Shown here: piece after piece, positions 1-64,000 of the stretch
Layout of the letters: each line of letters begins with the position of its first letter
Numbering within the stretch: the stretch's first letter is position 1
Assembly: GCF_000264905.1 (NCBI RefSeq)
Contig: NW_006763132.1
Location: 3,040,023 to 3,104,022, forward strand
Direction of reading: 5' to 3'
DNA length: 64,000 nt
Source of the DNA: Stereum hirsutum FP-91666 SS1
Taxonomy: Eukaryota; Basidiomycota; Agaricomycetes; Russulales; Stereaceae
The notes under the pieces: generated by a model
Databases searched by the model: none
What the model was told of the DNA's origin: nothing
What the model saw: the letters and a program-made list of their open reading frames with translations, nothing else
Made by a program: the position numbers and the translations under genes

Positions 1-2373
1 CGCCTTCAACCTCGTCCTCGCCTTCACCCACTTCGTCATCTTGATCTGAGACTCCATCTGGCTCTGTAGCTGTGCTCGATGGGTCGGGGGCAGGATCGTC
101 AAATATAGCACGTGCATTGCTTTCCACCTGTTTTGGCGATAGACGAGACTCGTCCTTGGCGGGCAGATACTTCAGAGCCGCCACGACGAATCTCTGAACA
201 ACTGGGAGATTATTAGTTTGCAAAGACACAGAGAAAGACGACCAACGTACATGAAGGGTCCGAACCACCAAACTGAACCATAACGGACTTGTCGCGCCAA
301 TCCTCAACATTCTTCTTCCACTGTTTATCAGAGCCCCACGGTGTTGGTGATTTGAACTCGCCTGTTTTCCAGGCGCCAAAACCACGTTCGACCTATACCA
401 ATACGAAGGAAAGCAGATGTGTCAGTAGATATATCCCATTAGAGATGTGATAACGCTGGTACCGCTGCCAATGCAAGGGCAATTGCCCCGTACGGTGGTC
501 CACACCCGCCGATCGAGCCTTGAACAAACTGAAGGTGTGCACAGGCAACGGTCTCGAGAATGTATCTCGAGAACAGAGCACCGGCACGTTCCTGTACAAG
601 AAAAGAGAGTGAGATGTGAATAAATAATCATATGGAGACGTAAGTTTGCACAGACGCACCCCCACTTTCCCAGGTGTGGCCCAAAATGCCTCCCCACCTT
701 CACCGGTAGCGGCAGCAACAAACCGTCTGATCGCTGGTTGCTTGGCCTTGAGTAAAGTCGTGATAGCTTTCTCCGCACCTTTGTCAGTCACGTCAGTGTC
801 GGGGGCAAATTTGTTCCTTATTGCCTGAGTAACGACGAAGACACCCAGGGGGCCGAATCGAAGACGCCACTCAATGGCCGATTGACGAGTCTGATGCTCG
901 ACAGCATCACAGTCAGCTGAATGTAGGTCAAATGAGTATGGGGTTGACTTGCCTCTGTGCACAAGAGGTCCCCGGGTTTTATATCGTAATACTCGTCCTC
1001 CGAGACCAGCTCCTTGAAAACATGGCGCATGCGAGTAAGAAGTAGGCGTTTCGGGCCGTGATCAAGGTCATAAGGACCAGGCTTTTTCACGCTGCCAGCA
1101 AATTCAAGGACCGAGGGTAGGTATGATACTTTGTAGATGGCTTGTTCGAAGCTGGCAAGAGCATCGAATGCACGAGACTTGCCCTCTGCAGGCTCTGTCG
1201 GCGATCGGCGAGACTTCTTCTGGTCCTTCTTCAAGCTCTCCGTCGTGTCCGTAGCCTCGGGTAAAACAACCTTCACAAGCTAAGTGAGGATACAGAGAGG
1301 TTAGCTCTGTTGAACAATACCAAATCAGGTCGACTGCTGCATGCGCACCTGCGCCCCACGTTGGACCAAATCCACATCCTCACGCTCCGTTCGAACGTCA
1401 TCATCCTGCAACCCTTCTCCTATGACCTTCTTCTTGCTCTTTGTTTTCTTCTGAAGCGGCTTGGAAATGTTGGCAGCAGCCCACTCGGGGTCAAATGCTT
1501 CGACGGTGGCCTTCGCTTTTTTGCTCTGTGGTGCTTCACGCTCGATCGCTCTGCATAAGTAGTTCAAATACATGAATAAGAAAGGTCAGACGTCATTTCA
1601 GTGAGACAGGCTTACACGTTATCTGCAGAACGCTTCTGCTGCAGAGAAATAACAGGAGGGTCATCGGTCGTGGCATCGAGCTGAGCAGCACCACGAGCAG
1701 CTTTCACACGCTGCTCCTTCTTCTCTTTTTCGGACTGCTTGGGCGCTTTCGCGGGGACTGCCTTGCCTTTTCTTGCGGTCTATTGATATATTCAGCTCGT
1801 TTGACACGTAAATGATCGAGATCAGGACACACGACATACCTGTGGCCTCTCCTCGTTCTCATCGACCTCCATGCCCTCGTTCTGCTCATCACTCTCGCCC
1901 TCGTCCGACTCGCCAGCTGCCTCCTGAAGCACCTGTTGTTGCTTCTTCGCCATCAAACCTCTCAACTTCTCGTTCTGCGTCTTCAACTTCTCCGCCTTTT
2001 CCGCTGCAGCCAACTCCTTCCTTCGCTCCTGCTCCGCCTTATCACTTCTCTTTGCCTGAGCAGCATCAGAAATGTCTTCCTGGAAGCGACGATTTATCCC
2101 CTTCGTGACGAGGATGTGCGGGTCAGCAGTAGATCGAACCGGACGCGTCGTTATTGACTGAGTCGGAGCGTTGCCTGCCGAGCGTCCGCTGTCTGGTCCT
2201 TTCTGGAGTGATATGACTGGAGCTTCATCAGCGGGGGTCTCTAGCCGCGTAGAGCTGGTTGTTGTTGGAATAGGTGAGGTGATTTTCGAGCCTTTCGCGC
2301 TTGTGGTGGCCTTCGAACGCGTCTTGCGCTTCGTCTCGGCCGTGCGCGCCACTCCTTTTGTTGGCTGATTCAT
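1..2373 (-). CDS. Unrecognised multi-exon protein, 3' part missing
   Basis: I do not recognise this protein with confidence. Eight exons fit in one phase: 2373-1840, 1779-1616, 1550-1349, 1279-953, 890-660, 591-463, 392-251 and 201 to the window edge, giving about 643 residues with the C terminus outside. The start is the ATG at 2373, the first after the upstream stop. The N-terminal third is Ser/Thr/Lys-rich, followed by a K/E/Q-rich likely coiled coil (about residues 105-150) and an acidic stretch. From about residue 310 the protein looks globular, ending in an acidic tail. The segment with IALALAAVERGFGAWKTG faintly resembles DUF6532 proteins of agaricomycetes, but this is weak. The intron 952-891 needs a GC donor (gcaagt). 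It is divergent from the Plavaka transposase across 292 bp, so it may be an accessory gene of the same transposon or simply a neighbour. Confidence 0.7.
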
Positions 2374-2665
2374 GCACAAGTAGGAAACTCCCTGCACGAG
2401 GCAAAGAGAGTTGAAAGAAGGAGAAAAAGACGGTATTGGTAGACCAGGTGCCAGTGAGCGACGTGCAATGGGGAGGAACAACGAGCAACCATAATCTCGG
2501 ACACGTCGCCGTGGCCCCCAACCTTCAATGCAAATTATTGCACGTGGTCTTAGCCAACCACATTGTTGCTGTCAGTCGTCTGGTGGTCCTCCCAGCTCTT
2601 GTCTTGTCTGTATCATCTTCATGATGCGCTTGTTTACCATCTTTCTGGCATATACTTTGATTTTC
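2374..2665. promoter_or_regulatory. Divergent intergenic region
   Basis: This 292-bp stretch separates the start codons of the unrecognised minus-strand gene and the plus-strand transposase, so it must hold both 5' leaders and probably both promoters. I see no convincing TATA box. An in-frame ATG at 2622 would add 15 hydrophobic residues to the transposase; I prefer the ATG at 2666 because the zinc finger follows it at once, as is usual in the family. Confidence 0.5.
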
Positions 2666-5600
2666 ATGGGCTTTTTTTGCAACTCTTGCAGTAAATCATT
2701 CCCCACTCGTTCCGTGCTCTCGAGCCATTATAAGCGGTATCATCGCAATCCGATCCCAGATAATCCCCAAGTCCAAGAACACTACCACACCAAGCTCAAT
2801 GGTTCGTCTTGTACTCCTTTTGAAGTTCCTCATGCTGACTGGCTCATGTTTAGCGACACCCTATGATCGTGAAGGAGCGCCACTCGACCCCAGTGTTCCT
2901 CCATCATTTCCGCTTCCACATCCTTTCAAATGGGACCCGTTCGCGAACAGGGCCAACTTCGAGTTTGTTGAGTATCACTATGAACAGGCTCACTCGTCAA
3001 TAACAGGTGTCAACCATCTCCTCGACATTCTCGCTGCCCAACGCATCCTTCAAGGTGAAAACAGCGAAACCGGCGGCTTCTACGACAACTACAAGGAGCT
3101 CTTAGCCGCCATCGATGCCATCAAAGTAGGCCCAACGTCGTGGACTTCCTTCATCGTCCGCTGGAATGGTCCCGTTGATGCCTCATCGCCATCCTGGAAA
3201 CGCGAAGAGTTCGTCATTCACACACGCGATATAAGAGAGGCCTATCATGGAATGCTTAGCAGTCGAGACTTCGAAGGCAAGTTTGATACACGACCATACA
3301 AGCGTTGGGTGAAAGGCGAACGGACGTACTCGAACCTCATGTCGTCGGTTTGGGCATGGGATAAAGCAGTATGTTTTTCCCTACTTAGCTGTTCTTGCCC
3401 AAGTCCAACCTTTTTCACTGAACTATCGCTGTAGACTGAGATCGCCGCTGATCCGACCACTCACGGATCAATGCTAGTCCCCATCATCCTTGGAGCTGAC
3501 AAGACCACAGTTTCCGTGGCAACGGGCAACCAGGAGTTTCACCCGGTGTACACTTCACCAGGAAACGTGCACAACGACCTACGTCGTGCACATCGTGATG
3601 CTCTAATTCCTATTGCGTTCCTTGCCACCCCAAAAGGTAGATTCTCAGTCTCCTTTCTGCTGCTAAATCCGACTTACGCATCTTATGCTCACAGCCGCGC
3701 GCGAAAGTGAGAATGACGCCGAATTTCGACTCTTCAAGAAACAACTATACCACGCCTCGATCGCTCAAATCCTCATGCCCCTGAAGGATGCAATGACTAC
3801 TCCCGAGCTCGTACGTTGTCCTGATGGACACTACCGTCGTGCCATCTACGAGATCGGCCCCTTCATCGCAGATTACCCGGAGCAAGTGATCCTTGCAGGT
3901 ATTGTTCAGGGTTGGTGCCCTAAGTGAGTGCGACTCGTCTTCTTGTTTTCCTAGCTTGATCATGTGCCCCACAAGGTGTACACTGACGATGATGCCATAG
4001 ATGTTTCTCGCGGCCACAAGCGCTGGATGAGATCGGACGGCCGCGGTTCCGTGAGTACGTCGAAACACTTCAAGAAACATACGCCGGTGATCCAGGAGTC
4101 CTTTGGGATGCATTTGGAGTGGTCGCTAACGTGATTGTACGCACCTCGCCCTTGCTTTGCGCGTTGATTGACCCTAACACCTCCCCAGCCCTTCACGTCT
4201 CACTTCCCTCGAGCCGACATCCATGAACTCCTCACACCCGACCTACTCCATCAAGTCATCAAGGGTACCTTCAAGGACCACCTTGTTCAGTGGGTTGAAG
4301 ACTACATCAAGCTCTACAACAGTCCCGCCGAAGCGAAAATGAAGCTCGACGACATTGATCGCAGGTGAAACCTTTTGACTTTGTCTCTAGAACTATATAA
4401 GCTCATCAAATTCTGTTTCAGAATCGCTGCTGTTCCTGCCTTCCCGGGACTTCGCCGCTTTTCCAGTGGTTTGAACTTCACGCAATGGACCGGGGATGAC
4501 ACTAAAGCCTTAATGAAGGTCCGTTAATTTCCCTCATTCCTTTCGGCGTGCCGGACTTACCTCGAGGGTAAAGGTTTACATTCCGGCAATCGTTGGCCAC
4601 GTCCCTGATCGCGTTGTCAAAGCAGTTGTAGCATTTCTCGATTTCTGCTACATCGCCCGCCGACCTTCTCATACCGAAAAGTCGCTCGCTGAAATGGACG
4701 CTGCCCTTCAACGATTCCATACGTACCGCACGGTCTTTGTCGAAGAGGGAGTCCGTGCGAACTTCGCTCTCCCACGCCAGCACGCACTCGTTCACTATGT
4801 TCGTAGTATCAGGTTGTTTGGTTCGCCGAACGGCCTATGCTCGTCCATCACGGAATCGAAGCATATCAAGGCCGTCAAGGAGCCGTGGCGCGATTCAAAC
4901 CGTAACGAACCACTCGAGCAAATTATACAGAAGAATGTCCGCCTTGGGAAGATCGCAGCGGCTCGGGTAGACTTTGGTGCAAGGGGCATGCTTAATGGGA
5001 ACGTTCGGAGGGCGGCTTACGAGGAGGTGGGGTTTTATCGTCCAAGACTACATGTGGAGAAGGAAGATGAGGCAGAGACGAACGACGCGGAAAAGGTGAA
5101 GGCATATAATGAGGGGAAATTGGTTATCGACGTGGAGGATATCGACTCGGAGCCAGCGCCAGTTGATGTTGTGATGGCAAAACGAGTCCGTACGTGTATC
5201 TTTTGCTTTTCCCCTCTCATTTTCTCACACAATCGTTTCAGAGTCTCGTCCATTTGTCGAGGACCTTTCCGAAACATCTGGACTCCCTCAGCTCGAAATA
5301 CTCCTCCGTCGCTTTCTCTACGATCAAATTTACCCTGACCCCGAGTTAGATGCCGAGCGTGTCCCCATCGCTAGGCTCCCCGACATTGATGACAAGCTCT
5401 CCGTCTATCATAGTGCTCGTGCCGCCTGGTATGCTCCCAGCGAGCTGGCTGGCCCTACTGGCATGCACTCCGAGATTATTCGCAGCACTCCCCTGTTTTT
5501 TCGACGGTGGGAACGACGAGACACGGTGCTTATTCAGAACGGCTCAGAGGATGAGGTCATGGATGGCATGGTAGTTGGGCGAGTGCTCATGTTTTTGGGT

Positions 5601-5906
5601 GTCCCTCACGGTGATGAAGAATACCCCTGTGCTGTGGTTGAGTGGATGCATCCAGTCGGCGAGAGTCCTGATCCCGTCACGGGGATGTGGATTGTGGCGC
5701 CCGAGAAGGTCGGTCCGAAGCGTACCGTCGGTGTCGTTCATCTCGATTGTATTGCACGTTCTTGTCATCTTATTGGTGTCTATGGCGAGACTCGGTTACC
5801 TTATGACTTCGCATTTTCAGACTCACATACTGCTTTCAAATCCTTTTACCTTAACAAGTACATAGATTATCATAGTCATGAAGAGGGGCCTGGCACAGTA
5901 GGTTAA
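2666..5906 (+). CDS. Plavaka-type transposase with N-terminal C2H2 finger
   Basis: Transposase of the Plavaka group, fungal DNA transposons related to CACTA/EnSpm; expected to act in the nucleus by cutting and joining element ends. Nine exons splice in phase: 2666-2801, 2854-3368, 3435-3636, 3695-3923, 4001-4136, 4189-4364, 4422-4518, 4574-5189 and 5242-5906, giving 923 residues with no internal stop. A classical C2H2 finger (C5, C8, H21, H26) opens the protein. Family hallmarks follow in order: HTKLN, the WDPFANRANFE-like block, PIILGADKTTVSVATGN, NVHND.RRAHRDA, GHYRRAIYEIGPFIADYPEQ, GWCPKC, FPRADIHELLTPDLLHQ, GLRRF, WTGDDTKALMK, LPRQHALVHY and GLCSSITESKHIKAVKEPWR. The frame is intact over all exons, so it may still be active or recently was. 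The assignment rests on remembered family motifs, not a search. Confidence 0.88.
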
Positions 5907-6040
5907 TATACATGTATCATTTGTTCAATGCAGGCTACAACAATTGTACTCAATACCCTTGTGCAAGGCAGAGGTCAAGTAGCACCACCACTGGAACGAG
6001 CAACCTCTTACTGGCCAGCAGCGACACTGGACACTGAGCA

Positions 6041-6119
6041 CCCTGACGGCCCTGATCACCCTGGGTTGTGTGGCACCCTGGCGCATCGGTCCGCCAGGGC
6101 CGTCAGGGCCACCAGGGCG
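6041..6119. repeat. Subterminal inverted repeats of the Plavaka element
   Basis: CCCTGACGGCCCTG at 6041-6054 is repeated as its perfect reverse complement at 6095-6108, with a 40-bp spacer. Extra copies of CCCTG, CACCCTGG and CCAGGG lie between and just beyond them, making a dense array that could fold into a hairpin. The position between the transposase stop and the putative right end suggests transposase-binding sites; that role is inferred. Confidence 0.7.
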
Positions 6120-6134
6120 TTTGACGTTTTGCTG

Positions 6135-8304
6135 ATGCACTCACGCACGACATGAACGTCCAGTAAGTACTAACCTAAATTCATTCCACTTCACGAAACC
6201 ATAAGTACAAAAACCCCATCAACGACTCGGAACCAACGACCCAACGAACCAACGATACTATAAAACGTCAAACGCATATTCATACACCCATTAATTTTCG
6301 AACTATTGTGATTCAAGACCGATTGAAAGCTGAAAACAAAACTGCGAACTTAGAAAAAGAGAAGATTTGTCGTATAAAGAGGACGAAGAGGAAGCGCACG
6401 CAAACTCGAGAGAGAGAGAGGAAGAAAGTCAAAAGGGTTTGGTGGGGTATTCAAAAGCGCAAGTTACTGTGATGGTCACGTACGTATGGTATGCAGGCAG
6501 GCAGGCGGGCGGGCGGGCGGGCGATCCAAACCGGAGCCGTTAATTTTAGACTATGAAGACGAAGAAGAGCATGGGGCAATTGGAGAACGAGAACGGGACG
6601 GGAGAGGGATGTATATTACAACGAGACTTGGAGCTTGATTAGCACAACTGCAGGAAAGACGAAGAGGAGAGATCCAGGAATTCGAGAGAGGGAGACCATA
6701 TATGCACAACATTTTTCGGGCGACGAGAGGGAAAAAAAACATGCTAGAAAAATGAAACGAACGTCTATCGAGGTCATCACGGTCACGAGGCAAGAAAGGT
6801 GAAAAAACAAAAACAAATCCATCCGCAACCAACGGCGACAACGCCCTTGCACGAAGTTGAGGCCAGCCAGTCCAGCACCGCCCCCAATAGGCGCCCAATC
6901 CCGATGCCATAACCGACTCCTACTGCAGTCACCTTGCTTCCGTCGAAGCGTAGACTGCAGCAGAAGCCACAACATAAATGGCAACTTCGTCGGCGACTCG
7001 CACACTGCGCGACCGTCGTGTCGTGATTCCGAAACCCAACTTCTACTCTCCGCGACGAGGCTGACAAGGCAAAGCAGGAAACGGTGCTTCGGGGTCCATC
7101 AGCGCCGGCGATGTCGTGAATGCGGGTGCGGATACGGGTGCAGGTGGGCGTCAACGACGAAGCGAACGGTGAGAACCTCGTCGAGTCGAAGGACTGATGG
7201 AGAACGACATGCCAGCAAGCCGAAAAAGATCGAAGCAAGCGGCCTGGCCTGCTGAATGCTGAAACATCTGTGGCGTCGAATCCCGTTCCATATGTATGCT
7301 CGAACTTGTTCCATAGGTATGCTTGAACATTGTTCCATTTGTGTGTATATACACTCGGAAACGCGGAGAAAAACGGCCGGCAGAAGACGAAGACGAAGGC
7401 CAAGACGAAGGCCAGGACGAGGGAGGTCGGAGGGTGGCTCGGAGTAAACAGCGGGTTCTGAAACTTCGGTCGGTCGGTCGGGGTCGGGGTCGGTGGCGTA
7501 TCCGTATTATCGAAGGGGGGAACGTCGATTATGGCTAGATCACCCGCCACTCGAAGGCGACTCCGAGGAGGTATTGTCCGGTAGTTGTCCGGTGGCGTGG
7601 TGGCGAACATCGACGGGGAAGAGGTCCGAAACTGTATGCGAGAAGATTGGATGGCGTAGCTTGACGCCCGAGACGAAGATGCGAAGTCGGTTGGATCACG
7701 AACGATGCCAGATGGAAGGGGTGGTAAAAGTCTTCAAGACCGGACGGGGAGGATGGAGGGTGTGACTAGTACAGCCTTGAAGCCCGACACGAAGCCCTTG
7801 TGATCACGAATCACGAATCACGATGCGAGGGTGGCAAGAGTGTTCAGAACAGGGCAGAACGGGGACGATGGGAGAAGCGATTCGAACGGAACGATGGGAC
7901 GATGAGAATGTAATGTAACAAGACAAAACAAAAAGAACAAGACAAGGGCGGGACGGGCATGCGGGAGATGAGCGATGGAACATGAGAGATGGGAAATGTG
8001 CTGATGAGATGGTGCAGATGATGAAGTTGATGATGAGAAATGTAAGAGGCAGGGTACGACGGGCTGATGAGAAACGAAGCGAGGGGGAGGGGGTAATATA
8101 ATGCAGTTCGGACGGCGAAGGCAAAAGATGAGATTATGCGAAAAATTCGGACGCATGGACTGGGGGGCGGTCGGCGGTGAGCACATCGATCAATCAAAGC
8201 AGGTGTTGTTGATCGACTATATATGTAACAAAATCCGGGTGAGCACACAAAATCACCCAACAACGAAGCAGTTAAAAAATCAGCAAAATTACTCACCCAC
8301 CGCC
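6135..8304. other. Intergenic, low complexity, no gene supported
   Basis: This stretch lies between the Plavaka right end and the stop of the minus-strand transcription factor, so its right part should hold that gene's 3' UTR. It contains a GGCA/GGCG microsatellite (6493-6523), an AGAGAG run near 6411-6422 and GACGAAG-type purine repeats (about 7383-7425). One minus-strand frame stays open for 275 codons but reads as low-complexity sequence without family features. I see no gene. Confidence 0.6.
6493..6523. repeat. GGCA/GGCG microsatellite
   Basis: A 31-bp tetranucleotide tract: three GCAG units pass into five GGCG units. It is G-rich on the plus strand. Confidence 0.9.
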
Positions 8305-11300
8305 TCATACAAGCAACAACGCCTCCGCGCCCAACTCACTCATAACCTCCCTCCACCCCTTCAACCTCCCCATCTCCCCCGTCCCCACGTCCCCCTGCTG
8401 CTGGCCCAACATCCCCATCTCCGTCATCCTCGCCTGATCCCTATACTGCCACACCCTCTCCATCACCCTCCTCGCCTCACTACAATTCCCCACATCCGCC
8501 TGCTCGTCCTCCTCCCTCAATCTCCTGAGCATAACATCCCTCTCCTCCCTCACATCCGTCAAACACCCACACAAACAGATCCCGAACACGACGCTCCTCA
8601 ACACAGACGAGGACAACGACGTCTTCCCTGGCGGCATGCTTCGCAAGAGCGCAATCATCTCCTGCACGCCTGAGCGGATCTCGGGACAGGAAGGGTAGTC
8701 GCCTGATATGACGGAGTGGAGGTACACTTTGGCTGTCGCGCGGAAGATGTTAGCGGTGAGTCGGCGTCGAGTGATCAGTTCGTCTTCGGTCGGACGTGCA
8801 CTGTCCGCCGCCGTCGTCCCCAACGTCGGCGATCCTTGCCCTCCTCCTCCTCCTCCTCCTCCTCCTCCACCTACATCGCTGCTGCTCCCACCGCCAAACA
8901 CCGAAATCCCATGTCCATGGACCGGACTCCCAGGTATATTAATGAACCTCTCCTCAATCATCATCCCCCGATGCACCAGGTTAACCACACTCAGACCCCC
9001 CCTCCTCATCTGTCCCTCCTTCCACTCCTGCAACGCACTGATCTCCGCAATCGCTAATGCCGTCGAATTATGGCATCCCATCACGCTCAACATCGATAAC
9101 TGCGGCGAGGCGTACATCGGGTCCTCGATATACGCCCGGTCGGACCACAGTTGGCGGTAGTAAGGCAGGAAGCGCGGAGATTTGCCGGTGGTCGTCGAGG
9201 CGAGGATGTCGAACCAGAATGTGGTCTTGATAATAAACCGTTGGCTATCCGTACACCTCAACAAGAAATCCGTCGCATCGCCCACCTCCACTCCCCCTCC
9301 CCCTCCCCCTCCTCCCATCCCTCCACCCAACCCCGGGCCCATCCCATACCCCCCAGCGTTGAACGGTCCCCCCTGCGTATGATGCGTATGTCCATACGAA
9401 CTCGAGGTCGAGCTCGTCGGACTCCCCGCACACGTACTAAGCACATTCTCCACCCAATCCGCCGCGACCTCCAAAAATGAATGCCAAGCGCCTCTCCCTC
9501 CATCGAACAAATACGCCGAAACGACGATGAGGCCACTGAGCGCTTCGTCCTCCGTGGGGGCCATCCCCGTATCCGTCGTATGTCGCTTCACCGTACTCCA
9601 TATCCTCAACAACGCCTCTTTATTCTCCGTCGACGTCAGGTACCTCATCATCCCCCCCTGTCCATTCCCATTCCCTCCTCCATTCATCGTCAACGAGCCA
9701 CCGAACGGCCCGCCCCCTCCTGCGTGCGCAGTAGAACCATACGGATTCATCCCCCGCCTCAGAGCCTGCTGATGCAGTCCGCTCAGTAAACACGCCGCGT
9801 CCCTCGCCGCCGGACTCTTCTGTATAGCCCTCAAAAAGAAATTCGCGATGTTCTTATCGGCGAGGAAATATTGTCGATTGAGGACATGGTCCAGATAATG
9901 CCGCACCAGCGCGTTCTGGTCATGTGAGAGGTCGTAAAGCAGCGGCGTGAAGATGCCCTGGCCGATCGAACCATAGCCCGTCGTGTCTGGTCCCATTCCC
10001 CCTCCACCTCCACCACCGCCGATACCTCCTCCGCCACCGTCCCCGTGAACGTGGATATGTGACCCCGTACCCAGACCTCCAGACGTGCCGGCTAACATCA
10101 AAGCGCCAGACACATCGCCCGCTGAGGAGTCAGCGATCGTAACCCCGGACACGTAGCCATTCGCGTCTTCTTGGTCGACATCATACAGCAATCCCGCGAA
10201 CTGATGGCTATACGAAGGCGAGAGCGCGCTCTGGAAGCCCGTGGCGGTGAACCCCGCGGCTGGTCCTGTCCCATTGCCGTTACCATTGACATTGTAGCCC
10301 GACGAGGGGTTAGCCGCATTTGTCTGAAAGCCCGACGAGTTGTCGTTGTTATTGTTGTTGTAATTCGTCGTGCTGGCGCCGCCGTACACCGCGCTGCCGT
10401 TGTTCGTGCTACCGTACGACTGCGTCTGTGGTGCGTACGCGCCGTTTGATGCGAACGTTTGATTTTGTTGTTGCTGATGTTGTGAGGACGTGGACGAGGC
10501 GGACGGATGATGATTGTGATGATGATTGTTATTATGTGGCCCTACAATGCAGAGAGGGGAGAGGACAGAGGGTAGAATAGAGGTTTTTTGAGTACATTAC
10601 TGACTACATAGATAGAGAGAAAGAAAAAGAAAAAAAGCGGCGAATCAAGAAAGCACAACAGCGGGCGGACAGAAAAGAGGCGAAGTCGGACGAGGCGAGG
10701 GTCGATGGATCAAGAGTGGGCATGCATGGAGAAGAATGAAAGGGGAGGGGACGCAGCTAATACTATAAAGGAGACACGTCCTAATAACGGTACGACGAGG
10801 AGCTTGTCTTACAAGAAGAAAGTAGACTACCGGAACCTCCACCCCCGGGACCTCCCGCCGCTCCCACCACCGACGAAGACGAAATCGAGACGGAGGACGC
10901 AGACGACGAGGGCTGCAACATCGTGCTCGCGGTCGTGTACGGCAACATCAGGTCGGAATTGATGTGGCCCCGCTCGAGGGGCGAGTCCGGGCTGAGTTCT
11001 TGATGGAGGCCATAGCCGCCCGCTGTGACCAGAGTCAGTTCGATTGTTCCAGATGCACGGTATCAACAGGTGACAGTGATGGGATCACGAAAGAGGAAAG
11101 ATAGCGGGAGATCGGGACAGGCGTGGGGAAAGAAGTGGGGGGTGGACAAAAGGAGATAAACCAAACAAACAAACAACCAACCGAATTTGTACACACCTGA
11201 AGCCCCACCGTAGCCGTGATGGCTGGGAGGCAAGGACAAAGCAGGGTAGTGTGCCGAGCCAGACCTGTCTCTGATATTCGAGGTGTTCATCTGGCCGTAC

Positions 11301-12056
11301 GACGTCCGGTGGTCATGGTCGTCGCTGGAGGCGGACATGGACCTGCTGCTGGCAGAGGGGCTTGGAGGGCCAGAGCGGGAGTGCGAGTGCGAGTGCGAGT
11401 GGTGGTGAGGGTCGTGGGCATCGGCGACGAGGACGAGGATGTCTTGTTGGTCGCCGTTGCGGGCGGCGGAGCCTGCGTGGCCCTTGATCATTCCTTGTGC
11501 TGCGAGGTAGTCCTTTATCTTTTCACGGAAGACGGTGACGTTGTTGTTCTCCTGGACGACAGTTGTTGAGTATATCATGTGGCGCTATGTAAAAAACACG
11601 GGTGGCGCAAGACATACCTTCAACCATTCTGGACGTTTCTGGCCGAAACCGAGACATTGAAGTCTGAGACGGACGCAGGTCTGGCATCTATTCTGTTCGT
11701 TCGGTTGTTCGTCGCATTTCTGTAATGTGGAGATGGAAGGATGACGCCGGCGGTAAGAAAGAGGCAAGTAGACGCCGAATCGGGGGTGCGGGGCAGACGA
11801 GCGCGTAGATCGAGGGAAGGAGTGGAAGTCGGTGGGGGAGAGAATTAGCGCTGAATTAATGTGAAATAGAGGATGTTGGGATTACCTTGCGACGGATCCT
11901 GCAGGTGTAGCAGCCCGACTTGGCGCGGATGGCGCCTTTGGCCTTGGGCGCCCCGATCTTCTTTGAGGCCTTTGGGGTCGTTCCAGAGGAGGAGGACCGG
12001 CGGGGGCTGGATGAGTGGGAGTGGGTGTGCTGGTGTGCTTGGAGAGACTGCATCAT
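8305..12056 (-). CDS. Zn2Cys6 fungal transcription factor (copy 1)
   Basis: A binuclear zinc-cluster regulator expected to bind DNA in the nucleus. Five exons splice in phase: 12056-11886, 11719-11618, 11551-11197, 11022-10831 and 10541-8305, giving 1018 residues. The zinc cluster is C49-x2-C52-x6-C59-x9-C69-x2-C72-x6-C79, split by an intron after RIRRK, and followed by the linker GFGQKRPEWLK. Next come His/Ser- and Asn-rich low-complexity segments and several glycine runs, one of ten or more residues. The C-terminal two thirds carry the alpha-helical region of fungal regulators (blocks FTPLLYDLSHDQNALVRHYL, DAACLLSGLHQQAL, WHSFLEVAADWV, TFWFDILASTTTGKSPRF). This fits a fungal-specific transcription factor domain, probably the Fungal_trans_2 type. 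The start is a double ATG (12056 and 12053). It is paralogous to the factor at 52480. Target genes cannot be told from the sequence. Confidence 0.88.
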
Positions 12057-13148
12057 TGCGAGAGGTGGCGAGTGGGTACGAGGGCAGGGCTGATGAGGGC
12101 AGGGCGAGTTGGGATCAAAGCCAGCGAGCGAGCAGCCGTTCGAGAGCTGGAATATATAAGCAGAGCAGGCCACACCAACCACAACCGGAGACAGCTTCCG
12201 TGAGAACATCCAATCCTCCCAGCGGCGTCTCACTCGGCCCAGCAGGGACCCCGGACGCACCCCTCCAAGCGCACTTCCATCCGCCTGCCTTTCGGGGCGG
12301 CGCTACCACCGACAACTCTCAGTCCTTGCACCGCCCAGGCGCTTGCGCACTCGCCGGCTCCTCGGCTCTCGCAGGCACCAACGCTGTGGGTCCATCCTTT
12401 ATTACAGACGCCCTCCCATTCGCTCTCGCCTTCCGACCGAGCGAGTGCTCCTCCGCCACCAGCGGACTATCCAACTGCGTCCTCCTTCCCTGCGTCCCAT
12501 CCGATGCCGTCCCCTCCCCTCCGTTCTCTCCCCATTAGGCTACAGTACATTACCAGTCACCCCATCAAATATCCGTCGTCGTATTACTCTCTCTAGCTGC
12601 ATCACTCAGATCCCACATCAGCCCACAATAGATTGCATTCAGTTGCATCCTTTCCCGCGCGCCTATCGCACCGTTTCCTTCTTCAGCAACAACGCCTTCT
12701 GAACGTCCTCCATCTTTTTCAGTCTTCCGTTCGTGCACGAGTGGCAGCGGGTGGCGAATGACGAGTGGCGAACACATGTCCATTGTCTTCATCCCGTCGG
12801 ACACATTTCATATGTACATGATCGTCGCAACCTACCTTTCGCCAAAGTCCCCTCTATACGCACTCGACGTCATTACTGTCATCTTACTCTGCTCGACCGA
12901 TCGAACGAGTTCGGAAGACGTACGTCGACGGCAGGAATCAAGAAATGGTCAACCCCCTCGCTATGACTCAGTATACTATACAAAAATTTCATTCCTTGCT
13001 TCCCTAATCGCCGTGACAATAACTCAGGGTAGAGCACTCACGAGCGAATAAGTATAAAGTATTCGGAGGGGACTGGGGGGGGTAAGAGGTAAGATAATCG
13101 AGAGGAGGGAGAACGGTGACGCGAGCCGAATCGTAGAATCGCAGAAAG

Positions 13149-13205
13149 GAAGAGTGAGGATGGAAGAGTGAGGATGGAAGATAGAGGATGGAAGATAGAG
13201 GAAGG
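13149..13205. repeat. Short tandem repeat, GAGTGAGGATGGAAGA type
   Basis: About four imperfect 14-16-bp purine-rich units in tandem (GAGTGAGGATGGAA then GATAGAGGATGGAA). Confidence 0.85.
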
Positions 13206-13625
13206 ATATACTTAGGCCTGGTATGGATGGACGTGGACGACGACGGCGAGTGCGAGAAGAACGAAGTCGATGGTATGATTAGGGGTAGTATGAACAACGG
13301 AACGAAGAACAAAAAGAAAACGAAACGGAGAAAGAAGAAAAACGATCCACACCACAGTTGGGTTACTAAGAAACGTAAAATATAAACAACCAAGACACAA
13401 ACGATCCAGATGCCGTCGGACGACGAATCAAGGCAGACTGACTCCCTGACAATGACAAAGACAAAGACAGAGACGAGTAAGAGAAAAAAGGAAAAAAAGG
13501 AAAAAGGCAAACCCATCGACAAACCACGATGATGCTCTCGCTAGCCGATTATCCATCGCTGACCTCTCCAGTCCGACAAAACCCTGATGGCATGCTAGGT
13601 GTCCGACCGTCAAACGCTCCGCATC

Positions 13626-13656
13626 ATCAACAATCAACAATCAACAATCAACAATC
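13626..13656. repeat. AACAATC short tandem repeat
   Basis: About four and a half copies of the 7-bp unit AACAATC in tandem, within the 3' flank of the PH-domain gene. Confidence 0.85.
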
Positions 13657-13877
13657 AGCTCAGCTCAGCCTCCAGCCTTTTGTATCCCCACATAGACGCC
13701 CACGTCCACCGTCCAGTTCGAAAATCCCAACTCCAACTCCGACTGCATCTCCTTCAAAGCGTCCGCTTGTCGATCCACTGACACGCACACGCTAAACCCC
13801 TATCACCGATCCCTATCTCCTCTTCCCCCTCCCCATCCTCCCTTCCTCTCTTCACTCCCTAGCTCTTCCTCGGCCCA

Positions 13878-16371
13878 CTACGACTGCGCAAACACCCCCG
13901 ACCCTCCCCTCCTCCCCTCCGTCGCCGACGCCGAAAAACTCCCCACCGAACTCTCCTCCCTAATCGGCGTCTGCGGACTAAACGCGCTCCCGCTCATCCC
14001 CCCACTCAAACTCACCTTTCTCCCCCCTCTCGATCCTAATCCTGCTCCTGCTCCTATCGTTGTGCTCCCAGCCTGAGAGATCCCAGACCCCGATCCAGAG
14101 CCAGAGCCTGTAGATGCGCTCTGCCCATGCCCATATCCATGGCCACTGTCCAACCCACCCGAAGGTGTTGAACTCAAAGCCTGAGCCTGAGCCTGAGCAG
14201 CCTGAGTCTTCGACTGCACATTCCCGGGCACACCCCCCGCCTCGCTCCGTCTCGCGATCAACGCCTTAACCGCGCTCAACCACTTTATCTCTTCTTCTTC
14301 GCTCGGGGCGCAGAGTAACAACGTCCGTTTCGTCGTCACGATCTTAAACGTGAAATTATCGTGCTCTGCGCCACTTTGTCCCAATGACGACGGGTCCATG
14401 TCTTCCATATTATTAGCCGTACGTGCGTTATTTGCCGTGCCGGTGGTGGTGTGATTGTTGGTGTATTGAGAGGCGGAGGCGGTGGGAATGGTGTGTGGAG
14501 GAGATGTGATGGGTGGAGAGAGCGGGTTCGAGCTGGAGGTGGTGATGCGCGAGGAGGGCGTGTGGGCGTGTGAGTGGTTGTGGGTGGGTAGGTCGTATTC
14601 GAACGCGTCGAGGATCTGGGAGAGAGGGATCTGGCGGTGCGGTTTCGTGTCCTGTATACCATACCATACCATACCAATATACCACACGAACGTCAATCTG
14701 TGTGCGCAGAGGGCTAGGAAGGGAACGCACCATATGACTCCCGGAATACATCAACTTCTCCCCATTCAAGACGAACCACCTCTTCCTCCAATTCCTCCTC
14801 TTCGATCCACATTTCATCACATACCCAGAAACGACCGCCTTACCCCCACTGATCCCGCTCCCACCACCACCACCACCACCTCCACCACCACCCACACCAG
14901 CACTAATCGCACTCCCACCACCCACCGTGTTCATATTCGACGGCGACGACGACGTCCCATACATCCTCCTCGCGTTCGGCGACGCGTCGTCCGATTCCGA
15001 CGACGTCACACCACCACCGAGCTGCGACGGCGGACTAGGCGTGAGCGGCATCGGGACGTCGTTACCTCTCTGCTGTTGCCCACCACCATACTGATCCCTC
15101 GATCCCTGTCTCCTCGGTATCGGAATCGGTCCCGCCGCCGTCCTCCCACCACCCACACTTATCCCTCCCGGCCCTCCTCCCGTGGCACCCTCACCCCCTC
15201 CTGCTGCTGCTGCTGCTGCTGCTCCACCACCACCCACAGTCCTAACACTCCCCTCCACCGAATTCTGCGTACTAGTCGCCACGAGCACCTCCATCGCCTC
15301 CCTGATCGCGGCCACCCAGGCCAACATCTCCATGTGCGATTCGGCCTGGAGGTAGAACGTGCGCGCGTTGCTCACGACGCCGAACGTGTTGTCGTGTTTT
15401 TTGAGCTCGACGGGCGTGCATGAGTGGACTTCGGTGAGGTCGAGGAGCCGGTGGAGTTTGTATTCTGCGGAATCTTTGTAGTAGGCGAGGTGGGCGGGGC
15501 GGAGGACGAACCAGCGGCGTTTCCAGGTCTAGAAAGTTGTTGATCGGCATGAAATGGCGCGGGGGGGTCCAGTGTTACGTCGTTGAGTAGGTAGCGAGAT
15601 GGTGGCAGAGGTGTAAGAGAGAGAGATGAAAAGCAAAAGTGGGAACCCCAGTCAGGCTTTTTACCGCTCTTCGACGCAAGAATGAATGGAATAAAAATGA
15701 AATCTTGCACCAACCTTTCTCCTCTCTCCCTTCTTCCAAAGATACCCCGCCTTAATATCCTTCCCTCCCTCCCTACTCAAACTCGCGCTATCCCTCCCAT
15801 TCCCCGCGGCTCTCCATCCTTCACCACGCTCGCCCTCCTCCTCCTCTTCGTCGTCCGAATCGCCGCCCCCGATCGCGCGGCCCGAGGTCTCGTCGTTGTG
15901 TCGTTCTTTGATGGGCCCGAGCGGGGGTTGGGTCGAGTTCGGGTTGGAGGGATGCGCGGAGAGTTTGGACGGCGTTGGGGGCCCGGAGAGAGAGGGTGGG
16001 GCGCCTGTGATGTGAAGCGAGGGTGGAAGTTGTTGGTAGTACTCTGGGGAGAAAACGGAGTCGGAGTCGGACTCTGTGCCTGCGTTTGGGGTGGGGATCT
16101 AGATACACAATACACCATACACCATGCGCCGTATCCAAGCGTAGTACACAATCACACAAATAGACCGACGAACGAGCGTGCGGATAGATGAACAAGAGAC
16201 GGGAGAGAGATCAGGCACTGAAACGAGCGAAAGACGTGTAGAGCGATTTGATCAAGCACTCACCTTTGGTCTCGCAGCGGAATGAAGAGACAGTTTACGA
16301 TGTATCTCCTGTGGAGTCGGCGGCGCGACAGGCGTCGGGATCGCCTGCTGTGCTGGAGGATGCGACGACAT
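13878..16371 (-). CDS. Tandem PH-domain protein
   Basis: Likely a phosphoinositide-binding membrane adaptor. Four exons fit in phase: 16371-16264, 16098-15715, 15528-14731 and 14651-13878, giving 687 residues. The first PH domain begins near residue 152 (KAGYLWKKGERRK), crosses the intron at 15715/15528 (TWKRRWFVLRPAHLAYYKD) and ends near 245 with the C-terminal helix around WVAAIREAMEVL. The second begins near residue 396 (GYVMKCGSKRRNWRKRWFVL). It is interrupted by a Ser/Thr/Pro/His-rich insert of about 75 residues, then completes at FTFKIVTTKRTLLLCAPSEE and IKWLSAVKALIA. The linkers are rich in Gly, Ala and Ser, with runs of Ala and Gly, and an acidic DSDDEEEEEGE stretch precedes the first PH. 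The basic residues around the first strands suit lipid binding, but I cannot name an orthologue. Confidence 0.87.
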
Positions 16372-19300
16372 CTTCGCCTAATATTATGTTGATGGCTCTT
16401 GCTTTGCTTTATTAAAACCTGCGGATGTGTTCTGGTTCAATCGATAGCGAAGTCGTCTGCGATATCGAGAGAGACAAGCCAAGATAGATGTCGGGCAAAA
16501 GAGAAGATATCTAAGGAGGGCTGAAAGCCAAGGCAAGGCGGCTCTCCACAATCGACGGCCGTGACGACGCTAGAGCCAGCGATCACCGTTCCTCGAGCAG
16601 CCCTTGCTTTCCACATCCGCTCGGCCGTCACCGGTGCGTCACTCTGTCACTTTGTCACCCTTGTCGCGTCACCGTGACAGACAGCGCCACACCGCGTCTG
16701 ACTCGAGCCTCGAGGTGTGGCCCCGGGACGTGGGGGATCTGCACGAACTCCGAACTCCTACAGCTGTACTTGGGTCAACGATTTCGAAGAATTCTTTCAT
16801 ACGATCGAGCCGTAAGTTCGTCCTCATATTTCGAGAGCGCAGGAGCGTCTATCGGGAGGCTCAAAATTATGCGCTTGCATGCTGCTGTAAGGGTGCTCTT
16901 GGGACATGGACGCAAGCGCTGTGCAGGCTCTGATTCTGGGATCGATAGCCTGGATGCGGCTGTGCCACACCCGCACGCCCACACATGCACTGGTACGGCT
17001 GTACGCTTTGAAGTTCTATGTTCGAATCCATCCGTTCATTTGTGTGCGTGTTCGCAGAAGAAGTTTAAAGTGCGGATGGCGAGAATCTGTGGATCGGAGG
17101 CGGTACGGGTGCAAGTGTGTAGGTATGTAATGAACGAAGTGCAGAGATATGTTCGATTGAGAAGGTCTTGTACACAGACAGTGGTGGAAAGGGAGGATCG
17201 ACTTTTGGACGAATACATGAGCTCATACCAGGAATGCAGAGTATCAGGAATAAAGTCGGGCGCTCAACTCGACCGACATCTACATACCTGTTATTGTCAA
17301 TGCGGGGAACAAAGACTCGATCAGATACGGGACAAGTAATCACTCCAGCTCCAACTCCATCTTCTCCCGTATAAGTATCCTCAAATGTATACCATCGCAC
17401 CCCATCCGCACCGCAAATACTTCACTTCATAGGTATTACTGTGATGTGTTCTTCAAGTTACTGTAATACAACACGGTCCTTCACCGCCTCCGACAATAGC
17501 GGAGATCAAAAAAAAGACGGTCTTGTACGTGCTCGAGCTTGGTTTGGAACATTCTTCTGATATTGATACGCCGCACCCGCTGTTGGCTGGTATATTTGTA
17601 GCGATCATTGATACTGATTCAGCAGCGTAAGTCCTTCATGGTCATCTCGTCTTAGTTGTAGCTCCGCGACGAGGCAGAGGCCGGAAGAACGAAGCGGTTT
17701 GAAGGAGAGACGTACCCAGTTCCCAAACAACGGATCCGCTCGAACATCCCACACGAGCTCAAAGCTCTGAGTAGACAAATCACGTCCAAAAGGCAAAGAC
17801 AACTTGAAAGCCAGACATGATCTCCGCGAACGCAACGAGAACTAGACAAAGATTCCCGGTAAAAACGACAAGCGCCTCGACACATGAACTGGACACGAGC
17901 CAGCCATGCCATTGACAGGTACTACAGCTGTACCTGTATCAGCTACTTATGGAAGACGATATGTTTAGAATGTGGTCACTGCCGCGTTTGCATCGAGGCA
18001 ATGCTATAGACCTCGCTGGGTCACAAGTCCAGACAGGTCATGGGTGTACCGTGAATCTGTGGTATGTTATACCTCGATACAAAACATCACACGAGCGTAT
18101 GTTCAAGCCAAGGCAACTTCGAGCTATAAGATTTAAAGCAGTCGCAAATATTCAACTGGAGAACAGAGGTGGCAGCAGTGTGAGACCATCATACCCGTTC
18201 CAGCACCCCATCTCCGATCTAAACATACCCAAGAACGGACCACCCAAGCCGAGAGCACAAAACTCTTGAATCGGGCACGATGCACATTTGACAAGATTGG
18301 AATGGTGGTGGCATCCGCATGATGATGCAAACGCCCGTGCTCGTCGCAGCCGCGGAGAGCGCCTCCGCCTCACTCTATGATAGCTATGTAGCCTTCGGCC
18401 TCACCAGACTAGCCTCAATCCAAACACATGCCATATTTCACAGTCAATGCATCACATCCGCTATCCGCCAGTCCTCCGGGCCCCACCTCTATCTTCTGGG
18501 CTGAAAAGGTTCAGGGCAGCAGCCAAGAGGGACTGAAGACTCAAGAGAGAGTAAACAATACATACGAAGAGCGGCGCCTAGTCCGATGTGTGGCCGAGTC
18601 AAACTAAGATTAGGAACACAAGATTGGAAGACGCGGCAAAATATTGGCAAAGTTCACCAAGTCTCGAGCGAGGGAAGCACGAACTTGTGCAGATCCTATA
18701 ATGACACGGCGCTCCGACGACAGCGCGGTAGACCTGCCGAGAGGCACAAGAGATTTTCTTGAGATTCGTTGCCAGCTGAGTACGGCTGAGGACTAGCCAG
18801 AAAAGCGTGCGTGTAAGCCAATGAGTAGTTCGCCGTCTGTGTCATGCCAGAAGAGTGCTACGCCACACGTCTTTCGAGCTCAAGAAAGAGAGTTCAACAG
18901 TTCGTACGAAGGAGAATGCTCGGACGAGCCGGCGACATGACCGGTGGCGTAGCCTACACGGTTCTGCTCTCGAAAGCGCCGGTGGGGTCTGGTAGGGTTT
19001 GCAGTTGCAGTTATGAACGAATGCAAGTCCACGGAGGTCGTTTCTATTTCCTTCCAATCAATCGTCGCGGGCCCTTGCCTCGAGAATCAAGCTCAGACCG
19101 GAAGCAGTGAGCGCTCCACACGCCCTCCGTCGGACGAAGGAAGGAAGGAGATTTGAAAGAAGACTGAAGTGGGGAGAGGAAGGAGACCCCGGATACCCTA
19201 CAGTTGCCCGGCTCAGACGCGCAAGCGGGGTATTGTCTGTATGCCGAGCGCGCGGGATATAGACGCTCTTCATTCCACGGGCCGCCTCGGTGAGAAGAAT

Positions 19301-21838
19301 CGTACTCAGTCGTGTTTGGTAATTATGCAAGATGGTTGTGGTAAGTTGTGAGGAATGCAGGATGGACGGCAAGACGAGGTGAGCTTGAGAACTTGGTGGG
19401 GTGCGGGATGAAAGATGAGGATCTAAAGGAAACGAGGCTAGATTGGAAGGGAAAGAAAGAGGATGCCGAAAAAGTTTAAGTACGCGAGACATACACGTGT
19501 CGACACGGGTCCACAGTGGTCCACAATCGGTACATATAGCCAGCATAAGTACCTGTGGATCATGATATCCTCGATAGAATAGGGTTTCAGGGGACGGCGA
19601 ATAGGTGAGTCTATCTGACAGAAGAATGGAAGCGCCCGGTACGACAAGCCTGAGAGGAACACCGTTCGTGTGTCATTCAGAAATAAACCTTGGGAGACGT
19701 CAAGATGGGAGGAAGCAGACGAATAGACTAAGGGTGATAGGAGTTTGTGACCGTCCGCGAAGGCTGAGCCGCCACCGGTACCATGAGGAGAAGGAGAGGG
19801 ACCGTTGGGTTCTTCGCGCAGGACTGGGATGACTGGAGAGCGGGAACGAGGATGCGGTCTCGAGCGAGATGAATCCGAGGAAGCATTCGAAGGACACGGA
19901 GGACAGGCTGACTGCGGGAGGTGGAGGCACGGAGGAGTCAGTGCAGGTCACTGGACAAAATTCGGTGCGTCATCCGGTCCTTGGGTGTCTTGTTGGTTCG
20001 TGGCTTGGGCTTCTGGTTTCTCTCAGAAGACGTCGATAGCTGGATCTGATGTTCCGACGAGGATGGTCCAGGCTGAGTGGCACGAACGAAGGCTACAATC
20101 GGGTGGCGGAAAGGTTTGATCGCAGTGAGGCCGTATCGCCGACTCCGCCCCAATTGCATGTGGACTCCGCGAGGGAACTCAGTCTGAAATAGCCATGGAG
20201 ATGAAGAAACAAAAGGTGAGTTGATAGCGTTCATTCGGTGGATAATAGGATATGCTATCGTGCTTTATAATCGCCTCTGCCACAGCTTTGAGCTCGCGCA
20301 TAGACAACTATCACAGCCCGAACGCAAGGTTCAAGCTCAGAATGAACTTCGGTACCATCGCGATAAGCGCTGAAACACCGAGGCGCCCTGAGCACTCACT
20401 TCAAGTTGCCCCTGGCTCTGTATGCAGTGCACACACCTACAGGCCAATAGCTGTACGAACGCGTGCCCAGAACGACGAAGCTCCCCTCAATTGCTTTTGT
20501 GCTTCTTTCCTCTCATGAAGCCACTGGTATCAAGAGGAAAAAACACGGGATATGCCCAAGAAGCGTTAGCGCCGGGCGGCGAAGACGTAACAGGACAGAG
20601 AGAGAAACACAAGCGCACACATGTAGTGCTCGAAGCCGAAGTAGGCCCCCAAAGACCAGTGCTTCGTCCACGAGTCCATGCAGGCAGCCCCTGTGCCGCT
20701 GAGAGAACCGAGAACAAAGCGAGTCAGGTTGGGCCGAACCGGCGATTGCGAAGCAGCGCTTACGCGGATGTGAAGCTTTGAAGATTGGATGGGCACGATT
20801 GGTGAGGATTGAAGACGGGTACGGCAGAAGTGAGGAGAAGAGCTGGTTGTGGCTCTTTCTTCACATGGATCGTCATCGGGTGTGAAGTTGGGTAGACGGG
20901 AGGAGTTCTGACGCCGGACTGGAGTGTGGGTCTAATGCTATGTTTCGAGATGGATAGACGGTTCGGCGCTTCGCAGTCTCCAAATGTTGAGGAGAGGTGA
21001 TGGTGGTCAAGAGAGTTATGAGATGGTTTGGTGTGTCAGATGAAGCAGCCGAGTGTTTGTCAGTTCGTGGTACGATGGGGTCTTGATTTAGATCACGCTT
21101 AGTGTATCATCAAAAAAAAAGGAGAAGAGAACTGAGGGAAAATTCACCGAAAGAGTCGACAGGGAATCAAGCCACAACTCATAGCCTCTCATTGCACCAT
21201 TTAGGGTAAGTTGATAAGCTGTCACTTGAGCGGTTTCCCTGGGGCATTCATCAACGGAGATGATGCTGAAAATGTACTAGTTTCTAACGAGCGCAAAGGG
21301 GTACGGAAAGAGATCTTCACGCTCGATAGATCACCGTCGCCTGGTAAGTAAATATCTAATTAATATGCGGCTGTTTGATGGGCTGGACTTACCGTATCTG
21401 TGCATATGCAGCTGAGTTACGCTTGCTTGTCCACAAGACAACAAATGAGCGTGCCGAGCCCAGGGTCACGACCGTCGTCGTTCATTTGGAGAGAAAATTT
21501 CGCGGAGGCACATCACGGTCGAAGCGAGAGTATTAGAGTAATAAAGAGTGAGGGAAGGGCAAACATTGTACGTCTCCTGGTCATCGAGTTCGGTATTTTG
21601 GAGGTCTACTGTATAGTGAACAGTGATGACTGCCTCCCTCGATCTTTGATTCTGGACTTCGAGGCTATATGTTGGGCGTTCATGAACAAGTTCAACGACG
21701 AGTCGCTGTGGCCCGGGTGGCACCCAATGCGCTGGACAAACGTGGATTGACGTAATCAATCAACTGAAAGCCCTGTTCACCTTTGGGGAAAACAAGCTCG
21801 CATCCCCATCGATTTATCCATCCTCGCCCAACACCATC
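16372..21838. other. 5.5-kb gene desert
   Basis: This lies between the 5' ends of the minus-strand PH-domain gene and the plus-strand ACBP gene. Short open frames are scattered on both strands, but none has recognisable motifs or can be spliced into a longer frame. I see no tRNA, 5S rRNA or terminal repeats. The last few hundred bases must contain the ACBP promoter. It could be decayed mobile-element sequence or non-coding transcription units; the sequence alone does not decide. Confidence 0.5.
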
Positions 21839-22460
21839 ATGTCTCAAGCAAAGTTCGACAAGGCCGTCAGCATCGTCCAGAGCCTTCCTAAGGACGGTCC
21901 TATCAAGCCATCGCAGAACGAGCAGCTTTACGTGAGCTTGTATCAGTATCATTTTGTGCAAAGGCTATTCTGACGGAGGATGGGGCAACAGTTCTACTCA
22001 TACTATAAGCAGGGTGTGTAATATTCTTATCTAGCCAGCGATACGACTGACTAACGTGAGGGACATAGCTACCATTGGTGATGTGAATACCGCCCGTCCA
22101 GGTCTGATGGACTTCACCGGAAAGGCAAAGTGGTGCGTGCCAATGTGGTTGTCTCGTTCACGATTTGTATCAGCTACTTATTCCGATAATGCGGGCCTCA
22201 GGGACGCGTGGAAAGGTGTCGAGGGGACGTCCAAGGAGGACGCCCAGGCCAAATACGTCGAGAAACTCCTCGAGGTGCGTCTACGCTTTGACTCGATGCT
22301 CGTCACTGGACATGAGACGCGCCTTTCCTCTGCCGACGTCCTTTTCGGCGCTGATGGTTGTCGATCGCTGACTGTTCCTTGATTTTGTCGCCCATAGATC
22401 TTGAAGAAGGCTGACACCGATGAGGCCAAGGCCTTCGTCGCTGAGATCGAGGCTGCTTGA
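21839..22460 (+). CDS. ACB1: Acyl-CoA-binding protein
   Basis: Small cytosolic carrier that binds medium- and long-chain acyl-CoA esters and feeds them to lipid synthesis and membrane trafficking. Five exons splice in phase: 21839-21931, 21992-22013 (22 nt), 22069-22132, 22202-22274 and 22398-22460, giving 104 residues, slightly longer than the usual 86-90. The ACBP fold is complete: FDKAVSIVQSLPKDGPIKPS for helix 1 and the following loop, LYFYSYYKQATIGDVNTARPG with the Y-x-x-Y-K-Q-A-T ligand-binding block, then GKAKWDAWKGVEGTSKEDA, and a C-terminal helix with YVEKLLEILKKA. The gene is alone between two gene-poor stretches. The symbol follows the yeast orthologue. Confidence 0.95.
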
Positions 22461-25400
22461 TTTCCGGTGAATTTATACGCGGACTTATGGCCCCGGTTAT
22501 GCGTCCAGTGTAAGCGCTTCGAACGAAGATGTATCGGTAGGAAGTTCGTGAATGCACAGCTGTACGTTTGTATGTTCGTTGGATGAAAATCAACTCTTGC
22601 TTTCATTGACGGTGATGGACGGTCCTGTCGATTCCTCGGATTCGCGCGCCACAAAACCTTTGGCTTGGCCGTACGTTCGCCACAATGGGGTCATCACCAG
22701 TTCTCCTCGGCAATACCTGTGGCAATGGTCGCAGCAGTGTCTTTTGCAATAGCTTCTTGATGCGGCCTGCAATGTCTGTGTTATGTCTTCCCGACCGCTC
22801 TCCACTTTATTTTTCCCGCAATCGCCGCAACTGTAGGCCTGATGATCATGCTGCGTCGTTGACTAATGATTGCGCCTTCTCCTCTTCGCACACGGAGCAT
22901 GATGTGGCGACGATATCAAGAGACTGGCAGTCAACTTTGTCTTCGTATCTGTCACAGCAAACCCCTGTACCGAAGTACAAGTGAGTAAGCCCGCGACCTA
23001 TTCTTGCATACGAGCGTCATGTAGCTGACGCTGAAGATTGGTGGTTCCGTCAGCGCCGGTCATCTCACCTCGATGGAGCTCAGATCATCCGTGGCTCAGC
23101 GCTCAGCCACAAGCAGGCAAGCATATCCTATTCTCGACGGGGGATCCAGCTGTCATTCTTCGTCCCCATTTGCGTGTCATGCCCGAACAAAGAGGACCGC
23201 GATCATTCGATGCACCAACTGTATTCTCCCGTATCAATGCCACCCTGTTGGTCTCTTTGTTCTCAGTCGGCGCTTGATTTTGACCGACCTACGTACTCGC
23301 TGTACAGTGATGCGGTGGCAGAGGGTCTGCCTGTCTTGTGTACGGTTCATTTATGTCCACCAGCCGATCACAGAGGTGAATGCTGTAACGGCGATGTCGA
23401 CCCTTTGGCTCGCGAATGAGATGCACGGTGATTGAGAAGCACGTTCGTCTGAGGAAGTTGCACGTCCCGCCTGGTCACTTACTCGCTTTGAACCTCATGA
23501 TCACTCTAGCCGCACTCCTTAAAGCTGTTTCCTTGATACCGGCAGTCGTATGACTCTATCAGCCTAATTGAATATTCTCTGCCAAGAGACTACGGCATAG
23601 GCAACTTATCACACGACGCAAATGCAGCTGTCCTTGTTGACAGCGACGGCGGTGGCGTATCGTATCGTATCGTGCAGTGGTCAGGGTGTAGCTCGTACCG
23701 AATCGTTTGCGATAAATACTTCCCACTCACTCCATATTCAGTGACTGACGGTCCATTTCTTTCATCCAGATCTGACGAAGGTTTGACCGCAACATGTAAT
23801 AAACCTCGAGGCGGGCATAGTTCTCAGGTCCACCGAGCCGTGCCACCTCTGGCACGGCAGCCATATGTTCTCGAAATCGATGACACCGGGAGCACTTCTA
23901 CCAACACGGGCCGTTTGGGAATGTGTGGCGAGGCTACATTGTGTCCTCACGTTCTGTCAGCTCGGTCCACTACGGTACCCAGTGATGCGACTGCGACGAG
24001 TCTTACGATACAACGCGGAGGCTAGGCTGTCGACATTGCACAAGTGGGTAGGCAGGGCGTGCGTCCGTATCTCCAATAGGGAACTGTCAATTAATGATAA
24101 CATTGACCCTTCAGGTCTATCGAGCCATCCTCTCCAAAGAAGCATCCATAAATCGCATAGGTGCTCTAGGGTGCCGCCTGTTCTTCGAGATCCTCGAGGT
24201 CTTGCCACTGTGCGGTAGGTTTTTCTGCGTCACAAACTTTTGCACGGAACACTTAGGCCGGCCTCTGAAGTCTGCCATACGCTATCGCACCAGAAATTAT
24301 GTCTGACCAGCCGGACCTCAGGCATCAGGTTCGCTAGAAAATCCTGAGACTCGACTCAATCATGCTGCCAGCTGTGCGCATTAGGAAAGGTCACCAAACG
24401 GTAACATCATTGTTCTAATTATCTCCATTGTATTGGACATTCGGACCTCAGGCCCTGCCTATACTCTGCCTGTAGCACGACCCATCTGATAGAACTCTTT
24501 CTATGTTTTGCTAATACAGTACTCGGCCCGTCTAGGAGGAAGCAACGCTGTTTATGGCTACTACACGACCATGCCGACCTCTAGAAGCATCGTCACTTCG
24601 ATTACTACTAGTGGTCCCCTGGTTCGGCGGTGCCACCGTTGTGACATTTCACAACAATTCGCCGATGGACCACCTAAAGGCCGACGCCACTGATATCAAC
24701 AGCGGACGCTACTCTTACTCTCAAACTTCAAACACTTAACCGAGTTTTGAGGCTTTATTCACTTTGTGCTCATAGAGTTTCACGTACGTCTTTGGCGCTG
24801 ACGGCATTTTGCCCTCTAGATGCATCTCATCCTCGAAGGCAGAGGACTAGAGTTATATTGCGCAAACGCATTCGGCATGGTACGAAGGTGCGTACAACTG
24901 TTCGGCGTATGTCTACTATAGCTTGTGACTTGTGAGCCGAAATCTCGTCATATGCGTATATGCACAAGTGCATACTTCCACAAATGGACGCTTCCATGTT
25001 CCATGCCTCCCCCACACCCTGACGCCTGTCTCCTAAGAGGCTTCATTTCTTCCAAGCATCTCCTCGTCGAACTCGGCTCGGTCGAAGTTCCCATTCAAGC
25101 TCAGCGAAGAAGTCAGACGTGTGGTCGAGACCCCACGACGGCCCCGCGACGGCGGTTTCTTGACAGCAAGGGTATACTAGAAGCCTCATCAATGTGTTAG
25201 ACAGCAATGAATCATGATGTACGGACCACACTGCCAGCCTCAAGTTCAGCCCCATGGCGCGGTAATGCACTAGCCCGAGAACGGTCTCGACGACCAGGAG
25301 TTAGGCGATGCAGGTAGGATTCAGCTGTGGTAATATGTTTGATCTCGACTGGGTATCGCGGTGAGTTTCGCTTCTATGAAGGTTGGGAATGAAATATTGA

Positions 25401-28060
25401 TTGCATTCTCGTGTATTAGTTAGGATGCAGGATGCTTCAGCCTCTGATCTCGATTGTCACCGGGAACTCATGCTCCGCTGACTCATTGCAAGTCGTCAAG
25501 TTGATATCCGACCTGTGGAGGATGCCATGAACGTTGGCAGCTGCATAGCCCCGGTGACTGTATTGGGATACAGTCAAGTACCTTCTCAGTCTTATCTGTG
25601 GTTTAATATATTCTGTGTTCATAATCACATATGAGACGTTTACTCCATGAGTTTATGTCCATCTTGTCCATCGCGACCTCTGTCATGATACCCGACTGTC
25701 GTGATCACAGTTCATCTACAGCGATGCTCATCCCGCCGCATCCTCAGAATATCGAGAGACAGCCCTATATCATACTATTGAGTCAGGCCATCATCCAAGG
25801 ACCATGATCACTCTGAGTGTCATTACAGGGCATCTCGGGTTTGACTGGTGGGTATGGGAGTCTGTGACTTACAATGTGCAGACACGGCGAACGGGGCATT
25901 TTTAAGATCAATCCATCGACAAAGCCCTATGAGTCGCTCCAGACTTCAAAGGTTGAAACGAATCGATACCATCGCGAGACACGATGTACAAGAAGAATCG
26001 CTCAGGCTACCACTGTGATCTTCTCTCTTCATTTTCAGCAAAGCCCTAAACCCTCCACATTGATCGTCGCCTCCGCCGTGATGTTCTTATCCTGGGAACA
26101 TGTCGAGCAGATGGCGTTCGGCTCCCTCGACCACGTAGGTTACACTCCAGGAGTGAAAAGGAAGGATGGCATTTCTGAAGCGTGTAGTACGGAGCACGGT
26201 TCGTTTGGGATATCGAATGGTCACCAGCATCTGGACCTTCTTATACTGCAACCGAAATATCTTCCACAGTGCTCCAACGCTAGATAATGATGCGAGACAC
26301 AGAACACCTCACCTCCGGTAGGTAACATCATCGACTCTGCCTAGACTTGCACCACCCCACAAGAACATTGAATCTCTCCGGCACATCTCAGGTTCATTCG
26401 CGTAATAGTATCTTCGACGATAGGTTTATACCTAGCGGAGTTGGAGGACAAAATTTAGATCGTCAACAATATCGTGAACTGAGGAGGTAGAATAAATGAG
26501 AGCGTACCTTCATACAATTACCCGAGGTATAACACAATTCAGAAAGATCGTCAGGCCGACGCTCACTGACCGACAACCTAGTCGCATATACCCGCGTTCG
26601 TGCATATCCCTGTCGAAACTACCGTCAGTCTCCGGTACTAACTCTGAATATCCGGGTAAGTTGAAGCTGAATAAGATGCAGGCGAGCGACGAAAGAGGAG
26701 ATCCAGGATGTAGTCAAGGTAAGGAGTCGACACTACAAATAGGGTTGGACGCACCACTAGGACAAGTCGTCCCATCCACAAACTTCTGTCCGAGATGTAG
26801 AAGGTCGGAGCCTTGGCGGTTGAGGAGCACGGGGTAGGCCAAGGACTGCACGACTGTGGCGAGAAGGGTGACGGTGGCTAAAGAACATGGTTCTTGATGT
26901 TTAAGTGGCGGAAGAAGACAGCAAGGGCGACAAGAAGACAGAGAGGCAAGTGAAGAGGAGTCGTCGCGATATAACCCAACACTGCGAAAACAAGCTCATT
27001 CCAAGATCACATACACCGCACCTCTCCAGCTCACAGGCGACCAACTTCAAGCGCCCGGTCTTCCGAAACCGCACACTGCCTTGAGGTCAGCTGTAAAGGA
27101 GAATAGGAAAGATCCCGACATCAAAGACCAAGCCCAGAGTTTGCTCAATAATAGCGATTGAGTTTCTTGGGTACCATAAGATGTGTGGACCCTGTGGTAG
27201 ATGTTGCGCAGCTTGTCGGCTCGAAGGCGTACAGCATATTGACGTCCGCTTTTGACGGTGGTGTTACCGGAAGACTCGCAGGGTAAGCGTACCAAGGGAT
27301 GTCTCGATGATTCCAAGTTGTTGATCCAAGGCAGGCGCGAAACGCAATTATCCATGACAGGTGCATCCAGCACGAAGGGAAAAGGGTGTCGCGCCCCTCC
27401 GAGACATCACATATAGACTGTCAAGTTATAAACCGTCAGCCTCGGAACGTCAAAGAAAATGAACGAAGAAATACGGAGCATGCCTTGTGTAGCAACAGAG
27501 TGTTTCTTGGAGGGGTTGTTGTCGCGGTAGCTCTCCAGCCGGTTCGAAAGGACGTTAGTACAAGATGTAGAAGGGAACGTGGTCGAGTCTCTGTAGGCAT
27601 GTAGTCTAAGGAAAGGGCTTTACGTGGACTTTCCCCGTGACTAGTTTAACTTCAAAATAGACTCAGAGTCATACGTTTAGAGTGGAATGAGTTCACAAGT
27701 GCTCTGTGCAAGTGATGTATGTGGCGACACGGGGGATGAAGAAACTTGTAGATTGTACCCGGCGGGCCCGGTTCAGAGACGAAGGCAGAGATTATCCTCG
27801 CATTTCCGCGAAATACTAGTAGCGACAACCACAAAGAGCGCATTTAATTTTCCGGATGTATGGATGAGAGTCAGGGGACCTAAGATGTTCTTGCTCCTGA
27901 GTTGAATCTGTTTGTGGTGGCCAAGGAGAACGTTCTTTCGGAAGATTCCGACGGCCGCCACTTCGACTTTACGTCTCTTCCCCGCTTTCATCTCCTTCAC
28001 CTTCCACCGCTCCCACCCTCCTACATCTCTCCTCCTTACCCAAAAAATAAGTCAAAAAAA
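22461..28060. other. 5.6-kb gene desert
   Basis: No gene is supported between ACBP and the Vtc1-type gene. The open frames are short, lack conserved motifs and cannot be joined. The last 100 bp before 28061 are pyrimidine-rich, with an A-rich stretch just before the ATG, typical of a fungal 5' leader. No inverted terminal repeats, tRNA or rRNA features were seen. Confidence 0.5.
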
Positions 28061-29252
28061 ATGGCCAGCACAAACTCTCTACGCCCTACTAACCCTGACA
28101 ACTCTTCGTCCGACGAACATGGCGGTCTAATCCGTCGTTCCTGGCACGCATTGTCCGACGTCCTCACCCCCTTCTCACCTTCCGCTCTCGCTCGTCTGCC
28201 CAAGAACCTCAAACGCCCAGCACGCTATACCCGCGCGGATGCCATACCCGACATTGCAGATGAGGACAGGGAGGAGGACGGGCGAATGCCGACCGTGAGG
28301 GATTATCATTCTATTAATCCGGTGCAGCCTAGGTTGGCGGGGGCGGGGAATGTGAGAGTGCCGAAGAAGATTGCGACGCCGGTGAGGGTGGAGGGCAAGG
28401 TTTGGTTTGCTAATGAGAGGAGTGAGTCTTGTGTTGCACATTGGATGTTGCAGTTGACTTTGGAGAGGTGTTGATGGTATTGGGGCGTTGTGTAGCGTGG
28501 ATCTCATACCTCAACATCTCAATGCTCATCGGGACGCTCTCCATCGCGCTCTTCAATGCCTCAAAAGACGAGATAGCGAAGAATATGGCTTATGCTTACG
28601 CTGCTATCTCCGTCGGAATTATGGTACGTCTCTCCCTTTCTTTCCGCTCCACCGTTGTTCACCTCCGTCCATCCCACACGCCGTTCGGTTCGTTCAGATC
28701 TATGGATATGTAGTCTACCAACACCGTATTACCATGATTCGTCGACGAGATCCAGGTCACTTTGGTGCGTTCTCCCCTCTTGTTCTCTCCGGCGCGAACG
28801 TTCGCATTGATGAAAATTTTCTTCTTTCCTGCTTTTTCGCTTGGCTTGTGCCCCTATCGACCCGTGTGGCCCGCTACGCCACACTTGATTTCACGAACGT
28901 GCGCCCCCTTGATCGTCGATCGCAAACATGAACATGTCAAAAACTTCAACATTCCGATATAAAATAACCTCCGTGATACGTTCAACAGACCAGATCGTCG
29001 GACCTCTGCTCATCAGCGCAGTTCTCTTCATCGCTATCCTCGTCAACTTCATCATTCGGGTTCGCGAGCTGTGCGTATTCCATTCTATCTCATCCCTTGC
29101 TGTTATTTCGTTGGGCTCCCTGTACGATCCGTGGACGATTGAGCTGGAAACTAAGTGCGATGTTCTACTTTTTATTCAGACAACGCCAGAAAGTTCCGAT
29201 CCCGGGCCTTGCGTTCCTCATGCTCACGGGCATCGCAGGACCACAGTCTTGA
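28061..29252 (+). CDS. VTC1: Vacuolar transporter chaperone Vtc1-type protein
   Basis: Small membrane subunit of the VTC complex, which makes polyphosphate and moves it into the vacuole. Five exons fit in phase: 28061-28421, 28496-28623, 28698-28764, 28989-29070 and 29180-29252, giving 236 residues. The C-terminal half is the DUF202-like domain: VRVEGKVWFANERTWISYLN, then three membrane segments (MLIGTLSIALFNAS; YAYAAISVGIMIYGYVVY; LLISAVLFIAILVNFII). The conserved basic loop HRITMIRRRDPGHFD lies between the second and third. Yeast Vtc1 is about 129 residues; here an extra N-terminal arm of about 105 residues (Ser/Pro-rich, then acidic) precedes the domain. A member with only the DUF202 domain and no SPX or catalytic domain fits Vtc1 (S. 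pombe Nrf1) better than Vtc2-4. Confidence 0.9.
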
Positions 29253-30486
29253 ATCCGATAGTCGATTTTCAGTGTTGCGTGCGGGTGGTATATATACAGA
29301 GTTGGATACATGTATGTATGGCAGGATATATGGACAGTTTTTCATTTGCTTTGGGGAGATTTAGGCAGGGGGTCGTTTTGTTTGGATGCTATGGTTCATA
29401 ATGCCATTTGTTTCTTCCATCTTCTGCTCGCTTGATACTTTTTGGTCTCAGTGGTCGTCTCTGATGTTTCCCAGGTGCAGATGCTGCTGATTTAAGCAGG
29501 AAGGTGACGCCAAGACCTGCGATATCTGCATATTGTGGTCCGCAGGACTTCGTCTCCGCGTTGCGTAGGTGGAGAGCCGACGGTACACCGTATCTTCTGT
29601 GTGAATGCCTAGCAGTTACACAGCATGGACTTGGTGTTGTATTCGTGGCAGAAGTCGAGAGAAATGCACGTATATCGTTGAACGCAATGGGCGACGAGGC
29701 GGTCGAAAGGTATGATATGGGGACGCGAGTGATAGGTACGCTCGATGGCGATTTGGGATGCATGCAGCAGTTGCCGAACGATAGTGGTCTCCTCTTTCAC
29801 ACTAATACTCGGAGTCAAGAAGGAAACATAGGATGCTTAAAACCCAAGCATTGAACGTTGAACAGTACGGTGTAGTATGTACATTGTGCAAGCCTAATCG
29901 ACAGCCGCGAGAGCACATACCGTCACCGTCTCGACTTCTCAGAGAACAAACGCTCCGTAGAAAACCTGATACCCCACAAAAGACGAAGGATGTCGGTCCC
30001 CCACAATACGCTCGTCTCCCTCCCGCGTCCCCTCCCCAATCATGAGCGTCTGCCGCAGACGAGCCGGGCGTCGCCTCCTTGAAAGAGAACCCAGCGCAAA
30101 CGGAAGAAAAGCGTACTGTGAGTAGACCCACGCCCCGTAGGACGTGTCTGGTTCAATCAAGGGGACTGGAACGCGGACAAGGAGGCTGAGAGAGCTGGCC
30201 GAGTCCGAACTTTTATGTCCCCAGGGATTTGTTCTGAGGAAAAAGAGGCGGGCGCGGGCGAAGGCGGTTTATATAGGGCGAATTCGGCGATATGTTCGCA
30301 CGGTCGAGTCGGGATGTGGCGTGCCGGAGCGGGTGTGGAAAGGGGCTTTGCTCCTCTCCTCGTGAAATCCAAGTCGATTCTCTCGTGCTTCTCGTTCTTC
30401 TTTGCTTTGTTTTTTCTACGATAACCAGCTTTTTCTGGGGGTATCGACTTGAGCTGAGCTGGGGATATAACTCTAGTCGACTTACT
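29253..30486. other. Intergenic region upstream of the PEX11-type gene
   Basis: Open frames on both strands are short and start without a proper ATG or lack conserved features. CTATATAAAC reads on the minus strand near 30267-30276, followed downstream by a pyrimidine-rich stretch, so a minus-strand transcript toward the Vtc1 gene is possible, but I find no credible protein. On the plus strand GATATAAC near 30465 lies about 20 bp before the PEX11 start codon. Confidence 0.4.
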
Positions 30487-31963
30487 ATGTCTCGTTCAAA
30501 AGCGGGTGCTAACATTGCTCGTCTAAATGACTTGACGCTCGGAGCGTTCTCGAGGGTGCAGCCCTCTGAAACGCTCGACCACCTCATTAGATACCTCAGC
30601 ACTTGGAGCGGTAGCGAGTAAGTATCTCATAAATACTCTATATTTTCGATCTGAAAGCTAATAATATCATGCAGCAAGCTCTTCATGGTGTGCACTCTTT
30701 CCGAGCTACACTCTATGTTTCCGATGTTGAAGCGAGAAATATCTTATGGTCATATAGCTCATTCAATACGGAGTGAAAGTCCTCATTCCTCTACTTCACT
30801 TACGTGCGAGGCTTCAGCACCGCGCGGGCTTTCGCAAGGACACTGTGAGTCATGCAGCCCCGTCGCTCAACAAGATTGCCAGCATCATCGGCGATGCGAG
30901 GATGCTCTGGAGGATATGGGGTCAGTATGTTCGCTATTGATTCCACTCATTGTCTCATCTCTCAAATTCCAGGCCTCCTACCCATTCTCCAATGGCTCGT
31001 CGCTCTCGAGCGCTCCCCTTCACCCACCCGTCGTCTTCTCACGATCGAACGCGCCCAAGGCTGGAGCATGCTCTTCTACTACCCAATGGAGCACTTGTAC
31101 TACCTCCTCTCTCACGACGTCATCCCTTCCTCTATCCCCCTTCCTCTCCCTTTCCTACTCCACACTCGTACCCCAACGGACTATAACCCCGCCTCGCCCA
31201 CATTCTCCCCAACACCAAAAGCCCTCTCCTTCAACCCCGACCCAAATCCCGACCCGCCTCCTTCCTCGCTCCTCAATCCACCAAAACCGCCGACTCTGAA
31301 CCTCGACGCGAATCAATTGGGATTGTGGTCCACGAGGTTTTGGGCTTTGTACGTTCTGTTGCAGTTGGCGCATTTAAGAGAAGATAGGGTGTTGTTGAAG
31401 AGGAGGGCGAAGGCTTTAAGTAAGGAAAAGGGTGTTTCTGTTGCGGGTGGGACTTTGAGCGAGGAGAGGAAGGAGCTCGGAAGGAGATGGGATGCGTGGT
31501 GGAATGAGCTGGCAGTGAATTTGGGGTATTTACCGTTGACGGTGCATTGGTGAGTTTCGCCCCCTTCCTTTCTTTTCTTTACTCCATCTTCACCATCTCC
31601 ACGCGCACAAATTAACGGCTGGGCGATTATGGGATAGGTCACTGGAGAAAGGTCTCTTCAAGAACGACGTACGTATCTCTCCGTTGCACGTAACGCCCTC
31701 GTAGCAAACTTGACTCATAATTCCTGCCCATATAGATCTGGGTCTCCCTTTTCGGTCTCTTCGCCGCCGTAGCATCCTTCCGAAGCGGATGGAAAGCTAC
31801 TGCGCTTCCTCCGTCTGTGGCCCCTCCTCCGCCCTTCAACACGGATGGAACGGAGGAACCGCCTTTGGTCGGGCCTGGTAGTGAACGAGCGCTTAAGGAT
31901 GGGAGCGTTGTTAATGAAGAACTCTGGCAGCTTCGTCCTGGGACACACGAAACGCAAGCTTGA
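30487..31963 (+). CDS. PEX11-family peroxisomal membrane protein
   Basis: Peroxisomal biogenesis factor 11 family; these membrane proteins elongate and divide peroxisomes. Six exons fit in phase: 30487-30617, 30675-30687 (13 nt), 30758-30920, 30973-31549, 31638-31668 and 31736-31963, giving 380 residues. The N terminus has the family signature TLDHLIRYLSTWSGSDKLFML, followed by the LIQYGVKVLIPLLHLRARLQ amphipathic region. Further blocks are IIGDARMLWRIWGLLPILQW, WSMLFYYPMEHLYYLLSHDV, LGLWSTRFWALYVLLQLAHL and, near the C terminus, LGYLPLTVHWSLEKGLFKND and WVSLFGLFAAVASFRSGWK. Length and layout match the longer fungal PEX11C-like branch rather than the short PEX11. A Pro-rich insert of about 50 residues lies in the middle. 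Confidence 0.87.
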
Positions 31964-32639
31964 GGAATACGCAAGATACACGAGTCAGACACGCCTTCGT
32001 ATTGCACTTTGTACACCATTTCTTGGGGTTTATTTGTTCCGTTGGTTCTTTTGCTAACAGTGTATATAACTTATTTGACAGTCAGTCCACAATATATTCT
32101 TGGTATGGCGAGATACCCGATTTCTCCATCATACTGGTTCGAGTCTTCGTCTGGTCTCGGACTTGCGATGGATCAGCAACACCTTTGATTGGGATCGGCG
32201 AAACCGAGTTCGTGCTGCTGATGTGGGCCGAGACTTTTTTTTGGCTCTCAACATCAAAACTTCTTCCATGCCGACACGTCCACGGCCTATGTTGCCCTTC
32301 GTCCACCACAGGACTCGTCCTCTTGCGGTACTCAAGCAACTCAATCGTACCTATTGCTCATTCAAGCCGTTGGCTTGTCTCATTGCGTCGGTTTGCTATC
32401 CTCTTATAGAGTCGTCCTCAAGGCGGTGTGCGGTCTTGAGAGACCGGGCGCTTGAAGTTGATCGCTTGCTTGCTGGCTAGTGATGTGCGGTTTGTGCGCT
32501 CTGCGAGCGAGCATGTGCTCGTCGCCTTGGGTTGTATAAAGACTCATCTTCAGAACATCTTCCCATTTTTCTTTCGAGCGCTATCCAACCTCTTACAGCC
32601 CTAGCCGTCTTCTTTTCTTCGACTCGAACATCAAAAACC
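31964..32639. promoter_or_regulatory. PEX11 3' flank and promoter of the first Cys-rich gene
   Basis: No gene fits here. TATAAA at 32535-32540 lies about 100 bp before the ATG of the first secreted Cys-rich gene and is its likely TATA box. The motif GTGATGTGCGG in the distal promoter (about 32481) recurs upstream of the second copy (about 34210), suggesting the promoter was duplicated with the gene. Confidence 0.55.
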
Positions 32640-33611
32640 ATGTTGTTCAGCCTCGCCACCGCCACTCTCCTCGCGACCATAGCGCGCGCCTCCGTCCCCA
32701 TCCCCGCTCTCCTCAACCGCCAAGACTCTGGCCTGTTGCCTCTCGGACAGAACTGTACGGCGAACGCGGAGTGTCAGAGCGAGAAGTGTTGGCCGGTTAG
32801 TTGGTATTATGGACAGACGGTGTGTTCGCCTAGTCCGGCGGGCGTGGCTTGTACGGATGGGTCGACTTGTATCAGCGGTCAGTCTCATCCTCCTCCCTCT
32901 CCATTTCGTCAGATGACGAGGCTGATGGTTGTGTGCAAATTGACTACATACGGCAGGGGTATGTACGAGTGACGGTGTATGCGACAAGAATACGGGGACG
33001 TCGTTCAGTGAGAACGGGAAGGATGGGCCGTTGTGTTATACGTCGAGTGATTGTTATGGGGGTGCGTGCCTTTTTATTTCCTTTGTACGATATGTGGATT
33101 ATTCTGTTGTTGATGTGATTATTGCCTTCTTCTCGGCATTTCAGACAACTGTATCGCTCCTTTCCTCGGCGGAGGTCAAAACACCCAGGTACGTCCATCT
33201 TACTCTTTCTGTCTGCTAGTAAGGTGTAAGAGGACGATATGCTGACCATAAGTTTTGCATCTAGTGTTTCCCAACTCACGTCGTAAGGCCTCCTCGCCTT
33301 TCCATCCAACCAACCAGCTTGCTTATTCCCCATCATCCCTCAACTATATAGGGAAACTACTGCGACGACCTCACCGGCTGCGTCTCAGGTTCGATCGTCT
33401 GACGCGCTTTTCCCTCTTCCTGCCACATAAGTACAAGTGTCTTACTGATTCACAACTCGTAACAGGGAACTGCGTCAACGCGACCTGCCAGCCAGGAAAT
33501 CACGCAGGTGCTGCTTGCTTCTTCTCAGACGCAAACGCTTGCGATGCTCCGTTCAAGTGCGATGTCGTCGCTATGAGCAGTCCGACGGGGGATTGTATCC
33601 AGAGCCTCTAG
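32640..33611 (+). CDS. Small secreted protein with 20 cysteines (copy A)
   Basis: Predicted extracellular protein of unknown function. Six exons fit in phase: 32640-32877, 32957-33061, 33145-33188, 33265-33282 (18 nt), 33352-33388 and 33466-33611, giving 195 residues. The N terminus (MLFSLATATLLATIARAS) is a typical signal peptide, and NRQDS before the mature part could be a short pro-segment. The mature protein has 20 cysteines with repeated spacing such as C-x5-6-C-x4-C (NCTANAECQSEKCWP) and CYTSSDCYGDNC. All 20 cysteines and every intron position are shared with copy B 1.75 kb downstream, so the two arose by tandem duplication. Paired, they could form ten disulfides. The pattern loosely recalls dickkopf-like or other disulfide-rich modules; no function is assigned. 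Confidence 0.85.
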
Positions 33612-34393
33612 AGGTTCTGGGTTCGTCGAAGTGGCACGGCGTATTGGGTGTCGTCCGAGACAGTTGGGAATCCTGAATCTGCTTCTTGGGCCTTTCATTT
33701 GGTTCTGTCGTTTGTTTGGGTTCGCTGATAGGGTATATAATCTACAGTGATTTCTAAAAAGATACTCTTTTTCTCGGGCACAACGAGGACAGAAACACTC
33801 ATTTATGCCTCAAACACGCAACCCATCCACGGTCTCCTTGCATCTTGGCACTAAAGGGGACTCGTTGAGATATGGGCGCAAGTATGGTCTTTGAGATCTC
33901 GTCGACTACAAAAGAACTATCGATTTCTATCACGTACGGGAACTGCTCTAATAACAATATATGATACTGGGTATGGCACACTGCACTCGCATCCCTTTTA
34001 TGTTATGTTGTCAGTGACTCGACTCTTCTTGTTGGCATCGGACGTACTGCGGATCAGCATTTGCTGAGAGTTGGGATCAGAAGAATGGGGATTTCGGTAT
34101 AGTCAACTCGTGACTCTCGGAATCCTCGACATCAGAGATGGCAAGTGAATTGTTGGCTTGATGTTGACGTCGATATCGTCTCTTTCCTTGTACGAAGTTG
34201 ACTTCGAGGTGATGTGCGGCTTTAGAAGGTTGTCCCTCTGAGACCAAGCCAAGCGCTGATCTGTGCTTGACAGGGCTTGAGCTTGGTGTGACATCTGCGC
34301 TCGAGCAACGCGTTTATTATATAACGCACCTTTGCTAGCTTTGAGCAACGTCTCTGTTCCCAATCACCCACTTCACTCGCAGATCGAATCGCC
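33612..34393. promoter_or_regulatory. Spacer between the Cys-rich genes and promoter of copy B
   Basis: This holds the 3' flank of copy A and the promoter of copy B. TATATAA at 34318-34324 lies about 70 bp before the copy B ATG. GTGATGTGCGG near 34210 repeats a motif found upstream of copy A. No additional gene is seen. Confidence 0.55.
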
Positions 34394-35382
34394 ATGCTCT
34401 TCAGCGTCGCCACCGCCACCCTCATCGCCACCCTCTTCATCACGATCGCACAGGGCTCCCTCCTACCCCTCGGTCAAGATTGTACCACAGACGCAGAATG
34501 TCAGAGCGAGAAATGTTGGCCGAGCAATTGGCATTATGGGCCCACTGTGTGCTCGCCTAATCCAGCGGGCGTTGCATGTGTGGACGGGTCGACTTGTATA
34601 AGTGGTCAGTTTCCTCCTTTGCCGTTGAATGGCGCGTGTTTGAGCGAAGAGATGCTGACATAGCTGGTTGGATGATATGGATATCAATCTGAGTAGAAAA
34701 ATGCACGAGTAAAGGTTTGTGCGACAAGAATCCTGGGACGGCGATTAGTGAGGCTTGGACTGGTCCGTTGTGTTATACGTCGAGTGACTGCTATGGAGGT
34801 AATACTATTATCTTATTCCCTCACGTCATTGATGTTATCTGACTTGAATATCAGAAAACTGTCAGCCAACTTTCATCGGCGAAGGTCCGAACACACAGGT
34901 GAGCTCTCGTACAGCGCTCTGAATTGAGTAAGTGGAGTTGACTCTCTAACAAAACGTATCCAGTGTTTCCCGACTGATGTCGTAAGTCAACCATATTATG
35001 TATATCCGTCCAACCCACCACTCAAAACGGCTTGCCTGATTTTTGCATCATACCTCGAATGTTTTGTAGGGAAACTACTGCGATGACCTTACTGGCTGCA
35101 TCTCAGGTTCGTTTTCCTTCCAGTCCGCCTCACTCCTTCCTCTGTAATAACTTTTCACATCGGAACCTCCTTGACGCTGCAACCAAATCCGGATCAAAAT
35201 GCTACTCTCAAAATGCCACTTGATGTCTAAACGATGCAGGCAGATGCGTCAACGCGACCTGCCTGATAGGGAACTACGGTGGCGCACTATGCTTCACCCT
35301 AGACGGTTGCGAAGCTCCGTTCGTGTGCTCCGTCAGTGCTATGACTAGCCCGACGGGTTATTGTCAGGATTACAACAACTAG
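34394..35382 (+). CDS. Small secreted protein with 20 cysteines (copy B)
   Basis: Tandem paralogue of the gene at 32640. Six exons fit in phase: 34394-34604, 34697-34798, 34855-34898, 34964-34981 (18 nt), 35070-35106 and 35240-35382, giving 184 residues. Exons 3, 4 and 5 have exactly the same lengths (44, 18 and 37 nt) as in copy A, and all intron phases agree. The signal peptide is MLFSVATATLIATLFITIAQ; the NRQDS-like pro-segment of copy A is absent. Shared blocks include ECQSEKCWP, GVACVDGSTCIS (one change from A), PLCYTSSDCYG, GNYCDDLTGC and CVNATC. The DNA between genes and most introns have diverged much more than the exons, suggesting selection on the protein. Confidence 0.85.
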
Positions 35383-35709
35383 TAGAGCAGTGGTCAAAGC
35401 GGCATGGTGCGCGGGAAGAGGCATGATAGGGAGGGTGAATAAATTAAAATTTCGATCTTGGGTAGGTTGGTGTAGGGGCCAGAATATGGAGTCATATTTG
35501 GGTCGTTTCATTATGTTACAATCATTGAGTACAGAATCCTTCTACCATGTAAGTAGAGCCGTCGTGAAATGCAGCTTTCGGGAGAAAGACCTCGGTGAGA
35601 CCTCGGGGTGGGCTGGAGGAATTTGGACCGAGGCCGAGCGTGACGATGGTCCTATGTTAATGGGCAAAGACTAGTCTTGCACCTACGGAGGGGTCGGAGG
35701 CGTTGGCGA
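35383..35709. other. Spacer between copy B and the RecQ/DUF6589 element
   Basis: This 327-bp stretch includes the 3' flank of copy B. I see no gene and no clear target-site duplication next to the inverted repeat that begins at 35710. Confidence 0.5.
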
Positions 35710-35724
35710 CTCGGAGTTTGAATT
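35710..35724. repeat. Left inverted repeat of the RecQ/DUF6589 element
   Basis: CTCGGAGTTTGAATT is found here and, as the exact reverse complement, at 47376-47390. Extending outward by seven bases keeps three more matches, giving 18 of 22. The repeat lies 214 bp upstream of the helicase ATG. Confidence 0.65.
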
Positions 35725-36936
35725 AGCACACGGCCGTGCTGCGGCAGCCACCTGAATTTGAGAGAATTGCGAATTCGCCGCGCGAACGCCACATGGACGA
35801 TAGCTTACGTGACATTTTGAGTCGCGTCGCGTCGCCGCCGTCGCGTTCTGCTTCTCGTCTCTCTTGCCTCGTCGCGTCTCCGGCTCGCTTCAGTGCTGTC
35901 ATTGTCTAGGCTGTGTACATATTATTTATGCATAGATCATGAACCTCGCTCTTTTGAATGGTTCCTCCTCCCAACCTCCTTCTTTGGCCCAAGTCTCTGA
36001 AGTTCTCTGCTCGAGAGCTCAAGTCTCCGCCCTCCGAGAGCAGCAAGAAAAGCCCATCATGTCTCTGGTCACGGGCAATGACACCTTCGTTGTGCTCCCT
36101 ACCGGTGGCGGGAAGACTCTCATTATGCTGGCCCCCCTTGTGATCGCTGATGCTATGGGCCAGCCCGGCAAAGCCTTCATCATTGTTCCGACCAAAATAC
36201 TTGCAGACCAACAGGTGCGTGGGGAAGTATCACATTTGGCAAGCACGTACTAACACTCAACACCCTCTCAGGCTGAAGAGGCTCGCAAGTATGGCCTTCA
36301 CGCACAGTCCATTACCGAAGATACTGTCCGCATAGCGGCCGCTTCTCTGCCCAGTCGTGACTTGTTCCAGGAGTTTGCGAACCAGAGTGGAGTGGCGGTG
36401 GCGATCATGAGCCCGCAGATGATGGGTGGAGATCGGGTCAATAAGTTGATGCAGTCGGAGGCATTCCGAACACTTGTTCGGTGGGTTTTTGGTCGATGAA
36501 TCCCATCTGGTGGACGAGCAGGGTTCGACCTTCATCGTACCATACAAAACTCTTGCATCGTGGAGGTCTCGACTAGGATCCAAGACAGTGTGGGGAGCAT
36601 TTACAGGGACTGCTTCCCGTTCTCGTACGCCCCACATTACAAAAGCACTCGGTTTCATCAATGAAGAGTTTGTATATACTCGCTACCCTATCGACCGTCC
36701 CAATATCAAATATCTCCCCCGTTTTTTCGAGCATCCATTCACGGGCGAAAGCCTTCTCGACTTCACCTTCCTCATACCATTCAATATGTCTTCCTCCCAA
36801 GCCATCGTAAAGACTCTCGTATTCGCAAAGACAATCGAGTACGGAGACCGTATCATTCGATTCCTCGACTACATCATCGCCCTTCGCTTCCCCAGCCTCG
36901 CCAACCGCAGCAAGATCATCATGCCGTACAACTCTC

Positions 36937-36968
36937 ATCAGGAAAAACCCCCCTACCTAAAGGCCCCC
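36937..36968. repeat. AT target duplication and left terminal inverted repeat of nested element
   Basis: AT at 36937-36938 is the target copy. The element begins at 36939 with CAGGAAAAACCCCCC, which matches the reverse complement of the right end (CAGCAAATTCCCCCG) at 11 of 15 bases. Over 30 bases 20 match, including CCTAAA in register. Confidence 0.75.
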
Positions 36969-36969
36969 A

Positions 36970-37165
36970 ATAGTTACTTATATGCACCTATAGGCACCTA
37001 TAGGCAACCATAGGCATAGGTGGATTTAAGCTATGTCCCAAAATATGTTTGCACCTATAGCTGCCTATGGCTGCCTATAGTTGCCTAAACTTGCCTATAG
37101 GTGCCTATTAGGGTCCTATCTAGGGTCCTATTTATTACCCAATAAGCAGCTATAGGCAGCCATTA
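36970..37165. repeat. Left subterminal repeat array
   Basis: Roughly ten to fifteen copies of motifs around CCTATAGGCA, in both orientations and often palindromic (CACCTATAGG, GCCTATAGTTGCC, TGCCTATAGGTG, AGCTATAGGCAGC), in under 200 bp. Such arrays are normal transposase-binding regions in CACTA-like elements; the role here is inferred. Confidence 0.8.
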
Positions 37166-37994
37166 GTGCCAATAGCGAACTATATGGCTAAGTATATGGG
37201 TACTTAATAGGCTGGAGAAAATCTCAAATGTCCACTCTGAGGAACCATATTGGGGCAAAAGTAAATGCCATTCAATCACATAAAGGTACATTCCATGATG
37301 TACTAGACAAGAATACAGACAAATCCCACAGGGAAATAGGCTAAAGTATATGGACTGTGTGCAAGTGCAAGTATGCATGCATGTGAGAGGTCACATCTAA
37401 GAGGGTGAGCACCAAAAGGGAATGAAAATAGGAGTGAGCAGGGAAGGGAGGATGTGGGTGCAGCGAGGGAGAGCAACGGGGGAGAGCAGGGATGCGAGCA
37501 TGAAAGAGAGCACGATAAAAAGTGCGGGTGGAAGTGTGGGCACGGGTAAGGATGTTGGTGTAAGTGCTGATGAAGGTGGGTAGATCTGAAAGGGTGAGCA
37601 TGTGCGAACGAGGGTAAGCGAGAATAGGGTAACGAGCCCGTAAAAGATGTGGGAGAGGGTGGGAGAGAGGGTGGGAGGGATAGAGGAAGATGAGTGGGAG
37701 GGGCAGAAATGAGGTGGCTGCGCTGAAAAGCTGAGCGTACACGAACTACTCTGCATGCTGAGCGAATGCATGGCCGAGGTCGTAAAAGGCAAAGACAAAG
37801 ATCTGTAGCGGCTCAGGCGACTCGCCCAGATACTGTCACACTCTCAGAGGGGACAAACAGTAGACTTGACGGCATTGCTGTGGATGGTTTCCGGAACGTC
37901 GCCAACCTGGAACTGGTCTAAAAAATATTTGAGATAAACGGTGAAGGGACATACATTGGGGAAGTGAGATGTCGAAGTACTCGGATGGAGGCAT

Positions 37995-39265
37995 CCACTT
38001 CACCGAATGAGCGCGGGTGCGGGTGTGCACGCGAGAGGTCGCGCGTGGGCGAGCGAGCACCACATAGGCAAGAAATTGAGACCAGAGCGGAAGAGCTAAT
38101 GAGAAAGAGAGAATATAGATGCTGTGGGAGAGCGACGAGTAGGAGGAAGAGCAGAACATGGAGAGGGCCGCGAGAGGACGACTGCGAATGTCGACGATGG
38201 CGACTAGTTGCTCTAGAGGCTGCCGGAGCACTAGCGACGAAGAGCGAGGCGAGGACGAAGAAGAAGAGGTGGGGATGGTCGCGCGAGGGTGAGCGAAAAA
38301 AGGAGGATACGTTGACGGAGGGAGAGAGAAGAAGGGGCTACGGAGTTGGGGAAGACCAAGCGAGGGAGGGAGAGAGTAGAAAAGAGGATTGAAGCGGCAC
38401 CCAACGCAATCCACTTCACGGAGCGAGCGAGTGTGGGTGTGCGCGAAAGGTCTTGAGTGAGAGGACGAGCACCGAACCGTAAAAAATGACAAAAGCGGGA
38501 GTGAGCAAGAAAGAGAGGATGTTGATACGATGAGGGAGAGTGATGGGGGAACTCGATGGGGAGTGTCAAGGGAGAGCAGTGATACGATCACGAAAGAGCA
38601 CGATAGAGAAAGCTGAAAGCACTTACAATAGTCCGAACGTCCAGCGGGCCATCCAACCTTCACCAAACATCTTTCCCTCATTCTCACCTCCGCTCCGTCC
38701 ACTGCCCAACCGTCGCCGTCGCATCCTGGAGCGTATCACCGATAGGGTTGATAGGGTTGATAGTACGGCCCTCCTGGCTGCGGGTATCGTTAAGCGACGA
38801 TGAGGGAGTGAGGAAAGGAGGGCAAAAGCGAGTACGCCGTTAGCAAAAAGAGAAGAAAGGGGCGCGACGAGATTAGTGAGTGTTGCAAGTGGTGTATAGA
38901 GAGGACTATCTGCGGACCATGTCGACTTCACCACCCACGATTTCATTGACCAACGTTCCCTCCCATCCACTTCAACGAATGAGCGCGGTTGCGGGTGTGC
39001 GTGCATGCGAGAGATCGCACGTGGGCGAGCGAGTGCCGCATAGACAAAATAACCAAGACCAAGGGAAAAGAGCGAGTAAGAAAGAGAAGATAAAGATTCA
39101 GTGAGGGGGCGAGGGGGAGGCGGAAGATGAGAGGGTGTCGAGAGGGCGAGTGCAAATGTCGACGATGGCGACTGGAAGGCTGCCGTAGCGACGGAGAGCA
39201 AGACGAGGACACAAAGTAAAAGGAGGACGGGGATGGTCGGGAAAGGGTGGGCAAGAAAGGAAGGA
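37995..39265. repeat. Degenerate long direct repeats inside the nested element
   Basis: The segment starting at 37995 (CACTTCACCGAATGAGCGCG) recurs at 38968 (CACTTCAACGAATGAGCGCG), and similarity continues for about 300 bp at a steady offset near 970 bp; GTCGACGATGGCGACT is identical at 38190 and 39158. A third, more divergent copy of the unit starts at 38412, and a trace is visible near 37365. This looks like old tandem amplification. The long minus-strand open frames here are purine/pyrimidine-biased by-products of the repeats. Confidence 0.7.
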
Positions 39266-40042
39266 TGTGGATATGGTGAGGGTGAGGGTGCGTGGTGCGA
39301 GCGAAGGTGGAGATGGAGAGAGGGACGAAGGAGCACAAGTCGCGACTCGACGCGAAAGTCAACATCGGCCAAACACGGCCAAACAAAGACGTGGGTTGTG
39401 GCGACGACGCGCCTTGCAACTCTTGTTCTTCGTCTCCCACCCGACCTATGTCGTGCACAGGACCTCCCTGGACAACGATCGTGCAAGTCGAATGGATGTG
39501 GGAATGGAGGTTAGTATGACGAAAGGTACAGCGGCCGCGGAGGAGAATAAGAGCTCGGTGCGTCCCGTTCTTTTTCTGAGGTACCCCCTTCTCTATCTCA
39601 TCCGCTACCATCTCAAACAGTCTCAAACCCTCTCGTCAGCACCTCCTCATCGACCTTCGCCGCCTCCTTTTTCTTTCACGTGGACACAATACCCAGATGC
39701 GTTACCGGCGGCCTAGCATCCATCATCCACATCCTCGTCGTCGCCACCAACCCACCCGCGCCCAATCCGTCCTCTCCGTCCTCATTATCAACGGCATGCC
39801 CGATTGTGGTATCGCATTTGACGGGCCCGACGTACTTACCGAATCGTTACGTTGAGAGCAGGAGTTAGAAAGTGAGAGAAAGAGGGAGCATGAGTCTTCG
39901 AGTGCTGAAGTCCTGACTGAGAAGGCTGCGTTGCATGGGTTCGGGACGCCGGCGGATGTGTAAAACAATCGTACGTTCATTCCCTTTCGTTGAATATCTT
40001 ATCGCCGTTTTCTGCTCCGTATACGTCGCTGATGCTTCACAG

Positions 40043-40400
40043 GCTAGCGCTTCTCTACTTCAAGTACACCCTTTTCTTTTTCCGCCCGCCTCCGCCACCT
40101 CATCGCGCTCGCGGACGACGTTAGACCTCCCCACCTTCATCCAACTCGTGCCTCAATCTTTCCAGTGCAACACGGCCTTCATAGGCTTCTCCAACCTCGG
40201 CGACACCGACTCCCTGACCAAGACATGGAAGGTATGTCTTCGTTTTTATTTTGTTGTCTCTTTGTTATTCGTTTCAAGTTTTTTTTCGTGCCATCGGGCT
40301 GACGGCTCGAGAACCCCAGCTGGCGCCTCTGGCACCGACGATGCCAAGCCCAAGCCTGAGTTCAAGAACTATTCGAAACATAAGAGAAGGGCAGGTGAGC
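40043..40400 (+). pseudogene. Captured fragment of an AreA-type GATA-like domain gene
   Basis: After a plausible acceptor (ttcacag, ending at 40042), the frame reads into DLPTFIQLVPQSFQCNTAFIG and DTDSLTKTWK, followed by a donor-like gtatgtct at 40231. Beyond the intron-like stretch, another frame gives RLENPSWRLWHRR, and a third continues with FKNYSKHKRR. The sequence SLTKTWKV...RLENxSWRLWH is the core of the fungal AreA GATA-like domain (PF08550, DUF1752), which occurs in nitrogen regulators and many related proteins. The needed frame changes and missing parts show a non-functional piece. It sits inside the nested element, so it was probably copied from a host gene. Confidence 0.65.
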
Positions 40401-40564
40401 CTCTCCACGTCGACCCTCCTCCTTCTTCTTTCCCCTGAAACCTTTGATGCTGACGCTCTGTCCGCCACCCTTCCTCTTCACCCATGCCCCTTCTCTTCAC
40501 CCACGCCACCTGTCGCCCCCCACCTCCCTCTCTGGCGCCCAACCCCAACGGTAAACCCAAACGC

Positions 40565-41090
40565 CCCTCGGGGTCCGCGTCGAAGGTTACTACGAAGAGA
40601 TCGTCGACCAACGCTCACTCAACCCTTATCCTCTCGCCGTGCACGTCTCCGCCCTAAAACCCACCTCCAACCTCTCCGGCTACCTCGAGCGCAAGCTCTT
40701 CACGCTCAACACCGGCCACGCGTGCACCGCCTACTTCGGGTCCCTCCTCTTGTACCTCACCATTGACGCGGCGATTAAGGATAAGAGGGTATGTGAGGTC
40801 GTGCTTGGAGCGCTAGAGGAGGGCGGGGGAACATTGGTGAGGCGGTATGGGTTAGAGGCGGGGCTTCATCATCGGTATGTTCTCCCTGTGCTGAAGAGGT
40901 TTGAGAACCTGAAATTGAAGGAGGAGGTGATGCGCGAGATGGCAGCCGTTGAGGAAGCTGGGCAGAGGGGATAGGTTGTTGGGTCCTGTGGCGTACGCTC
41001 CGAAGAGCTCGACACTCTCAACTTGAGATGCCCCCACTCGAGCGACATCGTCTCCCAGCGCGCCGACGAGTCCCCGGAGTAGCGTGCTGG
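40565..41090 (+). pseudogene. Captured fragment of mannitol-1-phosphate 5-dehydrogenase
   Basis: The frame from about 40570 encodes VRVEGYYEEIVDQ, then YLERKLFTLNTGHACTAYFG, AIKDKRVCEVVLGALEEGG, LVRRYGLEA and RFENLKLKEEV. These line up in order with the C-terminal half of bacterial and fungal MtlD-type mannitol-1-phosphate 5-dehydrogenase (ERKLFTLNTGHAxTAYxG is its most recognisable block). The frame stops at 40971-40973. In the next frame LRKLGRGDRLLGPVAYA follows, which is the family's next block, so a frameshift interrupts it near 40945; further shifts follow. The N-terminal NAD-binding half is absent. The piece is part of the nested element and cannot make an enzyme. Confidence 0.8.
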
Positions 41091-41864
41091 GGTGTGTTTC
41101 TGACGCGTAGCTCGTGCCCAAGAGGTTCGCCACCTTTCTCAGTCCGAGTGCGCGTGGATTACCGAGGACAGCAGGGAAACGGGAGAGTATTTGGAGGTAG
41201 GGCACTGGAGAGACCGAGGGACACCATATGACAGTGTATATCCAGGCCGGACGAGGTATGTCTTTTGTTTCCCTACGTTTCGTGGTCAGGTTTCTTTCAC
41301 GCATTCAGATAGTACTGACTGTCAGTTCGACGGTAAAACTGGAGATCAGTCACAGCGCCCGCTGACACTGACGAATACGTTGCCGTCGTTAGAACCCATG
41401 TCACGTGCAGCGACCCAGACGTCGTCGCATGCCAGGCAGGTGGCGGGTATATGACGGATACGATGCTGACAGTAGCCTCTCACCAACGCGGACACCTGCA
41501 CTGTCACCAGCCGTGACCAGGAGGCCTCGGCGGAGAGCTGATCGTAGGTGTCGGTGTCGAACGGGGCATCGTGGGCCTGGAACCGAATGATGGTTTCACG
41601 ATGCACGCAACCATCGAGGACACTGTCCATCTCACCGCCTCTTTTCTTCGTCCTTCGTCATCTTTGTGATGATATTATTGTATTAGTGTTGCCTTGTATT
41701 TAGAGAAAAGTAGATCACAATTTTGAGTAATGTTAATATCTGTATCTGAAGTGGGCAATGTACATATGTAGATTGTACCAGTAGCAGTGTGAGAGTGAAA
41801 ATTAAACAAAGCGAGCTCAGCGCTGCCCCGGAGTCGCATTCGAAGCGACCCGTAGCTAGGTAGA

Positions 41865-41957
41865 TTTAGGCGTGTTTAGGCAGCTCTTAGGCGAGCGCCA
41901 CCGCGGAGGCGCGACTTCCAGTTTAGGCAGAATTTAGGAGCGGGGGAATTTGCTGAT
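41865..41957. repeat. Right subterminal repeats, right TIR and AT target copy
   Basis: Several TTTAGGC or CTTAGGC motifs (from about 41865) lead to the right end, where GGGGGAATTTGCTG finishes at 41955 and AT at 41956-41957 is the second target copy. The helicase frame resumes directly after it (GCT CTT ATG). Confidence 0.75.
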
Positions 41958-43187
41958 GCTCTTATGTCCCCCGACTACCGACGCCAATTTGCTCAAGATT
42001 TCCGAGACGAAGGTTCGAACATGCGCGTTGGTGTCGTAACCGATACTTGCACGTATGGTCTCGACTTGCCCAATGTCCGACGGGTTGTTGTTGCGGACAT
42101 GGATAGGACACCGGAGAATCTCAAGCAGACTATGGGCCGTGCAGGTCGGGACGGTCGTGAAGCAGTAGCCATTGCGTTCGCACCTCCCTGGGCTCGCAGG
42201 CCACCAGAAGGAGCCGCTCTCACAGGGAAGCAAGCACAAAAGGACGCAAAGCGACGGGAAACCCTACCAATCTTCACGCAGCAATTCTACAATCCTTCTC
42301 CAACCCTCTGTCCGCGGCGCGCTGACCTCCAGCATTATGGTGATGAGTTTCACCCCGAACTCACATGTGCATGCATCGTACACACTCCTGAGCCGGAACA
42401 GACCACAGACTCGGCCTGTGTGCAACTATGGATCGAATACCTTGCCGCTGAAGCCACGACTCCCCGTGCGGTCTCTCTTCGGTCGGATGGAACGTACCCG
42501 CCACTAGACACGCCTATGAAAGCCTCCCTTTCTGCCATGCTTCACACCTGGACAATTCGGCAGTGGGTTCCTTTCCGTCGCCAGCACAACATCTCAGAGC
42601 TGATGCCGGTGGCATGCTTCTGTCCGCGACACGTCCTCGAACATCTTGTTGAGAAGGCTCACGTTTGCACAACGATGGAGCGACTTGGAACGGTGATGGA
42701 TGGGTGGAAGCATTTTGCCACTCACGGAGAGCCACTCTTCCTGTGGCTCACGGTGATTTTGAAGGAGTGGAAGGATATACATGGTGAATGTCGGGAGTCG
42801 CAGGCTGTCGGTGTAGACTCCGGAAATGAGGTGGGTGGTGCTGATGAAGACGAAGACGAGGCGATGAGTGATGGAGTTGCAGAAGACCCGTCAATGGCAA
42901 TCAGGTCGACAACAGCGCCTGCCATCGCCGTTGCCACCATCAACAGCGCCACATCAACTCGACCTCGCGTTCTTTTGAGGTTACCAAACCCCGTCTCTCC
43001 ACCAACGTCTCCTTCGAAACGCACCTCCTCTTCGCAGCAGGATCTCGAGTCTCCGACAAAGCGCCGTCGCCGCACTAGGAATGCAGGGAAGGAGAACGTG
43101 ATGGAAACCGGATCCACGGACTTAATTTCGACTCTACAATAGTCTAGGTGCTACAAACCTACGTACATATTGCTACTTTATCCTATC

Positions 43188-46100
43188 CTATTCAGCTGCC
43201 CCACCAATAAATCCCAACAAAGCCAGTTCCCCACTCACAGAGGTGATCGGATTGGTCGGTGACCATTCAACTACTGGTTCCCCTGACTGCTCCGACTCTC
43301 TAGCTCCTTCTCCCTCCACGCCATCCCCCACTGATTCTCCTAAGTCGACCCATTCTCGTGTCGTTCGGGCAATGAACTTGGCAAGCTGGCCACCGGTAAG
43401 CTTGTGAATGCCTTCGTTGAATTCATCTCCGACAACGTACGGCTGGCGTCAATTTGGCTTGAAAGACATGATGTGCTCGAGCCGATAATGAAACCCTAGC
43501 CGGTTGATGTCACCGTTTGACTTCGGATTGGTATGTCTCCCGCCGTTCCGTTTGAAGCCGAAGAGAATAGGAAATCTCTCACGAAGCGCGCTAAAGCCCC
43601 CTATGTTGAGGCCAACGTGCTCCGCAAGGTGTTGAGAGTCGAAGGTATGGCTCTTCGAGTTGAAGAGTCGCTTGATCCAGAAATTGTAATGCTCTTGTAT
43701 AAGATCGAGTTCGACCCAATGGCCAGGCAGACCAGATGGATTTGCGAGGTAGTTGTTCAGGATAGCGTTGCGAAGGTCTTCGGGGAACTCGTACAGGAAG
43801 TTACAGGCCATTTCGAGAAGCTCTGTACCATAATTGGTAGAGCCCGCACCCCAAAACGAAAAGCGCAAAAGCTACGTCGTAGAGCGGCAGATTATATTTG
43901 AGTACACGCAGCCCGAACTCATGAGATCATAATGCTGACCTTGATGATCTCGAAGACACGTCCAATGTCGCCCTCTGCTATAGCGGAGCACAACATCAGA
44001 TACCAGCATGTTGTGCGCAGGAAATTGCACGTCGTTTGGAGAGCCTGGTCTTCGCCTATGGACGCTCTGGATGGGTCTGTCGCTGTCGCGACCTTTTTCT
44101 TCTTGCTTTTCGGTTTCTGTTTCTGACCACGGTTGGTCGTAGACACTTCCTTTGGTTCTGTATTGTGTAAATTAGGACTGATACAATGCAACGGCGAATG
44201 TGTTGAACTCACCGCCTTCAGCGCTGGTGGTAGCCTCACCGGGTGTGTCGTTCTCCGATGGTGCCACAGGGGGACCGTACACCGCATCAGTACGCTCAAC
44301 CCCATGTGCTGCATCATGAGCAGCAGAGCAGAGATAACGTGAAAATACTTTCGCTGCGAACACTTCCAACAGGTCGAACGTGCTGTCCTTCAACGGGCCA
44401 TCTGATCCGAAAAACCACTCTAGCCCCTCCAAGAGTGGTAGTTTTGTGGAGTATGACTTGCCGCTGTGCTCTTCACAAAGGAGACTAAGTAAGAGGCTCA
44501 ATGATCAGCAACAGACCTCTAGGAGTGAACAGAACGGGGCAATGAAAAAATCAACTTGAAAGAGGCTTAGTAGTGCTTACCGAAGAGCATCCAACATCAT
44601 CGCATCAAACCTATCTTCAAGAATCTGATGCCCAGGGTAAAAATCGCACTTCTCGGCGTTGAACTTCCCTCGCTCCATAACTTCGCTATCGTGGCGTAGG
44701 CCGAATATTGTGGCGCCTGTCGAGTCATGCCAGTGTAGGCGAAATATGTTCTTCTGCCAGTTCCACTTGAGGTGCCACAGCTGGATGACTGGGAGCGCAA
44801 AGTCGTGCTTGTCGTAAAAGGTGGAGGATTTTGACATGTACCGTTTGACTTTACGAATGCGGTCGATCGTGAGCTGATCACCGCAGATCATGATCAGCCA
44901 CTTGACCCAACTTCCAAGCACGCTCAGCTGCTCAACCAGCATGTTCCGAATGACCGCCACAGTACCAACGGTCGTCGATTCGTCAATGTCGTTGGTTCGC
45001 ATGCTGTGTATCTTCGACTTCCGGAGTGAGAGGGGATGCAGGGCATGTTTGGTTGTGAACAACGTTTCGGTGGGCTCGCGAAACTTTGCCAGCGAAGGGA
45101 CATGCTTGATCCAGACTCGAAGGACGGTACCCTGCGAGACTGCTTTGATGTGGTCGGTATTGATATCTTTGAGGAGTTTATCAACGGTAAGTTCGGCGCG
45201 TTTCTTTGCAAGAAGGTTTGCCAGGACGGGCTCTGGATCAAGGGCGCCCGGCGGAGCATCGACTAACTCAATGAGCGTACAGGCTGTGCCGCTCTTCACT
45301 TCATCCTTATGACCAAGAGTTTGTTGCCATGCTCGTCTCATCTTGTTTACGTTGTCGTATAGGAGGAGGAAGATGGGAGGCGACCATTGAAGTGCTTGAC
45401 CGCATGCACGTAAGAAGCCTGCAGAGTCTGTAGACAACGTGTCGAGGCAGGAATATATTGATCGTTGTGATATCGAGAAGCCTGTGCGGCTGAGAACAGA
45501 GATGATGTCGTGATGTGCATTGCATGTGAAAAGGAATATGCCGATGATTGTAGGGAACATGATAGCGTATCGGTAACGGAATACAAGTAGCGCCAGGATC
45601 GCAACGGTAGCACCCTACAAGGCTATGAATTAGTATCACCAAGTCCAACCAGAAGAAAGAGAGGTGAGCGAGCGACGCTTACCAGCCATGGATCACGACG
45701 CATAGAGGGCGGAACGCCCGTTGATTTCAGAATGTCTGGCTCTGATCCAGCTTCCACCTCCGACTCCGACTCCGACTCCGAATGCGAGCTCATGTCCCCA
45801 TCCTCCCCATTGACCGTTGACGATGAAGCGGACGAGCTAGGCTCATCGCTTTGCGCAACGACACCACCATCCAAAAGTGGGGAAGCTCGTGGCCTGTCGG
45901 TTGAGGTGGAGGGTGGCGCGGGTGGCGTTTGCGGGTTTGCGGTGGTCTCGAGAATCTTGCGGCTGCGTTCGTTGACCGAGATCGTGGCCGCAAAAGCGAA
46001 TGTCGCAGGGGCCGTCAGCGCGATTGCCTCCTGCGCTTCCGTGAGGTCCCATTTAAGGATCGATGACCACGAAAGGGGCATGCTGGGCGTCCGGACTAAG

Positions 46101-47163
46101 CCCAAGCTAGGCTCGAATAGTCTAGGGACCTCCACGTCTACGCGTTCCAAGACACGTAGAAGAGACCAGTTCATGAGCGCATTGCGTGTTGTATTATCTG
46201 GGTCAGGGGAAGACAGCGCCGGGAGCAATCGTTGTGAAGGAGGAAGCGCGTGACGGGGCAGCGTGAATACCGGCTCAATTGGAACACGGTCAGTGTATTC
46301 TTGTGCGAACCGGTGGTTAAACAAGAGATCGACGAGAGCGGCAGGGTGAGTTCGGAGGTCCTGTGACTTGCATCTAACGAATGCGGAGAGACTGAGCGCG
46401 ACGGGGGAGTTTGTGCTGAATTGGGTGTCCTTCGACAACAGCGCCAGTCCAAAATCTCCGATATTGTCAAAGCCTGCCTGCCGCATGCACCGGATTACGA
46501 GAAGGAGTTGCTGCTCAGCGGTGACCTCGAACGGCCAATGGAAGCGCGCACGGGAGCTGGAGCTGGTTGTATTGGGAGCGATGCCGTGAAACAAGTTCCG
46601 GGCAAAGGAACGTTCGAGGTGAGCGCAGAGTAGATCATCTGGCGAAATATTGGCGGGCGATGGGGTGGGTGGTGCAGAGAAAGATAGAGGGTAGGCGGGT
46701 GGAGTGTAAGATGGCGGGCCTAATGGATGGTGAGTTGTCCACGGTGCAGGGCCGGGACTATGTAGACAAATTAGCATCACTTCTTACATCCAAAACTATG
46801 CAACTGAGGATAGATATACCTGATGAAGCCTGGGTGTGGAGCATAAAAGATACCAGAGCCAGACGAAGGGGATGGAGGTAACGGTGTATTTGGGGTCGAA
46901 AGGGAGCGAGGATTCTGAATGAAAAGTTGAGGGATCGGATCCGACACTAAGCGACGAGTATAAGCACGACGAGGGGTCGGAGACAGTGGTAAGTGACTGG
47001 ATGGAGTATGCGTAGTGGTCGATGGCAGACTCGGAGGCAGGTGAGAGCCCAGGCGGACTGGGGTGCGAGGGCGAGTGGCGTCCTCGTTCCGCTCGTCGAG
47101 TCTAGCTGATACAGGTGCAGAGGGACGCCCCGCGCCAAAGGGAGCCTGTTCTTCTCCAGCCAT
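43188..47163 (-). pseudogene. DUF6589 protein with one in-frame stop
   Basis: Large agaricomycete protein of the DUF6589 family, function unknown. Six exons fit in phase: 47163-46820, 46757-45683, 45614-44581, 44484-44213, 44157-43940 and 43871-43188. The N-terminal half is Pro/Ser-rich with an acidic ESESESEVE stretch. The conserved part starts around residue 474: a hydrophobic LALLVFRYRYAIMFPTIIG region, FLLLYDNVNKMRRAWQQ (D near 560), WLIMICGDQLTIDRI (D near 719) and LWHLKWNWQKNIFRLHW. Later blocks are NYGTELLEMACNFLYEFPED, LPGHWVELDLIQEHYNFWIK and HVGLNIGGFSALRERFP. A basic KQKPKSKKKK could be a nuclear signal. TGA at 43451-43449 stops it after 1121 residues, but the same frame continues through VVGDEFNEGIHKLTGGQLAKF to TAG at 43188. 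This is a nonsense mutation in an otherwise clean gene. Confidence 0.82.
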
Positions 47164-47375
47164 AGTTGAGCTGCCAGCTCAAGCCAGCAGATTTAACTGT
47201 ATACGACAGGAAACCTATACACGACAAGCGTGGAGCAAGAACGCGTTCGAACGCGTCGCGGAGAAGAACACCGCGAAAAGTTCAACGCGTCGCGCCATGT
47301 GGAATTTCAAATGATCACACGATCGAGATCCGCGGCTGGCTTCGGCATCAAGGAAAAGGAACGAGTGTTTGCCCG

Positions 47376-47390
47376 AATTCAAACTCCGAG
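47376..47390. repeat. Right inverted repeat of the RecQ/DUF6589 element
   Basis: AATTCAAACTCCGAG, the exact reverse complement of 35710-35724, about 210 bp upstream of the DUF6589 start codon. The distance from repeat to start codon is nearly the same at both ends (214 and 212 bp). Confidence 0.65.
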
Positions 47391-50300
47391 GTCCCACCGG
47401 TTACGGGCCCCACATAGCCTCCAGACTCTATAGTGAAGAGGAACGATTGTCTTCCTCGATCTTGGAGTCTGGATTTCGAGACTAGGCAAAGACCAACGGT
47501 AGTTCAACTTGTCCGACACGAAAACGTGTAGGAGGGTTATGACGTTGCCCACAAGTTATACTCGTGTACCAATGGATCGTAATCATCCATTTGGTTTTGA
47601 GACGCCTCGATCATACCGTATGAGATGTCTGCGCCTCTGCGCCTGTATTATGTTCAACGCGATGTGGTGGTAGGTCGTGCATGGATTTTGCTATGAGTCG
47701 ACCTTGTCCTCGGCATGAAAAACCACAAGGTCAACCTCCACTTCTCTCGTGCGCAGAACCTCGAAGTTTGTGAAGAGTCTGGAGCAGTTACTGCATAATC
47801 ACTGGTAGGGTGTGGACAAGTAAGCATGCTACACCTCACCGGATTCTTCGTTCTGACCTCCGAGTCCTCTAGTTTAGACAAACTGATCCTAATGGACCAG
47901 TAGAGGACAACGTTGAAGGTATCCGACCCACCGAGGGCATATAACCAAGAGTCAAGGATTTCAAGTCGCCGCTCGTTATTTGGCGTCGGTTTTTGTTGCG
48001 TGAACAAAGCCCGCAAGGGATGATAGAGTTTTTCACATCGTTTAGCCCATGGACTATGTGAACGGGGAGCTGTGATCGCCCTGGGTCCGGTGGAGCTACC
48101 ACGGAGTGTAAAGACCCTGAGGACGCGCTCACGATGAATGCCAATGTAGGACCGTCATGCCGTACGATGAAAGCGAGTATTTCGACAACATACGCGAGGC
48201 AATATTTTCGCACAGTCGGTGATAACATAGCCACTGGAGCAGAGCCGTCCATTAACCCCGATGAGGGTCCTCCGCAAAGACCAGATACTGGCTGAAATGG
48301 GAACAAAGCCATATCTTCCGATAAAACGTCAACACGTCACAAATAACACCGGTGTTTTGTATGAGAAGCGGTGGATAGGGTATGTAATAGCACGAAGAAA
48401 ATGCACGATGGACAAGCTCATCTCGGGCGCCACGCACCGATGTGAACGAGAGAGTGACTCACCACCTACTCCAATTGACGTCCAGCTGGTCTGAAAATTA
48501 GACGTCCTCTATGACACCGCAGGTCTGGAGCGAGAGTGCACGATAAAAGCTTCTAGATGGACTGCCGTGAGTGCGAGACGAACGGATGTTGTAAACGTTC
48601 ACTGGATATTTGGAGTCTTCACCACTCTAGGAAGGAATGGTTTTGATGATCAGTGAGAAGTAGACGTACCTTAAATAACGAGAAAAGGTTGGTCGGCAGG
48701 CAAATGAGCCTTTGACAATGAATAGGACATTCACATAGCCATGCGACGCCACGCAACGGTCATGACCCGGCTCGTCCTTCATTTTGAGCACGAGTCGACA
48801 GCCCTTCAACACTCGGCTTTTCCTAATTGGCCTGGGTGGGAGAAAATCGCATCAGGAGAAGTGAAGGGAACTAAGAAAAAAAATAAACACACTTGTTTAC
48901 AACATCTTCTTGTAGCGCGGAATCTGACTCCCACACACACTGCTTGGGATTTGTACTAGGCGACCGGTGGGTTCCTATGACTAAGAAGAGTACAAGCCTG
49001 AACAGAGACACTCATCTATCACGATTGACCATTTTGACGGCTACTGGGGACCTTCTCTGAAACGCACGAAGCATCCTAAAAGTAGTACATAACTGATGAA
49101 TACACCTAGAGCTTTTGTAAGAACAAGGATGAGATCTTAGTATAGAGAGATGTCTGTCCAGGTCTATCAAGACCCGACGCGGAAACTCCGCACCCGCACG
49201 GTCTCTGTGCTGTTTGTATTACTTCTCCATGTCGGACTTGGTTGGACCAGGAGCCGGAGAGCGAAAAAGAAACAGGGCGCACCAACGACGTGAGATCTGG
49301 CCGGTGTTGTTTGCTGTTCTAGGGCCGTCGCGAGTGGCGTTTCACTCACTGCATCCAATACAATCTTGTAACTCGAGGCGGTGCTTTCAACAAGGTTATC
49401 CCGTAAGGATCGTTGGGGGACGGGTACTGAGACAAGGAGGAATTCTCGACCTTGCATATATTGAGAACAGAGTGAGCTGAGTTAGTTCCGGAGTTCGGAG
49501 CAAGGATGAATGAACTACTTACGACCATTCTCATCTCGTAGAGCACATCAACAGTGGTAATCCGACTCTGTTTGTGATTTCAACAACCAATATGTCGATC
49601 GTCGTTCGGTACCCTAGCATCAAGAACTGCCAGCAAACTGCCAGCATATAAAAGAATAATAAGATGGACCACAGAGATAACGGGATGTTCGTTGTGTTCG
49701 TCGAAACGCGAGAACAGAGGCAATCTAAATTTAGGGATGAATGACATGCAAGCACGAATTCTCTCGCCAATGAGAGAGAGCCTTCTGCTAGAGCGAATGA
49801 AACAGCACTCACCTCCGCGAGAGATGTGGACTGATCAGTGCACTCTCCATCCTCCACTTCCTTTCTGTCCATCCATGTGTCCAATTCGTAGGAAAATCGA
49901 GTAGCCATGAAAAAAAAACCCTCCTTCCTTTCTTCCTCAATGTGAGAGCCCGCAGCACTTCTCCAAACACGCATGGATCGCATCAGACTGGGACAGATAG
50001 GCAAATGAGAGTGGAAGAGACATGCTGAGGTGTTGTCGACCGTCGTACACGGAAAGGCGCGGAATGTGCTGCGAAGTACAATCGTGCACTTCATATATCT
50101 CAACGCACGACTGGAATCCGTGTCTGGTAATGTTAGTGTTCTTGTCAATGTGTTTTTGGTCCCGAGCCACCGCTACCAACGAGCCACGTTACGCTTTCGC
50201 CCCAATGATCTCATCGATACAGGACCCCAGGTGCGACACCGACATCGTTTTAATAGCCGGGGGCCAAGCGAATCTCGAGCCTCGATAGTGTGTCCAGATT

Positions 50301-52479
50301 GCAAACGCCTCTTGACTCCTCTTGATCGAGACGAAGAAAGAAGAAAATATGAAGACGGGGACTGGTTGGTGTACCCGACCAAATTGGCAACGAACTACGA
50401 ATCCTGATTGGGCAGATATGCCGACCGATGTCGATCAGCCTGCCAAGCAAGCATCGGAAAGGCTGGACGGGCAGAAAGTCATTGACTCCTTGGCCACTAC
50501 GTCAACCACCCACTCGGAGAGAACACAATGTAGCGGAGTGTAACCTGAACCCGAACCCGTGTAGCAGCCTAAGAACTCATCAACAGCGCAAACACATATA
50601 CGCGGCTGCCAGACCATCAAAGAAACTGAAGACGAGGATGACATCTTCACCCCAAAGACCGACTCTGCGCCGGCCATTTCTCTCATTTTCTCTCCACATC
50701 GTGCACCTAAGTATGGCACGAAACCCGGAGAGTGTCCGATTGCACGATGGCGCTGCTATTGGAAATGCAAAATGGAATACTTATTTAAGGAACGGATATT
50801 TGACCCAAGATCTCCGTAAGATCGACCGGCTGAATTCCCCAGTACAAGCGCAGACGGCGAACCCGAGGGCCAAGACGAGAGTTGGACAAGAGCAAAAAGC
50901 CATAAAATCACTTGGCTTACAGTCCGCGAGTTGGACTGGTTTCGCTAGAGGTTGATGCGTGGACCAGTCAAGATCTCGGATGTTCGAGTTTGCTCCACTC
51001 CATACGATATCTCGACGTTTAGGCACGAGTCTTCAGCGGTCAAGTTTGGCGCAAGTTTCGCCAATCATGAATGACTCGACTTTCCGCTTTTTCTGAATAT
51101 TTTTCCGTAGCCACTTCACGGCATAGGTGTTATTCTGAAGTCAATGCAGCCTTCGATCAAAGATAGAAGCGAAGTTGCGCACCTAAGAAGCGGTCAAGAC
51201 GACGACGATCTGCTACGGCTGCACACGCACCGTAGACTCATCGGTACTTCCGCTGGTACGAACAAGCGGTCGACAAAGACGGCGAGAACATCACACAGGG
51301 CAAGAACATGGCATCAGATATCAATCATCACTCAAACCATAGAGGAAAAGAATGGTCTGTGTTATGGTGATTGCGGAACATGTATGCGTACAACCTCCTT
51401 TTCACGCGGTTGCAGCACTGAAGAGGAAGTAGGAGGAAGGACGGCCGCGGACAGGCAACCGTCGGTGCACTTTGACTGCCGACCTGATGAAAGGCGCCGG
51501 TGAGGCTAGTGCGGGCGTCTATCGGTGGCGTCTGGACGGTCGACGGACAGACAGCTCGAGGGACGGTCACGACGTTCCGGGACGCGCCTGTGCATGATTC
51601 GAGATGAGCCCCACGCGAAGGCGACCAGCACGCTAATCTCAGAGGCCGTGCATTTGTAGGACGTGGAGAGACGGGCGTCTACCTTAGACGGTTGGCGAGC
51701 AATGGCAGGGGAACCCTGACGAAACGAAATATAGGCTCTCCCATCACGCGTTCGGTAATCTCATCCTCTTTTCATCCACCATCTATACAGATCCCTCCGA
51801 GGACCGACTCCCCCTGCCCCGTTCGCAATCCCTGTGCCATTCTTGTAGACGGAGACTAAAAAGTCCGATTCACCGCGACTTCACTGCTCTGTCCCCTTTC
51901 CCTGTCGACCATCTCAAACAAAAGGGACTAACGCTCCTCATCGAATACAAACCAATCCGAAACCCATCCGTAGTCCGACACGCAGGGGGAAAGCCAGATC
52001 GCACTTGGAGACGGCCTTTCCCGAACAGCGTTCTGTGTTGTGTTGTCTATTAACTAACAGCAGAGCCATACACCCGACGGGTACGTCCATTGTCAGCCCA
52101 TTATACGACATCCCCATAACGGATAGAGGATACTAATCAACAGACGCTCTGCTCCAGCACCCAGCAGTCAAAAACCCGAGCTGCGTCTACGAAGAAGTAA
52201 GACTCACCCCTGGCCTTGCCCCTTCCGTCTATCCTCCAAACGATTCGCACGCTCTCCGTTTGCATATCGTATCGGCACCACGTCAGCCTGAACACCCAAC
52301 CGCGATCTCAACCCCATCCTCCGCCCCAACCACCGTTAACCCCACCAACTACCTCAAACCTCTAAACTCAAACACTCTTCTCCTCGACTTGCCGACCCTC
52401 TCGATCACGAGCACATTCCATCAACACGAGCGCGTCTGTCTTCTTGCCCACCACATCCACCACCGTCGTACTTCCACCC
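47391..52479. other. 5.1-kb gene-poor stretch and leader of the second Zn2Cys6 gene
   Basis: No gene is supported. A 205-codon minus-strand frame around 49531-50148 has hydrophobic runs but no family features or matching splice signals. The last several hundred bases (about 51.7-52.48 kb) are C-rich and likely form the promoter and long 5' leader of the transcription factor at 52480, with an upstream open frame from 52260. Confidence 0.5.
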
Positions 52480-55400
52480 ATGAACGCCCGACCGTCCTCC
52501 AATTCTCCCAACCGCAGCGATCTCGATACGAGCACCGGACACTCACCTGCATCAGACTTCGACTACGCTGGCTCTATCTCTGCTTCATCCTCTGTCGATA
52601 GCTCCCCTGCCGTCATCCCGAAGGCCATACGTCGCGCGAATTCCGGCTCTGACGATAACCACTCCCCTCGACGACGAACGACTCCCCCATACCTGCAAAA
52701 CAACTCACACGACCGCCTCTCGCTTGAGATGGGACGTCCCTCTTCTGCCGCCGGGAAAGGCGGGTGCTGGTACGTCGCGTCTCTCCTATCCCTATCTCGC
52801 AGCATTCACTGATTGGTGCCTCGCTATACTCTTCCACCACTCCACTATGTGGTTCTATTCGAACGCCGACGACGGAACTGACGCGATTTTCCTTCCTGTC
52901 GGACATCAGGACGTGTCGATTGCGACGAAAGGTGCGCATGTTTCGTGCATCGGTGACCGACTTCATCAATGCTGATCCATTCACAATCCAAATTGTTTTC
53001 TTCGTCTTGCCGACGGTACGCATGATCGCGTTTCGTGTCTGTGCTGGCGGTGTCTTTTTATGCATGTGTAATGGATTATGGATATGATGGGATGGGTGTG
53101 CGCGTGGCGATGGCTATGGTGGTTGTTGGTCATGTCGACTAGAAATGCGATGAGATCCGAGAAGGCGATTCGTGCCAGACGTGTCGAAGGTTGCAGCTGA
53201 AGTGCCTCGGGTGGGGCCCGAAGAGACCTGAGTGGATGAGGGTAAGTCAGCTTTCGTTGCTTGTTAAGAATCCTCTTGCTCATCGCGCCCTTGCCCGTCC
53301 GACGTCATCACTTCCGCGCAATAACACGCCGCCTCATCCCATCATTATCTTGACGATCGACGACCCACCTCTTGTTACGTGTAACTGCTACCTCGATGTT
53401 AACTGTGTCTTCGCCATCGATCCAGGACAAGGACGCCGTCGCGCAATACAAGGCTGAAATCAAGGCTCACCTCCTCAAACTCGGCCTCATCCGCGGCCAG
53501 CCCCGTTCCAACTTCATCCAAACCATCCCTTCCACATCAACGGGTTCCTCGGCCCCACCACTCAGCCGTCATCACTCTGGCGGTGAACTCCAGTCATCCT
53601 TCCGCCACGACCGCCATGACCAACGCCAGCAAATCACGCTCAGCCCACAGTCCCGTGGACATTCGCTGGGACTCGGACTGGGTTTGGGACAAGAACATAG
53701 CCACGGAGGGATGGGCCACGCCGAGTTTGGCCATGGGGGTGTGTTCGGCTTCGAACATACGCCGCCTCTGGACATGAACTTCCCATCAAACGCTGTGACA
53801 GGTCAGTCAGTCATTCCAATCAACAGCCCCTCCCTATTCCCTATCGCACACACACACGCAGCCAAAATTAGAGACGCATGAGAAAAACACGAAGAGTCTT
53901 ACTCACCTCACTTCCGTCCCTATCACGGCACACTTCTAGATCCGCACCTGTTCGAACTCACACCGACCGTGGCGTCATCGGGAGCCGCCGCTAGGGCGCT
54001 TGCGTCGTCGAACAACAACAACAGCAGCGATGTTTCTGCAATGTCGTCCGCCTTTGATTTCCCTAGTACGAACATGGGTGCTGGTTCGCTTTCTTCTTTG
54101 GCTGGGACGAACCTTCCTCTTTCTGCAGCGACTACCCCGACCGGCTTACTGGGATTCGATACGTTTAGCGATGAGCCACGACGACAGCAGCAGCAACAAC
54201 AACAACAGCAAAGAGCGTACCATTATGACGGGCTTGCGTTGAGGATTCCGGCTGGGTCGGGAAACAATGGGGGGACGGTACGAAGGGATCATGTCGTTTA
54301 TTATTTCGACAACGTGAAGGGTCTGCAATACCTCTTCTCGACAAAACAGGCAATGGATGCCTTGTACGCTGTGAGTGCAGCCCTATAATGAATGACTGTC
54401 AGAGTATGTTCGCTGACTTGAAACACTTGACTTACCTTGGACCGACGTACATCTGTTCGTCCAGACGCTTACCGAAGATCCCTCGCACTCCCTCACGGAC
54501 GCCGTCTGCGCTATCGCCAGCCTGCACTATAACCGCACACAACCTGCTTCCCTTCCTTCCTCCTCCATGAATCATCCTCCAGACGACACCCTCGCCCACT
54601 TCTTCCACTCCCAAGCCGCCTATCCGCTCACCTCCATCTCCCAACGAGGCCTACACTCCCACATCACCGAATACGACGTGATGACGGCTTTGCACCTCGT
54701 CAGTTACTCGCTGGCGAGCGTAGGCGGGAAGGTGGTGAACGGGTCGACGGGATGGGGAGGAATGGCGGATTTCGCGATTGAGTGGTTGACGCAGACGAAC
54801 TTGCATCTAGAAGATAATCCGAAGGAAGCCATGGCGAAGATGAGTCCGAGCGGCGCATTCGCCGTGAGAGCGACGATGGTGAGTCGAGTCTCTGGCTCGC
54901 TTCCCACTACCATGAGAAGATAGACACTGAGTATCATGGTCTTGTCTGTCCCACGTAGTGCATCGACATCTTTATGAGCCTCACCATCAGGCAGCCGCCC
55001 CGACTTCTCGCACTCTACCGGCGCCTCTTGGGTGACGGCAACAGCGGGAACAACGGAGGCAACGGCTGGTCTAGCGCCTCGCATTCCCGGTCCAGCAGCA
55101 TCTCGAGTGTCTTCGGGGCGGCCTCTGTCTCGCGCAACAACGCTACGTCGGGCACGACTAGTGGGGTGGAGCAGCTCATCGTCTGCACGGATGGCGTCCT
55201 GCTAGCACTAGCTGAGATGGCCGCTCTGGCGCATTGGAAGGCGCAAGAGACCCGCAACAACTCGTTGAGCATGCGAGAGCTGGTTGCGCGCGGCAACGCG
55301 ATAGAACGGTCGCTCAGCCAGCATAGGGATATGTCCGTCGACATCTCGCTCGCCACATTCGGAGATATGCACCGTGATAGTGCGGGGATGATGTTGCCAC

Positions 55401-55909
55401 CAATGAGGGACGGACGTACCTTCGAGCAGCAGACAAGCGAGGAGATGTCGAGGAAGTTGGCCGCTGCGATTTGGTTCGAGGCGGCGATGATGTACTTGAA
55501 TTCAATCTTGAGCGGGCCTTGTCCTAGTGAGTGTTCCCCTTCTTTATTGATCGTGTGCCTGGTATGTGGTATGAGACTGAATTGCTGATGTGAAACATTT
55601 GGGTGGACAGGCGTACCGGAGATCACGAGCTCAGCCAACACGATCATGCATCTATTGCAACGACTGCCCACAACGAACCTGGACCGTGCTTTGTTGCTGC
55701 CGTTGGGCATCGCCGGTGGCCTGATGGACGACCAGCAGCAGCGAATGACGGTTAGGAATAGACTGTTAAGATTCGGGGAGGATAATGTGAACGTACGGCA
55801 GATTGTAGGGTTGATGCTGGCGGTGTGGCAGAGACGGGATTCTACTGGCACAGTGGTTGACTGGCGAGACGTTATGCAGGAGCAGGCTCTGGCGCTGTTG
55901 TTCATGTAA
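52480..55909 (+). CDS. Zn2Cys6 fungal transcription factor (copy 2)
   Basis: Nuclear DNA-binding regulator, paralogue of the factor at 8305-12056. Eight exons fit in phase: 52480-52769, 52910-52931 (22 nt), 53143-53241, 53426-53801, 53940-54370, 54465-54878, 54959-55526 and 55611-55909, giving 832 residues. The zinc cluster is C96-x2-C99-x6-C106-x8-C115-x2-C118-x6-C125; the 22-nt exon carries TCRLRRK. The linker LGWGPKRPEWMR matches the other copy's LGFGQKRPEWLK, and the intron after RRK is in the same place. A KAEIKAHLLKLGLIRG helix follows, then Gly/Ser/His-rich and Gln-rich (QQQQ) segments. The alpha-helical regulator domain (from about residue 370: YYFDNVKGLQYLFSTKQAMD, DAVCAIASLHY, FAIEWLTQTN) ends in EQALALLFM, like EALLLV in copy 1. 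The two copies have diverged strongly outside these blocks. Confidence 0.88.
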
Positions 55910-57027
55910 TTTGCATATGAGTATGGGGGCGGTAGGACTGGCAGGCGAGGATGAGTCGACGATACGCACTTCGTTTTTTTTTCTGGTTCTTGTTGCTTAA
56001 TATACTATTCCTCCTGTCGTATTGTGTTTTCGAGTTAAACATAGATAGATGCATGTCACTCTTCCATGATCTGCGTACTCGTGGGTTCTCTTCGCGTGGT
56101 TTTTATTTAGGATTTTCTCCTATGTACTGCAGTCAATGTCTGTCCACTATTTATGAATGTCATGACACTCACTAATCCACATTTTCACCATCATAAATTT
56201 GGCAAAATGCAGGAGGAGCAGAGGACGAAACGACAGGCAGAGCAGAGAGATGATGGGGGTCGAGTGCGAAGAGGAAGGTGAGGAGGAGGTCGTGGGTAAC
56301 ATATCCCGGTGGACCTCGGGCTTTAGCCGTTATGCGAGCGCTCACAACGCGCTCATGACGTTATCTCCTTTAGTCAAAGGATCCGGAGGCCGTCTCGCGT
56401 CGGAAGTTCCTGACGGGGTCACACCATTCGCCACCTACCGTCCAAGTTCATTTCTGCACGCAAAATCCACTTGAAATTATAGTCTCGATAGGAGTAAGGA
56501 AGAAAACCTTGGGAAGATTTTGTCTATTCAAAATAAACATTAGTTTCTAAGTTTCTTCAACTCTTGACGTATCCGAATTGTGTTACGTATGTCGGCGTGT
56601 CGCGCCCAAGTCGCGCTCAAGGATGATGTACTTTCATTGTGCCCAGTCTGAGCTTTCTGAGCGCTGAACAATGACTTTATACGGGCGCTGAGTATACACA
56701 ATGCGTCGAGAAGAAAAGCAGTCTAAAAGTGTCGGGCGCGACACCAAGCAAGTTGGGAGCAGGAGAAATCGGATGGGGGTGCACGGTCACGTGGCTTAAA
56801 GCGAACAGGCACGCCGGCATCGCGTGGCTTGATTGCCTCGCGTCGGGCCACGCACCTTTTGCAAAGTTCGAGTTTGGTTTCCAACCAACCCTCGTCTTGT
56901 CGTCGTCCTCCACGACCTCCGCGACCCGTCTCACTCATACAGTGCATCCAACTCTCACCTCTCATTATTGTCCGAAACATTCTGCACCTTTACGTCCCAT
57001 CTCTCTCGCTCTGTCTCTGCCATCATC
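55910..57027. other. Intergenic, promoter of the GBD/FH3 gene
   Basis: No gene is seen. The right end holds the promoter and leader of the gene starting at 57028. CGCG-rich motifs (GTCGCGCC, GGGCGCGAC) occur about 300-440 bp upstream of its start. Confidence 0.5.
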
Positions 57028-59986
57028 ATGTTCAAAGGGATCATACCCTCCAAACGGACCGCCTCCATCGATTTCCAGATGGTCACCCCGCTAGGGGACA
57101 GCCATGGTAAGGAGAATGAGCCGCACCCACCATTTATACAGGTCTCTGTTCCCAGCTCAACGTCAAGGGCGACCAACAAGCCAAAGACTGAGAAGTCTAA
57201 GGCCAAGAAGGGCTCGCCATCTGCTATCACTCTCGCAGAGCAGCTCGGCGAGATGGATGAGGCATTCGACAAACTGCTTGTAAGTTAACGTGATGCTCTA
57301 CGCTTCTAAAATACAGTGTAACATGGGTATACTACGCAGGACGACCTCCAAATCCCCACCAGCCTCCGGCCGAAGCTAACCGGCATGGAGCCTTCCGTCA
57401 AAGCCGCCATGCTCAAATCCTCGCACACCATGACAGCGACCCAAAACCCCTTCCTCCACCAACAACCGACTCAACCAACTCAACCATCGGCCCCGGCCAC
57501 ACCCACCACACCCAACCGAGGCACCGTCCGTCGTGTCCACAGTGGAGGTTCACTTTCCATCGAGTCACCCTGCCCGCAGAGACTCTTCACCGACCGATTC
57601 CACACCTCCGGCCGTGCCATCGGTGCCGCCTTCGCCGAAACTTCGTCTCCCGAACACCCCAGCGCTACCGTCGGGCGGGGTGCCCCAAACATCGGTCATG
57701 CCACGAGGATGTCAGTTGCTGATTTCGCCAGCTCCATCCCGATATTGCCGCGTCCAAAATCAAGGGCGCAGGGAAACACTGTGTTCTCGGAGAATGGTGT
57801 GTCGTTGGGAAAGGGGGGAAAGAACGGATTGCTTCATATGCAGATTGTGGGCACGTTGAATGGGACGTCAAGTTTACAGCTGGACGTTGAGGTGGTCAAG
57901 AAGTTGAGGCTGTTATTGCGGAACGAATCGGCGAGGTATGCATGCTCCGTTTTACGTGCCTCAATTTTGTGTTGATAGCCGATTCTGCTCAGTTGGACTC
58001 AAGATTTCTTACGCGGAGGTGGTTACTCTGCTCTCCTCACTCGTCTTAACGAGTTGCTTGAAGTTGAATGGAGGTAAGTTTCCTGCTTCCTCTTTTCTCT
58101 TGTGGACTTCGCTCGGTCAGTGCTTCGAAGAACGTGCGGACGGCTCTTTAGGGGCAGGGGTCCATATGTTCAAAATCTATTTGCATCCGAACATGAGGCT
58201 CTTCTTCTGGTAGCTGCCGTAACACTGTCGTCATTTTCGAACCGATTTGTGGCACCTCACGCCACGCGACCCCTTACCACCTCTGCACTCTTCTATGCAC
58301 ACATTCTCTTTCACAATTTACTGACTGGCATCAAACTGAACACAGAGAGGAACAACATGACGATCAAGTCCTGCACGAACTTCTCCGCTGCTTCAAGGCC
58401 CTCTCCACCTCGACCATCGGCTGCTTCGCCCTCCGCTCTTCTTGCCCCACTCCTTTCACCCAACTCGCCTCTCTCCTGTTCTCAGACAAGAAGCCGGGCG
58501 ATGTTGCCACCCGCCAACTCATCGTCGACCTCCTCCTCATCCTTTTCGAGCTCTATCCTCCCGGCTCTTGCCTTCCAGCCTCTCAGTCCGGCTTACAGGG
58601 CTCTGCATCACGCGATCTTTGGGCGGGCTCGACTTTGACACCGCCTTCACCAATCAAGGCTACCCACCATCGCTCTGGTTCCGGGTCCGACTCCGCCCCT
58701 TCCACACCCACCTCCGCCGTCTCCGCAATAATCCTACCCTACCCTCACAAAACCACCTTCTCCCTCCTCCGCGCTCTCCTCCTCACCCCCGCTCCACCGC
58801 CCTCCGAAGCTCCTCCCATCCCACTCGAGCCCCACGAATTCATCGACGCGCTCCACAAGCCTCGGATTTATAAGACCTATCTGCAGGAGCTGAGCGATGT
58901 TTGTAGGGACTACTTTTGGGTGTTTTGTCACCCGAATAATGCGATTTGGAATTTGAGGGAGACGGACGAGGGCAAGGTGGAGAAGCCGAGGGCGCCAGGG
59001 GGGATGACGGGGGGTGTGGAGTTCGAGGCGATGGGTTATTTGGTGGGTTTGATTTTATTCTCTTTATATTTATTTATTTCTTCGCGATATTGAACCGGGT
59101 TCCTGTTATCGTCTCGTTCGGATGTGTTTGTGTAGACACTGCATTTCAAGCTGGTGAATGCGATCGCAAAGTCGGCTCATGACCTTCGTCTTCCGAAGGA
59201 GCACGAACACTCCGCGCATCAGTTCCATACCGATATGTTCCTGTCCGGCATGGAACGCATCATCCTCGTACGTCCCCTTCCAATGTCCCATCATTCACCC
59301 ACATAACCTCACGCTCACCTAACTATTCTCCCCGACCATCACAGGTCGCCCGCAAAGCCTCCACAGCCTATTACCCAACTCTCCATCTCGAACTTTCCCG
59401 CTACATCAACCTCGCCCTCCAGGCAGACTTTGACCTCCCCTGGACAGTTTCTCGGCTCCTTGGTCCTCCGCCCACCGCTCTGTCCAACAAACCAAAGACA
59501 ACACAAACGACGCCGACAAGGAAAGGCACGGGACAGACGACCACGACGCCTACGAAGCAAAGGCCGGCGCCGACAACGCCTACGAGGATGGGATTCGCGA
59601 CGGGCGGCATGGTGTCTCCCACGAAGCAGGGATTCGCTACAGGTGGTCAGATGGCCTCGCCGACGAAGCAGAACTTCGCTACCGGGGGCATGATCTCGCC
59701 GACGAAACAGAATTTCGCAACGGGAGGCTTGGGGTCGCCGACGAAGCAGAGTTTTGCGACTGGTGGTGGTCCATCGTCCCCGACGAAGCAAGGGTACTCG
59801 ACTGGTGGACTTGGATCGCCGACGAAGCAGAGTTTTGGAGCGAGTGGACCGGCGTCGCCTACGAAGAAGAGTTTCGGAGCGGGTGGGTCGCAGTCGGTGG
59901 TGGGTAGTGCATTGACGGGGCAGGGTGGACAGGGGCAGTCGTTTTTGCCGCAGCCGAGGAAGGCGGAGCCGTTGAAGTTCAACTAG
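57028..59986 (+). CDS. Formin-type GBD/FH3 protein with SPTK repeats
   Basis: Predicted Rho-GTPase-binding scaffold. Six exons fit in phase: 57028-57279, 57340-57935, 57993-58073, 58346-59042, 59136-59267 and 59345-59986, giving 799 residues. LGEMDEAFDKLLDDLQIPTS and LRPKLTGMEPSVKAAML start the GTPase-binding region. The FH3-like armadillo part includes WTQDFLRGGGYSALLTRLNE and VLHELLRCFKALSTSTIGCFAL and runs to about residue 590. These are hallmarks of the Drf_GBD/Drf_FH3 part of diaphanous formins, but no FH1 or FH2 actin-assembling domain follows, so it is not a formin. From about residue 668 the tail is a tandem array of units like SPTKQNFATGGM, with seven SPTK motifs, each a perfect consensus for cyclin-dependent kinases (S-P-x-K). 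This suggests cell-cycle-controlled polarity or septation work, which is inference. Confidence 0.85.
59588..59895 (+). repeat. Coding tandem repeat, SPTK units
   Basis: About eight 36-42-bp units encode (G/N/S)FATGGxxSPTKQ. Codon choice varies between units, so the repeat is kept at the protein level and is not a very recent expansion. The last units drift to SFGASG and SFGAGG. Confidence 0.88.
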
Positions 59987-61181
59987 ACTGGTTCACCGAC
60001 CTTTGTGGGTGAGCCTCAGGAGAGATGTTTATAGATGGACGAGGACGAACCGTTGACGAGAGGAATGGTTGATGCTGGATGATGAGGATGACCATGACCA
60101 TGACGACCCCATGCTGACCGCGACCGCTGCTGAGTGCTGCTAGGCTTACGAATCTGAACTTGACTCTAACGTTCATTGACGTGAATCGACTTGACGAAAA
60201 ACCAAAAATCTTGTACCATTATCCCATTATCCCCAGGCCTTCCGTTTCATGTTCTCTGTTTCACACTTCGCTTTCGTTCGCCCCACCTCACCTCCATCTG
60301 TTCATGAATCATTTATTACTACAAGTTTCCTCTAAATATGTTTTCTTTCTTTATCGATTACTATCCTTGCTCTGCCGTCAGTCGACCCTCTCATATACAA
60401 ATACATGTTACATGTTACTCGCCCGACGCTAGTACGGTAAGTATTCCCGTTCGTTCTTTCCCCTGGCGACGACAGTCGTTCTCATCATATGTAAGCCTCC
60501 TTGATGGAGACCCTTCCCACTCCGTCTCCACTATTTCCTTGTTCTCTCCTATGTGTCATCTCCGTTCTCCGTTCGAAGTTTGATATTTGCATCGCGCTGC
60601 ATTCCGATTCTTCTGGATCTTTAGAAGTACTGATTCTGACTGGCACGACTCAGAGGATCATTCAGACTGTTTGTTTCTTGCGTATACTGCATCTATAACC
60701 AGGGTGCTATGTTAACGGAATGATTCACTATATAAGAATGCACGTAGGTTATTCTTTAGAGGTGTCTTTGTGATGAGCAGCGGATGCGAGTTCGTGCTAA
60801 GCCGAACCGACTTGAACGATGTCGAGTGTGTACAATCCTTGCATCCGATTCTCGCCGGTTCTCGATCAAGAAAGATCCCCCAGTGCCAGGCGTCAACGTC
60901 GCGCACTTGGGTACGATGACCTTCAAGTTCTTCGAGGCCTTTCTTTGAGGGTCTTCAGTATCGATATCACAAGCTTGTTCAATCTACCGTAGAAGCAGCA
61001 ATCGAATAAACCAGTACAAGATGAGTAACTATGTCGTTGTGGCGCGACAGCTGTGGCGTAAGAAGGAACGTGTAGCGAGGACCAGTCCCAAAAAGTTCAC
61101 TCCTTCCTCCCAAATCGTAGAGTTGCGTTCACGTAAGTATAATCTACATATTTGACAAATATATTGTCAGTCATGCTGATG
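59987..61181. other. Intergenic between convergent genes
   Basis: This lies between the stop of the GBD/FH3 gene (+) and the stop of the DUF6535 gene (-), so it holds both 3' UTRs. No gene, RNA or repeat structure is seen. Confidence 0.55.
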
Positions 61182-64000
61182 TTACCCAGAGAATAAAGCG
61201 CACCAATCTGTCACACCGATTGCGACATCCGGAGCAGTTTCAAACCAAGTCCAGTTGATATCCATGAACGTATTGTCAATACCAAAGAGTTCTGCACGGT
61301 AAAGGTGATGCGGAAGCACTGGGAGAACAAGAGTTGCATGAGAATTCACTCGTTAGATGGACCTTGTTTTCGCACTCCCCCTGGTCGAAGGGACGGACGT
61401 ACCTGGAACTTCCGGTGCAAAGCGCATGAATGATTTGAACCAGATGTGGCGAACATTCTCGGAATGAGAATGTGCTTTATGATAAATGGGAAGGCCACCA
61501 TCAGGCCTCGAAAGACATTTTTGCACAAGCTCTGTTTCCTCGACGGTCATGCGAACGAAAGGAGCTCGATGGTGGAGCTTTCTCAACATACAAACGACAG
61601 TGACATCTTGCAAGGCACAGAAGAGAGACGGAAGGAAGTGGACACCACCGTTATCAGCACTGAATCTTTCATCTTCACAGGCTTTGCAACCTAATAAGTG
61701 ACCGTGACAGGGATGAACTTCACTAATCAAAGATATAAAGTTTACAACCTCAACTGCAGCCTGTAAGATGCCGCGAGAGTGTAAGGCAAGTTGTGCAGAG
61801 TTTCCCTGAACGGAGTCAGCGTACTTCGCGTAGTAAGTCGCACTGTAGATAGTTAATATTTTCTTCAAATAGGAAAAATTAAACATGCCCGGGCCCCGGC
61901 CGGTCCCGACATTCAGGTCGAAGAACATATGGTCTTCATGAACAGCATCCATGAGAGGATGCTTGAGAATACCTCTGATGGCGGAAGATAAATCGACACG
62001 CAGCGAGTGGTGTGGTGAGTAAAAATAGCGCTCCATAAACCACATGACTACTTTCGTGGCTGCCTGATGACGGCCGTCAATGTCGTTGAAAGACTGGCCC
62101 GCAAGAGACTCTGTGGTCGAGAAACCCAGCATCAAAGCTGCGAAGATTGGATGATCCCAATAATCCGAATGCGTCCCGAACTCATTTCCATAAGGCCGAA
62201 CTCCATGATCTCTGCAGGTTGACAGGTTGTCCAGTAGCGGAGTAACCCCAGAGTGAGAAAAAAAGTGGTCTACTTGTGTCAACTGTGGTATGTCCTGTCT
62301 CAATGAGTTGCGTAAGATGTCCAGAACAAAATTCACATCATAAAGAGCCACGCCTTCTGGCCTGTCTCTCTGCGCTGAGTTACTGTTGTGGAACATGCTC
62401 CGTCGATCAGTCAATAATATGCCTAACACGGGTGCTTTTGTCAGAAGTTCTTCATGGGCATTTCTGAGGGTCATCGGCGATGTAACCTTGTTACAGAGGA
62501 TGTTAGCCATTGCCTTGGTGAAGGCGCAATTCAAAAGTTGCTTGGACGTCCGGAGCCCGGAACAGTGGTACGAATAGCGAATAGCGGCATGCTGAAGCAT
62601 AGGGAGAAATTCTACACGAAAGTTACACTGATGGCCATTACTGGGATAAGGAATACAATACTCACCAGGTTCTTCGAAAGGTTGGGACAAACATAAGGTA
62701 GCTGCTGCTGTTAGGTTGCTGCGAATACTGGCCTCGTCCGACAGAAGATAGAGTATAGCCTTTTTCTCGAGAGGAGACATGCATGGTTTTCTATCTAGTC
62801 CATGAAGAAGACCCCGTATAATAGGAACCCGAGATCTAGCCAACGGAAGCAAGGCAGCAGCAGCCTGATCAAGTACATCGTAATCATGCGTATGGTGCAA
62901 GGCAGCATGGAAAGCTTCGTGTTCATGCATCGCGATAACTGTGTGTGGGCCGTAAAAATCTGCAGCAGTATAAATAATAGGAGGATGGTCCCGAATAGGC
63001 ACTGCGACAACTGGCTCATGATGCAGAGAGCCGTTATCATTGTGCCTATCACCTTGTTGTGCATTGAACAATGGTAACAAGTAATCATTCTTCATTTTTC
63101 GGAAACTCGTCACGATTTTGTACCATAGCTTTAGACATGTCGAAGGCATGTCTTTCATAGTCTTGAGCCAGCCAGGACCACGAGACACAAGTACTCTCGA
63201 CAAAGTTGACTGGAAGGGGGACAGGTCGGGATGCGTACAGCCATGGACTACTGTCCAAATTATGTAGATGCCTATGGCCACGATGAAGATGCACGAGATG
63301 ACACCAGCCGCAAATAGGAGCGCGTCAGAGTTTGAGAGAGGAATTGAGCTAGACAAGAGCATGTCGATCAGGCCGACGATAAACAGCAGCACAGGCAGGA
63401 TCAACAGCTGTGGTAGCGCTTCTATGGCAGGCGCGAGAAGGCGATTGGCCTCCAGCCATCGACGATGCAGTTCGCCCAACTTCTTGTGAGCTTGACGATG
63501 CTTAGAGCGAGTGAGCATCGTGATGTACCCACGACTCGTAACAGCTAGAGCAGCCACAGAAATCTAAGAAAGTGTGCGAATAGTAAGTCAACAATCGAGG
63601 TAGAGTCTAGCTAGACTGCACACACGCTGAGAACAAGAGAAATAGAGAAATAGAAGTTGAGCCGTATTACGCTGGTTGCTGGCTCAAAGAGCGATGGTTG
63701 GGTGAAGTTCAAATTCACCCCGCTTGCACCTTGGAGTACGATGACGACTTCGGTCAGGTTCTGGAGTAACTCGTTCGTTCGTTCACCTGTGTCCGGGGAG
63801 AGGCTGGCCAGGGACTGGACGTAAAGAGCTGTAACTATCGCGGAAAAAAGGGCGATCTGTTTGTGACGAGGAATACGATCATGGTCAATCTGTACCATGA
63901 CCTCAGTTATCACGAGGAGGAGAAAACTCACAAAGATCAACAATGTATCGAGAGTACCTCGCCACTGGCTGATGATGGGATCCACGTTGTTCATATGCGA
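61182..64000 (-). CDS. DUF6535 multi-pass membrane protein, 5' part missing
   Basis: Agaricomycete-specific membrane protein family of unknown function. Three exons are in the window: 64000-63626, 63563-61403 and 61318-61182, about 890 residues; the frame is open at the right edge. An ATG at 63994 exists, but the family usually has more sequence before the WRGTLDTLLIF block, so the true start probably lies outside. Membrane segments: LLIFVSFLLLVITEVMVQ, LYVQSLASL, LNFYFSISLVLSISVAALAV, LPQLLILPVLLFIVGLIDML and ISCIFIVAIGIYIIW. A long soluble helical region follows. I place the stop at 61182, not 61353, because splicing 61402-61319 (gtacgt...cag) joins APEVP in phase to a fluent tail containing LYRAELFGIDNTFMDINWTW. 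If that intron is not used the protein ends 16 residues after the donor. Confidence 0.83.

Follow-up and report, generated by a model that had tools for sequence, protein, structure and literature searches.

A probable AcademH-like DNA transposon of Stereum hirsutum pairing a DUF6589 protein with a RecQ-like helicase, and a proposed one-ended mode of insertion

Results

Two convergent genes lie within a bounded element

The window analysed here, a stretch of 64,000 nucleotides from Stereum hirsutum FP-91666 SS1, holds a transposon at positions 35672-47484 that has TAGTCT termini and a perfect 9-bp direct repeat (GGCAAAGAC) outside them. A Pfam scan identifies a DEAD/Helicase_C helicase gene on the plus strand and a PF20231 (DUF6589) gene on the minus strand (E 1.3e-116), and the two are convergent. 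The tail-to-tail arrangement reported in a preliminary description of this locus is indeed seen, with 45 bp separating the stop of the helicase gene (43142) from one on the minus strand (43188-43190), and in the DUF6589 frame a TGA at 43449-43451 lies ahead of the latter stop. The window copy of the transposon is broken, and its helicase gene is not intact. The features are as follows.

35663-35671, no strand: target-site duplication, left copy, GGCAAAGAC (9 bp); locus reading and scan for duplications with inverted ends
35672-35691, plus: helicase-side (left) terminus, TAGTCTTGCACC...; two genomic copies by a 24-bp pattern with up to 3 mismatches
35710-35724, plus: first arm of the subterminal 15-bp repeat, CTCGGAGTTTGAATT, 38 bp from the left end; pattern search
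35939-43142, plus: RecQ-like helicase gene (DEAD and Helicase_C), broken; Pfam scan and gene model; exon 1 at 35939-36214, intron at 36215-36271, frame change near 36480, nested insert at 36936-41958, remainder to 43142
36936-41958, no strand: nested insertion of 5,023 bp in the helicase gene, with inverted ends CATCAG and probably a 2-bp duplication (CT)
43449-47163, minus: DUF6589 gene model; exons 46820-47163, 45683-46757, 44581-45614, 44213-44484, 43940-44157 and 43449-43871
47376-47390, minus: second arm of the subterminal 15-bp repeat, 94 bp from the right end; pattern search
47421-47472, minus: nested hairpins of the transposase-side end; outer arms 47465-47472 and 47421-47428, inner arms GAGGAA and TTCCTC between them
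47427-47484, minus: transposase-side terminus, TAGTCTCGAAATCC..., 58 bp that also recur alone in the genome; DNA and pattern searches
47485-47493, no strand: target-site duplication, right copy, GGCAAAGAC (9 bp); locus reading

Within the nested 5,023-bp insertion, a fragment of Mannitol_dh_C (E 4.9e-18) lies at about 40.6-41.0 kb, and AGGCACCTATAGGCA-type repeats occur close to the left end of the insertion. To the left of the element, diverged direct repeats (about 69-90% alike), apparently small genes that were duplicated, occupy 32600-35400.

The borders lie outside the 15-bp inverted repeat

The preliminary description had bounded the unit by a perfect 15-bp inverted repeat (CTCGGAGTTTGAATT), which is indeed present, at distances of 214 and 212 bp from the two start codons, as is an inner inverted match (CCACATGG/CCATGTGG) at 35789 and 47295. 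Its argument that chance would seldom yield such a pair also stands, given that the window has only two matches with up to 2 mismatches, against a mean of 0.13 in shuffled sequences, 1 of 100 of which held two or more. Both repeats had to be given up as termini, since similarity to a second copy goes on for another 38 bp before it reaches a border, and the ends are marked by a 9-bp duplication. This second, deleted copy on C23 is 229 bp long, has the same termini as the window element and is flanked by its own perfect 9-bp duplication (CTCCCGAGC). BLAST aligns it with window positions 35669-35845 (98.3%) fused to 47430-47485 (98.2%), so that the middle is missing; its left-end sequence extends outward beyond 35710 and, inside, switches to sequence from past 47390. 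Read at both loci, the outermost common sequence begins with TAGTCTTGCACC... at 35672 and ends with ...GGATTTCGAGACTA at 47484. By the preliminary description, similarity running beyond 35710 and 47390 without a common border would refute the unit; it does run past both positions, but a common border exists, and because the common ends and the 9-bp duplications sit 38 and 94 bp further out, the 15-mers are subterminal. A scan around both genes for any 9-bp duplication combined with inverted ends ranks this pair of borders first. The termini share TAGTCT and are identical at 9 of their first 20 positions, and inverted ends and target-site duplications, as expected of a DDE/D transposon of the TIR class, are both present.

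An exact search of the whole 46-Mb genome returns seven copies of the 15-mer, which is thus not specific to the element: two are in the window, one is in the left end of the deleted C23 copy, two are on C10, and the single copies on C6 and C12 have differing surroundings. The C10 pair (C10:375810 and 391217) was considered as a second element and rejected, as it falls within an inverted duplication that is 82% alike over 1.7 kb. The genes of this duplication, which flank other sequence, look kinase-like from their motifs, and the proximity of the 15-mer to them suggests that it is possibly a common promoter motif shared with the element.

Border scans of five other DUF6589 loci gave borders for two relatives. 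The C15 relative is a clear case (C15:848519-855919), with ends TAGTCTCGTTTCCAGACGTT and TAGTCTCGTGTCCAGACGTT that are alike at 19 of the first 20 positions and an 8-bp duplication (CTGGTGGC). For the C9 relative (C9:832844-843753; ends TAGTCTCCCACAGAC and TAGTCTTATTC; 8-bp duplication GTGAGCTA), the border pair scores barely above chance pairs. Repeats elsewhere in the genome confirm the transposase-side terminus; support for the helicase-side one comes from the 8-bp match. The duplication length of 8 bp comes from one copy of each element. At the DUF6589 loci on C21, C23 and C36, the scan yielded no convincing border pair.

DUF6589 genes are paired with helicase genes

The S. hirsutum genome contains at least 13 DUF6589 loci, obtained by grouping 21 matches of a PF20231 search by hand. 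A search with a helicase relative, P0102, gave 26 matches at 21 places (E up to 0.01, also grouped by hand), and a helicase match lies within about 6 kb of 12 of the 13 DUF6589 loci found, whereas by our own arithmetic about 0.12 pairings within 10 kb would be expected by chance. Ten of the pairs are convergent, one is divergent (C7:231 kb) and one, on C31, has both genes on the same strand; the C31 helicase match is also the weakest of the 12 (E 1.1e-4, with two stops). The preliminary description had asked whether DUF6589 genes occur elsewhere without the helicase, and in this genome the sole exception, on C11, is a 45-bit fragment.

DUF6589 is present in many mushroom genomes according to a database search, in which P0001, the best match, is 98% identical to the window protein. 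One contig of Favolaschia claudopus, 1,106,453 bases long, encodes both a DUF6589 protein (P0026) and the helicase P0102. This helicase is one of two named fungal helicase matches; for the other, P0103 of Mycena sanguinolenta, the contig is not among the 98 listed DUF6589 matches. P0102 matches TIGR00614 with 1.6e-32 and 113 bits, below the cut-off of 219.8, and RecQ chains in the PDB are matched at 1.4e-20. A profile search from the DUF6589 alignment returned nine proteins, seven of them already known and two being metagenome pieces without a Pfam domain. One DUF6589 query and one helicase query against viral contigs confirmed no relative.

DUF6589 resembles DDE transposases

DUF6589 is the only Pfam family over cut-off in its gene, its sequence finds no match in the PDB, and the name appears in no paper of the literature that we searched. 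Three acidic residues never vary among 24 diverse aligned members: D452, D611 and E920 in the numbering of P0001. In a larger alignment, of 58 members, their conservation is 90% or higher. In an AlphaFold model (mean pLDDT 85.6), D452 is part of the strand that opens the core and D611 comes right behind a later strand; a long, mostly helical insertion precedes the helix that holds E920. The two top Foldseek matches are to P-element transposase (E 0.23-0.28). A second look with VIA-align placed only DDE recombinases among the first 17 matches (Hermes 10.3, P element 9.4, Tn5 7.5, ISCth4 6.5, Transib 6.3, RAG1 6.0), and a comparison with BFVD gave nothing at E < 0.001. The prediction that DUF6589 is a DDE-type transposase with D452/D611/E920 as its candidate triad is well supported by this modelled RNase H-like fold, the match being structural and distant. 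A likely function for this Pfam family of unknown function would thus be that of the transposase of RecQ-paired transposons. The idea put forward in the preliminary description, a mobile unit with the DUF6589 protein as recombinase and the helicase as its partner, gains support from the exact termini with their duplication, the second copy with the same borders, the 12 of 13 pairings and the DDE-like fold.

One end of the window element recurs alone

A DNA search with the transposase-side end of the window element gives 28 genomic matches including the window itself, and a 31-bp pattern with up to 3 mismatches gives 23, with none for the reversed pattern. For the helicase-side end, a 24-bp pattern (up to 3 mismatches) and a DNA search find two copies, in the window and in the deleted C23 copy. 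The window family therefore has an excess of transposase-side over helicase-side solo ends. We pooled 29 places from both searches, leaving out the window and the C23 copy, and read them all. At 9 of the 29, a perfect 9-bp duplication hugs a stretch that runs from the terminus (point changes aside) to 31-58 bp inside. With up to 1 mismatch the duplications number 13 and with up to 2 mismatches 15, where swapping flanks between loci leads one to expect 0 (perfect), 0.07 and 1.46, respectively. The inner ends of the 13 loci fall at 31, 42, 43, 45, 47, 49, 57, 58 (five times) and 65 bp, and the 57-58-bp type exists in two sequence variants. A clear duplication is absent at 16 of the 29 loci. A degraded solo end of this family, with no clear duplication, is also found at 21613-21667 (minus), 14 kb to the left of the element. 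Open frames around 17 copies showed no consistent pattern of solo ends serving as introns, and the main text of an introner survey mentions neither Stereum nor basidiomycetes.

If solo ends are a property of the transposase-side end, then the C9 family should have them too, and we checked this. The transposase-side pattern of that family occurs at 28 places including the C9 element, and the control gave 0. We read the other 27; six share one flank, and dropping five of these leaves 22. Perfect 8-bp duplications flank 7 of the 22 (0 of 462 with swapped flanks), and with up to 1 mismatch the count is 12 against 0.33 expected (12 of 27 against 1.31 before the shared flanks were dropped). The length of 8 bp was picked after the C9 element had been seen; at 9 bp, 7 of 22 have up to 1 mismatch, against 0.24 expected. 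Inner ends of the 12 are at 38, 44, 47, 47, 51, 51, 53, 53, 54, 54, 54 and 59 bp. Three of the 22 loci run on past the hairpin described below and may be longer copies. In the C15 family, the end has one further copy, on C4, which is end-like for about 35 bp and has no duplication.

The flank that recurs with a C9-family solo end at six places (one being C23:96097) suggests that this insertion probably lies inside another repeat that spread later. A different C9-family solo end, at C3:1788292, has an 8-bp duplication and lies precisely on the edge of a helicase match (C3:1787777-1788292) that has no DUF6589 match nearby.

The recurring ends carry nested hairpins

The transposase-side ends of both families contain nested inverted repeats. 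Counted from the terminus, the outer arms are at 13-20 and 57-64 and the inner arms at 28-33 and 42-47 in the window family; the C9 family, by a consensus reading, has them at 14-23 and 51-60 (outer) and 26-31 and 41-46 (inner). The hairpins are thus nearly co-located, and their sequences are different. By criteria fixed after the ends had been seen, such nesting appears in 7 of 2000 dinucleotide shuffles of the window end, in 1 for the C9 end and in 0 for the C9-family consensus. DNA folding z-scores for the same three are -2.06, -5.30 and -3.60, while another folding run gave -1.67 for a longer piece of the window end and -0.53 for the 58-nt solo end, from which the second outer arm is mostly missing. 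The solo copies most often have their inner ends at 57-58 and 53-54 bp, at or near the start of this second outer arm. Nested hairpins are present in none of the three helicase-side ends, nor in the transposase-side end of the C15 element.

Discussion

With a probability that we put at roughly 0.8, the locus at 35672-47484 is a broken DNA transposon composed of a convergent DUF6589 DDE transposase gene and RecQ-like helicase gene, and most likely belongs to AcademH or to a sister group; a one-ended working is proposed for it below. A competing view of the locus itself is that two unrelated neighbouring host genes happen to lie within a chance 15-bp repeat. This might draw on the occurrence of the 15-mer near non-transposon genes on C10, but the pairing at 12 of 13 loci, the shared termini with target duplications and the deleted copy with the same borders refute it, and we give it practically no weight. 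Kolobok transposons have TTAA as their target duplication. An assignment of the element to KolobokH has in its favor that this Kolobok lineage is fungal and encodes a RecQ helicase (PMC9587614, in the part available), but KolobokH has its helicase positioned downstream of the transposase domain, whereas here it is a separate convergent gene, and the duplications GGCAAAGAC, CTCCCGAGC, CTGGTGGC and GTGAGCTA are 8-9 bp long and none is TTAA. Such an assignment is very improbable.

The solo ends suggest an unusual mode of moving, and we read them as products of one-ended, abortive copying. In this tentative model, which we consider rather less likely to be right than wrong, a DDE transposon would insert one end first and copy itself in a target-primed fashion with its own RecQ helicase, and hairpins would stop abortive copying. 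The transposase would recognise the TAGTCT ends and join the 3' end of the element over a staggered cut, from which 8-9-bp duplications would arise, and the transposase-side end would be joined first. Primed by the target 3' OH, copying could then proceed inward on the transferred strand as the element is opened by the RecQ-type helicase. The 3' to 5' movement of RecQ helicases would carry the enzyme inward from the joined 3' end. Copying that is completed to the other end would yield a new element; where the new strand folds into the hairpins, copying would halt and leave solo ends of 31-65 bp with their own duplications. If this model is true, the solo ends correspond, among DNA transposons, to the truncated copies of LINEs.

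Two other origins of the solo ends deserve weight. They might be ultra-short non-autonomous elements, very small MITEs moved whole in trans, with the recurrent inner end as a second terminus. The clustering of inner ends (6 of 13 at 57-58 bp in the window family and 5 of 12 at 53-54 bp in the C9 family) and the two sequence variants of the 57-58-bp type are what one would look for in such elements, but no TAGTCT terminus is found at the inner end, and the other inner ends (31, 42, 43, 45, 47 and 49 bp; 38, 44, 47, 51 and 59 bp) abut duplications too, and so we regard this origin as possible but doubtful. Alternatively, full or deleted elements could have been excised imprecisely and cut at the hairpin rather than at the terminus. 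Excision of this kind would be expected to leave one end and both duplications, and the hairpins could direct the cut, yet dozens of former full insertions would be needed when the helicase-side end turned up nowhere but in the window and the C23 copy, which makes this unlikely. On our reading of one-ended copying, the solo ends of two families, which differ in hairpin sequence and share their architecture, constitute a natural record of transposase action on one end, and they make the purpose of the helicase directly testable.

Several known systems share parts of this picture. The hAT (Hermes) and P-element transposases are the top structural matches of the modelled DUF6589 fold and appear to share with it a long helical stretch inserted ahead of the final acidic residue, but the DUF6589 gene has no other Pfam match over cut-off, and hAT and P-element transposons are not known to carry a helicase. 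Kolobok-1_CCri likewise has a RecQ helicase, which is on the complementary strand there (PMC9587614, in the part available); KolobokH and Kolobok-1_CCri differ from the present element, which has 8-9-bp duplications and DUF6589 as the only Pfam family over cut-off. One-ended Helitrons of Chlamydomonas (CRe-1, 2 and 3) keep one end, have the other truncated and are in some cases flanked by duplications (PMC3627910, in the part available), but Helitrons use an HUH nuclease whereas the protein here looks DDE-like. Single-ended events of piggyBac in cells are described in the available part of PMC3952818. In the literature that we searched, nothing matched one-ended or solo-end DDE insertions with hairpins.

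The closest resemblance is to AcademH, which is, reportedly after Kojima in 2020, a lineage of the Academ superfamily. According to the available text of the respective papers, AcademH transposons carry a helicase gene and give 9-10-bp target duplications (PMC10045372), are low-copy in Basidiomycota among other fungi and have DEAD and Helicase_C domains (PMC10799480), and nonautonomous putative Academ elements are widespread in Marasmius oreades (PMC8290104). As helicase-encoding DNA transposons with 9-10-bp duplications are thus in print (PMC10045372 and PMC10799480, as far as their available text goes), the term 'undescribed' in the preliminary description is not supported as worded. The element resembles AcademH in its DEAD and Helicase_C helicase. 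Its duplication is 9 bp in the window and C23 copies, which fits AcademH, and 8 bp, from one copy each, in the C9 and C15 relatives; a nested-hairpin end and solo-end insertions are absent from the AcademH descriptions in the available portions of PMC10045372 and PMC10799480. The element is most likely AcademH-like, a member or a sister, and we name it AcademH-like rather than AcademH because the comparison is one of descriptions. In sum, this is a real transposon that was first given the wrong borders and whose family is likely known, and its hairpin end and solo ends are what would surprise a specialist.
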